A DNA stretch of 64,000 nt. Source: Nitrospira sp. GTDB taxonomy: Bacteria; Nitrospirota; Nitrospiria; Nitrospirales; Nitrospiraceae. Of the stretch, positions 1-64,000 are shown piece after piece. Location: contig JAVYIN010000011.1 in assembly GCA_035968315.1 (NCBI GenBank), forward strand, positions 1 to 64,000, read 5' to 3'. How positions within the stretch are numbered: position 1 is the stretch's first letter; every line of letters begins with the position of its first letter. Under the pieces are notes generated by a model. That model was not told where the DNA came from. It saw only the letters and a list, made by a program, of their open reading frames with translations, and did no database searches. The position numbers were made by a program, and so were the translations under genes.

Positions 1-820
1 GACCGGGCGGGCGGGTGGGAGCTGGCGGGGGGTGATACAGGAGCCGGATCAGCAGCAGGACGGTGACCGGCACATACATCAGTGTGCCGGTCATGCCGAG
101 GAGATCTTCGCCGATCCAAAACGTCATCGCAAGGTTGAACGCAAGCACACCATAATAAAGGCCGGCGCCAAGGAGAAGCCGCGGGGTGGCGGACCGGTGT
201 TCGATGGTGCCGAGCGCCGGAAGCCGGCGCTCGAGCGGGAAATAAATCGCGAGCGAAATCAGGCCCACCACGGCCCAGCCGGCGTAATTAGCCAGGGGCA
301 CGCCGAAGTGTGTGCCGGGATCGGGATAGTAATAGATCTTGCCCAGGAACCAGCGGTCGCCGCGCAGCGCCACCGGATCGATCACCATATCGATGAAGGC
401 AAAGAAGAGCGCGGTGAGCAGGAGGGCCGGCCAGCCGGTCCGCACCGCTCGATCGAGTCGCAGCGGCAGCAGCCAGGGAGGCGTGCCTGTGCTGTCAGCT
501 CGCGGGAGCAGGAAACAGAGCGCCAGGCAGTAGGCGGCATAGAGCAGGAAACTGAACGAAATCGAATCCATGAAGGGAATATTGGAGAAATATAGTTCTT
601 GGCCGACGGTCGATCCGTTGTAGTGGTACCAGCCGAACGGAACGCCGTTGCGCGTGGAGGAATATTCGCAGATGAACGCGGTGGCCCAGCTGATTAACCA
701 GAAGCGCCAGGTGCGGGGCCAGCCGATGAGCTGGATCGCGGCGAAGAGGAACGCCGCCAGGAAGGCGAAGACATAGGGGCGGAAGAGAATGGTTTTCAGA
801 AAGAGGGTGAAAAAGTCCAT
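1..820 (-). CDS. CruF-like carotenoid biosynthesis membrane protein, 3' end outside window
   Basis: The frame opens at ATG 820 and stays open for 273 codons to the left edge, so the C-terminus is missing. The product is a multi-pass membrane protein with the FGWYHYN segment and a later D-x-V-x-DPVA acidic segment, as remembered for the CruF/DUF422 family of carotenoid hydratase-like proteins. It would act in the cytoplasmic membrane on a carotene or apocarotenoid. Downstream of it in transcription order nothing is visible; upstream lie hpnA and ispA on the same strand, which fits an isoprenoid block. The exact reaction is inferred from family only. Confidence 0.75.
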   Translation of the reverse strand, partial: MDFFTLFLKTILFRPYVFAFLAAFLFAAIQLIGWPRTWRFWLISWATAFICEYSSTRNGVPFGWYHYNGSTVGQELYFSNIPFMDSISFSFLLYAAYCLALCFLLPRADSTGTPPWLLPLRLDRAVRTGWPALLLTALFFAFIDMVIDPVALRGDRWFLGKIYYYPDPGTHFGVPLANYAGWAVVGLISLAIYFPLERRLPALGTIEHRSATPRLLLGAGLYYGVLAFNLAMTFWIGEDLLGMTGTLMYVPVTVLLLIRLLYHPPPAPTRPPG

Positions 821-830
821 AGCGGAAGTC

Positions 831-890
831 TTCAGCTTTCAGCGATCAGCCGTCAGCCAAGTGCTGAATGCTGAGAGCTGATGGCTGGCA
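831..890. repeat. Palindromic heptad array R1 (NTCAGCN x4 / GCTGANN x4)
   Basis: Four head-to-tail 7-bp units of the form NTCAGCN (831-858), a 4-nt spacer, then four inverted units beginning GCTG (863-890). The array fills almost the whole 76-nt gap between the CruF-like gene and hpnA, both on the minus strand. Transcribed, it would fold into a hairpin with about 28-nt arms. Confidence 0.85.
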
Positions 891-896
891 GTGATC

Positions 897-1880
897 TTAT
901 GCGTAGCCATGCTCCCGGAACCAGCGCACGGCTTTCTCCAGGGCCACCTCCGGCGGGGTCTGGGGAATGCCGAGTTCGCGGATCGCTTTGCTGCAATCGT
1001 AGTGCATCTTGTATTTGGCCATCTTCACGCCTTCCAGCGGAATGCGCGGAGGAATGCCGGTGATAGAGGAGAAGGCCAGGTTCAGATAGGCGAGGGGCAG
1101 CACGAGTTCGCGCGGGAGTTTGAGCGACGGCGCGTTCACGCCGGTCAATCGGCTCAGAATCTCGAAGATCTCGCGCAGCATCAGATTGTTTGCGCCGAGG
1201 ATGTACCGTTCACCGATCCGGCCCTTCTCCATGGCGAGGAGATGGCCTGTGGCCACATCGTCCACATCGACGATATTCATCCCGGTTTCGATATAGGCCG
1301 GCATCCGGCCTTTCATGAAATCGACGATCATTTGGCCGGTCGGCGTCGGTTTCACATCGCCTTCCCCGACAGGGGCGCTCGGATTGACGATGACGACCGG
1401 CAACCCTGCGTGTGCCAGTTTCAGCACTTCCTGCTCGGCCAGATACTTCGACCGTTTGTAGTGACCGGCCATCTGCTCCAGCGACACCGGCGTCTCTTCC
1501 GTGCCCAGTCCGCCGCCGGGCGGCAGTCCGATCGCGCCGATCGTGCTGCAGTAGACGATCCGCTCGGTGCCCACGTCCCGTGCGGCCTCCATGATGTTTT
1601 GGGTGCCTGTCACGTTGACGTCGTAGAAAATCGACGGGTTGCGCGCCCACAGGGCATAGTGGGCGGCGACGTGATAGAGCTGCTGGCAGCCGGTCAGGGC
1701 CTTGCGCAGCGAGTCTGTGTCGCGCAAGTCGCCGTAGGCGCCTTCGAGCTTGAATTGTTGGAGATTGCTGAAGTCGCTGTCGCGGCGCGCGAGGACGCGA
1801 ACCTCGGTTCCCGCCTTGAGCAGCGCGCGGACCACCGCGGATCCCACAAATCCGGTCGCCCCTGTGACGAGAGCTTTCAT
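897..1880 (-). CDS. hpnA: Hopanoid-associated NAD-dependent sugar epimerase HpnA
   Basis: A 327-residue extended short-chain dehydrogenase/reductase. The Rossmann glycine motif GATGFVG is at residues 7-13. The catalytic pair is Y141 and K145 in the YKRSK segment, preceded by a Ser/Thr stretch near 112. The full length and N-terminus match the hopanoid-associated epimerase family, which is linked to sugar head-group chemistry of hopanoids or related polyisoprenoids. Its neighbours are a carotenoid-type gene and ispA, which supports an isoprenoid-lipid role. The substrate is not known from sequence; a general NAD-dependent epimerase/dehydratase is the fallback call. Confidence 0.85.
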   Translation of the reverse strand: MKALVTGATGFVGSAVVRALLKAGTEVRVLARRDSDFSNLQQFKLEGAYGDLRDTDSLRKALTGCQQLYHVAAHYALWARNPSIFYDVNVTGTQNIMEAARDVGTERIVYCSTIGAIGLPPGGGLGTEETPVSLEQMAGHYKRSKYLAEQEVLKLAHAGLPVVIVNPSAPVGEGDVKPTPTGQMIVDFMKGRMPAYIETGMNIVDVDDVATGHLLAMEKGRIGERYILGANNLMLREIFEILSRLTGVNAPSLKLPRELVLPLAYLNLAFSSITGIPPRIPLEGVKMAKYKMHYDCSKAIRELGIPQTPPEVALEKAVRWFREHGYA

Positions 1881-1893
1881 CGATTGTGCGCAG

Positions 1894-1978
1894 GCGAGAG
1901 GCTAGGGGCAAAAGGCGAGAGGTGATAAGCGAAGGCAATAATTCTCTGGCCCATAGCCTCGTGCCTCTTGCCACGCGC
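1894..1978. repeat. Palindromic heptad array R2 (GCNANRG type)
   Basis: Six direct 7-bp units of GCNANRG type run from 1894 to 1935. A short AT-rich centre follows, then four inverted units (CCATAGC, CTCGTGC, CTCTTGC, CACGCGC) occupy 1951-1978. It fills the spacer between hpnA and ispA, which are co-directional. The unit type is the same as in arrays R3 and R5. Confidence 0.82.
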
Positions 1979-1980
1979 CG

Positions 1981-2871
1981 CTAGGAGCGGCGGGACGTAA
2001 TATACCGCGCGATTTCGCGCAGTGGATCGGCGGACGGACCGAAGGATGACAGCCGGTTGATGGCGCGCTCCACGCAGTCATCGGCCAGTTTCTTCGCGCC
2101 GTCCACGCCGTAGAAGGTGGGATAGGTCTTTTTCCCGCGTTCGGCGTCGGTGTTCGGATTCTTGCCGAGTTCCTCGCGCGTGCCGGTCACATTCAGCACA
2201 TCGTCGGCGATTTGAAAGGCCAGGCCGATATCTTCCGCATAGCCGGTCATGTCGTCCAATTGCCGGTCGGTCGCGCCCGCGGCGATGGTGCCCATGCGGA
2301 CGGCGGCGCGCATCAGCATACCGGTCTTGTGTTTGTGAATGTTCTGAAGTGTGGGGAGGTCGATATCCTTGTTCTCGGCCTGAATGTCGAACACCTGTCC
2401 GCCCACCATCCCCAGGTTGCCCGAGCCGTAGGCGAGTTCCTGAATCAACCGCACTTGCCGGGCCGGATCGCAGCCCTTCATCAGATCGGGGCGGCTCACT
2501 ACATCGAACGCCATGGTGAGCAGCGCGTCACCGGCGAGAATGGCCATCGCTTCGCCATACACTTTATGGTTTGTCGGCTTCCCGCGGCGGAAGTCGTCGT
2601 TGTCCATCGACGGCAAATCGTCGTGAATGAGCGAGTAGGTATGGATGAATTCCAGCGAGCAGGCCACGGCCATCAAGCCTGGCGGGCTCGTGCCGAGCGC
2701 TTCCGCCGCGGCAATCGTCAGAATTGGCCGCACCCGTTTGCCGCCCGCCATGAGGCTATAGCGCATGCTCTCATGGAGCGTCGTGGGCGGCGTCGTGGCC
2801 GATGGGCTCACGTCATCCAAAAAACGATCAACCGCAATCCGCTTTTGTTCGAGATAGTCCTTGATGTTCAT
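1981..2871 (-). CDS. ispA: Farnesyl/geranylgeranyl diphosphate synthase (polyprenyl synthetase)
   Basis: A 296-residue trans-isoprenyl diphosphate synthase condensing IPP with allylic diphosphates to give FPP or GGPP. The first Asp-rich motif is DDLPSMD with D84, D85 and D90; the second is ADDVLN with D223 and D224. The GGKRVRP substrate-binding segment is at 43-49. I use ATG 2871, because the upstream extension to 2925 adds 18 residues absent from the family. Product length cannot be read with certainty. It would feed the adjacent hopanoid and carotenoid genes. Confidence 0.92.
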   Translation of the reverse strand: MNIKDYLEQKRIAVDRFLDDVSPSATTPPTTLHESMRYSLMAGGKRVRPILTIAAAEALGTSPPGLMAVACSLEFIHTYSLIHDDLPSMDNDDFRRGKPTNHKVYGEAMAILAGDALLTMAFDVVSRPDLMKGCDPARQVRLIQELAYGSGNLGMVGGQVFDIQAENKDIDLPTLQNIHKHKTGMLMRAAVRMGTIAAGATDRQLDDMTGYAEDIGLAFQIADDVLNVTGTREELGKNPNTDAERGKKTYPTFYGVDGAKKLADDCVERAINRLSSFGPSADPLREIARYITSRRS

Positions 2872-2953
2872 GGGGATGAGATGGGTTTGTGATAAACGAT
2901 TGTAGCCCGGCGCGGAGAGTACCAAACAGGCTGGGGGCTGTCAAACCACGCCC

Positions 2954-2976
2954 CTTGCCTCTCGCCTCGCGCCTTC
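2954..2976. repeat. Half heptad array R3 (rc of GCNAGRG type)
   Basis: Three direct 7-bp units (CTTGCCT, CTCGCCT, CGCGCCT) with no matching opposite arm. On the other strand the units match the GCNAGRG type of R2 and R5. The array sits in the divergent gap between ispA and the next plus-strand gene and contributes the probable -35 hexamer of that gene. Confidence 0.6.
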
Positions 2977-2984
2977 GCTATACT
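2955..2984 (+). promoter_or_regulatory. Candidate sigma70 promoter, nearly leaderless
   Basis: TTGCCT (2955-2960), an 18-nt spacer and TATACT (2979-2984). A start site about 7 nt further on would lie 2-4 nt before ATG 2994, so the transcript would have almost no leader. The -35 lies inside heptad repeat R3. Confidence 0.5.
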
Positions 2985-2993
2985 CCCTCCACT

Positions 2994-3284
2994 ATGAGCA
3001 TTCGAAGAGCCGGTGGAGATTGGGAGCCGATGCTGCTGGGGATCGAGCCCCGGAGCTGCAAGGTCTGCAACGAAGGCCTCTATCGCAATAAGACCTTCTT
3101 GAGCGGCGGCTGGTCCCGGTGCGCCGTGTGCGATGAGTTTGTCCATTATAGTTGTCTTGCCAGCGGCAAGGTCTCCTTTTTGAAAGCGCGTCCTCGCGTG
3201 TGCAAGACCTGCCGCGCCGCCCAAGAGGGCACCCCCTCTCCTTCGCCCTCGAAGGACGAGACGCCGGCTGCCGTCGGGTCGTGA
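2994..3284 (+). CDS. Small zinc-ribbon-like protein, unknown function
   Basis: A 96-residue protein with paired Cys motifs: CKVC, CAVC, a single Cys after FVHYS, and CKTC. This spacing is typical of zinc-binding ribbons or RING/PHD-like folds, so it probably binds Zn. The C-terminal 20 residues are Ser/Pro-rich and likely disordered. ATG 2994 is chosen because it begins just before the conserved part and directly after the promoter. Its TGA overlaps the GTG start of the next gene by 4 nt (GTGA). No function is recognised. Confidence 0.65.
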   Translation: MSIRRAGGDWEPMLLGIEPRSCKVCNEGLYRNKTFLSGGWSRCAVCDEFVHYSCLASGKVSFLKARPRVCKTCRAAQEGTPSPSPSKDETPAAVGS

Positions 3285-3616
3285 CGCCCGCATCCCACTC
3301 GCATCCCGCTCCTTCCCGTTCCCGGTGGCACCAGCTGCTGTCCGATTCGATTCGCTGGGTCCTGGCGCCCCTGGTGCTGGTGTTCAGCGGATTCTTCACG
3401 GCGAATTTTGTCATCAGCGGCCTCTATACATGGCCGCGGACGAGCCGTGTGTTGGCGCTCACGCTGACGGTGCTCATCCTGTCCTACGAATTTGTGTATA
3501 AGGAACAGCTCGCGCGCGGCCTCGCGCCTGAACGAGCCCGCATGGTGCTTCTGTCTGCCTGTGTGGCGCCGTATGTGGTCGGGTGGGTGTTGATGATGGC
3601 GCTCTGGCTCTTGTAG
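3281..3616 (+). CDS. Small three-helix membrane protein, unknown function
   Basis: A 111-residue protein starting at GTG 3281, inside a GTGA overlap with the preceding gene's stop, so the two are probably translationally coupled. A longer frame back to 3152 exists but would lie inside the previous gene in another frame. Three hydrophobic segments follow a short polar N-terminus (around WVLAPLVLVFSGFF, VLALTLTVLILSY and VVGWVLMMALWLL). The next gene begins 17 nt downstream. Unrecognised family. Confidence 0.6.
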   Translation: MTPASHSHPAPSRSRWHQLLSDSIRWVLAPLVLVFSGFFTANFVISGLYTWPRTSRVLALTLTVLILSYEFVYKEQLARGLAPERARMVLLSACVAPYVVGWVLMMALWLL

Positions 3617-3633
3617 CCGGTTATGGGAGGCAT

Positions 3634-4011
3634 ATGGCGCAGGTCATTCGCAGCGGCGCGTTTCTCCAGCAATGCTGGTCGGTGCATCCTCTCTGTGTGA
3701 CTGTCAAGCGGGTGACTGAGGGGAACACCGTTGTCCTGCTCTGCAGTTCCTGCCGGTCCGCGCATCATTTGCAATGTGCCGCGATCGTCGCGAAGCCATC
3801 AGCGGCCCCGAGCCAGCCGGAGGATCCGGAGCTGTCCGGCCCCGGTGACGTGACAGGGCCGTCGCAGCTCGCGGCCTGCATCGAAGCCCATGCGCCCGCG
3901 TTGTCGCTGCGCGAGATGGATGTGTTCGAGGATTACGCCGTGCTGCGCTGCGCGGACTGCCGCTGTCACTATGCGCTGGCCGTGGCGGTGTTCGAAACCC
4001 GTCAGAAATAA
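3634..4011 (+). CDS. Small Cys-rich protein, unknown function
   Basis: A 125-residue protein from ATG 3634, supported by GGGAGG at 3625-3630. It has two putative metal sites: CSSC followed by HHLQC near the N-terminus and CADCRCH near the C-terminus. The middle is Pro/Ser-rich. It lies directly after the membrane protein and before another unknown gene, all on the plus strand, so the four form a likely operon. The Cys pairs resemble those of the 2994 product but the proteins are otherwise different. Confidence 0.6.
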   Translation: MAQVIRSGAFLQQCWSVHPLCVTVKRVTEGNTVVLLCSSCRSAHHLQCAAIVAKPSAAPSQPEDPELSGPGDVTGPSQLAACIEAHAPALSLREMDVFEDYAVLRCADCRCHYALAVAVFETRQK

Positions 4012-4043
4012 CCTCCGTTCCCTGCGCCCTCGGCATCATCCCT

Positions 4044-4667
4044 ATGCTGCACACGACGAATGCGTTGACCGAAGAAGAAATGGCCCTGGTGGCCGATGCG
4101 CAGTTTTTTCGCAAGAAGGCGCAGATCTCGGCGAAGGTGCGCGGGTGGCTGGACGCCACGCACGTGGCGCTGATGGAGGAGCTGCGCCAGGCGAACGTGC
4201 TCACGCCGCTGGGTTTCGATCCGCGCGCCCATCAGTTCGTGAAGGGCGAGCATCTGGAATCGTTCCCCTATCAATACCTCGATTGTCCGAAGCATTTCGG
4301 CGGAGGGGCGACGTTCACCTTCCGGACGCTCTTTTGGTGGGGCCATCATCTGGCCTGCGCCCTGATGCTGGAGGGGCCGGGCCTCAAGCAGTACAAGCGG
4401 CACCTCGTCGATCGGTTCCATCAAGTGGCCGGGCAGGAGTTGGAGCTGTCGCTGGCCCCCACGTTGTGGGAATGGAAGCGCGGCGAAGGCTATACCCTGC
4501 CGATCACGCACGATCGGAAGGCGCAGATTGCGGCGGTCCTTGCCGAGCGCCGGGTTGTCAAGATCGTACGATTCGTGCCCATGAGCGATCCGCGGCTGCA
4601 AGCCGGCCAGTTGCCCGTCCTCAGCCGGGACACGTTTCGGGCGATCCTCCCTATCGTCTCCGCCTAA
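4044..4667 (+). CDS. Conserved-looking protein of unknown function
   Basis: A 207-residue soluble protein beginning at ATG 4044, 32 nt after the previous gene. It has no signal peptide or membrane segment, and an amphipathic N-terminal half. A central segment is rich in aromatic residues, Cys and His (FPYQYLDCPKHFGGG, then FWWGHHLACAL). Codon use looks normal for the window. It is the last gene of the 3-4.7 kb unknown cluster. I do not recognise the family. Confidence 0.6.
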   Translation: MLHTTNALTEEEMALVADAQFFRKKAQISAKVRGWLDATHVALMEELRQANVLTPLGFDPRAHQFVKGEHLESFPYQYLDCPKHFGGGATFTFRTLFWWGHHLACALMLEGPGLKQYKRHLVDRFHQVAGQELELSLAPTLWEWKRGEGYTLPITHDRKAQIAAVLAERRVVKIVRFVPMSDPRLQAGQLPVLSRDTFRAILPIVSA

Positions 4668-4830
4668 TGGCGGGGTGCCGGCAATTGTCTCTCCGTGCCG
4701 ACTTGGGTAGACTGGTTCCCATTCAATGACATCTATGATTCAGACGCTGCGAGGCAGGGTGATGAAGCGATGAGAGAGGCCGGAGGTGTCCGGCAAGCGG
4801 TCAATGGTCTATGAGCGTGAGGAGGAGCCT

Positions 4831-5475
4831 GTGAAACTTGTCATGATGCGGCAGGTGATGAGGTTGGGGCTGGTCGGTCTGATGTTGATGGGGGCTGGGT
4901 GTGCGGGCAAGGGCGACACGCGGCTGCTCGATGTGCGGACGCCGGTGCCGGCATCCGCCGCGCAGGGAGACCAGGTGACGATCGTCATCGAGCCATTTGA
5001 AGATCGGCGAGCGGACAAGAGCCGGGTCGGGATGCGGAGCCATCTCTGGGGTGGGGTAACGTATTTCAATGTCACTGGGGAACGGCCGGGCGACGTGATC
5101 GCGCAGGCCTTGGCGGAGCGGCTCAAAAACCGTGGCTGGCGTGACCGATCCTGGAACGTACGCGTCGCGCCGGCGGGGTCTGTGGCCGATGCCGATATTC
5201 TCATCAGCGGGCAGGTGAATGATTTTTCAGCCAATGCCAAGAGCCGGGTCTTCTCGACCGTCGTGACGGCCTCCAGTAAAATTACCGTGCAGGCGCGCAA
5301 CCTTGGCGATAAGAGCACGACGACGCGCACCGTCGAAGGGGCGCAGAGCCGGACGGTGTTCTGGTTTGACGAGGCCGATGTGCAAGAATTGCTGGCCGCC
5401 ACGTTGCAGGACGGGATCAACCGGTTCGTCAGCGATACCACGATCGAGCAGCGGGCTCTCCGGGCCACGCACTGA
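4831..5475 (+). CDS. Predicted lipoprotein, YajG-like
   Basis: A 214-residue envelope lipoprotein. GTG 4831 is preferred over ATG 4786 because AGGAGG lies 5 nt upstream and the signal peptide then begins normally. The lipobox LMGAGC gives an acylated Cys. The mature part contains an early IEPFEDRR segment and alternates strands and helices in a way that resembles the YajG/LpoB-type outer-membrane lipoproteins, though this assignment is tentative. It is followed 47 nt later by another plus-strand unknown gene. Confidence 0.65.
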   Translation: MKLVMMRQVMRLGLVGLMLMGAGCAGKGDTRLLDVRTPVPASAAQGDQVTIVIEPFEDRRADKSRVGMRSHLWGGVTYFNVTGERPGDVIAQALAERLKNRGWRDRSWNVRVAPAGSVADADILISGQVNDFSANAKSRVFSTVVTASSKITVQARNLGDKSTTTRTVEGAQSRTVFWFDEADVQELLAATLQDGINRFVSDTTIEQRALRATH

Positions 5476-5522
5476 CCGCGACCAATCGTTGTGGCAACAG
5501 GTGAGTAAGCAGGGGCGTTGCA

Positions 5523-6584
5523 ATGCGTGAGCGGCGCTGGGAAACGACAACTCCGCTGACGTTTGGCCAGGTGTTGGCCGTCGGGGAGCGATTGGCTTCG
5601 CTGGGCTTGAAGCCGGCGGTTCCAGCGCAGGACGTCATCTGCTACGTCGAAGAATGGACCGTCGCCGCGCCGGACGAATTCGACCAGCTGGATCCCTGGG
5701 CCACAGAAGATGTGACGCTCGTGCATGTGCGAGAGGGCTGGAAGGGTGATTTCTTTCTCCTGGCCGGCGCCTACCATACCGTCTACCAGCGCTATCAGGA
5801 TGTCGGCACCTACTGCTCGGTGAGCCACCCGTGGCGCATTCGGGAGCCGCTGCGGCTGCACGAGCCGCGCGGAATGTTCTGGCTCGGGTTTCGGCATGCC
5901 CATTCCTTTCTCCGCGTCCGGTTGCAGACCTGCGAGGTGATTACGCCGGGTGAAACCCGCGGGGATGCCATGCGGCCGCAATGGCTGGATGAGCGCCGTG
6001 CCGCCTTCCTCGATGCCATTGCGACGCTGGAATTGCCGATTGAAACGCTCATTGAAAAGAACCAAGTCGTGTTGCGTCCGGCCGATCCCGCGACCCCGTT
6101 CTTTTGTTCCTGGCCCGACGCCTTTGGCCCGTCCCAGTTTGAATACAATACGACGGACGCGTTTGAGTTCCTGGTCCCGGCCAGCAAGCTGGCATCGACG
6201 GTTGTGCCGGAGCTGGCCGGAGTGCGGGCCTACCTGACCGGCTTTTCCGAAGAGGCCCTGACGGAGTTTCAAGCCATCGAAGCCGGCGCCCGCTTCGCCT
6301 ACCGCTGCTCGGTCCATTGCCCGCTGGACGAATTGCCCGAGGTGTTGGACGCGATTCAGCCCGACGGCCGCCTCTATGCCACACTCTGCGAGTTTCAGAC
6401 CCAGGCGGTCATTCCCGAAGGCGAGGACGCGTCGGCGATCATCGGCATCGTCGGCCAAAACGGACAGTTTCAAATCGAAGTGCGCCTGAACCGGGCTCCG
6501 CTGGCTGAAGAAGCGATGGGGGCATGGCTGGAGCGCCTGATCGGGTACTCCGTCACGTATGCACCCTTGCCAGCGTTTGTCTGA
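5523..6584 (+). CDS. Protein of unknown function, 353 aa
   Basis: A soluble 353-residue protein with no signal peptide or transmembrane segment. It is rich in Trp, Glu and Asp, with few Lys. No catalytic motif was recognised. ATG 5523 is preceded by AGGGG at useful distance. A long antisense frame covers it but has shadow composition. The flanking genes (a lipoprotein upstream and a DUF2914 membrane protein downstream) give no clear functional hint. Confidence 0.6.
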   Translation: MRERRWETTTPLTFGQVLAVGERLASLGLKPAVPAQDVICYVEEWTVAAPDEFDQLDPWATEDVTLVHVREGWKGDFFLLAGAYHTVYQRYQDVGTYCSVSHPWRIREPLRLHEPRGMFWLGFRHAHSFLRVRLQTCEVITPGETRGDAMRPQWLDERRAAFLDAIATLELPIETLIEKNQVVLRPADPATPFFCSWPDAFGPSQFEYNTTDAFEFLVPASKLASTVVPELAGVRAYLTGFSEEALTEFQAIEAGARFAYRCSVHCPLDELPEVLDAIQPDGRLYATLCEFQTQAVIPEGEDASAIIGIVGQNGQFQIEVRLNRAPLAEEAMGAWLERLIGYSVTYAPLPAFV

Positions 6585-6651
6585 CACCGGCGTGCGCTTC
6601 CGAATCTAGAATTTCATTGAACAAACCATTCGGATTTCGCACAGTGGTGGC

Positions 6652-7758
6652 ATGAGTCCGCTCACGAAGGTTCAGGCCATTTTCACGAAACCCTTCATGC
6701 CGGCGGTGTTCTTTCTGTCCGGTGTGACCTACGATACCCTCACGCTGACCCGTATTGACCGGCTCCAGGACAATCTCCTCTTGCTTCTCTACATTGTGCT
6801 GCTGGGTTTGTTGATTGTGCTCACCGGCCGGCTGGGGATTGCGCCGGCGGAAACTCATGAGCTGGAGCATCCGTCCGGGCTCGCGCGCCTGCTGTTGCGG
6901 ACGAGGCCCTACTATCCCATGGCGATGCAGTTCCTCCTGGGCGGGCTCTTCAGCGCCTATGCGATTTTCTATTCGCGGAGCGCCTCGCTGACGAGCACCG
7001 GCATCTTTCTGGGCCTCCTCGTGCTGTTGCTGGTGGGAAACGAGTTCCTGCGCGATCGGCTGTCGAATCTGCGTCTGCTGGTCAGCCTCTATGCACTGGT
7101 CTGCTTCAGTTTCTTCACGTTCTTCCTGCCGGTGATGGTCGGTTCCATCGGAACCTGGGTGTTCCTTCTTGGAGCCGGGTTGAGCGTCATCGTCACGCTG
7201 CGAGTCGTGCATCTCATCTACAAAGACAATCGGGAACGGAGCGCGCGGGAGGCGATGGGGACCAGTGTGCCCGGTATCGCCCTCATCGGCCTGCTGGTCG
7301 GCTTCTACTTTCTCAACTGGATTCCGCCGGTGCCGCTGTCGATGAAATTCGGCGGCATGTATCGGGAGGTGCAGCGGCAGGGGGATCGCTTCCTTCTGAC
7401 CTATGACCGGGATTGGTACGAGGTCTGGAAGCGGTCGGAGAATCCCTACCCTGCAAACGAGCCGATCTATTGTTTCACCGCCGTGTTCGCGCCGGTGGCG
7501 CTGGATACGACTGTCTATCACCATTGGTACTTCCGTCCGAACCGCAGCAAGCCCTTCGCCCATGCCGACAAGATCCCGATCAAGATCGTGGGCGGCCGCG
7601 AAGGCGGCTATCGGGCCTACACCTTCAAGCAGCGGCTCGATCCCGGCGACTGGCGGGTCGATGTGGAAACGGAAGACGGCCGCGTCGTCGGGCGGGTGTC
7701 GGTGCGAGTGGAGGAGCGGGGTGAGCGTCCGACGTCACTGAGGACGGCGGCCTATTGA
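6652..7758 (+). CDS. DUF2914 membrane protein
   Basis: A 368-residue protein. Residues 1 to about 230 hold roughly seven or eight hydrophobic helices. The remaining soluble part has the features I associate with DUF2914: a VYHHWYF segment followed by a beta-rich tail around GDWRVDVET. DUF2914 has no assigned activity; the soluble part is probably extracytoplasmic. ATG 6652 directly follows a short spacer. Confidence 0.7.
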   Translation: MSPLTKVQAIFTKPFMPAVFFLSGVTYDTLTLTRIDRLQDNLLLLLYIVLLGLLIVLTGRLGIAPAETHELEHPSGLARLLLRTRPYYPMAMQFLLGGLFSAYAIFYSRSASLTSTGIFLGLLVLLLVGNEFLRDRLSNLRLLVSLYALVCFSFFTFFLPVMVGSIGTWVFLLGAGLSVIVTLRVVHLIYKDNRERSAREAMGTSVPGIALIGLLVGFYFLNWIPPVPLSMKFGGMYREVQRQGDRFLLTYDRDWYEVWKRSENPYPANEPIYCFTAVFAPVALDTTVYHHWYFRPNRSKPFAHADKIPIKIVGGREGGYRAYTFKQRLDPGDWRVDVETEDGRVVGRVSVRVEERGERPTSLRTAAY

Positions 7759-7841
7759 CCCTGGCAGGCTCGGTGTTGATTTTTGAGCACTGGTTACGTG
7801 ACATTGGGTGTGTCTATGAGTGAATCATTGCCAAAGGCGAC

Positions 7842-8204
7842 ATGAATCCTCTCGTTTTAGCGCCCCGTCCTTCCAGCCCCAACTGCGTGTCTACACAAGC
7901 CACGGACGAAGGCCATGCCATCGCTCCGTTTCGCTATCGCAAGTCACGAGCGGAGGCGAAGGAGGCGCTGAAAGAAGCCCTTCACACACTGCCTCGTACC
8001 AGGCTCGTCGAGGAAGACGAGTCCTACCTGCATTACGAGTTCACCAGCCTGCTGATCCGCTTTATCGATGATGTGGAGTTTCTCTTCGACGATGACACCA
8101 AGACCATCCACTTTCGTTCCGCGTCCCGGACTGGGTATGGCGATCTGGGGGTGAACCGGAAGCGGATGGAAGGAATCAGGTCGTTGGTGGAAGGAAAGCT
8201 GTAG
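7842..8204 (+). CDS. DUF1499 family protein
   Basis: A 120-residue protein with the N-terminal hallmark PSSPNCVS (residues 10-17). It continues with the helix-strand pattern of DUF1499, including FRSASRTGYGDLGVN near the C-terminus, where a conserved S-R-x-G-x-x-D-x-G-x-N block is expected. No signal peptide is visible, although many family members are membrane-anchored. The function of the family is unknown. Confidence 0.8.
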   Translation: MNPLVLAPRPSSPNCVSTQATDEGHAIAPFRYRKSRAEAKEALKEALHTLPRTRLVEEDESYLHYEFTSLLIRFIDDVEFLFDDDTKTIHFRSASRTGYGDLGVNRKRMEGIRSLVEGKL

Positions 8205-8263
8205 CTGGGGTTGTCGTCGAGCCGCCGTATGTTAGGTCCCAGGCAAACAGATCGACAGGGGAG

Positions 8264-8440
8264 CTAGTGTTTGACCGGCGGAAGCACGGGGCCCAAGCGG
8301 GTCGTGTGCTGGAAGACGCACTTCGGGCAGGTGTAATGGACGAACTGGGCACCGCCGACCAGGCGTTTCTTCATGGGCACCTTGCACCAGGTGCAGAGGC
8401 GGTCGGGGAGTTCGGTTGGAGCTGCGGTTGGGGTGCTCAT
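8264..8440 (-). CDS. Small zinc-ribbon protein
   Basis: A 58-residue protein on the minus strand, convergent with the DUF1499 gene. CTWC and CPKC pairs about 22 residues apart form a probable four-Cys zinc ribbon. I take ATG 8440 rather than the frame start at 8458, because the extra residues look non-conserved. The function cannot be inferred; such ribbons occur in nucleic-acid-binding and regulatory proteins. Confidence 0.55.
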   Translation of the reverse strand: MSTPTAAPTELPDRLCTWCKVPMKKRLVGGAQFVHYTCPKCVFQHTTRLGPVLPPVKH

Positions 8441-8512
8441 AGTGGGGCGCATTGTCACCGAGGGGCGCGAACCTTGTCAACTCGATCTCGTCCGTCGCGC
8501 GGAGCCTTCGAT

Positions 8513-8558
8513 CCGAAAAAAAAGTTCGTGAGGCGCATCTGACCGGAAAAAGTTCATG
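8513..8558 (+). repeat. Direct repeat upstream of the speD-like gene
   Basis: CCGAAAAAAAAGTTCGTG (8513-8530) and CCGGAAAAAGTTCATG (8543-8558) are near-identical direct repeats starting 30 nt apart. A TATAGT hexamer follows at 8560-8565. They could be a regulatory site for the SpeD-like gene. The functional assignment is speculative. Confidence 0.35.
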
Positions 8559-8623
8559 GTATAGTTGGACCTAGATGTCGTGCGCGCGGGTCCTCACTTT
8601 TAACCAGAAAGGGGTTTAACCCT

Positions 8624-9064
8624 ATGAGTATCTCGGCTGGTTCCGAGTCGTCTATCTTACCAACAAGCGCCCCAGCGGCCTCGTCGCTTCCCGTCCAAGA
8701 CATGGTGGGAGCCGGCAAAGCCTGGGGACTCTGCACCTCAGTCGACCTCCAAGATTGCAATCCCGAACTGATCCGCAGTGCCGACCATATCAAGCGCTAT
8801 GTTGTGGAGCTCTGCGAGCTCATCGGCATGAAACGCTTTGGCGAATGCCAGGTCGTCAATTTCGGCGAAGGCCGCGTGGCTGGGTATTCCATGGTGCAGC
8901 TGATCTCGACCTCGCTGATCAGTGGACATTTCGCCAACGACACCAACAACGCGTATCTCGACATCTTCAGTTGCAAGGGTTATGACCCAGCGGTCGTCGA
9001 AGCGTTCTCGAAGGAATTCTTCGGCGCGCGCCGCAGCATGGCCACCGCCACGCTACGGTATTAG
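8624..9064 (+). CDS. S-adenosylmethionine decarboxylase-like protein (SpeD family)
   Basis: A 146-residue protein resembling class 1B SpeD, which makes decarboxylated SAM for polyamine synthesis after self-cleavage generates a pyruvoyl group. The usual cleavage motif ESH is TSL here. Even so, the Ser (S97), the processing His five residues on (H102) and the Cys fifteen further (C117) keep the spacing I recall for S63/H68/C83 of Thermotoga SpeD. A roughly 25-residue low-complexity N-terminus precedes the domain. No other polyamine gene is nearby. Whether the product is dcSAM or another decarboxylation product is unknown. Confidence 0.75.
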   Translation: MSISAGSESSILPTSAPAASSLPVQDMVGAGKAWGLCTSVDLQDCNPELIRSADHIKRYVVELCELIGMKRFGECQVVNFGEGRVAGYSMVQLISTSLISGHFANDTNNAYLDIFSCKGYDPAVVEAFSKEFFGARRSMATATLRY

Positions 9065-9085
9065 TCGCACGCTGAGTCACCCAGG

Positions 9086-9115
9086 AATGGGGGCCGCGTG
9101 CTCGTGGCCCCCATT
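9086..9115 (+). terminator. Hairpin terminator-like structure after the speD-like gene
   Basis: A perfect 10-bp inverted repeat, AATGGGGGCC (9086-9095) and GGCCCCCATT (9106-9115), around a 10-nt loop, 21 nt after the stop codon. No U tract follows, so it may act as an mRNA-stabilising hairpin or a weak terminator. Confidence 0.6.
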
Positions 9116-9147
9116 GCCGTGACCCACGATAGCCCCTCTAGCGACCC

Positions 9148-9483
9148 ATGAAACCCACGTCCGTTGCCCAGTTTTTTCAGTCATTGCCGGCCTCGCTGGA
9201 CCGGGACGCCGCTGAGGATGTCACGGTGGTCTATCAGTTCGATCTGAGCGGGACTCAGGGCGGGCAGTATTCCGTTCACGTCGCGGATGGGGCCTGTACG
9301 GTTCAGAATGGGCCGCATCCTGATCCGCACGTGACTATTTCTATGACGGGCGAAGACTGTCTCAAGCTGCTCAATGGCCAGCTCAATGCCCCGGCCAGCG
9401 TGATGACCGGCCGCCTTCGGGTGAGCGGGGATATGGGGTTGGCGCTCCAACTCAAGTCGCTGTTTCCCACCATCGGGTCGTAA
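9148..9483 (+). CDS. SCP2 sterol-binding-domain protein
   Basis: A 111-residue single-domain protein. It shows the SCP2 pattern: an amphipathic strand series (VVYQFDLSG, QYSVHVADG), then the DPHVTISMTGEDCLKLLNGQ block and a C-terminal RVSGDMGLALQL segment. SCP2 folds bind lipids or other hydrophobic ligands in the cytoplasm. ATG 9148 is the only sensible start. It may be co-transcribed with rbgA, 108 nt downstream. Confidence 0.85.
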   Translation: MKPTSVAQFFQSLPASLDRDAAEDVTVVYQFDLSGTQGGQYSVHVADGACTVQNGPHPDPHVTISMTGEDCLKLLNGQLNAPASVMTGRLRVSGDMGLALQLKSLFPTIGS

Positions 9484-9591
9484 CCCGTCCAGGGGCCGGT
9501 TCAGTGCATGCCTCTCTGCCGGGCTTGACGCCGGTTGCTCCCCTCTGCGACGGTGTTCCACTGTCTTCTTCATCTGAAAGGCCCTGTCCCT

Positions 9592-10449
9592 ATGTCGATC
9601 CAGTGGTTTCCCGGTCACATGAATGCGGCCCGCAAAGAAGCGGCCAAGACCATGGAAATGATCGATGTCCTCGTCGAAATCCTGGACGCGCGCATTCCCG
9701 AGGCCAGCTGCAATCCGTTGATCGAAGAGCTGCGCCAGGCCCGCCAGCGGCCCTGTTTGAAGGTGCTCAATAAAGCGGATCTGGCCGACCCCGCGGTGAC
9801 CCAGGCCTGGCTCGATTTCTATAACCGGCAACCGGGCGTGAGCGCGGTGGCCCTGTCCTGCCAGCATGCGGGCGACGCCGCCAAGATTCCCCGTCTGTGC
9901 CAGCCCTTGGCGCCCCATCGCAACAGCATCGTCAAGCCGCTCCGCATGCTGATCATGGGCGTCCCCAACGTGGGCAAATCCACGTTGATGAATGCGCTCC
10001 TCAAGCGCCGCATCGCCCGCGTGGGGGATGAACCGGCCGTGACCAAGGTGCAGCAGCGGCATAAACTGAACGACCGCATGACCATCACCGACTCGCCCGG
10101 CTTGCTGTGGGGGACGATCAAAGATCCCCAGGTGGGGCTTCTGCTGGCCACGATCAACGCGGTCGGGCACACGGTTGTCGACAACGAGGCCGTGGCTGAG
10201 TTTCTCGCCGGCATCCTGCTTGCGCGGTACCCCGCCAGGCTCACGGCCCGCTATGGTTTTGCCGTCGAGGGGCTCACAAGTGCCGGGGTGATCGATGCCA
10301 TCGCCAAAAAACGTGGCTGTCTGCTGGCCGGAAGCGGCGGCGCGCTGGACCGGGAAAAAGCGGCCAGGATTCTCTTGGCCGACTATCGCGACGGCACGCT
10401 GGGACGCACGAGCTTGGAGGTTCCGAAGGCGCAGGAAAGCGCTACGTAG
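9592..10449 (+). CDS. rbgA: Ribosome biogenesis GTPase YlqF/RbgA
   Basis: A 285-residue circularly permuted GTPase. The G4 motif NKAD (60-63) precedes G1 GVPNVGKS (123-130) and G3 DSPG (167-170), the order diagnostic for the YlqF/YawG group. The N-terminal WFPGHM motif is also typical. It acts in late assembly of the large ribosomal subunit. ATG 9592 is chosen because it places WFPGHM at residues 5-10; the frame opens earlier at 9535. Confidence 0.93.
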   Translation: MSIQWFPGHMNAARKEAAKTMEMIDVLVEILDARIPEASCNPLIEELRQARQRPCLKVLNKADLADPAVTQAWLDFYNRQPGVSAVALSCQHAGDAAKIPRLCQPLAPHRNSIVKPLRMLIMGVPNVGKSTLMNALLKRRIARVGDEPAVTKVQQRHKLNDRMTITDSPGLLWGTIKDPQVGLLLATINAVGHTVVDNEAVAEFLAGILLARYPARLTARYGFAVEGLTSAGVIDAIAKKRGCLLAGSGGALDREKAARILLADYRDGTLGRTSLEVPKAQESAT

Positions 10450-10464
10450 CCGTTCCGTGTGACG

Positions 10465-13400
10465 CTATTGTGGGGCTGGTTGCTCCACCGCCGGGATGTG
10501 GTTCGCTGGCGAGGTGGCAGGGGCCGGCTGTTCCTCTTCGAACTTTCTCGGGAACCGTTCTTCCAAAATCATATACATCGTCGGGACGAGGAAGAGGGTC
10601 AGCAAGGTCGAGACGCTGAGTCCTCCCACGACCGATCGCGCCAGCGGGGCGTTCGTTTCTCCGCCCGTGCCCCAGCCGATGGCCATGGGCAGCAGGCCGA
10701 AGACGGTCGCGAGCGAGGTCATGAGAATGGGGCGCAACCGGGTGCGTGAGGCGGTTACCACCGCGTCATGCAACGGGCGGCCCTTGCGGCGCAGGACGTT
10801 GGTGTAGTCCACGAGCAGCACGCCGTTCGAGACGACGATGCCGAGCATCATGATGATGCCCATCATGGACGTGGTCGAGAGCGTGGTATTGGTCAGGAAC
10901 AGGATCAGGATCACGCCCGGGAAGCCCATCGGCACCGAGAACATGATGATGAAGGGATCAACGAGCGATTTGAACTGCGCCGCCATCACCATGTAGACGA
11001 GCGCCAGGGCCAGGACCGTGGCGAATTGCAGCCCCTGGAAGGTCTCGCGCTGCTGCTGGATCTGTCCCGCGATCTTGAGGCTGAACCCCGTTGGCAGCTG
11101 GAGATTGGCAAAGGCGGCGTCCAGGTCGGCGGCGATGGCGCCCAGGTCGCGATTGACCGGATTCGCCGTGATGTGGACGACGCGTTGGAAGTATTTCCGG
11201 TCGATTTTCACGGGGCCGGCGTTCAGCTTGAGCGACGCGACATTTTTCAGCAGGACCGGCTCCCCCGCCTTGGTGGTGAGGAGAATATTTTCCAGATCGG
11301 TGAGGTCCTTCCGGTATTCCTCCGCCAGCCAGGCGCTGATGTAGTACTCGTTGCCGTTTTGCGGGTCGGTGTAGATGATGGGGTCGGTCTGGCCGTTGCC
11401 GTTCAGTGAAAAGAGCACGGCGTTGGCCACCTCGGTTTCGCTGATTCCCAGCAGCGCGGCCTTTTCGCGGTCCACCACGACATTGATTTCCGGATAGTTC
11501 TCTTCGCGGCTGACCTCGATGTCGGCGAGCCCCGGTATTTTGTGCATCGCGTCTTCCACCTGGCGGATCGCGCTCCGGGCCTTCTCAAAGTCGTAGCCGT
11601 AAATTTCGACGTCGATGGATTTTTGCGAACCGAAACTCGTCACTCGTTTGACCAATCCACCTGGATCGAAAAACATGGCGACCCCGGGGAACAGCTTGAT
11701 GACTTTGGGGCGCACGTCGTTCATGACCTGCACCTGGGTCCGTTTCCGTTTGTCGGGCGGGACCAGATAGACGGAGATGACGGAGGTGTGCGGGCCGGTG
11801 TTGGGGTTGAAGAGGGAGGAGCGGCCCTGGGCGAGCACGCCGGTGCTGGACACCATCGTTTCCAATTCGTTCGCCGGAATATTCTCGCGCAGGACGCGTT
11901 CCACCTCCGCAACTTGCTGCTCCGTTTTCTCCACCCGCTGGCCGACGGGCGCGCGCAAGACAATCCGGAACTGGCTCTCATCCGAGACCGGCAGGAACTC
12001 GGTGCCGATCATGGGCAGCAGCAGCAGGGAGCCGAGAAAGACCAGCACCACGGCGGAGATGAAGGCCCGCCGATGGTTCAGGACCCAGCGCAACGATTCT
12101 TCGTAGCGCCGGTCCAGCGATTCGTAGCGGTCGCGGCTCCAGTCCATCATGCGCACGAACCAGCCGGGCATGGCGCGATGGGCCTCCTGCTCCGGCTTCA
12201 GGAACTTGTAGCAGAGCGCCGGGGTGACGGTGCGCGAGATGAAGAAGGAGGTGAAGAGGGCAATGGCAATGGTGACGGTCAGGGGGATCAAGAGCAGGCG
12301 CGCGATGCCGACGACGAAGAACATGGGCAGAAAGACGACCACGGTGGTGACCGTCGAGGCGAAGATCGGCATGGCCACTTCGCGGGCGGCTTCCAGGATC
12401 GCGTCCCACCGGCGCGGCGTGTCGTTCAGGTGGCGCTGAATATTTTCCAGCTCGACAATCGAGTCGTCCACCAGGCGGCCGATGCCCAGGGCCAGCCCTC
12501 CCAAGGTAAAGACGTTCAGCGTTTGACCGGTGAAATAGAGCACGATGAAGGTGACGAGAATCGACAGGGGAATCGACACGGAAATGATCAGGGTGCTCGT
12601 CAGATTGCGGAGGAAAATCAGAATGACGGCGGCGGCCAGCAGCGAGCCGTGCAGGGCCTGCTCGATCAGGTTCTGGATCGATTGGCGGATGTAGACGGAC
12701 TGGTCGAAGGAGATGCCGAGTTTCACGCCGGGCGGAACGCCGATCATCTTGGGCAGCGCGGCGCGCAGCGCGTCCACGACTTCGACCGTGTTGGCGATCG
12801 GTTGTTTGTTCACGCGCAGGTAGACGGCTCTCGTGCCGTCCGTGCGGACGATGTTGGTCTGGATGTCGGACGAGTCGGTCACGGTCCCCACGTCCCGGAC
12901 GCGGACGGGGCTGCCCTGCTGGTTTACCTTCACGATGACGTCCTGGATTGGATCGACGGTCTTGAATTGGTTGTTCGTGAAGACGTTGTAGTCGAGATTG
13001 CCGGCCTTGAGGTCGCCGGACGGCAAAATCAGGTTCGCGGCCTTCACCGATTTGACGACGTCGAGGATCGAGAGCCCCCGCGCATTGAGCAACGCCGGGT
13101 CCAGGTTGATGTTGATCTGGCGGATCTTGCCGCCTTCGACCGTGGCGGCGGCCACATTGGCGATCTGCTCGATTTGCGGGGCGATCGTGTTGTAGGCCAG
13201 GTCGTAGAGGGCGCGCTCGTCCAGATCGTCGCTGGAGACGGTCACAAACGAGACCGGAATATTCGAGATGTCGAACTTGACGATGAAGGGCTGCAGAATG
13301 CCGGGCGGCAAGCTGTTCAGGATTTGCGTGACCCGTTGCATCACCTCCATCTGGCCCACGTTGATGTCGGCGCCCCAGTTGAACCAGATTTGGACCGCGC

Positions 13401-13665
13401 CGATGCCTTGTTTCGAAAAGGACTCGACGTGTTCGACGTTGGAGGCGGAACTCACGGCCTTTTCGATGGGGTAGACGACGCTCTGTTCGATGTCGAGCGG
13501 GGGAGCCCCTTTATAGATGACGCCGACGAAGGCGACGGGGACCTGGATGTTCGGGAAGAGATCGACCGGGAGCCGATCCAGCGACGTGACGCCCAGCACC
13601 ACCATCGCGAGCGACAGCATCAGGATGCCGATGCGGTTTCGTAGTGCGATGAGTGTCAGCCACAT
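10465..13665 (-). CDS. RND efflux transporter, inner-membrane permease (HAE1-like)
   Basis: A 1066-residue proton-driven RND pump, full length for the family. The N-terminal helix, two large periplasmic loops and two sets of transmembrane helices are all visible. The proton-relay aspartates D400-D401 sit in the RLVDDSIVELEN segment of TM4. It pairs with the adaptor encoded upstream and a TolC-like channel not present here. Substrates cannot be told from sequence; the motif is closer to hydrophobe exporters than to metal exporters. A long plus-strand frame over it (11542-13644) is a shadow. Confidence 0.92.
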   Translation of the reverse strand: MWLTLIALRNRIGILMLSLAMVVLGVTSLDRLPVDLFPNIQVPVAFVGVIYKGAPPLDIEQSVVYPIEKAVSSASNVEHVESFSKQGIGAVQIWFNWGADINVGQMEVMQRVTQILNSLPPGILQPFIVKFDISNIPVSFVTVSSDDLDERALYDLAYNTIAPQIEQIANVAAATVEGGKIRQININLDPALLNARGLSILDVVKSVKAANLILPSGDLKAGNLDYNVFTNNQFKTVDPIQDVIVKVNQQGSPVRVRDVGTVTDSSDIQTNIVRTDGTRAVYLRVNKQPIANTVEVVDALRAALPKMIGVPPGVKLGISFDQSVYIRQSIQNLIEQALHGSLLAAAVILIFLRNLTSTLIISVSIPLSILVTFIVLYFTGQTLNVFTLGGLALGIGRLVDDSIVELENIQRHLNDTPRRWDAILEAAREVAMPIFASTVTTVVVFLPMFFVVGIARLLLIPLTVTIAIALFTSFFISRTVTPALCYKFLKPEQEAHRAMPGWFVRMMDWSRDRYESLDRRYEESLRWVLNHRRAFISAVVLVFLGSLLLLPMIGTEFLPVSDESQFRIVLRAPVGQRVEKTEQQVAEVERVLRENIPANELETMVSSTGVLAQGRSSLFNPNTGPHTSVISVYLVPPDKRKRTQVQVMNDVRPKVIKLFPGVAMFFDPGGLVKRVTSFGSQKSIDVEIYGYDFEKARSAIRQVEDAMHKIPGLADIEVSREENYPEINVVVDREKAALLGISETEVANAVLFSLNGNGQTDPIIYTDPQNGNEYYISAWLAEEYRKDLTDLENILLTTKAGEPVLLKNVASLKLNAGPVKIDRKYFQRVVHITANPVNRDLGAIAADLDAAFANLQLPTGFSLKIAGQIQQQRETFQGLQFATVLALALVYMVMAAQFKSLVDPFIIMFSVPMGFPGVILILFLTNTTLSTTSMMGIIMMLGIVVSNGVLLVDYTNVLRRKGRPLHDAVVTASRTRLRPILMTSLATVFGLLPMAIGWGTGGETNAPLARSVVGGLSVSTLLTLFLVPTMYMILEERFPRKFEEEQPAPATSPANHIPAVEQPAPQ

Positions 13666-13680
13666 GATAGAGACGTCAAG

Positions 13681-13769
13681 CGTGAAACGTTAGACGTGAA
13701 ACGTGGGGCGTAACCGGTCAGAGGGGGAGGCTTCTTCACTTTTCACCTTTTACGTTTCACGTTTCACGG
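13681..13769. repeat. Palindromic heptad array R4 (CGTGAAA type)
   Basis: Five units beginning CGT (CGTGAAA, CGTTAGA, CGTGAAA, CGTGGGG, CGTAACC) cover 13681-13715. After a 19-nt centre come five inverted units (TTCACTT, TTCACCT, TTTACGT, TTCACGT, TTCACGG) at 13735-13769. It fills the gap between the RND permease and adaptor genes, and its second arm runs into the adaptor's last codons and stop. Confidence 0.87.
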
Positions 13770-14937
13770 CATTCATCGGTTGCGTTTGCACCGGGGTGCC
13801 GTCGTGCACGAGGTCCTTGCCGGAGACGATGACCTGCTCCTCGCCTGTGAGTCCCTTGGTGATCTCCACGCGATTCTCCTCGCGGGCTCCGATTTCGACA
13901 TTGACGCGCTGGGCTTTCCCATCCCGCACGACATAGACATATTGCACGTCTTCCAGCCGGCTGACCGCATCGATCGGAATTTGAATGGCCTGGGGATGTG
14001 TGCCGACGCGGGCTTCGACCCGCGCGAACATGCCGCCTTTCAGATCCCGTTCTTTGTTGGGCAGGTCGATTTCCACGGTCATCGTGCGGGTGGCGCGGTT
14101 GAGGGCCTGGACGATGCGCGTGACGGTGCCTTCGAAGACGCGCTCCGGATAGGCTTCGGCGCGCACCTCCGCCTTTTGGCCGATGTGCACGAGCGGAATG
14201 TCTTTCTCGACCACTTCAATCAAAATCCGCACGGTCTCGATGTCGTGCAGGCTGAGAATGCCGCGCGAATTGGTGGAGGTGCTGGCGGTCGCGCTGGTGA
14301 CAGAGGCGCCCTGATCCAGGTTGCGTTCGGCGACATAGCCGGCGAAGGGTGCGCGAATGTAGGAATAGGCCAGGTTCGTGTCCGCCTGGGCGAGGGCGAC
14401 CTCCATCTGTTTGACCTGTGCCTGGAGCGATTCCAGCGCCGCGGTGGCCCCGTCGAAATTCACCTGGGCGTTGTCCAGGTCTTGTTGTGAGACGAATTGA
14501 TCCGTGATGAGCGATTGCATCCGGTTGAGCATCAGTTTCGTGTTGCGGACCGCGGCCTGCTGCTGGGTGACCTTGGCCTTGGCCGCCGCCAGATTGGCCT
14601 TGGCCTGATTGACGGCATGCTGGTAGTCGGTATGGTCGATCTCGACCAGCAGTTGGTTCGCTTTGACGAAGTCCCCCTTGTCCACGTGGATTTTGGCGAT
14701 GTAGCCATCGACGCGGGAGAAGAGGTTGACGACCTGGTTGGGGATGATATCTGCTGTGTAGGTCAGGCGAATCGGGAGATCTTGCTTCAGCGGAGCGACG
14801 GTCCCGACGGTAATGATGCGAGTTTTCTTGCTGTCGGTTTTGGCGCCGCTGCTCAAGCGGAACACCACCAGGGCGGTGACGGCGAAGAAAATGATCACCC
14901 CCAGGATGACGAAGGGGTGTTGCTTCAACGATTTCAT
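13750..14937 (-). CDS. RND efflux periplasmic adaptor (membrane fusion protein)
   Basis: A 395-residue HlyD/AcrA-type adaptor. A membrane anchor lies at residues 7-28 (around VILGVIIFFAVTALVVF), followed by a barrel-sandwich/lipoyl half, a coiled-coil hairpin rich in Ala, Lys and Gln, and the second half-motif RAPFAGYVAERNLDQG. It links the permease to an outer-membrane channel. It precedes the permease gene in the operon and overlaps the TetR stop by 4 nt (ATGA). Its last residues VKRET and the stop codon are encoded by heptad repeat R4. Confidence 0.9.
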   Translation of the reverse strand: MKSLKQHPFVILGVIIFFAVTALVVFRLSSGAKTDSKKTRIITVGTVAPLKQDLPIRLTYTADIIPNQVVNLFSRVDGYIAKIHVDKGDFVKANQLLVEIDHTDYQHAVNQAKANLAAAKAKVTQQQAAVRNTKLMLNRMQSLITDQFVSQQDLDNAQVNFDGATAALESLQAQVKQMEVALAQADTNLAYSYIRAPFAGYVAERNLDQGASVTSATASTSTNSRGILSLHDIETVRILIEVVEKDIPLVHIGQKAEVRAEAYPERVFEGTVTRIVQALNRATRTMTVEIDLPNKERDLKGGMFARVEARVGTHPQAIQIPIDAVSRLEDVQYVYVVRDGKAQRVNVEIGAREENRVEITKGLTGEEQVIVSGKDLVHDGTPVQTQPMNAVKRET

Positions 14938-15578
14938 ATCAAGCGCCTCGTCTTGGCACGGCCGGTCGAGGGGGTGGTGACGAGGCCGTGCAGGAAGATT
15001 TCCACATAGGTTGAGACGGTGTCGTCGTACGATCGGTCCATCGGCACACCGAAGATTTCGTGCAGCAGGCGATGGTGGACGACCATGCCGATAAAGGCCC
15101 GGGCCGCCAAGAGGGGATCCACCTGGCGAAACGCGCCGTCGTCGATCCGTTGCCGGATATAGGCGGCCAGGTGATCGTAGAAAACCTTGTGATGCTTTCC
15201 GAAGAACATATCGGACAATTCGTGGCCTTCCAAGGCGCTGAACAATAAGAGCCGCAGCAACGTCGGATCGACGCCGGGGCGGATCCGGTAGCTGGCGATC
15301 AGGGTGAAGACGCGCCGGTCGTCCCGCTTCTTGGCCGATTCTTCGATGGCCCCGAGGAGTTCGTTGACGGTAACTTTCTCTGCGAGGATGGCGGCATAGA
15401 GGGCGCGCTTGGTCGGGAAATGTTTGAAGACCAATGCTTCGCTGATCCCGGCGGCCTTGGCGATCTCTTTGGTGGTGGTGCCGTTGAAGCCTTTTTTGGC
15501 GAACAAACCCGTCGCGGCCTGAATAAGGCTGGCTTGCCGCTCAGGGCTCGACCGTCTGGCTCGTGAGATCGTCGGCAT
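14934..15578 (-). CDS. TetR/AcrR family transcriptional regulator
   Basis: A 214-residue repressor. The N-terminal helix-turn-helix is visible around TTKEIAKAAGISEALVFKHF (roughly residues 34-53), followed by an all-helical ligand-binding domain of normal length. It is the first gene of the TetR-adaptor-permease operon and its stop overlaps the adaptor start, so it most likely represses its own efflux operon. The inverted repeat just upstream of its start is the probable operator. The inducer is unknown. Confidence 0.9.
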   Translation of the reverse strand: MPTISRARRSSPERQASLIQAATGLFAKKGFNGTTTKEIAKAAGISEALVFKHFPTKRALYAAILAEKVTVNELLGAIEESAKKRDDRRVFTLIASYRIRPGVDPTLLRLLLFSALEGHELSDMFFGKHHKVFYDHLAAYIRQRIDDGAFRQVDPLLAARAFIGMVVHHRLLHEIFGVPMDRSYDDTVSTYVEIFLHGLVTTPSTGRAKTRRLI

Positions 15579-15591
15579 ACTGCTCTGGTGA

Positions 15592-15607
15592 GTAAGTGGT
15601 TACTTAC
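15592..15607. promoter_or_regulatory. Probable TetR operator (inverted repeat)
   Basis: GTAAGT-GGTT-ACTTAC, a perfect 6-bp inverted repeat with a 4-nt centre, 14 nt upstream of the tetR start codon at 15578. Position and symmetry fit an autoregulatory TetR-family operator. The link is inferred. Confidence 0.6.
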
Positions 15608-15699
15608 AAAAACGTAACATGAGGCCACTCACGAAGACAAGCAACGGGTGGAATCGGGTGGGCGAGACGAATGTGGTTGGTGGGTGACGTGCCGGACTG

Positions 15700-16137
15700 T
15701 TATGGAGCTGGCTTGAGGCCTGTTTGAGAGTAGTGCGGCTCTTCCGCGATGGCGACGAGGGGGGCGATATCAGAGGCTGAGGCCTGGCCGAGGTGCTTCC
15801 AAAGAAAACGCCAAAGCCGGGCGCGTTCAACGGGGCTGACACGAACAAATTCAAGCCCGCACTGGGCGCCGTTTGTCCAGACGATACGGGCCTCGGTGAT
15901 GCAGACCGGCTGCGGAAGATCGAGGACCAGCTTGAGCCTTTCTCCAGGACCGACCGGGCGGTACCCTTGGAGGAGGCATCCGGATTCGGACACATCCTTG
16001 AGTGCGGCGATGTCGTTCAGGTTGAGCCCTTGCTCAATAGCGATGCCAACCGGTTGCGTCATGGCAATTCGATACGTCTGCCGCCTGTCGAGCATTGTGC
16101 GGGGCTGTTTTTCGGTCGATGGTGTCGCCATGGTCAC
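15700..16137 (-). CDS. PilZ-domain protein
   Basis: A 145-residue protein with both c-di-GMP-binding signatures of PilZ: R19-x3-R23 in the RRQTYR segment and D48-V-S50-x2-G53 in DVSESG. Both are intact, so nucleotide binding is likely. The C-terminal 30 residues extend past the domain. The neighbour upstream (16235-16612) looks like a more degenerate relative, and the two may be co-transcribed. Confidence 0.85.
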   Translation of the reverse strand: MTMATPSTEKQPRTMLDRRQTYRIAMTQPVGIAIEQGLNLNDIAALKDVSESGCLLQGYRPVGPGERLKLVLDLPQPVCITEARIVWTNGAQCGLEFVRVSPVERARLWRFLWKHLGQASASDIAPLVAIAEEPHYSQTGLKPAP

Positions 16138-16234
16138 TGTCTCCTTCTGCCAATCGGACGGATCGGAACCCGGGGAACGCAGACAGCCTCTTTCAGGATG
16201 AGCCTGTCCGCCATCCAGGGAGAAGCAGGATTAT

Positions 16235-16612
16235 TCAACACACCCCTTGGTAGGAAAAGCTGGGTTCTGCCTGAACGCGTTCCAGCAACTCTTTGAGCCG
16301 CACTCGAGAGGCTTCTGGCACCTGCTGGAGATCCACCTCAAAAGTGTCCCATGTGGACGAGGCCACCTGGGCGCCCACGAGACAGAGGTGATCGTCTGAG
16401 TCCGGGATGGCAACCATGAGGGCGAGGGCCATGCCCGGCTTGACAGGGCAATCGCCCTGGATGCTCAGGGTGTGGGCGAATAGGCTGGTCACTCTCCCGT
16501 CGCCGAGGACACATTGGCTGCCGTCTATCCCGGAATAGGATACGGCCATTCCTTCCGCCAGCATTGCCGATGGGGTATCGATGGTCAGGGATTCTTGCTT
16601 GGCACGTCTCAT
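16235..16612 (-). CDS. PilZ-like protein, degenerate
   Basis: A 125-residue protein with a beta-barrel-like pattern. The segment PVKPGMALALMVAIPD and a following strand resemble the second half of PilZ domains and echo the neighbouring PilZ protein. The R-x3-R motif and the D-x-S-x2-G motif are not seen, so c-di-GMP binding is doubtful. The family assignment rests on pattern similarity and position only. Confidence 0.5.
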   Translation of the reverse strand: MRRAKQESLTIDTPSAMLAEGMAVSYSGIDGSQCVLGDGRVTSLFAHTLSIQGDCPVKPGMALALMVAIPDSDDHLCLVGAQVASSTWDTFEVDLQQVPEASRVRLKELLERVQAEPSFSYQGVC

Positions 16613-16795
16613 CTTGTTGTCCCTCCCTTGCCCTCTGTTGGAGCCGCCCGGTGGACTGACAGCTCAACCCTACCGCACAAGGGCTCCTTTGACAGCCCCC
16701 TAGGCGAGGGTGAGGGCACCCTGCTAAAGGGGGGGGGGCACTGTTCAACAATGAACGGTCACAGCATGCAGAGGGGGATTGTTGTACGGGGGAAT
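16613..16795. other. 183-nt spacer with G10 tract and degenerate inverted repeat
   Basis: Between the PilZ-like gene and the secreted protein gene. It contains a run of ten G at 16729-16738, and CCTTT...AAAGG and TGCCCTC/GAGGGTGAGGGCA type partial inverted repeats. It may be a decayed heptad array. No promoter or gene is evident. Confidence 0.4.
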
Positions 16796-17326
16796 TTAGA
16801 ACACCGTGCCGGAGTTGCCCTCGGCGAGTTTTTCGCGGAGCGTGCGGCTTTCAAAGAAAATGATGCCCTCCTCGGCGCGCGATTCAAACCGCAGCGTGAT
16901 TTCCGTATCGAACCCATGCCAGGCATAGACGCGGATCGGGCCGACGGAAATCTGTCCCGGTGTCCGATCGAGCGGTCCGTACTTGGATTGCAGATAGGTG
17001 AGCATCTGCTCGTGCGTCTCCTTGCCGTGGTAGCGGATCAGGACGCGGCCGAATTTTCCTTCAAACGTAGTGTACCGCAACACGTCGACCGGGATGGCGC
17101 CGAGCGCCGGAGTGCCGGTTTTCTGTTCGAAGGAGCGTAACGCGCCGGCCACTTCCACTTGCTTCAGCTGGTCGCTCTCGCCCAGTTCCGTGCCCCACAG
17201 CATTCCTTCGAATCCGTTCGGGTCGTTCACGATCGGGACGGCGAGCGCCAGGGCGGCGGGAAGCAGCAGGCCCGCGATCAAGCCGAGACACTGCGTGAGA
17301 GGCTGTCGGATGAGAGCGAGGGCCAT
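16796..17326 (-). CDS. Secreted protein of unknown function, paralogue A
   Basis: A 176-residue protein with an N-terminal signal peptide (hydrophobic core around LGLIAGLLLPAALALA). The mature part has the GFEGMLWGT block and the segment KYGPLDRTPGQ. It is clearly related to the gene directly upstream (17330-17854), with the same NDP-x-GF and W-G-T blocks and a C-terminal FI(F)FESRTL-type ending. The two genes are separated by 3 nt. Probably periplasmic; the function is unknown. Confidence 0.65.
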   Translation of the reverse strand: MALALIRQPLTQCLGLIAGLLLPAALALAVPIVNDPNGFEGMLWGTELGESDQLKQVEVAGALRSFEQKTGTPALGAIPVDVLRYTTFEGKFGRVLIRYHGKETHEQMLTYLQSKYGPLDRTPGQISVGPIRVYAWHGFDTEITLRFESRAEEGIIFFESRTLREKLAEGNSGTVF

Positions 17327-17329
17327 GGG

Positions 17330-17854
17330 CTACTCCGCTGAATCGGTGATGTGGTCGTTGAACCGCGGAGCCAGGGTCCGGCTATCGATGAAGATGAACC
17401 CCCGCTCCGTGCTGGCCTGATAGGTCAGATTGATCTCGGTGTCTGTGCCGCGCCAGGTATATTGCTGGTTGAGACCGCGGGTCATCTGGCCGGGGATGCG
17501 CTCCAGCGGGCCGAATTGCGCTTCCATGTACTCCATGACGCGTTTATGGGTCTGGTCGCCGCTGTATCGGATGGTGACCCGGGCAAATTGATCATCGACC
17601 GAGACGTACAGGATGCTGGTCATCTCGGCATTGGCAAACGAAGGGGTGCCGGTCTTGGCGCGATACTCGCTGATATGCGGGCCGGTTCGCGCCGGTTCCA
17701 GGTCGGTGCGGGCCATGAGGGCCGTTCCCCAGGGAATGTTCTGAAATCCTTTGGGATCGTTAATCATCGGCACGGCATCGGCGGCTGAGGGCTGAAGCAG
17801 TAGGGATGACAGCAGGAGCGCAAGGATGAGCCGGCAGTTCAGAAGACAGCGCAT
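17330..17854 (-). CDS. Secreted protein of unknown function, paralogue B
   Basis: A 174-residue protein with a signal peptide (LILALLLSSLLLQPSAADA). It matches paralogue A block by block: NDPKGFQNIPWGT, an IRYSGDQTH segment, FGPLERIPGQ and a terminal FIDSRTL. It therefore looks like a tandem duplication. It is the promoter-proximal gene of the pair. No catalytic residues are recognisable. Confidence 0.65.
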   Translation of the reverse strand: MRCLLNCRLILALLLSSLLLQPSAADAVPMINDPKGFQNIPWGTALMARTDLEPARTGPHISEYRAKTGTPSFANAEMTSILYVSVDDQFARVTIRYSGDQTHKRVMEYMEAQFGPLERIPGQMTRGLNQQYTWRGTDTEINLTYQASTERGFIFIDSRTLAPRFNDHITDSAE

Positions 17855-18023
17855 GGCGAAAGATCCTGTCGAAATCAGTGGCCGAGGCGCACGCTACCAT
17901 GCGGCCCGGCTCCGTGCAACCGCTCGCCGTTTGTTGAGAATGCGGAACGCCTGTCCTATAATGCCTTCGCTTTCACAGTCGATATCACGATGGGTGCCAT
18001 GCGGGCAAAGGATTGAGACGGAC

Positions 18024-18521
18024 ATGATCGAGAGCGACGCATTCGTTCAAGCACTGCAGGACATGGGGGTAGACTTTTTCACCGGGGTGCCCGATTCGAT
18101 TCTGGGCGGCATTATTGCGGAATTGATGGATCGCCGGCTCTATACGCCGGCCGTGCGGGAAGATGAAGCGGTGGGCATGGCCGCCGGGGCGTACATGGCG
18201 GGGAAAATTCCCGCCGTGTTGATGCAGAATTCCGGGCTGGGCACGTCGCTCAATACCCTGATCTCGCTCAATCAGATTTATCGTCAGCCCTGCATCCTGA
18301 TCGTCTCCTGGCGGGGCCAGGGCGGGAAGGACGCGCCGGAGCATCTGGTGATGGGTGAAGTCATGCCGCAATTTCTTGACACCATGAAAATCCCGCACCG
18401 GGTCTTGACCGAGAAGACGGCCGTCGAGGATTTCAAATGGGTGGCCGAGACCTTCATGAAGCAGCGCATGCCGGTCGCACTCGTGATTACCAAAGGTGTC
18501 GTAAAGGGGTTGCATCCATGA
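18024..18521 (+). CDS. Phosphonopyruvate decarboxylase, alpha (PYR) subunit
   Basis: A 165-residue N-terminal TPP-enzyme domain. Key blocks are GVPDSILGGI, the conserved acidic EDEAVGMAAGAY region (cofactor-activating Glu), QNSGLGTSLN and WRGQGG. It resembles the alpha half of phosphonopyruvate or sulfopyruvate decarboxylase. Context with AEP transaminase and a cytidylyltransferase favours phosphonopyruvate to phosphonoacetaldehyde. ATG 18024 is chosen although the frame opens at 17826, because the family begins here. It overlaps the beta subunit by 4 nt (ATGA). Confidence 0.8.
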   Translation: MIESDAFVQALQDMGVDFFTGVPDSILGGIIAELMDRRLYTPAVREDEAVGMAAGAYMAGKIPAVLMQNSGLGTSLNTLISLNQIYRQPCILIVSWRGQGGKDAPEHLVMGEVMPQFLDTMKIPHRVLTEKTAVEDFKWVAETFMKQRMPVALVITKGVVKGLHP

Positions 18522-19096
18522 GACCCGAAGAAGGAACGTTAATCAGCCGGGCGCAGGCGATTGCCGCGCTGCTCGAATTGCTCACCGACCAGCCGGTGAT
18601 CATCTGCAACGGCTTCCCGTCGCGCGAAGCGCACAAAATCGCCGACCGGCCCACCCATTTTTACATGATCGGGTCGATGGGGAATGCCGCGGCCATCGCG
18701 CTCGGCGTGGCCTTGGCCAAGCCCAGCAAGCAGGTCATCACATTCGACGGCGACGGCAACGTGCTGATGGGCATGGGCACGCTGGCGACGGTGGGGGCCT
18801 TGAAGCCGAAGAATTTCATTCACGTCGTGTTCGACAACGAAGTGTATGGCACGACCGGGAATCAGCCGACCATTTCCAACGTAGTGCCGCTGGAAAAGGT
18901 CGCCAAAGCGGCCGGTTACGTGAACGTGGAGCGCGTGCTCGACCGCGACGATCTCGTCTACGAGTTCAAAGATATGCTGAAGAAAGACGGGCCAAGCATG
19001 TTGCTGATCAAGGTCAACGAGTTTGCGGAAGACGCCGGGCGGGTGCTCCATGAACCGCCCGACATTACCAAACGGTTTATGGCCGCCATCGAATAG
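18518..19096 (+). CDS. Phosphonopyruvate decarboxylase, beta (TPP-binding) subunit
   Basis: A 192-residue C-terminal TPP domain. It shows GSMGNAAAIALG, the Mg-TPP motif GDGN followed by the N of the DNEVYGTTG block, and the NQPT segment typical of the family. With the alpha subunit it forms one decarboxylase split over two genes. Single-chain versions of about 380 residues are usual for phosphonopyruvate decarboxylase, while split subunits are better known in sulfopyruvate decarboxylase (ComDE). The substrate call therefore rests on neighbours. Confidence 0.8.
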   Translation: MRPEEGTLISRAQAIAALLELLTDQPVIICNGFPSREAHKIADRPTHFYMIGSMGNAAAIALGVALAKPSKQVITFDGDGNVLMGMGTLATVGALKPKNFIHVVFDNEVYGTTGNQPTISNVVPLEKVAKAAGYVNVERVLDRDDLVYEFKDMLKKDGPSMLLIKVNEFAEDAGRVLHEPPDITKRFMAAIE

Positions 19097-19104
19097 AAAG
19101 GCAG

Positions 19105-19173
19105 GCCAGAGGCACGAGGCACGGGGCCAGGGGTAAGATTTTACCGCTGGCCCCTCGCCCCTAGCCTCTTGCC
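19105..19173. repeat. Palindromic heptad array R5 (GCNAGRG type)
   Basis: Four direct units (GCCAGAG, GCACGAG, GCACGGG, GCCAGGG) at 19105-19132. GGTAA/TTACC forms the centre, and four inverted units (GCTGGCC, CCTCGCC, CCTAGCC, TCTTGCC) occupy 19146-19173. The array spans most of the gap between the decarboxylase beta gene and the transaminase gene and could form a hairpin of about 30 bp in the operon mRNA. Confidence 0.87.
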
Positions 19174-19183
19174 GGAAAATCGA

Positions 19184-20266
19184 ATGATCTTATTGAATCC
19201 CGGTCCAGTCAATGTGAGCGAGCGGGTGCGGCAGGCCTTGTTGCGGCCGGATATCTGCCACCGCGAGTCGGAGTTCACCGCGCTGCTCCATCGGATCCAG
19301 GACAAGCTGTTGAAAGCGTTCGTCCCCGGTGCGGAAGCCGACTACGCGGCGGTGCTCATCACCGGCTCCGGCACGGCGGCTGTCGAATCGGCGCTCATGT
19401 CGGCCATCCCGCACGGGAAGCGCATGCTGGTGCTGAATAACGGCGTGTATGGCGAGCGCATTTCGCAGATGGTCGGCCTCCATCGGCTGGGCGTGTCTGA
19501 ACTCAAGTACGACTGGACGGCCAAGCCGGACCCTGAGCGCCTCCGGCTCGCGTTGCGGCAGCATCCCGAAGTCCATGCCGTGGCCATGGTGCATCATGAG
19601 ACGACGACCGGCCTCATCAATCCGGTGAAAGAAGTCGCGGAGGTGGTGGATAGCCAGAATCGCGCCTTCATTCTGGATGCGGTCAGCGGATTGGGCGGGG
19701 AGTCGCTGGATATCGCCGGGTCGCACATCTATATGGTGGCGGGGACGGCGGGGAAGTGCATCCAGGGTTTCCCGGGTGTCTCCTTCGTGCTGGTGCGCAA
19801 GGGCTTCCTGGAGCGGATGCGGAACTATCCCAAGCGCTCCTGGTATCTGCACCTGACGCATTATGTGGACGATCAGGGCCGCGGCACGATTCCTTTCACG
19901 CCTGCCGTGCAGGTCTATTACGGGTTCGACGAGGCGCTGAGCGAATTGCTGGAAGAGGGCGTGGCCAACCGCATTCAGCGCTATAAAAAAGCCTCGGCGT
20001 TGATTCGTGCGCGCATGGCGAAGCTCGGGATCAAGCCAGTGCTCACGCCGGACCGCCAGTCCAATACCATTACGGCCTATTATCTGCCCGAGGGGGTCAC
20101 GTACGCGCAGCTCCATGACCGGCTGAAGTCGCAGGGCTATGTGATCTATGCCGGCCAGGGTCAGCTGGAGAGCACGGTCTTCCGGGTGGCGAACATGGGC
20201 GCGCTCACCGAGGCGCAGCTGACCGGATTTCTTGACGCATTCGAACAGGCATCTAAACCGGCATGA
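19184..20266 (+). CDS. 2-aminoethylphosphonate--pyruvate transaminase-like aminotransferase
   Basis: A class V PLP aminotransferase of 360 residues. It begins ILLNPGPVNV and carries GSGTAAVE, VHHETTTG, ILDAVSGLGGE and the AGTAGKC block with the Schiff-base Lys, all in the order seen in PhnW. It would interconvert phosphonoacetaldehyde and AEP. ATG 19184 is preferred over TTG 19169, which lies inside heptad array R5. Its stop overlaps the cytidylyltransferase start (ATGA). Alanine-glyoxylate-type aminotransferase is the alternative. Confidence 0.8.
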   Translation: MILLNPGPVNVSERVRQALLRPDICHRESEFTALLHRIQDKLLKAFVPGAEADYAAVLITGSGTAAVESALMSAIPHGKRMLVLNNGVYGERISQMVGLHRLGVSELKYDWTAKPDPERLRLALRQHPEVHAVAMVHHETTTGLINPVKEVAEVVDSQNRAFILDAVSGLGGESLDIAGSHIYMVAGTAGKCIQGFPGVSFVLVRKGFLERMRNYPKRSWYLHLTHYVDDQGRGTIPFTPAVQVYYGFDEALSELLEEGVANRIQRYKKASALIRARMAKLGIKPVLTPDRQSNTITAYYLPEGVTYAQLHDRLKSQGYVIYAGQGQLESTVFRVANMGALTEAQLTGFLDAFEQASKPA

Positions 20267-20982
20267 AAGCGATCATTCTCGCCGCCGGAGTCGGCAAACG
20301 GCTCTGGCCGGTGACCCAGCATCATCCCAAGTGTCTCATCAAGATCGGGGGAGAGACCCTGCTGCACCGGTATCTCACCTCGCTGGCGAGCGTCGGCATC
20401 CGGCAGGCCGACATTGTCGTCGGGTACAAACAAGAGATGATTCGTGCCGCCGTGGAAGCCGATGCCTGCGGAGTGCGGGTGAATTTCCTGGTCAACGACC
20501 AGTTCCATCGCGGCAGCATCTCGTCCTTGTGGATTGCGCGGACGGCGTTCACGGACGACGCGATCGTCATGGACGCCGACGTGCTGTTTCACCGGGAGAT
20601 CTTGCGCCGGTTGGTGCAGTCCCCATTCGAGAACGCCCTGCTCATGGATGAAACCGTCAAGCAAACCGGCGAAGAGTGCATGGTGGTGGTGGAAGGCGGC
20701 CGGGTGATCGCCCTCACGAAGAAGATGCCGGCACGGTATGAATATGCGGGCGAAGGGGTGGGGTTTTTGCGGGTGCGGCAGGCGGATTCCCCCCATGTCG
20801 TGGCGTCGCTGCGGACCTATGTCGATCGCGAGGCCTGGCAGATGGAGTATGAAGACGCGTTGCTCGAATATTTCCGCGATGTGAAGGTCGGCCATGAAAA
20901 GATCGGCGGGCTGCCCTGGACCGAAATCGATTTTCCTGAAGATATCACCAAGGCCGAACGCGAGATCCTGCCGCGACTGTAA
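20263..20982 (+). CDS. Nucleotidyltransferase, probable AEP cytidylyltransferase (PntC-like)
   Basis: A 239-residue NTP transferase of the LicC/PntC type. The NTP-binding signature LAAGVGKRL is at 6-14 with the PKCLIKIGG block (22-30). The metal-binding D104 and D106 sit in VMDADVLF, and NDQFHRGSISSLW matches the N...SL segment of choline-phosphate-like cytidylyltransferases. Coupled by ATGA overlap to the AEP transaminase, it probably makes CMP-AEP from CTP and AEP. Phosphocholine cytidylyltransferase is the alternative. Confidence 0.78.
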   Translation: MKAIILAAGVGKRLWPVTQHHPKCLIKIGGETLLHRYLTSLASVGIRQADIVVGYKQEMIRAAVEADACGVRVNFLVNDQFHRGSISSLWIARTAFTDDAIVMDADVLFHREILRRLVQSPFENALLMDETVKQTGEECMVVVEGGRVIALTKKMPARYEYAGEGVGFLRVRQADSPHVVASLRTYVDREAWQMEYEDALLEYFRDVKVGHEKIGGLPWTEIDFPEDITKAEREILPRL

Positions 20983-20994
20983 CTGACGTTCGTG

Positions 20995-21041
20995 ACGGGT
21001 TACGCGTCACGTGTGACGAACCACGAGAGACGAGTCACGAA
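20995..21041. repeat. Heptad array R6 (ACG every 7 bp)
   Basis: Seven ACG trinucleotides in strict 7-bp register from 20995 to 21039. The array includes the palindrome CGTCACGTGTGACG (21005-21018) and an outer TTCGTGAC/GTCACGAA inverted pair (20989-20996 and 21034-21041). It lies between the cytidylyltransferase and the CDP-alcohol phosphotransferase genes. Confidence 0.75.
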
Positions 21042-21048
21042 TCCAATT

Positions 21049-22473
21049 ATGAGCGAAAGTCTTACCCAACAACAGGCGGACATTCAGGGCCTTGCGACGG
21101 CCATTCTGCTGCCCTCCGTGGGAGTCTTTGGGGAGCCGATCCAGCGCCGGCCCGGTGCGGCTGGGCCGTTGACCCACGTCGTGGGCATCAGCTTGTTCCA
21201 GCGGGCCGTTCTGACATTGCAACGGGCCGGCATCCGGCACTTGATCGTGCTGGCCGGTCCGGAAGAAGAGCAGCTCAAACAGGCGCTGGGCCGTGGCCCG
21301 CGTGTCACCATTCCGGTCCGATGGATGCCGATTCGGGAGTTCCCGCTCGACGATCCCCGTACCTGGGACGCGATGGCGGCGGAAGTCCATGGCTTTTGCC
21401 TGATCGCGAGCGTGTGCGGCGTCTTTTCTCGTCCCTTGATCGAACACCTTCGGCGTGAGGTGCAGGACGGGCAGGCCATCGTGGTGGCGCAGCCCGCAGG
21501 CCGGCAGGGTCTTGGTAAACAGCAGGTGCCGGTGATGGTGCAGGCGGAGCGGCTGCTGGCACTCGGTTCGGTGCGAGGCGCGTCGGCGGAATTCGTTGCG
21601 GCGGATCTCTTGGTGGTGCCGGCCAGCCTCATGCGGTCCAGGCGTGCCGCTCATTCCACGGAAGAGACGATTCCGATCCGGCAATGGATCGAGCGGGCGG
21701 CGCTCGATGGGCGGGTGCGGGTGGTGAGAACGGACCGGCATCCGGCGGAGTGGTATCAGGACGTGCGGATCCAGGCCGATGTGCCGATGGCGGAACGCCG
21801 GCTCTTCTCCTCGCTGAAAGGCGAATTCGAAGGGTTCGTCGATCGGTATTTCAACCGCAAGCTGTCGCGCTGGTTTACCCGTGTGTTTCTCGTGCTGGGC
21901 CTCTCCCCGAACGTCATCACGATGATCGCAACGGTGATCGGGCTGCTGGCGGCGGCGGGGTTCGGCATCGGTACCTACAGCGCGGGCATTCTGGCGGCGG
22001 CGCTGTTTCAACTGGCGGCGGTGATCGATTGTTGCGACGGTGAAGTGGCGCGGCTCACGTTTACGGAGTCGCCGTTCGGAGCCTGGCTCGACATTGCCAT
22101 GGACAACGTCGTGCACATGGCGATATTCGGCGGGATTGCGATCGGCGCCTATCAGCGCGTTGCCGCGCAAGACGAGGCCTGGATTCCCTTGGCCCTGGGC
22201 GCGGCGGCTATTGTCGGAAACGCCCTGTCGTTCCTGCTGGTCAATCGGGCGCAGAAGATCAAGCAGGCGAGCGGGTGGAAGACCCCGGTCCATGCCGCCT
22301 GGTCGGATTTCATGTTGAAGAACGTGGCGAGCCGCGATTTTTCCGTCGTCGTGCTGCTCTTTGCCCTGCTGGGCAAGCTGGAGTGGTTTCTGTGTATGGC
22401 CGCGGCCGGGTCGATCGTGTTTGCCGCGCTGATGGTGTGGGTGATTCGTCCATCCGCTACGTCCCGTGCTTAG
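21049..22473 (+). CDS. CDP-alcohol phosphotransferase with N-terminal nucleotidyltransferase-like domain
   Basis: A 474-residue two-domain protein. Residues 1 to about 240 look like a sugar-nucleotidyltransferase fold but lack the G-x-G-x-R signature, so that domain may be inactive. The C-terminal membrane domain has the complete CDP-alcohol phosphotransferase motif: D330 G331 x2 A334 R335 x8 G344 x3 D348 x3 D352. The architecture resembles IPCT/DIPPS fusions of inositol-lipid synthesis. Here it probably transfers phosphono-ethanolamine from CMP-AEP to a lipid. ATG 21049 follows heptad array R6. It overlaps the next gene by 8 nt. Confidence 0.82.
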   Translation: MSESLTQQQADIQGLATAILLPSVGVFGEPIQRRPGAAGPLTHVVGISLFQRAVLTLQRAGIRHLIVLAGPEEEQLKQALGRGPRVTIPVRWMPIREFPLDDPRTWDAMAAEVHGFCLIASVCGVFSRPLIEHLRREVQDGQAIVVAQPAGRQGLGKQQVPVMVQAERLLALGSVRGASAEFVAADLLVVPASLMRSRRAAHSTEETIPIRQWIERAALDGRVRVVRTDRHPAEWYQDVRIQADVPMAERRLFSSLKGEFEGFVDRYFNRKLSRWFTRVFLVLGLSPNVITMIATVIGLLAAAGFGIGTYSAGILAAALFQLAAVIDCCDGEVARLTFTESPFGAWLDIAMDNVVHMAIFGGIAIGAYQRVAAQDEAWIPLALGAAAIVGNALSFLLVNRAQKIKQASGWKTPVHAAWSDFMLKNVASRDFSVVVLLFALLGKLEWFLCMAAAGSIVFAALMVWVIRPSATSRA

Positions 22474-23458
22474 GCCCCTCCTCCTTGCCCTCGGGCTGGC
22501 CACACTCGGGCTCCTCGTCTGGCATATCGGGCCTGGCCGCATCTATGACGCGGCGGCGCAGCTCGGGCCGCTGGCCCTGCTCGTCATGCTCATCCCCTCG
22601 TTCATCATGTACGCGATCGAAGCCTACGGGTGGAAAGTCACGCTGGGGCCTTCGGCGCAGGCGGTGCCGTTCTGGCGCGTGTTTGCCATCAGGACCGCCG
22701 GGGAAGTGGTGAACATGACCACGCCGACCGCCTATGTCGGCGGCGAGCCGCTGAAGGCCTATCTCTTGAAAAAACACCGCGTGCCGATGGTGGAAGGCCT
22801 GGCTTCGGTCGTCATTGCCAAAACCACGATGACGATTGCCGAAGTCCTGTTCATTTTGCTCGGCATCGCGCTGGGCGTGTGGGTGTTGGGCGGGCACGAT
22901 TCGTCCGGCCAGACCGTGGCGGCGGCGCTTTTGAGCGTGGGGCTGCTGGCGTTCGGGACGGCGGCCTTCGTGTTTGTGCAGCGGCGCGGCCTCTTTACCT
23001 GGATGCTGGAGACACTCCGGCGGCTGGGATTCCGGATCGGCTTTCTGGAAGCGCGGGAAGAGAAATTGCGCGAACTCGACCGGACGATCTTGGAGTTCTA
23101 TACGCACCAGCGGCCGGCCTTTTATACCTCCACCGGGCTCTTTTTTCTCGGCTGGCTGGCGGAAGCGCTGGAAGTCTACGTCATCATTGATTATCTCGGC
23201 GGGCCGGCGCTGGCAGTCTCGGCCATTTCCATCGGAGCGCTTTCGGTTTTCATCAAGGGCGGGACCTTCTTCATCCCCGGCAGCCTCGGCGCACAGGACG
23301 GCGGCAATCTGCTCCTGTTGAAAGCGTTCGGCTATAGCGACGTCACCGGGATCACCTTCGCGTTGCTCCGGCGATTCCGCGAACTCGTCTGGATCGGCAT
23401 CGGGCTGCTGTGTCTGGCGGTGTTGGGGAGGGGCTCGGGAACTGCGGACAAGAGTTAA
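22466..23458 (+). CDS. Flippase-like membrane protein (UPF0104 / LPG synthase TM region)
   Basis: A 330-residue integral membrane protein of the lysylphosphatidylglycerol synthase TM/UPF0104 family. It starts at GTG 22466 inside the end of the previous gene. About eight helices are visible, with the family blocks TPTAYVGGEPLKAYLL and FFIPGSLGAQDGGN. Members are thought to move or modify lipids or glycolipids. As the last gene of the phosphonate cluster it may flip or export the product lipid; this is inference. It ends convergently over the PilZ gene by 4 nt. Confidence 0.8.
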   Translation: MLRPLLLALGLATLGLLVWHIGPGRIYDAAAQLGPLALLVMLIPSFIMYAIEAYGWKVTLGPSAQAVPFWRVFAIRTAGEVVNMTTPTAYVGGEPLKAYLLKKHRVPMVEGLASVVIAKTTMTIAEVLFILLGIALGVWVLGGHDSSGQTVAAALLSVGLLAFGTAAFVFVQRRGLFTWMLETLRRLGFRIGFLEAREEKLRELDRTILEFYTHQRPAFYTSTGLFFLGWLAEALEVYVIIDYLGGPALAVSAISIGALSVFIKGGTFFIPGSLGAQDGGNLLLLKAFGYSDVTGITFALLRRFRELVWIGIGLLCLAVLGRGSGTADKS

Positions 23459-23835
23459 GAGACCGCGCCACCCTGCTTGATCGTCGTGAGCCGTTCGATC
23501 ATCCGGTCCCACACGAACCCGTGCAGGCGAAGGTCTGCCGCCCGTTCGATCTTCGTAAACTGCACGCCGATCTGGTTCTCTTTCACCCACCGCACTTCCG
23601 CCCCCTCGATCGGCAGCGACTCGGGCCGATCAGGCAGAATCAATCGCAGCAACAGGTGGCTCGTTTGAGAGGGGGGTGTGGCACATTCGATCGTGCAGCC
23701 TAACACCGACAGATTTGTCACGGTGCCTTCGCCGATCGCCGCCGCTCCCGCAAACATCACGGGATAGGTTACGGCCAGCGGGATCCGGTAGTGCTCACGT
23801 TGATAGGGCTTGGGCTGTTCCTGAGTCTGTTCCAT
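23455..23835 (-). CDS. PilZ-domain protein
   Basis: A 126-residue PilZ protein on the minus strand. The R-x3-R motif is in QREHYR near residues 13-17 and the N-x-S-x2-G motif in NLSVLG, both compatible with c-di-GMP binding. ATG 23835 is used; the frame extends to 23928 through residues that do not look coding. Its last bases overlap the end of the flippase-like gene on the other strand. Confidence 0.8.
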   Translation of the reverse strand: MEQTQEQPKPYQREHYRIPLAVTYPVMFAGAAAIGEGTVTNLSVLGCTIECATPPSQTSHLLLRLILPDRPESLPIEGAEVRWVKENQIGVQFTKIERAADLRLHGFVWDRMIERLTTIKQGGAVS

Positions 23836-23900
23836 GGTAGGAGGGAGTGTAGCGCGGCGGCAGGCCGCACGCCTATCCCCCGTTGGAGGGGAAGAAAGAG

Positions 23901-24014
23901 GCGTCGTCCGTGTTGGTTCTTTGCTCACTGAGCGCGCACGCAGAGATAATCAGATTTTTAAACGAAGGGTTGTGCTCGCTCAACGTGCGCAGGAGAACCA
24001 AGCACGGATGCCGC
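23901..24014. repeat. Conserved-core/variable-stem element, copy 3
   Basis: Left arm 23901-23920 pairs imperfectly with right arm 23994-24014 (8 bp next to the core are perfect, then a bulge and further pairs). They enclose a 73-nt core with TGCTC, CGCGCAC, AAGGGTTGTGCTCG and TGCGCAGG in the same order as in copies 1 and 2 near yajQ. The centre is AT-rich and diverged. The arm sequence is unrelated to those of the other copies. Confidence 0.7.
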
Positions 24015-24065
24015 TTGGAGGAGCGTAGCTTTCAATGACTGATCCGAATCGCCATTACCTGGGAG

Positions 24066-24342
24066 TTATTCTTCGATGTGCCAGGGTTCTCTGCGGGCGA
24101 GTTCTGCGAGGTCTCGTGCGCCATGGATGACGTGGAGAATAATGACGTGATTTTCTGTAGGGTGTAGGCAATGCGATAGCTGCTGAACAGCAATTCGCGC
24201 AAATGGTGCCGTCCGAACTCCGGCACAATACGGCCCCGCTGCGGGGCCTGCTCCAGGCGCTCTGCGGTCTCGACAATGCGGTTGATGAAATGAACAGCGT
24301 GAAGGGTGGAGTCGCGGTCAGCGACCAGCAGACTTCCGCCAT
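24066..24342 (-). pseudogene. ParE/RelE-family toxin, frameshifted remnant
   Basis: The minus strand encodes recognisable ParE pieces in three frames. MAEVCWSLTA starts at ATG 24342. Then a DSTLHAVHFINRIVETAERL ... GRIVPEFG block appears in another frame, with about ten expected residues missing before it. Finally NHVIILHVIHGARDLAEL runs to TAA 24066 in a third frame, reached if one A is added to the four-A run at 24151-24154. The lesions make a working toxin unlikely, unless the second is a sequencing error. The antitoxin gene overlaps its start. Confidence 0.7.
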
Positions 24343-24515
24343 TGCGCGATTCTTTCTTTCAGTTCTTGGTGGGAGATGACGCAACTTTCATCGACATCTT
24401 GCAAGCCTCTGTCGATCATCCGTTTGAAGAAGAGCTCCTCCAGGATGTCGTCAGTGGTGACCTCGTCCGGCAGTTTTTGAATGGGTTCGAGCGCCTCGGA
24501 TTTTTCTATTCCCAT
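24318..24515 (-). CDS. Antitoxin of a ParE-type toxin-antitoxin pair
   Basis: A 65-residue protein with the layout of small helical antitoxins. It has a LPDEVTTDDILEELFFK helix, then VISHQELKERIAQW near the C-terminus, matching the VISHEEVK-R-x-x-x-W ending that I associate with ParE/RelE partners. ATG 24515 has TGGAGG 6 nt upstream on the minus strand. It is intact, while the toxin gene that begins inside its last codons is broken. It may persist as an orphan repressor of its own promoter. Confidence 0.65.
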   Translation of the reverse strand: MGIEKSEALEPIQKLPDEVTTDDILEELFFKRMIDRGLQDVDESCVISHQELKERIAQWRKSAGR

Positions 24516-24655
24516 TGCAGCCTCCAGGGTGAATCCTACACGGCCAGTATTGCCGGAATCAGCCTGTCAGGGGAAGGAGATGAGTCAAGAGAGGCTGGAC
24601 CATTTAACGCTAGAAACGAGAAAGCTTCGGTGATTCGAATCAGCCATCGGATGAA

Positions 24656-24683
24656 TTGACAGATTTGGCTGGAGTTGTATGCT
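24656..24683 (+). promoter_or_regulatory. Candidate sigma70 promoter
   Basis: A perfect TTGACA (24656-24661), a 16-nt spacer and TATGCT (24678-24683). It would start a transcript a few bases before ATG 24692, so the following gene may have almost no leader. Confidence 0.55.
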
Positions 24684-24691
24684 TTGTTTAT

Positions 24692-25081
24692 ATGTTTGTC
24701 CCTCCCTCTACAGGCCGAAGACGTTCGAGTGAGGAAAGTTATATCGGATCGGGTGGTTTGCTCGACCATCCAGGAATCCCTCATGAGGTCTGGACTCCAA
24801 AGGCCCGTGGCCGTTTTGGAATATACATGTCAGGTGCAATGGGTTTTACGGGAATTCTCTTTGCATTGGCGACATGGCATCTAGCAGGTATGCATATCGA
24901 AGGACCGGGTGGACTCGTCGCCTACTTGACGTTTCTCGCCTGGATCGCCTGCAATGCAGGAGGCTTGTTAACAGGGATTATTAGTGTGTTTTCGGCTGAA
25001 GCTGATGATCGCAGGGCGGCACTTTTTATTACTGCTGTGAATGCAGCATCACTCTCTTTTGTGTATTTTCTCCACCCATGA
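24692..25081 (+). CDS. Small membrane protein, unknown function
   Basis: A 129-residue protein with a polar N-terminus of about 45 residues and three hydrophobic helices (around GAMGFTGILFALATW, LVAYLTFLAWIACN and ITAVNAASLSFVYF). The frame opens at TTG 24656, but that codon is the probable -35 box, so ATG 24692 is the earliest reasonable start. Base composition is more AT-rich than the surroundings, which fits the foreign-looking patch. No family is recognised. Confidence 0.5.
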   Translation: MFVPPSTGRRRSSEESYIGSGGLLDHPGIPHEVWTPKARGRFGIYMSGAMGFTGILFALATWHLAGMHIEGPGGLVAYLTFLAWIACNAGGLLTGIISVFSAEADDRRAALFITAVNAASLSFVYFLHP

Positions 25082-25125
25082 CCGCCGCCGGTAATTTTTC
25101 TTGCTGATGCGAGAGAAAGACAGGC

Positions 25126-25284
25126 GTGAGCATTTATATCACTGACATAGGCGAGTTTTGCATGTTAGCCGAAGATGCTAGCTTTGATCGATTTCAGGCC
25201 AACGTTAAGATAACTCGGGCTGATCAGCGCGAGAAGGAGAAATCCCAAGGGGGGCAGCAAATGCATGGTAGGCCGTTAGGCTAA
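25126..25284 (+). CDS. Possible 52-residue protein
   Basis: A GTG-initiated frame of 52 codons ending in TAA 25282, in the 243-nt gap before the methyltransferase gene (which is read from the other strand). The product would be hydrophilic and Lys/Glu/Gln-rich at its C-terminal half. There is no clear ribosome-binding site and no family match. It may be chance. Confidence 0.2.
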   Translation: MSIYITDIGEFCMLAEDASFDRFQANVKITRADQREKEKSQGGQQMHGRPLG

Positions 25285-25324
25285 GCGCGTCAGTTTATTA
25301 TGGTGCATATTGTGTTGTGAACCA

Positions 25325-26926
25325 TCAATCAAAAAGACGTGGTGTGTCGATCTGCGCGATGCCATCCGCCAGTTCGGGCCAGCGGTTCACGAATGAGAGC
25401 GCGGACACACGCCCAAGTTCACGTGGCTCAATCTTGTTGAGTCCGCCGCCATAGACTCGGCCTTCTCCGCGCAGTTCGTGGGCGGTCACGCCGCGCAGGA
25501 GTTCGTGTACTTCCGCGCTTCGTTCAGGATGCTGGCGCAGCATATTCGCCAAACTATTTTTCGGATACAGCATTAAGTAGAGGTTGGTGCCGATGGCGCG
25601 CGAGCGGTTCAAAATGAAGCGAAAGGGCTGTTTTTCATTGGCGCCTCGCCCCATATAGGTGCAGAGAAAGGGCGCGGGCATGCGCTGTTCTTGTTTGTAC
25701 CAAGGATCTCGTTGGCTCACGAGGTAGCCGCTCTTAATGCCAAGGTCTTCGGCTGTCTTCAGGTATGCCCATAGTGCCGGGTGACGAGTTTCGACGATGG
25801 GCTCGGGAAGATTGCAGTCGATCAGGCAAAATTGGCGGTTGATTACTGGGTAGCCATCCTCGTCGCCATCGATCACCGTTTCGGTGAGATGCCGAGGACT
25901 GGGCAAGATGGGACGTAGATAGCGATTGGGCAGTCCCAGGCGTTTCGCATTGGTTCGATCGAGTACGAAGTATTTATTGTTGCCCGTTGCGATCCCACGT
26001 TGGATTTTGAAGAGGTCTTTCAGCGTGAGGCCGGTCTTGTCATCGGCGGTTTGCCGGTCGTTTTTGGCATGGGCTGGGAAGACGGTCCATTTTCGCGATC
26101 CGCACAGGCGGTCGAGGGTGATCCTGTCTCGGATATGAGGATTGGTCATGGTGCCGCCGAACGTGAATTCGACGGCATGATTATCGGCGGGCAATGATTT
26201 GCGGAACACGAGCACCACAGACGAGACCAGTGCATCTCCAAATTGCACGTCGTCCGGGTCGAATCGGTGGGCACGGATGAGGGTTACTCGGTTCGTGAGA
26301 AAACTTTTGAGGGCCGCGCCGTAATTGACGTCCATAAATTCTGACGGTATGAGCCATGCGGCGATTCCGTCATCGTCCATCCATGCCGTGGCAAGCAATA
26401 GGAAGTGGACATAGAGACCTGCTAAGCCGCTGACCTCGATGCCGGTCAACTTAAAGGTGAGGCGTTGAAGCCGTTCCTTGTCAGTTCGTGCGAGATGATG
26501 ATGCCGGACATAAGGGGGATTGGCCAAAATGACGTTGGGGGCCGGCGGGCGTGACCCGTTGGCAACGATGCGAGTGAAGTCTCCTCGCAGAACGGTGAGC
26601 CCCGCAGGGCTCCATAGTTCCTGCGCCGCTTTGCAAAAGGCCGGATCGAGTTCGATTCCGATGGCGTGTTCGATCCGCTTGCTCCCAAAGACGGCTAGGG
26701 CCGCCGAGAAAAAACTGCCGGAGCCGACGGCTGGATCGGCGAAGCGAATCCGTATCCTGTCGTGGTTGAGTTGCGTGTCAATGTATCGGGCGATTTCAAC
26801 CGCTAAGCCGGGCGGTGTTGCAAACTGCCCTAAGCGGTTCCGATCGGCGGCGGATTTGGTGGCGTCGATCTCTGATTGGATTGCCTGTCGGCGCCGTTCG
26901 ATGGAGTCGTCCAGTTGCGCGATCAT
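25325..26926 (-). CDS. Type II DNA adenine-type methyltransferase (N6, Eco57I-like)
   Basis: A 533-residue SAM-dependent DNA methyltransferase. Motif X region GQFATPP is at 33-39, motif I DPAVGSGSF at 64-72, and the catalytic NPPY at 136-139, the order of the gamma class. The large C-terminal half is a target-recognition region. It lies 5 nt after the XamI-like endonuclease gene on the same strand, so it is the protective partner. If the specificity follows XamI, the site would be GTCGAC; that is inferred from the partner. Confidence 0.88.
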   Translation of the reverse strand: MIAQLDDSIERRRQAIQSEIDATKSAADRNRLGQFATPPGLAVEIARYIDTQLNHDRIRIRFADPAVGSGSFFSAALAVFGSKRIEHAIGIELDPAFCKAAQELWSPAGLTVLRGDFTRIVANGSRPPAPNVILANPPYVRHHHLARTDKERLQRLTFKLTGIEVSGLAGLYVHFLLLATAWMDDDGIAAWLIPSEFMDVNYGAALKSFLTNRVTLIRAHRFDPDDVQFGDALVSSVVLVFRKSLPADNHAVEFTFGGTMTNPHIRDRITLDRLCGSRKWTVFPAHAKNDRQTADDKTGLTLKDLFKIQRGIATGNNKYFVLDRTNAKRLGLPNRYLRPILPSPRHLTETVIDGDEDGYPVINRQFCLIDCNLPEPIVETRHPALWAYLKTAEDLGIKSGYLVSQRDPWYKQEQRMPAPFLCTYMGRGANEKQPFRFILNRSRAIGTNLYLMLYPKNSLANMLRQHPERSAEVHELLRGVTAHELRGEGRVYGGGLNKIEPRELGRVSALSFVNRWPELADGIAQIDTPRLFD

Positions 26927-26931
26927 GCTAT

Positions 26932-27891
26932 CTACAACCCCAATTTAAGCAGGTCGTCGATTCGGTGCTCCCAGACCCAATCCAGTCCTTCGGCTGCTTC
27001 ATAGCCGAGATAGTCGCTTCCGAAGTAGCCGCAGAGAAATAAGACGAATGAAATGGACGTCCCGTACGTTGCTTGAAGCTGATGAATTTTCGTGGCTTCT
27101 TCCTTGCGGCGTTTATTCGTGTTGGTGAAGTCGCCTGCCGACTTTGCTTCAATCAAAATGGGCAACCGGTTCTTGCGAAGCTTCTTTGGTTGAATGGTCA
27201 CGTCGATGGGGATATTGACCTTGAGGGATTTTCCAACCGGCACATTCATCCGAAATGCGTATGTGCCAGGCGTCATCTTGGTGAGTGGGATGCCCGCAGG
27301 GTGCGGGTGTTTGCGATAGCCTCGTTTGTCGAGAAAGGCCTCGATCCGGGCGAGTTGCCGTTGCTCCTGGGCATTGCGAACGATCGGATTGGCGACTGCG
27401 CTGCAAAGACGGTCCGCGACTATTGTTGATGCGCGGTCGCGTTCAAGGTCGGTCGGGCTCTTACTTCTGGTAAGCCAAGGGAAGATATCTCTATCCAAGA
27501 GTTTTTCCAGAATGCGACTAATTGATGCCAATTCTGCATCAAGATCTGTTTCCGCCATCTTGGGAGGAAGCGTGCCGCCTTCCATCCGTGCAACAAGATT
27601 CTTGTTTGTATCGGCTAATCCAATTAATCGATCTACCGCAAGCGGCGGGGCGGCACACATGCGGAGTGTCGGCAGTGCACTGGGGTTCGCTTTGAGCGTG
27701 GCGATATCGAGGCTGCGTAAATCGTGAGTGGCAAGGAGGGCAGCCTTTACATGCGCCGTCGTGGCGACTCTCGTCGTACGGAATGCCTCCGGTGCGAACT
27801 CCATAAACCACCGATTAAATTGGTCAACGGAGGCAGCAATGTCAGCTTTCCAGCGGTGCGGCTTGTCAGCATTGATCCGTGATGTGCTCAT
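26932..27891 (-). CDS. XamI-family type II restriction endonuclease
   Basis: A 319-residue protein. The PD-(D/E)xK-like core is visible as D230 in NIPIDVTIQ and E248-A-K250 in ILIEAK, followed by SAGDFTNTNKRRKEE, as I recall from the XamI (RE_XamI) family. It is promoter-proximal to the methyltransferase. The gene looks intact and full length, so the system may be active. Composition is less GC-rich than the neighbouring chromosome, and a decayed toxin-antitoxin pair lies nearby. Both suggest horizontal acquisition. Confidence 0.82.
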   Translation of the reverse strand: MSTSRINADKPHRWKADIAASVDQFNRWFMEFAPEAFRTTRVATTAHVKAALLATHDLRSLDIATLKANPSALPTLRMCAAPPLAVDRLIGLADTNKNLVARMEGGTLPPKMAETDLDAELASISRILEKLLDRDIFPWLTRSKSPTDLERDRASTIVADRLCSAVANPIVRNAQEQRQLARIEAFLDKRGYRKHPHPAGIPLTKMTPGTYAFRMNVPVGKSLKVNIPIDVTIQPKKLRKNRLPILIEAKSAGDFTNTNKRRKEEATKIHQLQATYGTSISFVLFLCGYFGSDYLGYEAAEGLDWVWEHRIDDLLKLGL

Positions 27892-28040
27892 GAATGGTTG
27901 TCGATTTGTCCTGCTTGTTGGCGAGCGTGTCCTCTCGCGGTAGGAGTTAACGATAGGCTACTTTTTGTAGCTAGTCATGTCAACTGAGTCATAGCCTGGG
28001 AATTAACGCGTTCGCTTCGTTGGATTGGGTAGTAGGTCTG

Positions 28041-28066
28041 TCGTCAAATGGCATGCCAAATGACGA
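28041..28066. promoter_or_regulatory. 26-bp palindrome upstream of cstA
   Basis: TCGTCA-AA-TGGCA/TGCCA-AA-TGACGA, symmetric over 26 bp except for two A-A positions on each side. It sits about 70 nt before the cstA start and after the restriction genes, in a 243-nt spacer. A dimeric regulator site is possible. No known regulon motif was recognised. Confidence 0.45.
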
Positions 28067-28134
28067 CTCTATCGTCATGGAAAGAGTGCGGTAAGTGAGA
28101 GGGGTGGGGCGCCCTACTGACAGACTGTGTTAGG

Positions 28135-30156
28135 ATGCCGCGCATGTCGGCGTTAACACACGTACTTTGGGGATTCCTCGCCATTCTGGGCGCTGTCGCG
28201 CTCGCCTTTGTCACTGGGCTCGTCCATCCCGAAGAAAAGGTGAATGGGCTGTGGCTGGTGGTGGCGGCTTCGTGCATCTATGTGCTCGCGTTCCGGTTCT
28301 ATGGCCGCTGGATCGCTCGGCGGGTGGTTGATCTGAATGATCAATATGTTACCCCGGCGGTGCGGCTGAACGACGGCGTCAATTTTCACCCCACCAATCG
28401 CTATGTCCTCTTCGGCCATCACTTCGCGGCGATTGCCGGGGCCGGGCCGCTGCTCGGGCCGGTGTTGGCAGCGCAGTTCGGCTTTATGCCCGGTTTCCTT
28501 TGGCTGGTGATTGGCGCAGTGCTGGCCGGGGCGGTGCAGGATTTCGTGATTCTGGTGGCCTCGATGCGGCGCAACGGGCGCTCACTCCCGGAGATTGCCC
28601 GCGATGAACTGGGCCCTATTACCGGCACGGCGACGGCGGTGGCGGTGCTCTTCATCGTGGTGGTGGCGCTGGCGGGGTTGGGCTTTGCGGTGGTGAACGC
28701 TTTGTACCGGAATGCCTGGGGGACCTTCACGATTGCGATGACGATTCCTATTGGCTTTATCATGGGCTTCTATCTCCAGAAGTTTCGCCCCGGTGCGGTG
28801 GGGGAAGTTTCGGTGCTTGGCGTCGTGCTGTTGATTGCCTCGGTGATCGCCGGGCATGCGGTGGCCCATTCGGCGCTGGCGCCCTGGCTGGAGTTTGAGC
28901 GTGGGGCGCTGGTGTGGATGCTGGCGGGCTATGGGTTCCTGGCTTCCATCTTGCCCGGCTGGATGTTGCTGGTGCCGCGCGGCTATCTCTCGACCTTCAT
29001 GAAACTGGGTGTGGTGTTTTTGCTCGGTCTCGGCGTGGTGCTGATGGCGCCCACGATTGAGATGCCGCGCGTGACAATCTTCGCCAGCGGCGGCGGGCCG
29101 ATTATCCCCGGCACCCTCTTCCCCTTCCTCTTCATTACGATTGCCTGCGGGGCGGTCTCGGGCTTTCATTCGCTGGTCTCCTCCGGAACGACGCCGAAGA
29201 TGATCGAGCAGGAATCGCAGGCGACGGTGGGGTACGGAGCGATGCTGCTGGAAAGTTTCGTCGGCGTGATGGCGTTGATTGCGGCCTCGGTGCTGATTCC
29301 CGGTGACTATTTTGTGATCAACACGATGCTTTCGCCGGAGCAGTTGGCCTCGATGGGATTCCCGGTCTCGCGCATTCAGGAGTTGTCGCAGCTGGTGGAA
29401 GTGGATGTGGCGGGGCGGCCGGGCGGGGCTGTGTCGCTGGCGGTCGGGATGGCCTCGATTTTCTCGGCCTTGCCGGGGATGGCGGGGTTGATGGCCTATT
29501 GGTATCAATTTGCGCTGGTGTTTGAAGCGCTCTTTATTCTCACGACGATGGATACGGGCACGCGGGTGGCGCGCTATCTGCTCCAGGAAATGGGCGGGCG
29601 GGTCTATGCGCCGCTGCGGCGGATCAACTGGTGGCCGGGGGTGCTGGCGAGCAGCGGTTTGGTGGTGGGAGCCTGGGCCTACCTGATCGGCACGGGGAGT
29701 ATTTCGACGATCTGGCCGATGTTCGGCGCGGCGAATCAGTTGCTGGGGACGCTGGCGCTTTGCATCGGAACGACGGTGCTGATCAAGATGCGCAAGGCGC
29801 AGTTCCTCTGGATCACGGCGGTGCCGATGCTGTTTGTCGGAGGGGTCACGCTGATCGGGTCCTATCAGATGTTCGGCCTCTTCATGGGGAAGGCGGCGAA
29901 GCTGCAGGATAGCGGGCAGGCGTTTGCGCTGTATCTGGACGCGGTGCTGGTCGCGGGGGTGGCCTTCCTGGGGCTGATCGTCTTGATCGACAGCCTGCGG
30001 CAATGGTACGGGTATGTGGTGTTGAAGAAGCCCTTCACGAGCAGCGAGGTGTTGGTGCTGGCCGGTGGCGGCTCGGCGGGACGGATGCAGACGGCGATCT
30101 GTCGTGATGATGAGGGGAAGGGGTTTAAGTTGCCGCATGGGGGCGGGTGTTGTTGA
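28135..30156 (+). CDS. cstA: Carbon starvation protein CstA, peptide/pyruvate transporter family
   Basis: A 673-residue membrane protein with about sixteen hydrophobic helices. It carries CstA blocks such as NDGVNFHPTNRYVLFGHHF, GPLLGPVLAAQFG and the later SGTTPK segment. The family imports peptides or pyruvate during carbon limitation. ATG 28135 is used, with ATG 28144 as an alternative. Element copy 1 begins 2 nt after the stop codon. Length and conserved blocks leave little doubt on family; the substrate in this organism is unknown. Confidence 0.92.
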   Translation: MPRMSALTHVLWGFLAILGAVALAFVTGLVHPEEKVNGLWLVVAASCIYVLAFRFYGRWIARRVVDLNDQYVTPAVRLNDGVNFHPTNRYVLFGHHFAAIAGAGPLLGPVLAAQFGFMPGFLWLVIGAVLAGAVQDFVILVASMRRNGRSLPEIARDELGPITGTATAVAVLFIVVVALAGLGFAVVNALYRNAWGTFTIAMTIPIGFIMGFYLQKFRPGAVGEVSVLGVVLLIASVIAGHAVAHSALAPWLEFERGALVWMLAGYGFLASILPGWMLLVPRGYLSTFMKLGVVFLLGLGVVLMAPTIEMPRVTIFASGGGPIIPGTLFPFLFITIACGAVSGFHSLVSSGTTPKMIEQESQATVGYGAMLLESFVGVMALIAASVLIPGDYFVINTMLSPEQLASMGFPVSRIQELSQLVEVDVAGRPGGAVSLAVGMASIFSALPGMAGLMAYWYQFALVFEALFILTTMDTGTRVARYLLQEMGGRVYAPLRRINWWPGVLASSGLVVGAWAYLIGTGSISTIWPMFGAANQLLGTLALCIGTTVLIKMRKAQFLWITAVPMLFVGGVTLIGSYQMFGLFMGKAAKLQDSGQAFALYLDAVLVAGVAFLGLIVLIDSLRQWYGYVVLKKPFTSSEVLVLAGGGSAGRMQTAICRDDEGKGFKLPHGGGCC

Positions 30157-30157
30157 T

Positions 30158-30271
30158 GGGCGGTCGGGTCGATCTCCTGTGCTCGCGCCCCGCGCACTTG
30201 GATTGATCAAAGGGTGACATTAAGGGCTGTGCTCGGTGCATGCGCGCAGTAGGAGATCGACCCGACCGCCC
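30158..30271. repeat. Conserved-core/variable-stem element, copy 1
   Basis: Arms 30158-30178 and 30251-30271 form a perfect 21-bp inverted repeat around a 72-nt core (30179-30250). The core begins GTGCTCGCG and ends GCGCGCAGT, and includes CGCGCA that can pair with TGCGCG. It lies directly after the cstA stop codon. The core matches copy 2 at most positions near both ends, while the arms share almost nothing with those of copy 2. Confidence 0.85.
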
Positions 30272-30304
30272 CTGGGGTAAGTAGGGTGAAAGAAGGAGGA
30301 AATC

Positions 30305-30802
30305 GTGGCTGATCAATTTTCGTTCGATGTGGTGTCGGAAGTGAATATGCAGGAGTTGAAAAACGCGCTGGATCAGGCGACGAAGGAGATCAAGCAGCGG
30401 TTCGATTTCAAGGATTCGAAAACGGAGATTACGCTGAAGGAAAAAGAGAAGGAGCTTGTGGTTGTCTCGGATGACGACTATAAGCTGAACGCGGTGATCG
30501 AGATTATTAAGACGAAGTGTACGAAGCGCGGGGTGTCGCTGAAGGCCTTCGACTATGGCGCGGTGGAGCCGGCGTTGAGCGGGACGGTGCGGCAGACGGC
30601 GAAGATTCAGAGCGGGCTGACGTCGGAAAAGGCCAAGGAAATCACCAAGGCGATCAAGGATTCAAAGATCAAGGTGCAGGGGCAGATTCAGGGCGAGCAG
30701 GTGCGGGTGCTCAGCAAGAGTAAGGACGATCTGCAGGCGACGATGGCGTTTCTCAAAGGGAAAGATTTCGGCGTGGATTTGCAGTTCACGAACTATCGGT
30801 AG
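30305..30802 (+). CDS. yajQ: YajQ-family nucleotide-binding protein
   Basis: A 165-residue protein matching YajQ throughout: FSFDVVSEVNMQELKNA at the start, EIKQRFDFK-S, and a terminal LQFTNYR. Family members bind c-di-GMP or tRNA and nucleotides and can modulate transcription. GTG 30305 has AAGGAGG at proper spacing. It is bracketed by two copies of the conserved-core/variable-stem element, one 33 nt upstream and one just after its stop. Together with the PilZ genes it points to c-di-GMP signalling. Confidence 0.93.
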   Translation: MADQFSFDVVSEVNMQELKNALDQATKEIKQRFDFKDSKTEITLKEKEKELVVVSDDDYKLNAVIEIIKTKCTKRGVSLKAFDYGAVEPALSGTVRQTAKIQSGLTSEKAKEITKAIKDSKIKVQGQIQGEQVRVLSKSKDDLQATMAFLKGKDFGVDLQFTNYR

Positions 30803-30808
30803 GATCAG

Positions 30809-30916
30809 GGGGCGGGGTGAGCCCCTTTGCTCGCGCCCCGCGCACTCGGAATGATCGAATGGTAAGATCAAGGGCTGTGCTCGGTGCATGCGCGCAGTAG
30901 GCGCTCACCCCGCCCC
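30809..30916. repeat. Conserved-core/variable-stem element, copy 2
   Basis: Arms 30809-30826 and 30899-30916 pair over 18 positions with one C-C mismatch, around a 72-nt core (30827-30898). GCTCGCGCCCCGCGCACT and the AAGGGCTGTGCTCGGTGC stretch plus what follows are the same as in copy 1, while about 14 nt in the middle differ. A T-rich stretch follows the right arm. It begins 6 nt after the yajQ stop. Confidence 0.85.
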
Positions 30917-30943
30917 TTTCCTGCAATTTTTTAAGCCGATTCT

Positions 30944-31966
30944 ATGAAGCAGCTGGCGTACCTACTTTGTCTATTGGTGGGGATTTCTCTCGCCGGCTGC
31001 AATCGCAGCGATCCCATCGTCGTCATTGAGCTCCATCCCAAGAATTCCGACATCATCTATATCGCCACGAACGATTACATCTATAAGACGCGTGATGGCG
31101 GGAAGACCTGGGCGAATCTCTCGCGCGGGATGAGCCATTCCCGGGTGATTGCGATGGCGATCGATCCGGCCTATCCCGCCACGGTGTATGCGGGCACGAA
31201 GGGCGATGCGGTCTACAAGAGTTACGACGGCGGACAGCGCTGGGTGTCGCAGCGGTCCGGGTTGGACGATGCGACGATCTCCTCGGTGGTGAACCAGTTC
31301 GTGTTCGATCCGCAGGACAACACCCATCTCTTCGCCGCGACGACGATGGGGGTGTTCGAGTCGAAGAATGCGGGCGACAGCTGGACGAAGCGGATGGAGG
31401 GGATGAAGGAAGTGCTGATGGTCGTCTCGCTGGAGATGGACCCGACCAGGCCGTCGATCCTCTATGCGGGCACGAGCGGCGGCGTGTACAAGTCGGTCGA
31501 TCAGGCCGGCCATTGGGAAAAGGTGAACAATGGCCTAGTGCCGCCCGAGATGGTGAAGTCGTCCCGCGCGTTGAATGTGACGGCGATCGAGGTCGATGCC
31601 TTCGAGCCGGAGACGGTCTACGCCGCGACGCTGGCGGGGCTGTACAAGTCGACGGATGGCGCGAAGTCGTGGGCGCGCATCGGTGAGTCGCTGGCGGATC
31701 AGATGATCATTTCGATGGTGCTCGATCGCTCGAAGAAGGGCGTCATCTATATCACCGGGCGTGAAGGGGTGCATCGGAGCGAAGATGGCGGCGCGACGTG
31801 GAAGGTGATGAATCGAGGATTTGCCACGACGAACATCCGCTCGCTCGCGCAGAGCCAGACCGATCCCAAGCTCTTTTATGCGGGCACGAACGGCAGCGGA
31901 TTGTATCGGAGCGCAGACGCAGGCGAATCCTGGGAGGTCATGCCACCGGTGATCGCGGTGAACTAG
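30944..31966 (+). CDS. Lipoprotein with BNR/Asp-box propeller repeats
   Basis: A 340-residue lipoprotein with lipobox SLAGC ending at C19. Seven Asp-box-type repeats are visible (TRDGGKTW, SYDGGQRW, SKNAGDSW, SVDQAGHW, STDGAKSW, SEDGGATW, SADAGESW), so a beta-propeller of the YCF48/sortilin type is expected. Each repeat is preceded by a YAGT-like strand. It would sit on the periplasmic side of a membrane and serve as a binding or assembly scaffold. No enzymatic residues point to sialidase activity. Confidence 0.8.
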   Translation: MKQLAYLLCLLVGISLAGCNRSDPIVVIELHPKNSDIIYIATNDYIYKTRDGGKTWANLSRGMSHSRVIAMAIDPAYPATVYAGTKGDAVYKSYDGGQRWVSQRSGLDDATISSVVNQFVFDPQDNTHLFAATTMGVFESKNAGDSWTKRMEGMKEVLMVVSLEMDPTRPSILYAGTSGGVYKSVDQAGHWEKVNNGLVPPEMVKSSRALNVTAIEVDAFEPETVYAATLAGLYKSTDGAKSWARIGESLADQMIISMVLDRSKKGVIYITGREGVHRSEDGGATWKVMNRGFATTNIRSLAQSQTDPKLFYAGTNGSGLYRSADAGESWEVMPPVIAVN

Positions 31967-31981
31967 TTCAAGGAGGATCTG

Positions 31982-33028
31982 CTATCGGCTGGTTTCCTGG
32001 TCTTGCTGGTTTGCCCCGGCGGATGACCCGCCAAACGAAGAGCCCACCGAAGAATCCTGCAGGCTGGATCCAATAGATGACCCGCCAAAGGTTGAGCCGA
32101 TCGTTGAATCGGAAAGACTGGAGCCGACGGTCGATTGCTGGAGTGAGGAGTTGACGCTTGAAGAGGCGTCGCTGTTCAGTTCTGATTCGCCGATCGATGG
32201 CCCTGCGCGGCCGGTCTCGCCAATCGCAAATCCAGTCGCTCCTGAACGGCCAATGTCGCCGCCGCTCTTGGGGGAGGCGCCGATATCTTGCCCGGTGGTT
32301 CCTTCCCGTCCTATCGCCGATCCTGCTGTGGGCGATTTCCCAATATTGGGGCCCGTGGCCGGTGCTGCGCCAATTGCGGCGCCAGTTCGTGGCCCGGTGG
32401 GGAGGGATGGCGCGGTGATGTCCCGATGAATCGATTCTTCGATCGCGTGAATGGTCTGAGATTCTCGCCCCGCCTCTTCAAGGCTGGCGCTGTTGCGCTG
32501 GTTTGTCGATTGCCCGATTTGCTCCAGTCGTGCGCGTAGTGTGCGCAGATCGGCTCTTGCTTTGGCGATGGGGGGGATGAGCTCCCGTAGTATCACGCCT
32601 CGGGAAGCGAGAGAGTGATTGGACATCTGCGTCTGAATCGATGCGAGGAGATCGCCCAGTTCATCACCCATCGCCTCGATTTGTTGCAGTTCCCCAAGAT
32701 CGGTTCTGCAGCAGGCAAGAAATTGGCGGTACTGCTTCAGGAATTCCGACACGTCGTGCTGGAGATTATCGATTTTGAAATTCCGCGCTTCCTTGCCAGG
32801 CTCGCCTGGGCGCTCCGGCTGCTCCAGGGCGGGATCTTTCTTCTCAACCAGCGGCGAGCAGCCGGGGCCTGGCTTCGCGGAGTATTGCTGGTCAGCTTTC
32901 CGATCAGGGCACCAATAGAGGTTCGATGCGGCCTGAGCCGTGTGTGGCACGAGGCTCAGGCCACATGCCAGCCCTAAACTCAGGGTGATTACGCAGAGGG
33001 TGTAGTGCCTCGTACTTGTCGCGCGCAT
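31982..33028 (-). CDS. Secreted protein with C-terminal 10- and 9-residue repeats
   Basis: A 348-residue protein from ATG 33028 with a signal peptide (LCVITLSLGLACGLSL, cleavage after AQA). Residues 40-205 are mostly helical with a few Cys (FLACCRTDL). From 215 to 284 there are seven 10-residue repeats of the form (T/A/S)G-x-x-IG-x4. From 299 to 343 there are five 9-residue repeats of the form S(S/T)(V/I)GSS-x3. The regular I/V-G spacing suggests a repetitive beta-structure. The frame is open to 33208, but that extension lacks a start with a signal peptide. Unknown function. Confidence 0.7.
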   Translation of the reverse strand: MRATSTRHYTLCVITLSLGLACGLSLVPHTAQAASNLYWCPDRKADQQYSAKPGPGCSPLVEKKDPALEQPERPGEPGKEARNFKIDNLQHDVSEFLKQYRQFLACCRTDLGELQQIEAMGDELGDLLASIQTQMSNHSLASRGVILRELIPPIAKARADLRTLRARLEQIGQSTNQRNSASLEEAGRESQTIHAIEESIHRDITAPSLPTGPRTGAAIGAAPATGPNIGKSPTAGSAIGREGTTGQDIGASPKSGGDIGRSGATGFAIGETGRAGPSIGESELNSDASSSVNSSLQQSTVGSSLSDSTIGSTFGGSSIGSSLQDSSVGSSFGGSSAGANQQDQETSR

Positions 33029-33339
33029 AGGCCCATTGTTGATGTCATGACGCGTGTTGTCAACGAATCCTCTATTTATCACGGGCGATGGCCGCGTCCT
33101 GTCCTGGTGTCCGTTGACTCGCAGTGCATCAGGCAGACCAGTGTGGGGCGGGGTTCGTCGGTTGGCACGGGATGGATAGCTCTGGGCTATGTGGTTTGAG
33201 CGGTCCAATGCCTGTAGAAGGGCTTCTTTGAACCTGAAAAATGACGTGGAGGCAGGACGGAGACAATTCGTCGTAAGTCTATGAATTTAATATTGACAAG
33301 GCGTCAAACGGGAGTATACTCCGCCGTTAGTGGGGTAAA
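33029..33339. other. 311-nt divergent spacer before the dcw cluster
   Basis: From the start of the secreted repeat protein (minus) to rsmH (plus). The right third holds the dcw promoter and the MraZ-like boxes. In the left two thirds I see no gene, clear promoter for the minus-strand gene or repeat. Confidence 0.6.
33293..33320 (+). promoter_or_regulatory. Strong sigma70-type promoter of the dcw cluster
   Basis: TTGACA (33293-33298), a 16-nt spacer and TATACT (33315-33320). The expected start site, near 33327, lies directly before the MraZ-like boxes and about 12 nt before the rsmH start codon. This is the best promoter match seen in the window. Confidence 0.8.
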
Positions 33340-33358
33340 GTGGCTATAAGTGGGGAAG
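33330..33358 (+). promoter_or_regulatory. MraZ-like operator: three GTGG boxes at 10-bp spacing
   Basis: GTGGGG at 33330, GTGGCT at 33340 and GTGGGG at 33350, each 10 bp apart. MraZ is known to bind repeated TGGGN boxes with this spacing upstream of the division cluster. Here the boxes overlap the probable transcription start and the GTG start codon of rsmH. No mraZ gene lies beside them. Confidence 0.7.
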
Positions 33359-34284
33359 TATATATCGAGGGAAATCGCCAGCATGTTCCTGTCTTTCACG
33401 ATGAAGTCATCTATTGGCTCAATCCTGAAGGGGTTCAGGTCCTTGTCGATGGGACAGTGGGATATGGTGGGCATGCTGAATCATTGCTTCGGAAAATGGC
33501 GGACCAATCGACTCTCGTCGGCATCGATCGGGATGACGAGGCGCTCACGGCGTGCCGGTCTCGGTTGGCCCCTTTCGGTCAGCGCGTGCGGTTGCTCAAG
33601 GGTGACTTTGTGGATGTGAAACCGTTGCTGCGGAGCGTGGGTGTTCAATCCGTCGATGGTGTCTTGTTTGACCTCGGGGTGTCCTCGCCGCAGCTGGATG
33701 ATCCGCGGCGAGGCTTCAGTTTTCAGACCGATGGCCCGCTTGATATGCGCATGGATCAGGCTGGTCCCCGCACTGCGGCGCAGTTGGTCAACGAGCTGCC
33801 AGAGGCCGAGCTGGCCGATATGATTTTCGAATATGGGGAAGAGCGATTTTCCCGGCGCATTGCGCGGGCCATTGTGCAGGCGCGCGTGCTCAAGGCATTG
33901 GCAACGACTCAAGAGTTGGTGGCGGTGATCAAGGGAGCTGTGCCCGCGGCCTATCGCCACGGACGCATTCATTGCGCAACACGGACGTTTCAGGCGTTGC
34001 GGATCGCGGTCAATCGGGAGCTGGACGTGATTGCGCCGGCCATTCGCGACGCGGTGGATGTCCTGCGTCCGGGGGGGCGTCTCGCGGTCATCTCTTTTCA
34101 CTCGCTTGAGGATCGCATTGTGAAACACACGTTGCGCGCCCTGGCCGATGAGCCGCAGGCGCAAATCCGGGTGCTCACCAAAAAGCCGCAAGTGCCCTCC
34201 GAGGCGGAATGCCGGGAGAATCCGCGCGCGCGGAGTGCCAAGTTGCGAGTGGCGGAGCGTCTTCCACAGGAGTGTGTCCAATGA
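33340..34284 (+). CDS. rsmH: 16S rRNA (cytosine1402-N4)-methyltransferase RsmH
   Basis: A 314-residue SAM methyltransferase. HVPVFHDEV near the N-terminus, VDGTVGYGGH (SAM site), LFDLGVSSPQLD, RGFSFQTDGPLDMRM and the late ISFHSLEDRIVK block are all RsmH signatures. It methylates C1402 of 16S rRNA. GTG 33340 is the only in-frame start between the stop codon upstream and the conserved domain. It opens the dcw cluster, and its TGA overlaps the ftsL ATG. Confidence 0.95.
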   Translation: MAISGEVYIEGNRQHVPVFHDEVIYWLNPEGVQVLVDGTVGYGGHAESLLRKMADQSTLVGIDRDDEALTACRSRLAPFGQRVRLLKGDFVDVKPLLRSVGVQSVDGVLFDLGVSSPQLDDPRRGFSFQTDGPLDMRMDQAGPRTAAQLVNELPEAELADMIFEYGEERFSRRIARAIVQARVLKALATTQELVAVIKGAVPAAYRHGRIHCATRTFQALRIAVNRELDVIAPAIRDAVDVLRPGGRLAVISFHSLEDRIVKHTLRALADEPQAQIRVLTKKPQVPSEAECRENPRARSAKLRVAERLPQECVQ

Positions 34285-34616
34285 AGAAGCTGTTGGCAGT
34301 GCTCATGGGGGTCTGTCTCGTATTTGTGTTTGTGTGGGAGCGGGTCGATATGGTGCGCCTCGGCTACCACATCGAGCGGCTGAAGCACGAAAAGGTGTTG
34401 CTTGAACGGGAGCGGGACGAGCTTCGGGTGAAGGTCGCGACGCTCAGTGCTCCCGACCGCATCGCAAAGGTGGCGACGGACAAGTTTGGGATGACGTTGC
34501 CCCAACCGGGACAAGTGGTGATGGTGCAGTCCGGACCGGCGGAATGGCCGGGGGCGTCCCGTCAAGCGGCAGAGGTGCGGCTCGCCCAAATTGATATGTC
34601 CGGAGGGAGGCGGTAG
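34281..34616 (+). CDS. ftsL: Cell division protein FtsL
   Basis: A 111-residue bitopic protein: a short cytoplasmic N-terminus, a membrane helix (LLAVLMGVCLVFVFVW), then a coiled-coil segment (RLKHEKVLLERERDELR) and the VATDKFGM block where FtsL proteins end their heptads. It belongs to the FtsQLB divisome complex. The name is based on position between rsmH and ftsI as well as layout. ATGA overlap with rsmH, and a 1-nt overlap with the GTG of ftsI. Confidence 0.85.
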   Translation: MKKLLAVLMGVCLVFVFVWERVDMVRLGYHIERLKHEKVLLERERDELRVKVATLSAPDRIAKVATDKFGMTLPQPGQVVMVQSGPAEWPGASRQAAEVRLAQIDMSGGRR

Positions 34617-36334
34617 TGGCAGGTTCTCCGTCGCGCACGCGCCGATTTGTGTTGTTGCTGGTGTTGCTGTGCGGATTCGGCGTGGTGCTGTTTCGGCTCG
34701 TGTCGCTGCAAGTGTTGCAGGCGGCGGAATTGACCGTCAAGGCGGACCGGCAGCATCAAAAGACGGTGGCGTTGGAAGGCGCGCGGGGAACGATCGTGGA
34801 TCGACACGGAAAGGTGCTGGCCATGAATATGGACGTGCCCTCCGTATTTGGCGTGCCGACCGCCCTCGAAAGTCCCGCCCAGGCGGCGCGGACACTGTCT
34901 CCGGTTCTGCATGTGCGCGCGTCCGAGCTGGAAAAGAAATTGCGCCAGGATCGCAGCTTTGTATGGCTGGCGAGAAAGCTGGATCCGGAGCAGGGGCATC
35001 GGTTGGAGCAGATGCCGATGGAAGGCATCGGAACGGTGCTGGAAGGGCGCCGGTTCTATCCGAAGGGCCCGCTGTTGGCGCATGTGCTGGGATTTGCCGG
35101 GATGGATGGAGCGGGGCTTGAAGGGCTGGAGCGCCGGTACGAGTCGCAGTTGCATGGGGAGAAGCGCGTGGCGGTGCTGCAGCGCGATGCCTTGGGGCGC
35201 ATCGTGTTTCCGAAAGGTGAGGCGGAGCAGAACCCGGCCTCCGGTCACAGTTTGACGCTCACGATCGACGAAGTCATTCAATATATCGCCGAAAAAGAAC
35301 TCGAAGAGGCGATGAACAAGACGCGGGCCAAGGCCGGCACCGTCATGGTGCTCGATCCTCGGACAGGGGCGCTGCTGGCCCTGGCCATCAGCCCGCGGTT
35401 CGATCCGAACTCCGTGGCCGCGCTCACGCCGGGCCGCTGGCGGAATCGGGCCTTGACCGATGCCTATGAGCCCGGTTCGACGATGAAAGCCATTGTGGCC
35501 GCTGCGGCCCTCGAAGAAAAAGTCATGAAGCCCGGGACGATGGTGTTCGGCGAGAACGGCCGCATGACCATTGCCAATACGGTGATTCACGATCATGAGA
35601 AGCTCGGGTGGGTGACGTTCGCGCAGGTCATTCAGAAGTCGAGCAACATCGGGGCTGCGAAAACCGGCATGGCGCTGGGCGATCAGCGGCTCTATCGGTA
35701 TTTGCAGGCGTTCGGATTCGGGCAGCGGACCGAGATCGACTTGCCAGGCGAAGCCGTCGGCCTGTTGCGGGACCCCAAAGATTGGGGGCGCCGCTCGCTG
35801 GCCTCGATTTCCATGGGGCAGGAAATCGGCGTCACGCCGATGCAAATGGTGTCGGCGATTTCGGTGCTGGCGAACGGCGGCATGTTGATGAAGCCCTACG
35901 TTGTCTCGGAAGTGCGGGACGCGCAAGGGCAGCTGCTGAAGCAGATTGAGCCGCACATGAAGCGGCGGGTGATTTCGCCGGAGACGGCGCGCGCGGTGAC
36001 CTCGATTCTCGAAGGCGTAGTGACGGACGGGACCGGGACGAAGGCGGCGATTCCAGGATTCCGCGTCGCGGGGAAGACCGGCACGGCGCAAAAAATCGAT
36101 CCGCGCACCGGCGCCTATTCCTCCACGCAATTCGTGGGGTCGTTTGTCGGGTTCGTGCCGGCCGATAATCCCCGGCTGGCCATGATCGTTGTGATCGACG
36201 AACCGCAAGGGGAGTCATTTGGTGGGTTGGTGGCGGCGCCGGTCTTTCGGCGGGTGGGCGAGCAGGTGTTAAATTACTTAGGCGTGTCATCGAATGAACC
36301 GGTGAAATTGGCGATGGCCACCGGCCATCGATAA
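34616..36334 (+). CDS. ftsI: Septal peptidoglycan transpeptidase FtsI (PBP3-type)
   Basis: A 572-residue class B penicillin-binding protein. It has an N-terminal membrane helix, a dimerisation region with GARGTIVDRHG, and a transpeptidase domain with S288-T-M-K291, a following SSN motif and GKTGTAQK. The acyl-enzyme Ser is S288. It crosslinks septal murein. GTG 34616 overlaps the ftsL stop. The gene is complete and there is no PASTA domain at the end, so it is the Gram-negative-style form. Confidence 0.95.
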   Translation: MAGSPSRTRRFVLLLVLLCGFGVVLFRLVSLQVLQAAELTVKADRQHQKTVALEGARGTIVDRHGKVLAMNMDVPSVFGVPTALESPAQAARTLSPVLHVRASELEKKLRQDRSFVWLARKLDPEQGHRLEQMPMEGIGTVLEGRRFYPKGPLLAHVLGFAGMDGAGLEGLERRYESQLHGEKRVAVLQRDALGRIVFPKGEAEQNPASGHSLTLTIDEVIQYIAEKELEEAMNKTRAKAGTVMVLDPRTGALLALAISPRFDPNSVAALTPGRWRNRALTDAYEPGSTMKAIVAAAALEEKVMKPGTMVFGENGRMTIANTVIHDHEKLGWVTFAQVIQKSSNIGAAKTGMALGDQRLYRYLQAFGFGQRTEIDLPGEAVGLLRDPKDWGRRSLASISMGQEIGVTPMQMVSAISVLANGGMLMKPYVVSEVRDAQGQLLKQIEPHMKRRVISPETARAVTSILEGVVTDGTGTKAAIPGFRVAGKTGTAQKIDPRTGAYSSTQFVGSFVGFVPADNPRLAMIVVIDEPQGESFGGLVAAPVFRRVGEQVLNYLGVSSNEPVKLAMATGHR

Positions 36335-36350
36335 CGCGGATGTTTCTGCC

Positions 36351-37868
36351 ATGGCGATGACGTTGGCGCAATTAGCTGAGGCCTTGCGAGGACAGGTGGA
36401 GGTCCTTGACCAGAGGGGAGATCTCGGCGTGCCTGTGGCAGCAATCACGGACGACTCCAGAGCGGCTCGGGCGGGCAGTCTGTTTGTCGCCGTCAAAGGC
36501 GAGCAGGTGGATGGCCATCGGTATGTTGCCGGGGCGGTGGCGGCCGGAGCGGCGGCGCTGGTGCAGCAAGAGCCACTCTCGGGTGGCGATCTCCCCGCCC
36601 TGCGCGTTGCGGATTCCCGGAAGGCCTTGGGGTTGCTGGGCAGTCGGTTTTACGGCGATCCGTCGGCACAGTTGCGGATGATCGGGATCACCGGCACCAA
36701 CGGCAAAACCACCACGACGTATGTGTGCAAATCGCTGCTCGAAGCGATCGGAAAGCGCGTCGGGCTGATCGGGACCGTGGCCTATCAGATCGGAGCAGAA
36801 ACCATTCCATCGTCGCATACGACGCCGGGCGCGCTGGAGCTGCAGCAGTTGCTCAGAAAGATGGTGGATAGCGGCTGCACGGCGGCGGTGATGGAAGTGT
36901 CCTCCCATGCGCTCGTGCAGGACCGGACGAGCGGGTGCGAATACGATGTGGCGGTCTTCTCGAACCTGACGCAGGACCACCTCGACTTTCACAAGACGAT
37001 GGACGCCTATTTCCAGGCCAAGTTGCGGCTTTTCACCGGATTAACCGGAACCGCGAAACCGAAGAAGCGGGCGATCATCAATATGGACGATCCGAGCGGC
37101 AGCCGCATCGCCGCCCTCAGTCCCGCGCCGGTCTGGACCTACGGGATCAAGGGGAAGGCGGATCTTCGGGCGGAGGATGTCCGGCTGTCCTTGGGCGGGA
37201 CGACCTTCACGGCGGCCACGCCGGCTGGATCCTTCCCGGTCGAGAGCCATTTGGTCGGCGAGCATAACGTCTACAACCTGCTGGCGGCCATCGGCGTGGC
37301 GCTGCATGAAGGCGCGACGACTCAACAGGTCCGTGAGGCGGTCGCGCACGTAACGAACGTGCCTGGCCGATTTGAGCGGGTCATGGCGGGACAAGCGTTC
37401 ACCGTGGTGGTGGACTATGCCCATACGGAAGATGCGCTGGTGCGCCTCCTGACGGCCGCTCAGGCCCTGAAAGCCGGCCGCATCCTTACGGTGTTCGGAT
37501 GCGGAGGGGACCGGGATCGGGGCAAGCGGCCCAAGATGGGGCGCGCGGCGGTTCAGTATAGCGATGTGGTGATTCTCACATCGGACAATCCGCGGACGGA
37601 GAACCCGCTGGCGATTTTGGACGAAGTGGAAGCCGGCGTCACGGATGCGCTCCGGCAGAGACCGCACGTCCAGTATCGGAAGATCGCGGATCGGCGCGAG
37701 GCGATTGGCGCGGCGGTTCGGGAGGCGCGGCCGGGTGACATGGTGCTCATTGCCGGCAAGGGGCATGAGGATTATCAGATTATTGGCACGACGAAACAGC
37801 ACTTCGACGATCGCGAAGTTGCGCGGGACGCCATCCAGCAATTGACGAGTGGGGCGAAGACCAGTTGA
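36351..37868 (+). CDS. murE: UDP-MurNAc-L-Ala-D-Glu ligase MurE
   Basis: A 505-residue Mur ligase. The ATP-binding GTNGKTTTT motif is near residues 114-122 and the amino-acid-specifying DNPR motif is D412-R415. DNPR predicts meso-diaminopimelate as the added residue, hence DAP-type murein. Cytoplasmic. It starts 16 nt after ftsI and is followed by murF at 25 nt. Confidence 0.95.
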   Translation: MAMTLAQLAEALRGQVEVLDQRGDLGVPVAAITDDSRAARAGSLFVAVKGEQVDGHRYVAGAVAAGAAALVQQEPLSGGDLPALRVADSRKALGLLGSRFYGDPSAQLRMIGITGTNGKTTTTYVCKSLLEAIGKRVGLIGTVAYQIGAETIPSSHTTPGALELQQLLRKMVDSGCTAAVMEVSSHALVQDRTSGCEYDVAVFSNLTQDHLDFHKTMDAYFQAKLRLFTGLTGTAKPKKRAIINMDDPSGSRIAALSPAPVWTYGIKGKADLRAEDVRLSLGGTTFTAATPAGSFPVESHLVGEHNVYNLLAAIGVALHEGATTQQVREAVAHVTNVPGRFERVMAGQAFTVVVDYAHTEDALVRLLTAAQALKAGRILTVFGCGGDRDRGKRPKMGRAAVQYSDVVILTSDNPRTENPLAILDEVEAGVTDALRQRPHVQYRKIADRREAIGAAVREARPGDMVLIAGKGHEDYQIIGTTKQHFDDREVARDAIQQLTSGAKTS

Positions 37869-37893
37869 CGGTGCAGTAGGATTCGAGGATCCC

Positions 37894-39339
37894 ATGGCCC
37901 TGTTTACGATTGAAGAATTGCGAGAAGTCATCAGCGTGAAGGTGCTTGCCGCCGAGGGAGCCCGGTGGGCCAAGCAACGCATTCGGCGCATCAATCTGGA
38001 TTCCCGAACGATCCGCGCCGGGGACCTGTTTGTGGCGATCAAGGGCGATCGGTTTGACGGGCATGAGTATGTCGCGATGGCCTTGTCGCGGGGTGCGGTC
38101 GGCGCCATCGTGCACGATGCCTATGCCGTGCCGCCGGCGGTGGTGAAAACGGTCGGAAAGTCCTCGGCGTTTGTGCTTGGCGTGCGCGATCCGCTCTTTG
38201 CGTACCAGCAACTGGCCACGCACCATCGCTGCCGGTTCGAGATTCCGCTGGTCGCGGTGACGGGCAGCAACGGCAAGACCACGACGAAAGAAATGGTCGC
38301 CAGTGTGCTGGGCCAGCGCTGGCGGACGTTGAAAACGGAAGGCAATTTGAACAATCGCATCGGTGTCCCGCAGACCCTCTTCCGATTGACGGTCCGCCAT
38401 GAAGCGGCGGTCATCGAGCTGGGGGTCGATAACGTCGGGCAGACGACGCGGCTGTGTGAAATCGCGCGGCCGACGATCGGGATCATCACCAATATCGGGC
38501 CGGACCATTTGGAATTCTTCGGCAGCATGGAGGGGTCGGCGCAGGCGAAGGCGGAGCTGCTCGATTTGCTGCCGCCGGATGGCGCCGCCGTGTTGAATGC
38601 CGACGATCCCTATTTCGATTATCTGGCCGCGCGCGCGCAATGCCGGGTGGTCTCGTTCGGCTATTCGCCGAAAGCTGACGTGCAGGCGGTGCAGGAAAAG
38701 TCCGATGGCAAGGACGGCACCATTTTCAGACTACTGCTTCCCGGAAAAGTCCGCCATACGATTGTCCGGATGAAAGTACAGGGTTCTCACAATGTCACGA
38801 ATGCTCTCGCTGCGGCAGCAGTCGGGACGGTCTTAGGTATTTCCGGTGCGGTGATTGCCCAGGGGCTTTCCCGTTTCCGCCCGGCGGCGATGCGGTCGCA
38901 GGTCGTCATGAGCCAGGGGGTCAAGATCATCAACGACTGTTACAACGCCAATCCGGCCTCGATGAAAGCGGCGGTGCAGTTGCTGGCGCAATCCGGCGCG
39001 GGGCGCAAGACGATCGCGGTGCTGGGGGATATGTTGGAGCTGGGGCCGAACGCGGGGCGAATGCACCAAGAGGTCGGCGCCTTCATCGCACAGCAGGGGA
39101 TTACACAGTTGGTGGCCTGCGGCGCCCTCGGACGAGGGTTGGCCGAAGGGGCGCGCCGGGCCGGGATGAGCGCTGATGCCGTGCTCGAAATGCCGGACGC
39201 GGCAGCGGCAGCGGCGGCCGTGACCGCGATGGTCGCGCAGGGTAATGTGGTGTTGGTGAAGGCGTCGCGCGGCATGAAAATGGAGCAGGTCGTGAGTGCG
39301 CTGCAGCGCATGAAGCGGGCCGCAAAGAAGGCGTCGTAA
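37894..39339 (+). CDS. murF: UDP-MurNAc-tripeptide D-Ala-D-Ala ligase MurF
   Basis: A 481-residue Mur ligase that adds D-Ala-D-Ala to the UDP-MurNAc-tripeptide. The GSNGKTTTK phosphate loop (G127, K128) and the NDCYNANP block are typical of MurF. I use ATG 37894 rather than the frame start at 37849, because FTIEELREV then starts the domain. It is part of the dcw run, between murE and mraY. The C-terminal tail is basic ([10 protein letters not shown]). Confidence 0.94.
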
Positions 39340-39398
39340 CCATTCAGGGGCGTCACTATTCAGACGCTGTCCGCCCCCAGCGTCGTCAAGGCGATCGT

Positions 39399-40475
39399 AT
39401 GCTGTATAACTGGCTCTATCCGCTCCATACCGAGTTCTCGTTTCTGAATGTCTTCCGCTATCAAAGCTTCCGCATTATCTATGCGGCGGTGACGGCCTTT
39501 CTCATCGCGTTCATGCTGGCGCCCTGGCTGATCCGGAAGCTGCAAGAGATCAAGCTGGGCCAGCAAGTGCGCGATGACGGTCCCAAGCGGCATTTGGCCA
39601 AAAGCGGCACGCCGACGATGGGGGGGCTGCTGATCATCTTTGCCGTCGTGCTTTCGACGCTGCTCTGGGCGGATATCACCAAGCCCTACGTCTGGCTGGT
39701 GCTGGGGGCGACCGTCGGGTTCGGCGCGATCGGATTCGCGGACGACTATCTCAAATTCATCAAGGCCCAATCGAAGGGGCTGTCGGCCAGGCAGAAGTTT
39801 GCCGCGCAGGTGACGGTGGCGTTGGGGATCGCCCTCACGTTGTATTTTCTGCCGGGGTATTCCACGAAGCTCAGTGTGCCCTTTTTCAAGAACTTCATGC
39901 CGGATCTCGGGTGGTTCTATATCGTGTTCGCCGTGCTGGTGATTGTCGGCAGTTCGAATGCCGTCAATCTGACCGACGGCCTCGACGGCTTGGCCATCGG
40001 GCCCGTCATGATTACCGCCCTGGCCTACACGATTGTGGCCTACGTCGCCGGGCACCGGCTGATGTCCGACTATCTGCTCATCCCGCACATCGAAAATGCC
40101 GGCGAGATTGCGGTGTTTACGGCGGCCATCTTGGGGTCGAGCCTCGGCTTTCTCTGGTTTAATACCTATCCGGCCTCCGTCTTCATGGGCGATGTCGGAT
40201 CGCTGCCGTTGGGCGCGGCGCTCGGGACCGTGGCGGTGATCAGCAAACACGAACTGTTGCTGTTGATGGTCGGCGGCGTGTTTGTGATCGAGGCCGTGTC
40301 GGTCATCTTCCAAGTGTTGTCGTTCAAGTCGCGCGGGAAGCGGATTTTCCTGATGGCGCCGATCCATCATCACTTCGAGATGAAGGGATGGGAGGAGCCC
40401 AAAGTCGTGGTGCGGCTCTGGATCATCGCCATTCTGTTGGCGCTCTTGAGCCTGAGTACGTTGAAGTTGCGGTAA
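39399..40475 (+). CDS. mraY: Phospho-MurNAc-pentapeptide transferase MraY
   Basis: A 358-residue ten-helix membrane enzyme that transfers phospho-MurNAc-pentapeptide to undecaprenyl phosphate (lipid I). The conserved [21 protein letters not shown] and [11 protein letters not shown] blocks carry the catalytic aspartates. [15 protein letters not shown] is the C-terminal family block. Its stop overlaps the murD start (TAATG). Confidence 0.96.
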
Positions 40476-41890
40476 TGGGATTGGTGAGCGAAGACACGAT
40501 GGAACTGACGGGAACCAAAGTCACCGTGGTGGGTCTGGCACGCAGCGGCGTGGCGGCAGCCCGGTTGCTGCAGGCTGCGGGCGCGCAGGTGACCGTGGCC
40601 GATAAAAAGGAACGCCGTGAGCTGGAGGCCGTGTTGACGCAGTTGGACGGCTCGCGCATTGGCGTCACCGTCGGCAGCCAGTACGAGACGGCACTGGATG
40701 CGGCGGAACTGGTCGTGATCAGTCCCGGCGTGCCCTATCGGATGGACGCGTTGGAACGGGTTCGTCGCCGTGGCGTCAAGGTCATCAGCGAATTAGAGCT
40801 GGCATCCCGGTTCCTGTCCGCCCCGATCCTGGCCCTGACCGGCACCAACGGGAAAAGCACCACTGTGACGTTGATCGGCAAGATGCTGCAGGAAAGCGGG
40901 AAACGGGTCTTTGTCGGCGGCAATCTCGGGACGGCGCTCAGTGAAGCGGCGGAGCAATCGTTTCAGGCGTCCCGGCAGGGGCTGCCCAGTCCGTATGATT
41001 TCGCCGTGGTGGAAGTGTCCAGCTTTCAGTTGGAAACCGTGGATCAGTTTCATCCCTGGATCGCGGCGATCCTGAATGTGACGGTGGATCATCAAGATCG
41101 GTATGAATCGATTGACGAGTATGTCGCGGCTAAGCGCAGGATTTTTGAGAATCAGAAGCCGACGGACTATGCGCTCTTCAACTTGGACGATCCGCTGGTG
41201 GCGGCGCTCAGGCATGGGGTCAAGGCCCGGGTCCTTGGATTTACCCGGCAATCATCTCTCCCATCCGACCTGAGCGGAGGCACCTATTTGGAGGGCGATC
41301 GCATTGTGACCACGGTGACCGGGGTTCGGCAGGAGGTCTGCCGGCGTTCGGAGATCAAGATCATCGGCAACCACAATGTTGAGAATGTCATGGCGGCCGT
41401 CACCTATGCGCTCTTGAGCGGGTGTCCGCTCGACGCCATCAGGCGCGTTTTGATGACGTTTCCAGGCCTTGAGCATGCCTTGGAGATCGTGCGGGACCGC
41501 CGGGGCGTGCGCTTTGTGAACGATTCCAAGGGGACCAACGTCGATGCCACGCTGAAAGCCTTGGAGAGTATCGAGCAGCCTATTTGGTTGATTGCCGGCG
41601 GGCGTGATAAGGGCGGAGATTTTTCCCGATTGGCCCCGGCGATCAGGCAGCGGGTCAAGGGGCTCATCTTAATTGGAGAAGCCACGCCCTTGATTGCGAA
41701 TGCGGTGACCGGATTCCCGTCGATTGTGTGGGCTGCCTCTTTCAAAGACGCTGTCCAGGCGGCGGCGGACGGGGCGGTCTCCGGCGAGGTGGTGTTGCTG
41801 TCACCGGCTTGTGCGAGTTTCGATATGTTTGCGGACTACCAGGATCGAGGGCGGCAGTTTAAGGCCCTGGTGCAATCCTTGCCCGCTTGA
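40475..41890 (+). CDS. murD: UDP-MurNAc-L-Ala:D-Glu ligase MurD
   Basis: A 471-residue Mur ligase adding D-Glu. N-terminal [15 protein letters not shown] binds the uridine nucleotide, followed by GTNGKSTT and the NDSKGTN block. ATG 40475 overlaps the mraY stop by one base. ATG 40499 (MELTGTKV) is an alternative and would better match short family members. Cytoplasmic step between murC and murE. Confidence 0.94.
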
Positions 41891-41923
41891 GCGTGCAAGG
41901 CAGAGGAGAATTGACACTGGACG

Positions 41924-43132
41924 ATGTCACAGAGAGCCGCAGGGACGCTGGCATTACCGTGGCCCACCACGAGTCCTCGCACCGCGAAAAAGCGGGTGCC
42001 GATGGACCATACGCTGTTGATCGTGACGATCGTCCTGGCCTTGGTCGGCCTGGTGATGGTGTTCAGCGCGAGCGCCGTGGTGGCGGGCAACCGCTTCCAC
42101 GACTCCGGGTACTTCCTCAAGCGGCAGCTGGCCTGGCTGACGTTCGGATTTCTGCTGCTCCATCTCGCGTCGCGCATCGATTATATCTGGTGGAAGCGCC
42201 TGTCGATTCCCATGCTGGGCTGCATGCTGCTGCTGCTGGTGATGGTGCTGATTCCCTCGTTGGGCGTGGCGGCAAAAGGCGCCAGGCGCTGGTTGCGTCT
42301 GGGGCCGATCTCCATCCAGCCGGCCGAGATGGTCAAGCTGGTCGCGGTGATCTATGTGGCGGCTTATCTGACGAAGAAGGAAGATCTCATCACAACCTTC
42401 TCCTCTGGCCTGGTGCCGGTGTTGGGGGTCATCGGGGTGTTGAGCGGATTGGTGCTGCTGGAGCCGGATCTGGGGACGGTCGTGGTGATCGGCCTGGTGA
42501 CCGTGGGCCTGCTCTTTCTCGGCGGGGCGCAAGTGAAGCATCTGGTGGGGCTGGGCTTGTGTGCCGTGCCGGTCGTTTTGGCGCTCGTCCTCGGCTCGAG
42601 CTACCGGCGCCAGCGCATGCTGACGTTCCTGGCTCCCTGGAAGGACGCGTCGGACGCGGGGTTTCAGATCACCCAGTCGTTTCTCGCCTTTGGCAGCGGC
42701 GGGCCGTTCGGAGTCGGGCTGGGCGAGGGGAAGCAGAAGCTGTTCTTTCTGCCCGAAGCCCACACGGATTTCGTGCTGGCCTTGGTGGGAGAGGAGCTGG
42801 GCTTGGTGGGGACCGTCACGATCATCCTGCTCTTCGTACTGTTCGTGGTGCGCGGATTTCAGATCGCGGCGCGGGCTCGGATGCCCTTCGGACGGCATTT
42901 GGCCATGGGGATTACGTTGCTGATCGGCGTGCAAGCGTTGGTGAACGCGGCCGTGGTGACGGGTTTGCTGCCGACCAAGGGGTTGACGCTCCCGTTTGTC
43001 AGTTACGGCGGATCTTCCTTGATCATCTGTCTGATCGGGGTGGGCATCCTGCTGAATATTTCACGGGATCGCCAAGCCGGACGGGAAGAGAGCGGATCAC
43101 GAGCCGCTCGGGGCAGGTTCAATCGCCGATGA
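41924..43132 (+). CDS. ftsW: Septal peptidoglycan polymerase FtsW
   Basis: A 402-residue SEDS-family glycosyltransferase with about ten helices. The blocks VMVFSASAV, LLLLEPDLGTVVVI-type and FVSYGGSSLI near the end are hallmarks. It works with FtsI at the septum. ATG 41924 gives a 26-residue basic tail before the first helix; ATG 42002 is an alternative. A longer frame overlapping it and joined to murG is a shadow. Ends in ATGA overlap with murG. Confidence 0.94.
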   Translation: MSQRAAGTLALPWPTTSPRTAKKRVPMDHTLLIVTIVLALVGLVMVFSASAVVAGNRFHDSGYFLKRQLAWLTFGFLLLHLASRIDYIWWKRLSIPMLGCMLLLLVMVLIPSLGVAAKGARRWLRLGPISIQPAEMVKLVAVIYVAAYLTKKEDLITTFSSGLVPVLGVIGVLSGLVLLEPDLGTVVVIGLVTVGLLFLGGAQVKHLVGLGLCAVPVVLALVLGSSYRRQRMLTFLAPWKDASDAGFQITQSFLAFGSGGPFGVGLGEGKQKLFFLPEAHTDFVLALVGEELGLVGTVTIILLFVLFVVRGFQIAARARMPFGRHLAMGITLLIGVQALVNAAVVTGLLPTKGLTLPFVSYGGSSLIICLIGVGILLNISRDRQAGREESGSRAARGRFNRR

Positions 43133-44253
43133 CGATCGTGATTGCGGCAGGCGGCACGGGAGGGCACTTGTATCCGGCGATCGCCTTGGCTCGAGAGTTT
43201 CTGCGGCGCGACGCCTCGGCGAAGATTGTTTTCGTCGGCACGGCGAAAGGGATTGAGTCCAAAGTGCTGGCCCATGAAGGATTTCCGCTCGAACTCATCA
43301 CGGCGAAACCGGTGATGGGCAAGGGTTTCGCGGACGCGCTACGGGGATTGTTGTCGGTTCCGGCCGGGCTTTGGCAGTCGTGGAAGATTCTCGGCGCGCA
43401 CCGGGCCGATCTCGTGATCGGCGTGGGTGGATACACGAGTCCCACGATGTTGGCGGCGGCGGCGCTCAGAGGCATCGCCCGGGTGATCTTGGAGCCGAAC
43501 GCCTATCCCGGCATGGCGAATATTGCGGTCGGGCCCTGCGCCCAGCGGGTCTTTCTGGCCTTTGAGTCGGCCGCGAAGAGGTTTGCCGCGCGCAAAGTGC
43601 GTGTGGTGGGGACGCCGATTCGCCAAGACTTTCTCCGGGACGCGGCTCGGCCTGCGGCGGCGGCAACCGGCGCGCCGCAGCGGTTGTTGATTTTCGGCGG
43701 AAGCCAGGGTGCGAAGGCGATCAATAGCGCCGTCATCGACGGATTGGCGTCGCTGACGCAACAGGTGCCTCGCCTGTCCATCACGCACCAGACCGGTGAG
43801 GCCGATCATGCGCGGGTCGTCGAGGCCTATCGGCAGGCCGGCGTATCGGCAGACGTCGTCCCGTTTTTGTACGACATGCCGGCCGTCTTACGGGCGGCCG
43901 ATCTCGTGGTGGCGCGTTCAGGGGCCATGACGATCGCGGAGCTGACGGCCTGTGGAAAGCCGGCGATCCTCATTCCGCTGCCGACGGCGATCTACAACCA
44001 TCAAATGATGAACGCGCGCGCGATGGAGGCGGCGGGCGGGGCGATGGTCCTTCCGCAGCCGGAGCTGACCGGGGCGACGCTGGCCGGCGCCATTGCCGAC
44101 ATTCTGCGGCAGCCGGTGCGGCTGCGCGCGATGCAGGAGAAGAGTTGGGGGATGCGGCGGATCGAGGCGGCGGAGACCATTGTCCGTGAATGCTACGCAC
44201 TCATGGGGGTGAACCATGACATCAACCGGACTGTTGGAGCGGCAGGAGTCTAA
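43129..44253 (+). CDS. murG: Undecaprenyl-PP-MurNAc-pentapeptide GlcNAc transferase MurG
   Basis: A 374-residue GT28 glycosyltransferase. GGTGGHLYPA at residues 8-17, GVGGYTS, EPNAYPG and the late RSGAMTIAEL block bind UDP-GlcNAc and lipid I. Peripheral on the inner face of the membrane. ATG 43129 overlaps the ftsW stop, and the reading frame is open upstream through ftsW by chance. Confidence 0.95.
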   Translation: MTIVIAAGGTGGHLYPAIALAREFLRRDASAKIVFVGTAKGIESKVLAHEGFPLELITAKPVMGKGFADALRGLLSVPAGLWQSWKILGAHRADLVIGVGGYTSPTMLAAAALRGIARVILEPNAYPGMANIAVGPCAQRVFLAFESAAKRFAARKVRVVGTPIRQDFLRDAARPAAAATGAPQRLLIFGGSQGAKAINSAVIDGLASLTQQVPRLSITHQTGEADHARVVEAYRQAGVSADVVPFLYDMPAVLRAADLVVARSGAMTIAELTACGKPAILIPLPTAIYNHQMMNARAMEAAGGAMVLPQPELTGATLAGAIADILRQPVRLRAMQEKSWGMRRIEAAETIVRECYALMGVNHDINRTVGAAGV

Positions 44254-44320
44254 TGCAAGCAGCACGCGCGAACAGAAACCTCGGCCATCACCGGGCGCAA
44301 CAGGATTGAGGCGAACCGTC

Positions 44321-45709
44321 ATGTTTCGAAAAACACAACAGATTCATCTGGTCGGGATCGGCGGATCGGGGATGAGCGGGATCGCGGAGGTGCTGCTCAC
44401 CTTGGGATACAAGGTGACCGGGTCCGATCTGCAAGCCTCTGAAACCACCCGGCGTCTGGAAGAGCTCGGCGGCAAGATCTTTATCGGCCATCATGAAGCG
44501 AATGTCGGGGAGGCCCAGGTGGTCGTCATTTCCTCCGCCGTAGCGGCGACCAATCCCGAGGTGCTCGCCGCGAAGGCCAAGCAGGTGCCGGTGATTCCAC
44601 GGGCGGAAATGCTGGCCGAGCTGATGCGCTTAAAATTCGGCGTGGCGATTGCGGGTGCCCATGGGAAGACGACTACCACGTCGATGGTGGCGAACGTGCT
44701 GGCGTCGGGCGGATTGGATCCCACGATGGTGATCGGCGGCAAGGTCAACGCGCTCGGCAGCCATGCGCGGCTGGGCCGGGGAGAGTTGCTGGTAGCTGAA
44801 GCGGATGAAAGCGACGGGTCGTTCCTCCGGCTCTCGCCGACGATTGTAGCGGTGACGAATCTTGATCGCGAACATCTTGACCACTATGGGTCGATGGAAA
44901 AGATTTACGACAGCTTTCTGGAGTTCATCAACAAGATCCCTTTCTATGGAGTCGCGGTCTTATGTTCCGATGACGAACGGCTGCAGGCGCTGTTCCCGCG
45001 CATTGTGAAACGGTATTACACCTACGGGCTGCAGGAGCGGGACGGGGTGGTGCCGGACTTCAAGGCGACGGATATCAGCCTCAAGCAATGGGGGGCGGAA
45101 TTCCGCGCGCACTTCCGGGGGAAAAATCTCGGGCCCTTCCGGCTGGCCGTCCCCGGCATTCACAATGTCTCCAATGCGCTGGTGGCCATTGCGATCGGGA
45201 TTGAGCTGGAGGTGCCGGTCGATTTGATCCGCAAGGGCTTGGCGGCGTTTACCGGGGTGGAACGGCGGTTTCACCTGCGTGGAGAAGCCAACGGCATCAT
45301 GGTGGTGGACGACTATGGGCATCATCCCACCGAAGTCAAAGCCACGCTGGCGGCGGCCAAACAGGGATGGGATCGCCGCTTGGTGGTGCTCTTCCAGCCG
45401 CATCGGTATAGCCGGACGCGCGATCTGGTCAACGAGTTCGCCCACGCATTCGATCACGCCGACCTCGTGTTTATGACGGAGATTTATGCGGCCGGCGAGC
45501 AGCCGATTCCCGGCGTGTCCGGCGCGCAGCTGGCCGAAGCCGTGAAGCAAGCCGGCCATCAGGGCGTGACCTTCATCGAAAAGAAAGAATCGTTGCCGGA
45601 TCAGGTTTTGCCTCATCTGAAGCCCGGTGATCTGGTGGTGACATTGGGGGCGGGTGATATCTGGAAGGCCGGGACGGGCTTGTTGGCCCGGTTAGCCCCC
45701 GGTTCGTAA
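44321..45709 (+). CDS. murC: UDP-MurNAc--L-alanine ligase MurC
   Basis: A 462-residue Mur ligase adding the first L-Ala. IHLVGIGGSGMSGIAEVLL is at the N-terminus, the ATP loop is GAHGKTTTT, then DESDGSFL and VDDYGHHPTEV. ATG 44321 fits the family start, with a GAGG 9 nt upstream. ATG 44216 would add 35 residues overlapping murG. Followed 4 nt later by murB. Confidence 0.94.
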   Translation: MFRKTQQIHLVGIGGSGMSGIAEVLLTLGYKVTGSDLQASETTRRLEELGGKIFIGHHEANVGEAQVVVISSAVAATNPEVLAAKAKQVPVIPRAEMLAELMRLKFGVAIAGAHGKTTTTSMVANVLASGGLDPTMVIGGKVNALGSHARLGRGELLVAEADESDGSFLRLSPTIVAVTNLDREHLDHYGSMEKIYDSFLEFINKIPFYGVAVLCSDDERLQALFPRIVKRYYTYGLQERDGVVPDFKATDISLKQWGAEFRAHFRGKNLGPFRLAVPGIHNVSNALVAIAIGIELEVPVDLIRKGLAAFTGVERRFHLRGEANGIMVVDDYGHHPTEVKATLAAAKQGWDRRLVVLFQPHRYSRTRDLVNEFAHAFDHADLVFMTEIYAAGEQPIPGVSGAQLAEAVKQAGHQGVTFIEKKESLPDQVLPHLKPGDLVVTLGAGDIWKAGTGLLARLAPGS

Positions 45710-45713
45710 CACG

Positions 45714-46655
45714 ATGGCGCGGCAGGGGCGGACGCAGGCACAGACTCGGCAGACCAGCAGTGGGCGGCGGTTGGCCGCGGCGGTCGCCGGTCTTAAAGGG
45801 ACGGTGCAGTTTGATGCGCCACTCAAAGACTACACCTCGTTCCGCATCGGGGGGCCGGCCGATGCGCTTGTGGAGCCGGCGGATGTCGAGGATGTGGCCC
45901 GTCTCGTCCGGCAAGTCCGTGCGCAGAAGCTTCCGCTCTTCGTGGTGGGGGGGACGAACTTGCTCATCCGGGACAAGGGCATCCGGGGCGTGGTGGTCAG
46001 CCTTGGAAAGCTGCGTGCGATTAAAGAAGAACCGGAGGCGGTGTTGTACGCCGAGGGGGGCGTGGGGATGCCGACGCTGATCGGCTATGCCATCCGCCAT
46101 TCGCTGGCGGGATTGGAATGGGCGGCCGGGATTCCGGGAACGGTTGCGGGGTGCGTGGTCATGAATGCGGGCACCAGGCTGGGCGAAATGAAAGACTGTG
46201 TGAAGGCCGTGCGGCTGGTGAATGGGCAGGGAGCGATTGTCGATATTCCCGCCTCCGAGATCCCTTTTGCCTATCGGCGGGCGACGCTTCCACCGGGGAT
46301 CGTCGTGGGCGTGTGGCTGCAGCTGAAGGCGGGTGTGCGAGCGGACATCGAAAAAGTGGTGAAAGACTATCTGCACTATCGCCGCGACACGCAGCCACTG
46401 ACGCTGCCGAGCGCCGGCTGTGTGTTCAAGAATCCCCCCAAGGATTCGGCGGGACGCGTCATCGACGCGGCCGGGCTCAAGGGCGCGCAGGTCGGCGATG
46501 CGCAGGTGTCGGAGAAGCACGCGAACTTTATCGTGAACCAGGGACAGGCTAGCGCGAAGGATGTGCTGGCCTTGATCCGCAAGGTGCGTGCGGCGGTGAC
46601 GCGGAAGACCGGCGTGAAGCTGGAACTGGAACTGAAGGTCGTCGGACAGGCCTAA
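45714..46655 (+). CDS. murB: UDP-N-acetylenolpyruvoylglucosamine reductase MurB
   Basis: A 313-residue FAD enzyme that reduces the enolpyruvyl group to give UDP-MurNAc. FRIGGPADALVEP and VVGGTNLLIRD form the FAD-binding part. SAGCVFKNP holds the catalytic Ser region and EKHANFIVN the final acidic residue. The first 25 residues are basic and not part of the domain. Heptad array R7 follows before ddl. Confidence 0.94.
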   Translation: MARQGRTQAQTRQTSSGRRLAAAVAGLKGTVQFDAPLKDYTSFRIGGPADALVEPADVEDVARLVRQVRAQKLPLFVVGGTNLLIRDKGIRGVVVSLGKLRAIKEEPEAVLYAEGGVGMPTLIGYAIRHSLAGLEWAAGIPGTVAGCVVMNAGTRLGEMKDCVKAVRLVNGQGAIVDIPASEIPFAYRRATLPPGIVVGVWLQLKAGVRADIEKVVKDYLHYRRDTQPLTLPSAGCVFKNPPKDSAGRVIDAAGLKGAQVGDAQVSEKHANFIVNQGQASAKDVLALIRKVRAAVTRKTGVKLELELKVVGQA

Positions 46656-46661
46656 CGGGAT

Positions 46662-46740
46662 GTGGCGTGTGATGCGTGATGAACGAGCTGCCGGGATGGA
46701 TCGACGTTCGACTCATCACTTGTCACGGATCACCGATCGC
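46662..46740. repeat. Palindromic heptad array R7 (GTGATGN type)
   Basis: Units GTGGCGT, GTGATGC and GTGATGA at 46662-46682. A 30-nt centre follows, then inverted units TCATCAC, TTGTCAC, GGATCAC and CGATCGC at 46713-46740. It fills most of the spacer between murB and ddl. The arms pair imperfectly. Confidence 0.72.
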
Positions 46741-46752
46741 GAGGAATAACGT

Positions 46753-47739
46753 ATGGCACAGACTGATCGGTTAACACAGAAACGGATCGGCGTCCTCATG
46801 GGCGGACAATCGTCCGAGCGCGAGGTCTCGTTGCGCACCGGACAGGCGGTCCAGCAATCGCTGTTGCGCCGGAGCTATGACGCGGTGGCCATCGATGTCG
46901 GTCCGACCCTCTATCGGGATCTCATGGAGCACAAGATCGAGATCGCCTTCCTGGCGTTGCACGGCCCGGGCGGGGAGGACGGGACGATTCAGGGATTTCT
47001 GGACACGCTGGGGATTCCCTATACGGGATCCGGCGTGCAGGCCAGCGCGGTGGGCATGCACAAAGTGACGACGAAAACCCTGGCGGCGTCGCAGGGGGTG
47101 CCTGTGCCGGGCGGCACGGTGGTGCGGCGGGGTGAACAGCCCTCGCTCGCGATGGTTCTGAAAGCGGCGAAGCTGAAATTGCCGGTGGTCGTCAAGCCGG
47201 CGTCGCAGGGATCCACGATCGGTGTGACGATCGTGCGCAAGCCGGCGCACTGGAAACCGGCGCTGGCGCTCGCGCATCGCTACGATCCCGATGCGATGGT
47301 GGAAGCCTATATCCCTGGCCATGAAATCACGGTGTCGATTCTAGGGGGATCGGAGGGGCGGATCGCGGTCTTGCCGGCCGTGGAAATCGTGGCGCCGGAC
47401 GGGTTTTACGACTTTACGGCGAAGTATCAAAAAGGGAAGACGCAGTATCTCTGTCCGGCTCCGCTTTCAGCCAAGCTTGCCAAGCAGGTGGCTGAGCTCG
47501 GCCGGAGGACGTATGAAGCGTTGGGGTGCGAGGGGGCGGCACGGGTGGATTTCCGCATTACGCCTCGCGGCAAGCCGTATATGCTCGAAATCAACACGGT
47601 GCCGGGTATGACGGAAACGAGTCTCTTGCCGATGGCGGCCGGGCAGGCGGGGCTCACCTATGACGCCCTGGTCGAATGCATTCTGCAGTCGGCGCTCGAC
47701 CGTGCGGCGCGGATGACTCGTGAGATACGAGGGGTATGA
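46753..47739 (+). CDS. ddl: D-alanine--D-alanine ligase
   Basis: A 328-residue ATP-grasp ligase making D-Ala-D-Ala for MurF. VLMGGQSSEREVSLRTG, HGPGGEDGTIQGFLDTLGI, the VKPASQGS loop and LEINTVPGMTETS are all typical. Cytoplasmic. It ends in ATGA overlap with ftsQ. The gap before it is occupied by R7, which may separate its expression from the upstream genes. Confidence 0.95.
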   Translation: MAQTDRLTQKRIGVLMGGQSSEREVSLRTGQAVQQSLLRRSYDAVAIDVGPTLYRDLMEHKIEIAFLALHGPGGEDGTIQGFLDTLGIPYTGSGVQASAVGMHKVTTKTLAASQGVPVPGGTVVRRGEQPSLAMVLKAAKLKLPVVVKPASQGSTIGVTIVRKPAHWKPALALAHRYDPDAMVEAYIPGHEITVSILGGSEGRIAVLPAVEIVAPDGFYDFTAKYQKGKTQYLCPAPLSAKLAKQVAELGRRTYEALGCEGAARVDFRITPRGKPYMLEINTVPGMTETSLLPMAAGQAGLTYDALVECILQSALDRAARMTREIRGV

Positions 47740-48617
47740 CCATGAAGCGATGGGCAGTGAGACGACAGGAGACGCCACGGCCGGCGGGATTGCGGAAGAA
47801 TCAGTGGAAAGGCTCCCGTGCGGAATCCGCGGCGAAGCAGGAGCGCATGGCGCGTCGTGCGCAGCGGTGGGCGAACGTCCGGGCCGTGTTTCGACGTGGC
47901 GCCATCGTGGCGGGTGTGGTGATGGCCGGATGGGCGATCGTGGCCGGTCTGAACGCGGCGGGCCCGATGGTACAGCGGTGGCTGGAAGTGAAAACCGTGA
48001 CGGTGGAGGGCCTGCACCGCATTCCCCGGCAGCAAGTCTTGGAGCAGGTGGATCTGCAGCCCGGCACGCCGCTGTACCATGTCGTCACGGAAACGATTAA
48101 GGAGCGGGTGGAGTCGCACCCCTGGGTCAAGGAAGCGGTGGTGACGCGGGTGCCGTTCCATGAGGTGCGCATCTCCATTGTCGAGCGGGCACCGGCGGCG
48201 GTGATCCGTTCCGGGTCTGAGAACTTTCTGAGCGATGAGGAGGGCCATGTGCTGGCCAAGTTGGGGCAAGAGGATGAGAGCGCGCTGCCGATGGTGATCG
48301 GCATCGATCCGAAGGGGCTGGCGCAGGGCGATGCCGCCGTGCGGCATGCGGTGAAGTCCGGGGTCGAGCTGGCCAGATTGGTCGGCCATTCGTTCGACGG
48401 GCGGCTGCAAGTGAATGCCGCCAATCCGGCGAATCTGGTGGCCTCTGTGCTGGGCGTGCAATTTCAATTCGGCCAGGACCGGCTGAGCGATCAGTGGGAG
48501 CGGTTTCAGCGTGTCAAGCCCTCGCTGAAGACGTTGACGTTCGATGGCCAGAATCGTGGCGCCAGCGAAGTGGATCTGCGCTATGACAATCGAGTGATCG
48601 TGCGAGAAAGGGGGTGA
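47736..48617 (+). CDS. ftsQ: Cell division protein FtsQ
   Basis: A 293-residue bitopic protein: a strongly basic cytoplasmic tail of about 50 residues, a membrane helix (GAIVAGVVMAGWAIVAGL), then a POTRA domain starting VKTVTVEGLHRIPRQQVLEQ and a beta domain. It recruits FtsL/FtsB to the septum. Overlaps ddl by 4 nt and the ftsA GTG by 4 nt, which suggests strict translational coupling. Confidence 0.9.
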   Translation: MTMKRWAVRRQETPRPAGLRKNQWKGSRAESAAKQERMARRAQRWANVRAVFRRGAIVAGVVMAGWAIVAGLNAAGPMVQRWLEVKTVTVEGLHRIPRQQVLEQVDLQPGTPLYHVVTETIKERVESHPWVKEAVVTRVPFHEVRISIVERAPAAVIRSGSENFLSDEEGHVLAKLGQEDESALPMVIGIDPKGLAQGDAAVRHAVKSGVELARLVGHSFDGRLQVNAANPANLVASVLGVQFQFGQDRLSDQWERFQRVKPSLKTLTFDGQNRGASEVDLRYDNRVIVRERG

Positions 48618-49855
48618 TCGCGGTGTCGAAACGAGATCAAATCCTTGTTGGGTTGGATATTGGGACCACCAAGATTTGCGCCATCGTGTCCGAAGTGACG
48701 GACGACGGCGCCTTGAACATCATCGGGGTCGGATCGAGTCCATCACGCGGGTTGCGCAAAGGGGTGGTCGTCGATATCGAGAGTACGGTGGAGTCGATCA
48801 AGAAGGCGGTGGAGGAGGCCGAGCTCATGGCGGCGGTGCAGATCAACTCCGTCTATACGGGGATCGCTGGCAGCCACATCTCCGCGGAGAATTGCAAAGG
48901 GGTGGTGGCGCTGAAAAAGGCCGAAGTCACGCGCGAAGATATTCATCGGGCGATCGAGAGCGCGCGGACGCTTGCGGTGATTCCGCACGAGCGGCGCATC
49001 CTGCATGTGTTGCCACGCGAATTCATGGTGGACGGGCAGGAGGGCGTACGCGAGCCGCTGGGGCTGTCCGGGAACCGGCTCGAAGTCAACGTACATGTGA
49101 TTACCGGCGCCGTGACCTCCGCGCAGAACATCATCAAGAGTGTCAACCGCGCCGGTCTCGACGTGGTGGATATCATTCTGCAGCCGCTGGCGTCCAGCGA
49201 AGCGGTCTTGAGCCAGGAAGAGCGCGATCTCGGGGTGGCGATGGTGGATCTTGGCGGAGGGACCACCGATCTGGCCATTTTCCTCGACGGGAGCATCCGG
49301 CACTCGGCGGTGTTGCCGATCGGCGGGCAGAATCTCACGAAAGACCTGGCGATCGGGCTGCTGACCTCGCAGACCGAAGCCGAAAAAATCAAAATGCACT
49401 ATGGCATCGCCAGGACCGAGTTGATTGCCGGGAATGACATGGTCGAGGTACCGTCGGTGGGCGATCGTCCGGCGCGGAGTTTTTCCCGCCGGGACATTGC
49501 GGAGATTCTGGAGCCGCGTGTGGAGGAGATGTTTGATTTGGTGCGGCGGGAGATCGCGCGCGCCGGGTACGAAGGGATGCTGGGCGCGGGCGTCGTGATC
49601 ACGGGCGGCACGTCGTTGCTCGAAGGCATGCCGGACGCGGCGGAAAAGGTGTTGAATCTGCCGGCGCGGCGCGGGGCTCCCTCCGGCGTGGGCGGCCTGC
49701 GGGATATTGTGACGCATCCCAGTCATGCCACCGGGGTGGGCCTGCTGCTGCACGCCCGCCGGCATGCGGAAGAATTGGAAACGGCCGGGCTGCGCAACGG
49801 CGGTCCCTGGACCAAGATGGTGGGCTGGACCAAACGGGTGTTTGAAGTGTTCTAG
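48614..49855 (+). CDS. ftsA: Cell division protein FtsA
   Basis: A 413-residue actin-like ATPase that tethers FtsZ to the membrane. [15 protein letters not shown] (phosphate 1), a SHMA-type inserted domain around 90-160, [11 protein letters not shown] (phosphate 2) and a C-terminal amphipathic helix ([17 protein letters not shown]) are visible. GTG 48614 overlaps the ftsQ stop; GTG 48623 is possible. Confidence 0.95.
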
Positions 49856-49907
49856 GTTTCGCGCGCGGCATGGGGCCGCTCAGCGATCAGAGGTGAGGAG
49901 GTGCCGC

Positions 49908-51107
49908 ATGTTCTCATTCCAGGAAGATGTGCTGCTGCCGGTCCGGATCAAAGTGATCGGGGTTGGTGGAGGCGGGTGCAACGCGGTCAACACGATGATC
50001 CATTCGGGGCTCGCCCGGGTGGACTTTATCGCGGCCAATACGGATTTGCAGGCGCTGGACCGGTCGATGGCACCCTATAAGATTCAGTTGGGGCCGGAGC
50101 GGACGCGCGGACTGGGCGCCGGCGCCAAACCGGAAATCGGCAAGGATGCGGCGCTCGAAAGCAAGGATCATATCCGCGAGTGTCTGGAAGGGGCGGATAT
50201 GGTGTTCGTCACGGCCGGCATGGGCGGGGGAACCGGGACCGGCGCCGCTCCGATCGTGGCGAGCATTGCGCGGGAGCAGGGCATCCTGACGGTCGGGGTG
50301 GTCACAAAGCCGTTTCAGTACGAAGGCCAGCGGCGCCACAAGCATGCGGAGGAAGGCATCCGCGATCTCCGGCGTCATGTGGATACCCTGTTGGTGATTC
50401 CAAATCAGCGGCTGCTCGGCATCGTCGACAAGTCCACGCCGTTGCTCGAAGCGTTCAAGGTGGCCGACGATGTGTTGCGGCAGGCGATCCAGGGGATCGC
50501 CGATGTGATTACGACGACCGGCCATGTCAATGTGGACTTTGCCGATGTGCGCACGATCATGTCGCACACGGGGCGCGCGGTGATGGGGATGGGGATTGCG
50601 CGCGGCACGAATCGCGCGATCGAAGCGGCGCAAAAGGCGATCTGCAGCCCCTTGCTCGAAGAAGGAAGCGTGCAGGGCGCGCGCGGCGTGCTGTTGAACA
50701 TCACGGGCGGCCCGAATATGTCGCTGCATGAAATCGAAGAGGCGGCCTCGATTATTCAGCAGACGGCCGATCCCGAGGCGAACATCATTGTGGGCCAGGT
50801 GATCAATCACGATATGGGCGACGATTTGGTGGTGACGGTGATTGCCACGGGTTTTGAGACGGAGGAGGACGTGGCGGCGATGACGGCGGCTCCGGAGCGA
50901 GCGGCGGTGCGGACTTCCAAGCCCGTTCAACCGGTATTGACCGGGGTGGGTGTCGGAGCTGCGGCGGCAACTGAGCGTCCGATGAAAGATCTCGATCGTC
51001 CGACCTTCCTTCGCCGGATGGCCGAATCCCGCGAAGCCATCGATCGGGCGCTGGTCGCGGAAGATGAATGGGATGTGCCGACATTTCTCCGGAAGCAAGC
51101 GGACTAG
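49908..51107 (+). CDS. ftsZ: Cell division protein FtsZ, with two C-terminal peptides
   Basis: A 399-residue tubulin-like GTPase. The signature GGGTGTG is near residue 106, and [21 protein letters not shown] and the T7-loop region are normal. ATG 49908 follows AGGAGG at 49896-49901. Uncommonly, the conserved C-terminal peptide occurs twice: [10 protein letters not shown] (361-370) and [11 protein letters not shown] (386-396), separated by a short helical linker. Both could dock FtsA or other partners. Confidence 0.96.
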
Positions 51108-51146
51108 CGGAATCGTTGCAACGGTTGGAGAGTGAGGGAGTCTCGT

Positions 51147-51887
51147 ATGGTGAATGCGCCTGTCATCACGGTGCCTGCGTTTGCGCCGGCGCGCAGCGGT
51201 GTCCGGCATTTCTTCGGCACGCGGCGGCATGCCTCGGCGTTGCGCCTGGGGACGGGAACGCCCGTGCGTGCGGCGGGAAGCTCTGCGCGCGCGCCATGGC
51301 TGCTGTCTGTCAAGCAAGTGCATGGGACCGACGCGCTCGTGGTGGACCGCCCGCTGGCCGAAGCGGATCGCTTTGACGGCGGCTGGGACGCGCTGGTGAC
51401 GGATCAGCCCGGGACGATGGTGGCGGTGCGAACGGCGGATTGTGTGCCGGTGTTGGTCCATGACGCCCGGCGCCGGGTGGTGGCGGCGATTCATGCCGGC
51501 TGGCGCGGCGCCGTCGCCGGGATCGTGCCCAAAACGCTGGCGCTGATGCAGGCGCGATTCAACGCGGATCTCGACACGCTGCACGTCAGTATCGGCCCCT
51601 CGGCCGGAGTCTGCTGCTATGAAGTGGATGAGCCGGTGCTCGATCAGGTGCGGGAGCGATTCCCCTGGTGGGAAGCGGTGCTGCGGGACCATCGTGAGGG
51701 GAGGGCTCGCCTCGACTTGAAGGCGCTGATCAGACGGCAGGTGCGGGACTATGGGATCGCCGGTGAACGGGTGACCAGTGTCAATGTGTGCACGATCTGC
51801 CACGAGGACTTGTTCTTTTCCTATCGCCGGGAGGGGAAGGTCTTGGGAACGATGGTGAGTGCCATTGGCTTGGATCCCCTGCGCTAG
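51147..51887 (+). CDS. pgeF: Peptidoglycan editing factor / multicopper oxidase-like PgeF (YfiH)
   Basis: A 246-residue protein of the YfiH/YlmD family. KQVHGTDALV, VRTADCVPVLV and IHAGWRGAVAGI carry the His and Cys metal ligands. The family has purine-nucleoside-cleaving activity and, in E. coli, removes wrongly added Ser from murein precursors. Its place directly after ftsZ mirrors the ylmD position in Gram-positive bacteria. ATG 51147 is preferred over 51132. Confidence 0.9.
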   Translation: MVNAPVITVPAFAPARSGVRHFFGTRRHASALRLGTGTPVRAAGSSARAPWLLSVKQVHGTDALVVDRPLAEADRFDGGWDALVTDQPGTMVAVRTADCVPVLVHDARRRVVAAIHAGWRGAVAGIVPKTLALMQARFNADLDTLHVSIGPSAGVCCYEVDEPVLDQVRERFPWWEAVLRDHREGRARLDLKALIRRQVRDYGIAGERVTSVNVCTICHEDLFFSYRREGKVLGTMVSAIGLDPLR

Positions 51888-51975
51888 CAGGGCGAATCCC
51901 CTGCCAATTCCTTGAGGCTTCCGTTAGAATATCAACTGGCGCTCATACGGCTGCCGCGAAAGATGGAACCAGGCG

Positions 51976-52698
51976 GTGACAGAGATCATGGAGTCGGGAG
52001 CAGGGGATTCCATTGCCCAGCGTGTGCGGCTGGTGTTGGGGAACATCCGCCGCGCGGCGGAGCGAGTGGGGCGGAATCCTGACGGGATCCGGCTGGTGGC
52101 TGCGACCAAGACGGTTTCGGCGGAGCGGATTCAGGAGGGGATCGCAGCGGGGCTCACACTCCTGGGTGAGAATCGGATGCAGGAGGCGCTTGCCAAGATG
52201 GCCTGTCTTGCAGACGCTCCGGTCCGGTGGCATTTTATCGGTCAACTGCAGCGCCGCAAAGTGCGGTCAATCATCGGTCTTTTTGATATGATTCATTCCG
52301 TGGATTCGGTGGAGCTGGCGCAGGAAATCGACCGGCGTGCGGGCGAGGCAGGGATGGCGCAACCGATTCTCTTGGAAGTGAACATGGGGGGCGAATCGAC
52401 CAAGGCGGGGTTTCAGCCGAATGAAATTGAGCGGCAGATCCCGGTGTTGGGTGCGTTGCCGCATGTGCGGATACAAGGGCTGATGACGATTCCTCCTCTG
52501 ACCCCCGAGCCCGAGCAGGCCCGTTCGTATTTTCGTGGGTTGCGTGAACTAGCGGGCCGGATTGCCGATCAAGGGGTGCCGTCAGTGACGATGCAGGAAC
52601 TCTCGATGGGGATGTCGCATGATTACGAGGTCGCCATTGAAGAGGGAGCGACGCTTGTTCGTGTTGGGACGGCGATTTTTGGAGCGCGGCATGTCTAA
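51976..52698 (+). CDS. yggS: PLP homeostasis protein YggS (PROSC)
   Basis: A 240-residue PLP-binding TIM-barrel protein without a catalytic partner domain. LVAATKTV carries the PLP Lys, followed by GENRMQEAL, WHFIGQLQRRK, LLEVNMGGE and the phosphate-binding SMGMSHDYEVAIEEG. It keeps free PLP low and affects amino-acid pools. GTG 51976 or ATG 51988 may be the start. It overlaps proC by 8 nt. Confidence 0.93.
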   Translation: MTEIMESGAGDSIAQRVRLVLGNIRRAAERVGRNPDGIRLVAATKTVSAERIQEGIAAGLTLLGENRMQEALAKMACLADAPVRWHFIGQLQRRKVRSIIGLFDMIHSVDSVELAQEIDRRAGEAGMAQPILLEVNMGGESTKAGFQPNEIERQIPVLGALPHVRIQGLMTIPPLTPEPEQARSYFRGLRELAGRIADQGVPSVTMQELSMGMSHDYEVAIEEGATLVRVGTAIFGARHV

Positions 52699-53509
52699 TC
52701 GTATGCTCACACAGAAGCTGGCGTTTGTCGGCGGCGGTCAGATGGCCGAAGCGTTGATTGGCGGGTTGACCGCCGCGAACCTGTGTGCCCCGGAACAGAT
52801 CTGGGCGACGGATCCGGTTGCGGAGCGGCTGGATACGCTCAAGCGCCAGTATGGGATTCGGGTCGGGCAATCGAACCGGGAGGCCGTCCTGTGGGCCGAT
52901 ATTGTGGTGCTGGCGGTGAAGCCCCAGCTGCTTGACGCGGTGTTGCGTGAGATTGGGGAGGAGGTCAAGAAGGCGCTCGTGCTGTCTGTCGCGGCCGGGA
53001 TTCCCATTCGCAGCATTGCGGAGCGATGCGGGGCTGGAAGCAGGATTATCCGCGCCATGCCGAACACCCCGGCCATGGTTCGTGAGGGGATGACCGCTAT
53101 CGCCATCGGCGCAGGGGTGTCGGATGCCGAGGTGGCCGCAGCACGGACGATCTTTGAGTCGGTTGGCAAGGTGATTGCCGTTGAAGAGCGGTTGATGGAT
53201 GCGGTGACCGGGTTGAGCGGGAGCGGACCGGCCTATGTGTTTCTCGCCATTGAGGCGCTGGCTGACGGGGGGGTGAAAGTGGGGCTTCCCCGCGCGACGG
53301 CGGAACTGCTGGCAGGGCAGACGGTGCTGGGTGCCGCCAAGATGGTGCTGGAAACCGGTGAGCATCCGGCGCGATTGAAAGATCGCGTGGCGTCACCGGG
53401 AGGCACGACGATTGCCGGATTGCATCGGTTGGAGGCGGGGGGGTTGCGCGCAACGCTAATCGATGCGGTCGAAACAGCGACGAAGCGGTCGCAGGAGTTA
53501 GGACGCTGA
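52691..53509 (+). CDS. proC: Pyrroline-5-carboxylate reductase
   Basis: A 272-residue NAD(P)H enzyme making proline. The Rossmann motif FVGGGQMAEALI, the AVKPQLLD block, the MPNTPAMV segment and the C-terminal GLSGSGPAYVFL and SPGGTTIAGL blocks are canonical. ATG 52691 lies inside the end of yggS. The yggS-proC pairing is common and may reflect PLP and proline balance; here both sit next to division genes. Confidence 0.95.
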   Translation: MSNRMLTQKLAFVGGGQMAEALIGGLTAANLCAPEQIWATDPVAERLDTLKRQYGIRVGQSNREAVLWADIVVLAVKPQLLDAVLREIGEEVKKALVLSVAAGIPIRSIAERCGAGSRIIRAMPNTPAMVREGMTAIAIGAGVSDAEVAAARTIFESVGKVIAVEERLMDAVTGLSGSGPAYVFLAIEALADGGVKVGLPRATAELLAGQTVLGAAKMVLETGEHPARLKDRVASPGGTTIAGLHRLEAGGLRATLIDAVETATKRSQELGR

Positions 53510-53805
53510 TGTTTGTACTTCGCAATGTCTTGCTCGGTACGGCCACGGTGCTCGACTATATTCTCTGGCTGTATATGTGGATTATTATTGCGCGGGCGTT
53601 GATTTCCTGGGTCAACCCCGATCCCTGGAACCCGATCGTCCAGTTTCTCGATCGGGCCACGGAGCCGGTCCTCACGCCGATTCGCCGATGGATCGGCTGG
53701 CGGATGGGGATCGACTTGTCGCCGATTATTGCGATTCTGATCCTGACGTTCCTTCAGTTTGCGGTCGTGCAGTCGCTGAAAGATCTCGCGTTGTGGATGA
53801 ATTGA
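53509..53805 (+). CDS. yggT: YggT family membrane protein (YlmG-like)
   Basis: A 98-residue protein with two membrane helices (LDYILWLYMWIIIARALISWV and ISPIIAILILTFLQF-like), separated by the family block NPIVQFLDRATEPVLTPIRR. Homologues affect nucleoid or septum organisation in plastids and Gram-positives. One-base overlap with proC. It lies between proC and divIVA, as in ylm clusters. Confidence 0.88.
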   Translation: MFVLRNVLLGTATVLDYILWLYMWIIIARALISWVNPDPWNPIVQFLDRATEPVLTPIRRWIGWRMGIDLSPIIAILILTFLQFAVVQSLKDLALWMN

Positions 53806-53826
53806 TTCAACGAATGGGGGGCTGCC

Positions 53827-54339
53827 ATGCATTTAACACCGCTCGACATTCAACAGATGGTATTTCAGACAAAGCTTCGCGGCTACGATCGTGAGGAAGT
53901 GAGCCGGTTTCTGGAGGAGATCGCGCAGACCGTCGAGGCGCTCAATCGGGACAACGCGCAACTGCGGGAGCGGATTGCGGCCGCGGAGCAGCAGGTGTCG
54001 GAGTTGAAGCGGACGGAAACTACCTTGTCGAATACGCTGGTGGCGGCGCAATCCCTGGCTGAAGATGTGAAACGCAGCGCGCAGCGCGAGGCTGAGCTGG
54101 TGATCAAAGAGGCGGAGTTCAAAGCCGGGGAGGTCATTCGCCAAGCCCGCGTAGACCTGGCCGATACCCAACGGGACCTCTCGCAGTTACAGAAACAGCG
54201 GTTCTTGATGCTGGAGCGGATGCGCGCGACGCTGCATACCTTTGAGCGCATGCTTGATGTCGAGGCGGCTGAAGCCTATCAGGATCATGCCGGCGTGCCG
54301 GAAGAGAAAATGGAAGGCGAGTCGAGCCCCGCCCGGTAG
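53827..54339 (+). CDS. DivIVA-domain coiled-coil protein
   Basis: A 170-residue protein. The N-terminal LTPLDIQQMVFQTKLRGYD segment matches the DivIVA membrane-binding and Gly-Tyr-Asp block. A long coiled coil (residues 35-150, Glu/Gln/Arg-rich) follows. DivIVA proteins mark negatively curved membrane at poles and septa. It is the last gene of the division run. The C-terminal 20 residues are acidic and probably disordered. Confidence 0.88.
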   Translation: MHLTPLDIQQMVFQTKLRGYDREEVSRFLEEIAQTVEALNRDNAQLRERIAAAEQQVSELKRTETTLSNTLVAAQSLAEDVKRSAQREAELVIKEAEFKAGEVIRQARVDLADTQRDLSQLQKQRFLMLERMRATLHTFERMLDVEAAEAYQDHAGVPEEKMEGESSPAR

Positions 54340-54450
54340 GTATGTCGGGCGTGGGGTGCCGTGTGATTCCAGATGTTCCGGTGTTGTTCGCCGGTTCCAG
54401 CCGGTCCGTACCATGCCCAGTCTCTCGTTCGAGTGAGTGATCTGCTCATC

Positions 54451-55587
54451 ATGCCCGTTTCTCCAGCTATCCAAGCGGCTCTTGATGCAGCCGTGCGAGA
54501 CGGGGTTTTCCCTGGCGCTGTGCTTGCCGTGCGCAAAGGCGGCTCTCCGATTCAGGTGGCCTGCGCAGGCCACCTCTCCACACATCCGCCGGGCGAGGCG
54601 GTTACGGCGTCGGCCATCTACGATCTCGCGTCCCTGACGAAGCCGCTGGCGACGGTGACGGCCATCGCGCTCTTGGTTCAGGAGGGGCGCTGTCATCTTG
54701 AGGATTCTGTCGAAGCGCTTCTTCCTGAATGCGCCGGTGTTCCAATCGGGGGTGCCACGGTGCGGCATTTGCTGACACACAGCTCCGGCTTGCCTGGGTG
54801 GCGAGGGTATTATGAGCGGCTCAGTCCTGCCGCAACTATTCCTGCGACAGAAGAGGCCAGGGGGAAGGCCCGACAAGCCGTATTGCCGCTTGTGTGTGGT
54901 GAAGCGCTGATCTATGAGCGCGGGGCGCGAAGCCTCTATAGCGATATCGGGTTTATCTTGTTGGGTCTCATCGTCGAACGATGCAGCGGGATGCACTTAG
55001 ATCGGTTTTTCGATGTTCGTATCGCTCGGCTCGCGGGTGCCGGCGTATTGCGATTTATTCCTGTGGAGGATTTGGCGGCAGTCCGACAAGGCGGTGGGGT
55101 TGCGCACGGAGGCATCGCGCCGACAGAAGTGGATTCCTGGCGGGGCCGGCTGCTGTGCGGAGAAGTGCACGATGAAAATGCGGCGGCCTTAGGTGGCGTT
55201 GCAGGTCATGCGGGCCTCTTTGGGACAGCGGAATCGGTGTTAGCCGTCACGGGGGGGTGGCTTCGAGCGTACAGTGGGCAGCCATCGTGGCTTGACTCCG
55301 CAATAGTTCGTGCGTTTACCGCCCGGCAACAGCGAATTCCAGGATCGAGTTGGGCCTTGGGATGGGATACCCCCTCGTCTCCCTCCTCATCCGGACAGTA
55401 TTTCTCTGCGAGCTCGTTCGGCCATCTCGGATATACCGGCACGTCCCTCTGGATCGATCCGGATAAGGAATTAGAGGTGGTGTTGCTCTCGAACCGGGTG
55501 CATCCGACAAGAAAAAACGATCTTATCCGGGCGTTTCGCCCGACGATTCATGATGTTGTGTGGCGGGAATATGCCGGAACTCGTTAG
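54451..55587 (+). CDS. Serine hydrolase, beta-lactamase class C-like (S12)
   Basis: A 378-residue serine hydrolase. The nucleophile is in SLTK of DLASLTKPLATVTA, followed by a YSD motif (SLYSDIGFILLG) and HLGYTG near the C-terminus, as in esterases and DD-peptidase-like S12 proteins. No signal peptide is seen from ATG 54451, so a cytoplasmic location is likely. GTG 54433 is an alternative start. It could trim muropeptides, but the substrate is not known, and calling it a resistance enzyme would be unjustified. Confidence 0.8.
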   Translation: MPVSPAIQAALDAAVRDGVFPGAVLAVRKGGSPIQVACAGHLSTHPPGEAVTASAIYDLASLTKPLATVTAIALLVQEGRCHLEDSVEALLPECAGVPIGGATVRHLLTHSSGLPGWRGYYERLSPAATIPATEEARGKARQAVLPLVCGEALIYERGARSLYSDIGFILLGLIVERCSGMHLDRFFDVRIARLAGAGVLRFIPVEDLAAVRQGGGVAHGGIAPTEVDSWRGRLLCGEVHDENAAALGGVAGHAGLFGTAESVLAVTGGWLRAYSGQPSWLDSAIVRAFTARQQRIPGSSWALGWDTPSSPSSSGQYFSASSFGHLGYTGTSLWIDPDKELEVVLLSNRVHPTRKNDLIRAFRPTIHDVVWREYAGTR

Positions 55588-55901
55588 GCCGGATCGGGGT
55601 AATCGACCCACGTTTCCTTCTCGGCGAGATAGCGGGTCCCTTTGAAATTGGCTCTGGTGCGGATCCGTACGAATCCGAGCCCCTGCAGTTTCTCGACGAG
55701 GGTGCGCACCGCTGCGCCAATGGTTTGATGGGATTCGCCCTGAACGGTCAAGGCTTCATACATGACCTTGGCGGTATAGCCCGAGCCTGTGCGACTGACC
55801 AGCACCGCCCGGCTGAAATAGCGATCGCTGGGATCGACGCCTTCCAGTTGATGCTTTTCGACCAAGCCTTCTTTCTTCAAGATTAAGGGCAGCGCGCTCA
55901 T
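55584..55901 (-). CDS. Small protein of unknown function
   Basis: A 105-residue protein on the minus strand. ATG 55901 has GGAGG 5 nt upstream. It is strand-rich, with a basic stretch (VRIRTRANFKGTRYLAEK) before an acidic terminus. It overlaps the end of the serine hydrolase gene convergently by 4 nt. No family is recognised. The divergent promoter of pgsA lies next to its start. Confidence 0.6.
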   Translation of the reverse strand: MSALPLILKKEGLVEKHQLEGVDPSDRYFSRAVLVSRTGSGYTAKVMYEALTVQGESHQTIGAAVRTLVEKLQGLGFVRIRTRANFKGTRYLAEKETWVDYPDPA

Positions 55902-55974
55902 CGGGTCCTCCACAGGGTTCAAGCATGACAGGGAGGTCGAATTATAGGCGGCCTGGCGCTCGACTGCAACCGCG

Positions 55975-56004
55975 TTGACAAGCTGGAAATACCCTCACTA
56001 AGAT
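55975..56004 (+). promoter_or_regulatory. Candidate sigma70 promoter of pgsA
   Basis: TTGACA (55975-55980), an 18-nt spacer and TAAGAT (55999-56004). It lies about 40 nt upstream of the pgsA start codon at 56046. Confidence 0.6.
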
Positions 56005-56045
56005 GCCGTTCTGCCCGGTAATGGCAGAGACTCAATCGCGGTCTC

Positions 56046-56588
56046 ATGAATATACCCAACAGCTTAACGATTTTGCGGATCTTTTTGATCCCTGTCTATA
56101 TGGGGTTCATGACCTATGGGCGGTACGGTGCAGCGCTGGTCACGCTGCTGTGTGCCGGGGTTACAGACGTGTTGGACGGGCTGATTGCGCGCAGGACGAA
56201 CCAGCGAACGAAACTTGGTGAAATTCTCGACCCCCTTGCCGACAAGCTGCTCCTGACCTCGTCGTTTCTGACACTTGCGGTGCTGCATCTCGTGCCTTCC
56301 TGGGTGGTGATTATCGTGGTCAGCCGGGATGTCATGCTGCTGCTTGGCACGGCGGTGGCACATGTGACGAATTCGCCCGTTGATATCACGCCGACTTGGC
56401 TCGGGAAAGGCACCACGTTATTTCAATTGGGTTATGTCGGGTTCGTGGTCTTCACCGCCTGGCATGGCTCCCATCAGAAGTCCCTGTTTCCCCTCCTTCT
56501 CCTGATGGTGGCATTCACGCTGGCCTCAGGATTCCATTACCTCTACCGAGGGTATCGCCATACTCAGGCTGTGGGCACGGCTGAATAA
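56046..56588 (+). CDS. pgsA: CDP-diacylglycerol--glycerol-3-phosphate phosphatidyltransferase
   Basis: A 180-residue integral membrane enzyme making phosphatidylglycerol phosphate. The full CDP-alcohol motif is present: D44 G45 x2 A48 R49 x8 G58 x3 D62 x3 D66. Length and the start NIPNSLTILRIFLIP fit PgsA. It is a housekeeping relative of the larger CDP-alcohol transferase at 21049-22473. Confidence 0.9.
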   Translation: MNIPNSLTILRIFLIPVYMGFMTYGRYGAALVTLLCAGVTDVLDGLIARRTNQRTKLGEILDPLADKLLLTSSFLTLAVLHLVPSWVVIIVVSRDVMLLLGTAVAHVTNSPVDITPTWLGKGTTLFQLGYVGFVVFTAWHGSHQKSLFPLLLLMVAFTLASGFHYLYRGYRHTQAVGTAE

Positions 56589-56651
56589 AAATCCGGGATG
56601 GTTTTGCTGGCATGCTCCGTGCGCCTGCTTCGTACGGAAAGCGCATTTATT

Positions 56652-56680
56652 TTGACAGGTTTTTGCCCCCCCCGTAGACT
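56652..56680 (+). promoter_or_regulatory. Candidate sigma70 promoter of pilC
   Basis: TTGACA (56652-56657), a 17-nt spacer containing eight C in a row, and TAGACT (56675-56680). It lies 65 nt before the pilC start codon. A sigma54 site was not seen, although pilR is downstream. Confidence 0.6.
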
Positions 56681-56744
56681 CACTCCATAGTCGCGCCATC
56701 TATTTCCCAACCGGCTCACCGAGCCATAACAGGATGACACGCCC

Positions 56745-57959
56745 ATGGCCACTTTTGCGTATGTTGGACGAACCAAGTCTGGGTCAGTGAAGAAGGGCGA
56801 ACTCGTCGCCAAGACTCGCGATGAGGCCGTGGATCAATTGCGGAAGCAAAGTGTGGTGGTGACTAGCCTGGAGGAAAAATCCGGGAAGGACGGGTTTAGT
56901 TTGAGTTTCGGGTCCGGAATGACGGACAAGGATCTGGTGATTTTCACGCGTCAATTCGGAACAATGATCAACGCAGGACTCCCGCTGATTCAGTGCCTCG
57001 AAATCCTCTCCACCCAGTCAGAGAATGCGGCGCTCCGAAAGGCTGTCGGAGAGATCAAGGTGCAAGTCGAGGGCGGCTCGACGTTCTCCGATGCGCTTCG
57101 CAAGCATCCGAAAGTGTTTGACGATTTATACATTAACATGGTGCATGCCGGTGAGGTGGGCGGCTTGCTTGATACCATTTTGGCGCGATTGTCGAAGCAC
57201 ATTGAAAAGGCCATGAAGCTGAAGGGACAAATCAAGAGTGCGATGGTCTATCCCGCTGCGATTGTCGGCATCGCGACCATCGTTATTACGGTGTTAATGA
57301 TCTGGGTGATTCCGGTATTCGAAAAGATGTTCAAGGAAATGTCGGGCGGCAAGATGGCGTTGCCGGGTCCGACACAGCTGGTCATTGATATGAGCAATTT
57401 CGCCCAGGCCTATTGGTACATCATTTTAGGGTCGATCATTGCCGCCGTAGTGATGTTCAAGAAATACTATTCGACCACCCAGGGCCGCTATACCGTTGAC
57501 AAGTTTGTTTTGAAGCTGCCGGTGTTTGGGGACTTGATTAGAAAAGCCTCCGTCGCAAAGTTCACACGCACATTGGGGACCTTGCTGACCAGCGGCGTGC
57601 CGCTCTTGGAGGCCTTGTCGATCTGTGCAAAGACGTCTGGGAATAAGGTTATCGAGGGCACGCTCATGGAAGCGAGGGTTAGCATCAGCGGAGGGAAAAC
57701 GATCGCGGAGCCCCTGGCCAAGAGCGAGGTGTTTCCTAAGATGGTGACGCATATGATTTCAGTCGGCGAATCGACGGGCGCGCTTGACAACATGCTTGGC
57801 AAGATCGCCGACTTTTATGAAGATGAAGTCGATCAAGCGGTGACGAACCTCACGGCCTTGTTGGAGCCGATGATGATGGTGTTTCTCGGTGTGACGGTGG
57901 GATTTATCGTAATTGCCATGTACCTGCCTATTTTCTCAATGGCTTCGGCCATCGGATAG
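56745..57959 (+). CDS. pilC: Type IV pilus inner-membrane platform protein PilC
   Basis: A 404-residue T2SSF-family protein. N-terminal FAYVGRTKSGSVKKGEL, two repeated T2SSF cytoplasmic domains (FTRQFGTMINAGLPL and FTRTLGTLLTSGVPL), and three membrane helices, the last near the C-terminus (MMVFLGVTVGFIVIAMYLPIF). It forms the platform over which PilB and PilT work; those genes are not in the window. pilS and pilR follow. Confidence 0.93.
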   Translation: MATFAYVGRTKSGSVKKGELVAKTRDEAVDQLRKQSVVVTSLEEKSGKDGFSLSFGSGMTDKDLVIFTRQFGTMINAGLPLIQCLEILSTQSENAALRKAVGEIKVQVEGGSTFSDALRKHPKVFDDLYINMVHAGEVGGLLDTILARLSKHIEKAMKLKGQIKSAMVYPAAIVGIATIVITVLMIWVIPVFEKMFKEMSGGKMALPGPTQLVIDMSNFAQAYWYIILGSIIAAVVMFKKYYSTTQGRYTVDKFVLKLPVFGDLIRKASVAKFTRTLGTLLTSGVPLLEALSICAKTSGNKVIEGTLMEARVSISGGKTIAEPLAKSEVFPKMVTHMISVGESTGALDNMLGKIADFYEDEVDQAVTNLTALLEPMMMVFLGVTVGFIVIAMYLPIFSMASAIG

Positions 57960-58123
57960 TGTGTGGTGGTTTGCAGCCCGTGCTTTGGAAGTGTTCTGAT
58001 GCGGGTGAGTGAGGCTTGTTGGGGCGTGAGTGTGTCTTGCTCCTGCTGAGTCTACGCAGTGCGGACTCAATTCCGAGAGGCGATTCCCACGGACTTGTGG
58101 CCAGTGCCTCAACCGAATGAGCG

Positions 58124-59842
58124 ATGGTTTGCGCTGAAACCGGAGCACCAATGGGCGATCTTAGAGCGAGGATCCAGTGGCTGATTGGGCTGCGGGTCCT
58201 TGTGGTTACTCTGCTGCTGGGCTTGTCTCTCACTTTCCAAGTCACGAACGGCGAGCGGGTAGAAACATTTTACGCGCTCATCATCCTCACCTACGCCATC
58301 ACGATTCCCTATGCGGTTCTGCTTCGGACGCTCACGGGGGCGGAAGCGTTGGTCCTGTTTGCCTGGATTCAAATTGGAATCGATGCCTTGCTTGAAACCG
58401 TTCTCATTGCGAGGACGGGAGGAGTCGAGAGCCCGTTTGCCGTGCTCTATGTCATCTCCATCACGTTGGCGAGTCTGGTGCCTCGCCGTCGCGTTGGGCT
58501 CTTAGCGGCGAGCCTCTGTATCATTCTTTTTGGAGTGCTGGTCAATGTTCAGCTCTATGGGCTCGTCGAAGTCTGGGGGTGGCTGCCAAGGACGCGGCTG
58601 AGCGCTCCGGAATCGCTCCAGACCTTCGGTGTGTATGGGCTTGCCTTTCTGGTGGTGGGTTTGCTCAGCGGTGCGTTGGTGGATCAACTCCAACAGGCCG
58701 ATCATTCATTGCGGGAAAAGGAACAGGGGCTGAATCGCCTGCAGGCGTTTCATGAGAATATCGTCTACAGCATCAGCAGCGGGGTGTTCACCACGGACGA
58801 GGGCGGGCGAATTACGTCATTCAATCCCGCGGCACAGGAAGCGACTGGGTATTCGCTTGACCAGGTGCGGGGACGTCGCTGGGAGGAAGTCTTCAATTGG
58901 CATCCCGATCGGCCGGCGGATGAGTTGGGTGAGGAGGATTCGCATCGGCGGTTCGAAGTCGAAAGCAAGCGGGCCGACGGCAATCGCCTGATCCTCGGGA
59001 TGACGCTCTCGCCGCTCCATGAACAGGGGCGTGCGACAGGGTTGGTCGGTGTCTTCAAGGACCTGACGCAAATTCGAGATCTCGAAGAGGAAATGCAGCG
59101 AAAAGAATGGCTGGCCAGCCTGGGAGAGATGTCTGCCGGGATGGCGCACGAAATTCGTAATCCGCTGGGGGCGCTGGCCGGGGCGATGCAGATGTTGCGC
59201 AAAGATCTCCAGGGCGATGACACGAGCCAGCGGCTGATGGATATTGCGGTCCGTGAGGCCACCAGGCTGGACACGATTATTACCGAATTTCTCCAATATG
59301 CGCGCCCGCCGGCCCTGAATTTGGCCGAGCACGATTTGAACAAAGTCCTTGCTGAGACATTGGATCTGGTACAACATGAAGCGCGGGCCAGAAAAAACAT
59401 CACGATCGTAACGGCGCTTGCGGCGGAGTCCCTCGGCAGGCAGGTGGATCAGGATCAGATGAAACAGGTGTTCTGGAACTTGGCGACGAATGCGTTTGAT
59501 GCCATGCCCAAGGGCGGTCAGCTGACGATCGCGACCGGATGCCGGGTGATCGATGTTGGCGGACGGAAGGGGGATGTCGTCGAAATCTCGTTTCAGGATA
59601 CAGGGGAAGGAATCCCCAAGGCCAATCTCGACAAGATTTTCCTCCCGTTTTTTACGACCAAGAAGCAAGGGTCCGGATTGGGACTGGCGGCAGTTCATCG
59701 GATCGTGGACTTGCATGGAGGATGGATTAAGGTGGAAAGCCGGGAGCGTGAAGGCTCTCGATTCGTCGTGTGTTTGCCGCATTCGGCGGAAGTTGGTGTG
59801 CGGCTTCGGCACGAAGGCAGGGAACCGTGGAAAAGATCTTAG
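58124..59842 (+). CDS. pilS: Sensor histidine kinase, PilS-like
   Basis: A 572-residue kinase. About six N-terminal helices are followed by a PAS domain (around 200-310), the H-box AHEIRNPLGALAGAMQML, and the ATPase boxes NLATNAFDAM, DTGEGIP and GSGLGLAAV. Placement before a PilR-like regulator and after pilC supports PilS, which senses pilin and controls pilus transcription. ATG 58151 is an alternative start. It overlaps pilR by 16 nt. Confidence 0.87.
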   Translation: MVCAETGAPMGDLRARIQWLIGLRVLVVTLLLGLSLTFQVTNGERVETFYALIILTYAITIPYAVLLRTLTGAEALVLFAWIQIGIDALLETVLIARTGGVESPFAVLYVISITLASLVPRRRVGLLAASLCIILFGVLVNVQLYGLVEVWGWLPRTRLSAPESLQTFGVYGLAFLVVGLLSGALVDQLQQADHSLREKEQGLNRLQAFHENIVYSISSGVFTTDEGGRITSFNPAAQEATGYSLDQVRGRRWEEVFNWHPDRPADELGEEDSHRRFEVESKRADGNRLILGMTLSPLHEQGRATGLVGVFKDLTQIRDLEEEMQRKEWLASLGEMSAGMAHEIRNPLGALAGAMQMLRKDLQGDDTSQRLMDIAVREATRLDTIITEFLQYARPPALNLAEHDLNKVLAETLDLVQHEARARKNITIVTALAAESLGRQVDQDQMKQVFWNLATNAFDAMPKGGQLTIATGCRVIDVGGRKGDVVEISFQDTGEGIPKANLDKIFLPFFTTKKQGSGLGLAAVHRIVDLHGGWIKVESREREGSRFVVCLPHSAEVGVRLRHEGREPWKRS

Positions 59843-61209
59843 TCGTCGACGACGAACAGAGCCTGCGAGAGGTCTTGAGCATCATGCTCAAACGGGCGGG
59901 GTATGCGGTCACGAGTGTAGCCGACGGCGAAGAGGCAATCGAGCAGCTCCAGAAGGAAATATTCGACCTCGTCATTACCGATCTGCGCATGCCCAAGGTC
60001 GATGGGATGGAGGTGCTCAGGGCGGTCAAGTCGGCTTCGCCGGAAACGGTGGTCTTGATCATCACCGCCTTTGCGACGGCCGATTCCGCCGTTGAGGCGA
60101 TGAAGCAGGGTGCCTACGATTATTTGACGAAGCCGTTTCAGGTCGATGAAGTGCAGATGATCATCCGCAACGCGCTCGAAAAGCGCCGGCTGACGGCTGA
60201 AAACATTCTGCTGAAACGGGAGATGGCGAGCCAATCGTCGTTTGCCCAACTGGTCGGCCAAAGCGATGCCATGCAGAAAGTGTTTGATATTGTGAGAAAG
60301 GTGGCCGACTCCAAAAGCAATGTCCTGATTTGCGGGGAAAGCGGAACGGGGAAAGAGTTGGTCGCGCGGGCCATTCACTACAATAGCGTGCGCAGTGTCA
60401 GGCCTTTCGTCGCGGTCAATTGCAGCGCCGTGCCGGAGACCTTGTTGGAGAGTGAGCTCTTCGGCCATATGAAGGGGTCGTTTACGGGCGCCATTTCCAA
60501 TAAGGCCGGGTTGTTTGAAGTCGCCGATGGCGGGACAATTTTTCTCGATGAGATCGGGGATACGACTCCGACGATCCAGGTGAAGCTGTTGCGGGTGATT
60601 CAGGAGCGGGAATTTCGCCGTGTTGGTGGAAGTCAGGATGTGAAGGTGGATGTGCGGATCGTGGCCGCCACGAACAAGGATCTTGAGAAAGCCGTGGCTG
60701 ACGGGTCGTTCCGGGAAGATCTCTATTATCGACTGGATGTCATCCCGATCCGGCTTCCACCGCTCCGGCTTCGGGCCGGTGACATCCCCTTATTGGTTAC
60801 TCATTTCCTCGAACGTTTTTCAAAGGAGAGCGGCAAACCGGCGCCGACTCTTACGGCAGAGGCGATGCACGTGCTTCTTGGCCACGAATGGCGGGGGAAT
60901 GTTCGTGAGCTGGAAAACCTGATCGAGCGGGTGGTGGCGTTTTCCACGGGAGTGCCAGTGACGGAGCAGGATGTCCGTGGGTGGCTCCACCGGTCCGTGT
61001 CCCCGCAGTCGCAAGGGGTGCCCGCAGAACTGCCTGAAGATGGGCTGGATCTGGAGGGAATGATCAGCGGGATTGAAAAAGAGTTGCTGCTCAAAGCCCT
61101 AGAGCGCTCGAAGTGGGTCAAGAAAAAAGCCGCCCGGTTGCTCAAGCTCAATACGCGGTCGTTCCGCTACCGGCTTGAGAAGTATGCTATAAAAGGAGGT
61201 CGTGACTAA
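59827..61209 (+). CDS. pilR: Sigma54-dependent response regulator, PilR-like
   Basis: A 460-residue NtrC-type activator. The receiver domain has VVDDEQS, a phospho-acceptor D in LVITDLRMPKVDG, and the T/K residues. The AAA+ domain has GESGTGKE and GSFTGA (usually GAFTGA), then a Fis-type HTH at the C-terminus (VKKKAARLLKLNTRSFRYRL). GTG 59827 begins at the domain. It would drive sigma54 pilus promoters. Confidence 0.9.
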   Translation: MEKILVVDDEQSLREVLSIMLKRAGYAVTSVADGEEAIEQLQKEIFDLVITDLRMPKVDGMEVLRAVKSASPETVVLIITAFATADSAVEAMKQGAYDYLTKPFQVDEVQMIIRNALEKRRLTAENILLKREMASQSSFAQLVGQSDAMQKVFDIVRKVADSKSNVLICGESGTGKELVARAIHYNSVRSVRPFVAVNCSAVPETLLESELFGHMKGSFTGAISNKAGLFEVADGGTIFLDEIGDTTPTIQVKLLRVIQEREFRRVGGSQDVKVDVRIVAATNKDLEKAVADGSFREDLYYRLDVIPIRLPPLRLRAGDIPLLVTHFLERFSKESGKPAPTLTAEAMHVLLGHEWRGNVRELENLIERVVAFSTGVPVTEQDVRGWLHRSVSPQSQGVPAELPEDGLDLEGMISGIEKELLLKALERSKWVKKKAARLLKLNTRSFRYRLEKYAIKGGRD

Positions 61210-61236
61210 GCGTTCTCCGAATCAGCAGCCATAGAT

Positions 61237-62124
61237 TTGCCCGTGATCACCATCGTTGCCCCTGCCAAAGTCAATCTCATTCTTCGTGTTCTCGACCGCC
61301 GTCCGGACGGATATCACAATCTTTGGTCCATTATGCAGACGGTGGGGCTGGAAGATGAAGTCTCGATCCGTGTCGCTCCTCATCGTTCGGATATTCGGCT
61401 CGGCTGTGATGATGCGTCACTCCGCACGGATCAATCCAACCTGGTTTATCGTGCGGCGGCAGCGGTGCTGGAGCGGTCGGGAAAATCCGTCGGCCTCGAT
61501 ATCTACTTGACCAAACGTATTCCGATGGGGGCCGGGCTTGGCGGGGGAAGCAGTGATGCAGCCGCGACCATCATTGGTCTGAATCGTATTCTTCATTTAG
61601 AGTGGTTGCCTGCCCAGATGGCTGAAGTGGGGCAAACGCTGGGAAGTGACGTGCCGTTTTTCCTCTATGCGCCTGCGGCGATCGTCGCAGGACGAGGCGA
61701 GGATGTGAGGCCTATTCAGCTTGCCGGCGGCCGATGGATAGTACTGGTCAATCCAGGGTTTCCGGTTGAGACGAAGTGGGCCTATCAACAGCTATCGGCT
61801 ACCAGAAAAGGCCTTGAGCCGCTGTCGGAAGGACTTAGGCGGCTGGAATCACACGCGCCACTTTCATGGAATGACGTACTGGACCTGGCAGGTAATGATT
61901 TCGAACTTCCTGTGTTTTCGGCGCATCCTGTGCTGCGGGAGATTAAAGAAGAATTGTTGGCCGCCGGCGCCGAGATTGCTTTGTTGTCCGGCAGTGGGGC
62001 GACGGTGTTTGGGGTGTTTCGCGATGAAGCGGGAGCGCAGCAAGCGGTTGCTTGCTTTCAACCTCGCCGAGAGCTGAAGGTGTTCGCTGTGCCTGCCTGC
62101 TCTGGGCCCTTAGGCGCGCGCTGA
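61237..62124 (+). CDS. ispE: 4-diphosphocytidyl-2-C-methyl-D-erythritol kinase
   Basis: A 295-residue GHMP kinase of the MEP isoprenoid pathway. VAPAKVNLILRVLDRRPDGYHNL at the N-terminus (substrate and Lys/His sites), and the ATP loop PMGAGLGGGSSDAAA. The start is TTG 61237 or GTG 61243, no ATG being available. It supplies IPP/DMAPP used by IspA. It precedes prs, an order common in many bacteria. Confidence 0.94.
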   Translation: MPVITIVAPAKVNLILRVLDRRPDGYHNLWSIMQTVGLEDEVSIRVAPHRSDIRLGCDDASLRTDQSNLVYRAAAAVLERSGKSVGLDIYLTKRIPMGAGLGGGSSDAAATIIGLNRILHLEWLPAQMAEVGQTLGSDVPFFLYAPAAIVAGRGEDVRPIQLAGGRWIVLVNPGFPVETKWAYQQLSATRKGLEPLSEGLRRLESHAPLSWNDVLDLAGNDFELPVFSAHPVLREIKEELLAAGAEIALLSGSGATVFGVFRDEAGAQQAVACFQPRRELKVFAVPACSGPLGAR

Positions 62125-62324
62125 GGGGTGCAGGGGCTTTCTCTTGGGTTCGGTTGACAAGCAGCATGGCTTTCCGATAAATTCCCTCTCTTGGTTGGCT
62201 TCCTCCGCAGCAAACAGCGAAGAGGTGGCGGGGCTACAGTTGCCCAGCCGACGCCCGCCGTAAGACGATTCGTTCACATTATCAGTGTCTTGCATGAAAA
62301 CCTGAGTGCGTTGAGAGCCGGTGG
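62125..62324 (+). promoter_or_regulatory. prs leader: promoter and hairpin
   Basis: A 200-nt spacer. TTGACA (62154-62159) with a 17-nt spacer and ATAAAT (62177-62182) is a good promoter. The transcript would have a long leader of about 135 nt. It could form GGCGGG/CCCGCC (62227-62232 with 62254-62259). No known riboswitch or tRNA was recognised; in particular there is no tRNA-Gln here. Confidence 0.5.
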
Positions 62325-63266
62325 ATGAACAGAGAACTGAAAATATTCTCTGGCAACGCTAATCCTGCGCTTGCCAATGAGATTTGCCAATATCTTGGGC
62401 AAAAATTAGGGGCCGCGACGGTTTCTTCGTTTAGCGACGGGGAAATTCGGGTTAGGATCGATGAGAACGTCCGGGGCGCGGACGTATTTGTTGTGCAGTC
62501 AACCTGTCAGCCGGTCAACGATTCGTTGCTGGAATTGCTGATCATCATCGATGCGTTGAAGCGGTCGTCGGCCAATCGAATTACGGCGGTGCTTCCGTAT
62601 TTCGGCTATGCGCGGCAAGATCGCAAAGATCAGCCCCGGGTGCCGATTTCGGCCAAGCTGATTGCTGATTTGATCAGCACGGCCGGGACCGATCGGGTGC
62701 TGACCATGGATCTCCATGCCGGTCAGATTCAAGGGTTTTTCAATGTGCCGGTGGATCACTTGTATGCCTTGCCGGTGTTGCTGGACTATATAACGAAGAA
62801 AAAGCTCAGCGATCTTGTCGTGGTCTCGCCGGACGCCGGGGGTGTCGAGCGGGCGAGGGCCTTCGCCAAGCGTCTTCAGGCCAATTTGGCGATCATCGAC
62901 AAGCGGCGTGAAGGTCCGAATCAAACACAGATTATGAACATCATCGGTGATGTGCAGGGAAAGAGCGTGCTGCTGTTGGACGACATGATCGATACGGCAG
63001 GCACCATTGTGCAGGGCGCTCAGGCCTGCGCCGATAAGGGCGCGCGAGAAGTATGGACCGCCTGCACGCATGCTGTCTTGTCAGGCCCGGCGCTTGAGCG
63101 CCTTCAGAAGTCGTGCATTTCCCAAGTGGTGGTGACCAATACGATTCCGCTGCGCGGGAAAGAACAGGCCTGTCCAAAGTTACACCAGCTATCGGTGGCG
63201 CCGCTTTTGGGCGAGGCCATCCGGCGCATTCACGAAGACGAATCAGTCAGCTCATTATTTGCCTAG
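62325..63266 (+). CDS. prs: Ribose-phosphate pyrophosphokinase
   Basis: A 313-residue PRPP synthase. It starts with [14 protein letters not shown], and has the [10 protein letters not shown] block, [11 protein letters not shown] (substrate loop) and the PRPP-binding [13 protein letters not shown]. It makes PRPP for nucleotides, His and Trp. Length and all key blocks are normal. The long leader upstream hints at post-transcriptional control. Confidence 0.96.
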
Positions 63267-63318
63267 GCTTTCCCTGGAGGGGGGGCCTGATCGACCGTAG
63301 GGGAGACGGAGGAGCATC

Positions 63319-64000
63319 ATGAAATTTGAATTAGCAGTCACCGTTCGCGAACAAGCCGGGAAGGGTGCCGCGCGCCAATTGCGGCGGAGCGGTCAAGTGC
63401 CCGCAGTGCTTTATGGCCAAGGGGAGTGTGTGTTATTGACCGTCAATCCAGACGAATTGGTCAAAATTCTCAAGTCCCATGCCGGCAGTTCCGCCTTGCT
63501 TGCCTTGACGGTGAACGGGGCCAAGACCAAGCCGAACCGCAACGCCTTGATCCGCGATTACCAGGTCGATCCCATTACGGGCAGCCTATTGCACGCAGAC
63601 TTATTTGAGATATCGATGGACAAGCCGATTCGCGTGAAGGTGCCGGTGCATGTGGTTGGCGCGGTGCCTGCCGGGGTGAAGGAAGGCGGCGTGTTGCATC
63701 ACCATGTACGTGACCTGCACATCGAATGTTTGCCGGCAGTCTTGCCGGATCAGATTGAAGTCGATGCGTCTTCTTTGGGGATTAGCCAAGGGCTTCACCT
63801 GAAAGACCTCGCCAAGGTCGAAGGGGTTCGATTCTTGGACGATGCCGACCAGATGATTGTGAGCGTGGCGGCGCCGATTTCCGATGCCAAGCTGGAAGCG
63901 CTCTTGACGGCCGGCGCGGGCGGACCAGCCGAAACGGAAGTTGCAGCCAAGGGGAAAGAGGCTGGTGAAGGCGCGGAAGCTGGGAAAGCCGGCGCTGCGG
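63319..64000 (+). CDS. rplY: 50S ribosomal protein L25/general stress protein Ctc, 3' end outside window
   Basis: At least 227 residues, open at the right edge. The N-terminal L25 domain (LAVTVREQAGKGAARQLRRSG, AVLYG) binds 5S rRNA. A C-terminal TL5-type beta domain follows (VPVHVVGAVPAGVKEGG). From about residue 205 the chain is Ala/Gly/Glu-rich. The start ATG 63319 has GGAGG 6 nt upstream. It is probably in one operon with prs; pth often follows but is not visible. Confidence 0.93.
   Translation, partial: MKFELAVTVREQAGKGAARQLRRSGQVPAVLYGQGECVLLTVNPDELVKILKSHAGSSALLALTVNGAKTKPNRNALIRDYQVDPITGSLLHADLFEISMDKPIRVKVPVHVVGAVPAGVKEGGVLHHHVRDLHIECLPAVLPDQIEVDASSLGISQGLHLKDLAKVEGVRFLDDADQMIVSVAAPISDAKLEALLTAGAGGPAETEVAAKGKEAGEGAEAGKAGAA

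Follow-up and report, generated by a model that had tools for sequence, protein, structure and literature searches.

The transferase gene at 21049-22473 of the window (the whole 64,000-nucleotide stretch of Nitrospira DNA that was analysed) raises the question of why a membrane CDP-alcohol phosphotransferase should carry an additional, nucleotidyltransferase (NTase)-like domain at its N-terminus, directly behind a gene for a separate cytidylyltransferase. An earlier note on this DNA had proposed that the domain resembles IPCT-type enzymes, that it lacks their catalytic signature, and that it may be a pseudoenzyme, perhaps acting as a scaffold for the neighboring enzyme.

The operon and its proposed chemistry

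The window genome is Nitrospira-type, 3.1 Mb in size and 99.97% complete. The transferase lies in a + strand operon (about 18024 to 23458) that comprises a two-part phosphonopyruvate decarboxylase, a 2-aminoethylphosphonate (AEP) transaminase, a PntC-like cytidylyltransferase, the transferase and a flippase-like protein, in a gene order kept widely among relatives. In a scan of named genomes, the closest relative of the 474-residue protein was found in Nitrospira sp. UBA6493 (92% identity).

18024..18521, + strand: phosphonopyruvate decarboxylase, alpha part (TIGR03297, E 6e-39; start inferred inside ORF 17826-18521)
18518..19096, + strand: phosphonopyruvate decarboxylase, beta part (TIGR03846, E 6e-55; TIGR03297, E 7e-52; start inferred inside ORF 18437-19096)
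19169..20266, + strand: AEP transaminase, AEPT/PhnW-type (TIGR03301, E 5e-104, 348.6 bits, slightly below the cut-off of 360.8)
20263..20982, + strand: stand-alone AEP cytidylyltransferase, PntC-like (best PDB sequence match 6PD1, E 2e-14; motifs)
21049-22473, + strand: transferase ORF, 474 aa, ATG start
22466..23458, + strand: flippase-like/HpnL-like membrane protein (PF03706, E 5e-30; TIGR03476 HpnL, E 7e-45, 153.6 bits, under the cut-off of 195.65)

The last of these genes, whose start overlaps the transferase stop, ends the conserved operon. The product of 20263-20982 retains the catalytic motifs LAAGVGKRL, PKCL, DADVLF and WTEID, so that the intact loop described for this gene in the earlier note is accompanied by the rest of the NTase set; with this set and its closest relation to Tde-PntC, the protein can be assigned as a probable PntC. 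Within the transferase, four features are relevant here.

21049..21798, + strand: residues 1-250, degenerate IPCT-type NTase domain (AlphaFold2 model, fold searches, hhalign and lost catalytic positions)
21106..21156, + strand: residues 20-36, LLPSVGVFGEPIQRRPG, at the expected GxGxR site
21319..21366, + strand: residues 91-106, motif RWxPxREFPxxDPxTW, at the FxRGxxxSL/WxxGNAxSL site of active NTases
21820..22470, + strand: residues 258-474, transmembrane CDP-alcohol phosphotransferase domain (PF01066)

The Pfam family CDP-OH_P_transf (PF01066) matches the C-terminal half with an E-value of 4e-10 and 40.7 bits against a cut-off of 22. The signature DxxDGxxAR...GxxxDxxxD is intact at residues 327-352, and its eight positions are invariant in 103/103 sequences. 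This set was assembled from ORFs longer than 380 aa that contain D[CG]CDGE and no X, with identical C-termini merged (124 ORFs reduced to 103), and divides into 93 proteins with a degenerate N-terminal domain and 10 with an intact NTase; ORFs consisting of the C-terminal domain only, L100 (DCSDGE) and broken copies fall outside it, and the 93 include one divergent paralogue (L109) and one cut-short sequence (L066, which ends before residue 55). From family knowledge (the available text of PMC6697681 for PntC, the CDP-alcohol signature for the transferase), we infer that AEP would be made by PEP mutase, phosphonopyruvate decarboxylase and AEP transaminase, that the stand-alone PntC would convert it to CMP-AEP, and that the transmembrane domain would move the AEP group onto an alcohol acceptor, probably one that is a lipid or is linked to the membrane, freeing CMP. 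The product is likely a phosphonolipid or a phosphonylated membrane alcohol.

The flippase-like protein is the sole HpnL-type match in the window genome at E <= 1e-10, HpnL is its best-scoring family, and the genome encodes a hopene cyclase. A hopanoid link of this gene is thus possible, and a hopanoid or other lipid as the acceptor would be a guess. In two relatives, G350 and G308 (L101:4773-5747 and L102:7139-8131), a squalene-hopene cyclase-like gene, called by profile scan in the former and by eye in the latter, lies between PntC and a stand-alone transferase; G350 also encodes, by eye, a Rieske-like protein in this interval.

The PEP mutase of the window genome is encoded on a separate contig (C5, L001:1465-3096) and is fused to another NTase domain, which has an altered loop, LAASRGKELGELTEQQPK, yet retains PK and GDVLF. 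Across these genomes PEP mutase occurs in two forms that are almost mutually exclusive. The canonical, NTase-fused form carries EDKxxxxxNS and scores above the TIGR02320 cut-off in 95/395 genomes; the divergent form, a putative PEP mutase, carries EDNxxPKRCS in 5/5 copies read (L062:18-1703, - strand; L083:381-2090, - strand; L084:1-1695, - strand; L095:474-2159, - strand; L111:12195-13499, + strand), scores below the cut-off, and lies beside the AEP operon on the opposite strand. One genome, G199, has a second, broken AEPT-PntC-transferase-flippase-like set (L110:4219-8380) in addition to an intact copy.

Fold and catalytic positions of the N-terminal domain

Pfam detects only a sub-threshold NTP_transf_3 match in the N-terminal half, which scores 15.4 bits where the cut-off is 27 (E 0.022). 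An AlphaFold2 model of the window protein, computed from an input of 41 rows among which there were no intact-NTase fusions, reached a pLDDT of 84.6 and a pTM of 0.81. When this model was compared with the PDB by Foldseek, the top match was 4MND, the IPCT-DIPPS of Archaeoglobus fulgidus (E 2e-18, TMq 0.68, TMt 0.78), followed by AF2299 (E 3e-12). VIA-align superposed the model on 4MND with Z 27.6 over 397 residues, on AF2299 with Z 27.7 over 330 residues, and on the PntC structure 6PD2 with Z 20.7 over 225 residues (rmsd 3.0 Å). In agreement, a profile of the degenerate domains aligned with intact IPCT domains in hhalign over 217 columns (E 2e-16). The superposition on IPCT and PntC that the earlier note had suggested thus indicates an NTase fold, and the proposed resemblance to IPCT-type enzymes is borne out.

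In the predicted model, an NTase fold is followed by a six-helix CDP-alcohol transferase, as in 4MND, and the cytidylyltransferase-like domain packs on the transmembrane part, as in AF2299. The Foldseek and VIA-align matches therefore show the predicted two-domain arrangement to be that of IPCT-DIPPS. The window protein is like the Archaeoglobus enzyme in both domains, their order, their arrangement and the CDP-alcohol signature; unlike it, the window protein lacks GxGxR, the Lys and both metal-binding Asp residues in its N-terminal domain, and it scores 98.3 bits against a cut-off of 580 with NCBIfam NF041135 (bifunctional IPCT-DIPPS). According to the available text of PMC4634129, the 4MND and AF2299 proteins both have an N-terminal cytidylyltransferase-like domain. 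Among PDB entries, AF2299 (4O6M/4O6N/4Q7C) is the closest in sequence (profile E 5e-34) and shares the stretch GLTLxxRxxxTLQRAG, but its N-terminal domain is shorter, with about 140 residues against about 250, and the donor seen in its structure is CDP-glycerol (PMC4634129, available text), whereas CMP-AEP is the proposed donor of the window protein. AF2299 can be called a close precedent; the catalytic loss pertains to the family of the window protein. PntC (Tde-PntC, 6PD1/6PD2) and LicC have the same NTase fold as the window domain, but PntC bears the catalytic GXG(T/S)R...PK set, of which the window domain has nothing.

The GxGxR loop was sought in alignments of the N-terminal domain to 4MND and to intact relatives and is absent, LLPSVGVFGEPIQRRPG standing in its place as the earlier note had pointed out. 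In the same alignments (hmmsearch to 4MND, MAFFT to intact relatives), the PK lysine is replaced by Gly39, the first metal Asp by Cys123 and the second by Arg240, so that none of the four IPCT catalytic elements is present in the window protein. The PntC consensus GXG(T/S)RX4-8PK, as given in the available text of PMC6697681, is likewise lacking. Among the 93 distinct degenerate sequences, GxGxR, the Lys and the first metal Asp are each found in 0/93 and the second metal Asp in 1/93, while the Lys and both Asp residues are present in 10/10 intact-NTase sequences. The domain would therefore appear to be dead as an NTase, and the pseudoenzyme reading is supported, in that the whole catalytic set, the metal-binding Asp residues included, has gone and the loss is shared across the clade. 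A sequencing or frame artefact was ruled out because the 93 distinct sequences have both the frame and the residue losses in common.

Used as a query, the window transferase matched 153/395 Nitrospirota genomes at E <= 1e-10, 137 of them in the order of the window genome or in a class-level family (f8); the other 16 belong to different parts of the phylum. PntC was detected at E <= 1e-30 in 136/137 of the former and in no other genome of the 395; in the exception, G282, the transferase match is an incomplete ORF on a contig of 6.5 kb. Fifteen of the 16 outlying genomes were read (all but G355), and 14/15 have an intact-looking IPCT-like N-terminal domain, six of these having been checked for the Lys and both Asp residues (L104-L108, L114) and eight by eye for the loop only (L162-L166, L168-L170). 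Three of these Nitrospirota IPCT-like fusions (L106-L108) follow a myo-inositol-phosphate synthase-like gene (by eye), in contrast to the AEP operon of the window protein. The exception among the 15, G174 (L167, L171), encodes two transferases with another kind of N-terminal domain, lacking GxGxR but containing GDVAY, one of them beside a canonical PEP mutase; perhaps these are an independent case. The divergent paralogue L109 (5488-6771) is a second transferase of genome G193, with a shortened degenerate N-terminal domain and another gene setting. The named-genome scan returned 49 loci, from close relatives only, with titles reading Nitrospira, Nitrospirae, Nitrospirota or Nitrospiraceae.

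Constraint, origin and exchange of the domain

At loci holding both genes, the median dN/dS was 0.13 for the N-terminal domain, 0.10 for the C-terminal domain and 0.06 for PntC (451 pairs, unsaturated pairs only). The value of 0.13 rules out recent pseudogene decay, and by this sequence measure the N-terminal domain is under purifying selection. Such selection, together with an intact predicted fold, would also be expected if the domain were still an NTase working through a different arrangement. We regard this as very improbable: all four catalytic elements are gone in the window protein, intact PntC is encoded in nearly every genome with the transferase, and replacement of either Arg15 or Lys25 of Tde-PntC by Ala leaves less than 10% activity (PMC6697681, available text).

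Conservation within the domain is uneven, peaking in a helix (residues 45-62) and in the 91-106 motif, with a mean of 0.77 for residues 89-107 and 0.55 for the whole domain; the former P-loop stretch (residues 19-35) is variable, at 0.48. The well-conserved stretch at the former FxRGxxxSL/GNAxSL site, and the frequent occurrence of D238 (67/93) and R240 (75/93), could be explained if the former active-site cleft, reshaped around the 91-106 motif, bound CMP-AEP, AEP or another metabolite and tuned the membrane enzyme. A sensor of this kind seems unlikely, because the P-loop that holds pyrophosphate in active enzymes is the variable part here and because three genomes (G334, G308 and G350) encode the transmembrane domain alone, with PntC unfused. 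The absence of the N-terminal domain from these three indicates that the transferase can live without it.

Against PntC, the degenerate-domain profile aligned in hhalign over only 101 columns (E 5e-7). Since this match is far weaker than that to IPCT, the N-terminal domain was rejected as a copy of the neighboring PntC, and it is more likely, judged from these profiles, to be an old IPCT-type partner of the transferase. Four genomes that belong to a single genus (G171, G197, G276 and G356) encode fused proteins of 483-488 aa, in which the frame of PntC continues through the transmembrane domain; the PntC motifs are intact in all four cases, and the dead domain is gone save for a short remnant in the linker. 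In a tree built from an identity-thinned set of C-terminal domains (56 of 107), the fused transmembrane domains form one clade (support 97/86) nested among proteins of this genus that carry the degenerate domain. Their linker is LALEQAA(A/V)EGV..QKAEQ in three genomes and LALEQALFRSLQSVDGTLDG in the fourth, and resembles the tail that the lost domain has in sister genomes, RLALEQAAAEGV...QKAERTLFRSLQSVKGTLDG; the similarity extends to the DNA in the compared stretches (each fused gene against one sister, L138), and linker-like sequence was not found in the tails of separate PntC proteins. The nested clade and the linker remnant suggest that the PntC fusion most likely arose through a deletion in an ancestor that carried the degenerate domain. 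With PntC fused in place of the dead domain, the two-enzyme fusion would thus have been lost and later rebuilt with a different gene in one genus.

Role of the retained domain

Our best explanation is that the ancestor was a bifunctional enzyme of the IPCT-DIPPS type, with a cytidylyltransferase fused to a transmembrane CDP-alcohol phosphotransferase, and that it would have been recruited to the AEP pathway in Nitrospirales. There the fused cytidylyltransferase would have shed its catalytic residues because PntC provides the activated donor in trans, and the dead domain would have been kept as a non-catalytic structural module, positioned as IPCT is in 4MND and bearing the newly conserved 91-106 motif, until one later lineage fused PntC in its place and restored a two-enzyme protein. 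We give this explanation as a whole a probability of about 0.6; residue loss, constraint, co-occurrence and the direction of the swap are read from sequences and the fold from a model, and from these we infer the role of the domain. In 69 operons, the partial distance correlation of the N-terminal domain was 0.41 with its own C-terminal domain, 0.37 with AEPT and -0.08 with PntC, in what is a crude test, confined to loci with all genes, in which pairs are non-independent and the raw values mainly reflect shared history. The location of the domain in the place of IPCT, and distances that track its own C-terminal domain, favor the structural module. Against it stand the three genomes without the domain and the correlation with AEPT, which such a module leaves unexplained. 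In addition, MtPIPS constructs with and without a grafted Af2299 domain had comparable activity (PMC4634129, available text), which argues against a strict general need for an N-terminal domain.

The scaffold envisaged in the earlier note corresponds to a different role, in which the dead domain would dock the stand-alone PntC at the membrane and channel CMP-AEP into the transmembrane active site. The natural fusions, with PntC itself joined to the same transmembrane part instead of the domain, fit such a dock, as do the position of PntC directly upstream of the transferase in most operons and the strong conservation of the helix and the 91-106 motif. GMPPA and GMPPB form a complex of a catalytic and a non-catalytic NTase-fold subunit. 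The fold matches of the window protein include 7D72/7D74, which we take to be GMPPA/GMPPB, and there, too, a non-catalytic NTase fold is kept beside a working relative, although as a separate subunit and not, like the dead domain, fused to a membrane transferase. A dock is nevertheless the lesser candidate, a tentative one that we rank below the structural module: the N-terminal domain shows no distance correlation with PntC beyond that of the rest of the operon, the genomes without the domain lack it though their PntC is unfused, and G077 and G131 encode PntC away from the operon. Ari1348 (Ari-PntC) and LicC were monomeric by light scattering in the available text of PMC6697681. Finally, an AlphaFold2 model of the fused protein, with confident halves (pLDDT 91.1) and a relative placement that is not confident (pTM 0.62), puts the PntC part unlike IPCT in 4MND (16.6 Å rmsd for the full-length superposition). 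If the dock were true, one lineage would have fixed the PntC contact by dropping the dead domain and attaching PntC in its stead, a natural bypass experiment.

The NTase fold and its fusion to a CDP-alcohol transferase are already known from 4MND and AF2299; a dead domain of this kind in a phosphonate operon, or its exchange for PntC, was not found in searches of the literature on phosphonate biosynthesis, CDP-alcohol transferases, NTase pseudoenzymes and Nitrospira. Here a two-enzyme fusion would appear to have lost one of its activities, with the dead half kept under selection across a bacterial order, and one genus to have regained a two-enzyme fusion through a different gene. The findings tie a conserved phosphonate operon of Nitrospira, nitrite oxidizers of the nitrogen cycle, to a CDP-alcohol transferase, and the natural PntC swap offers a direct test of the purpose of the dead domain.
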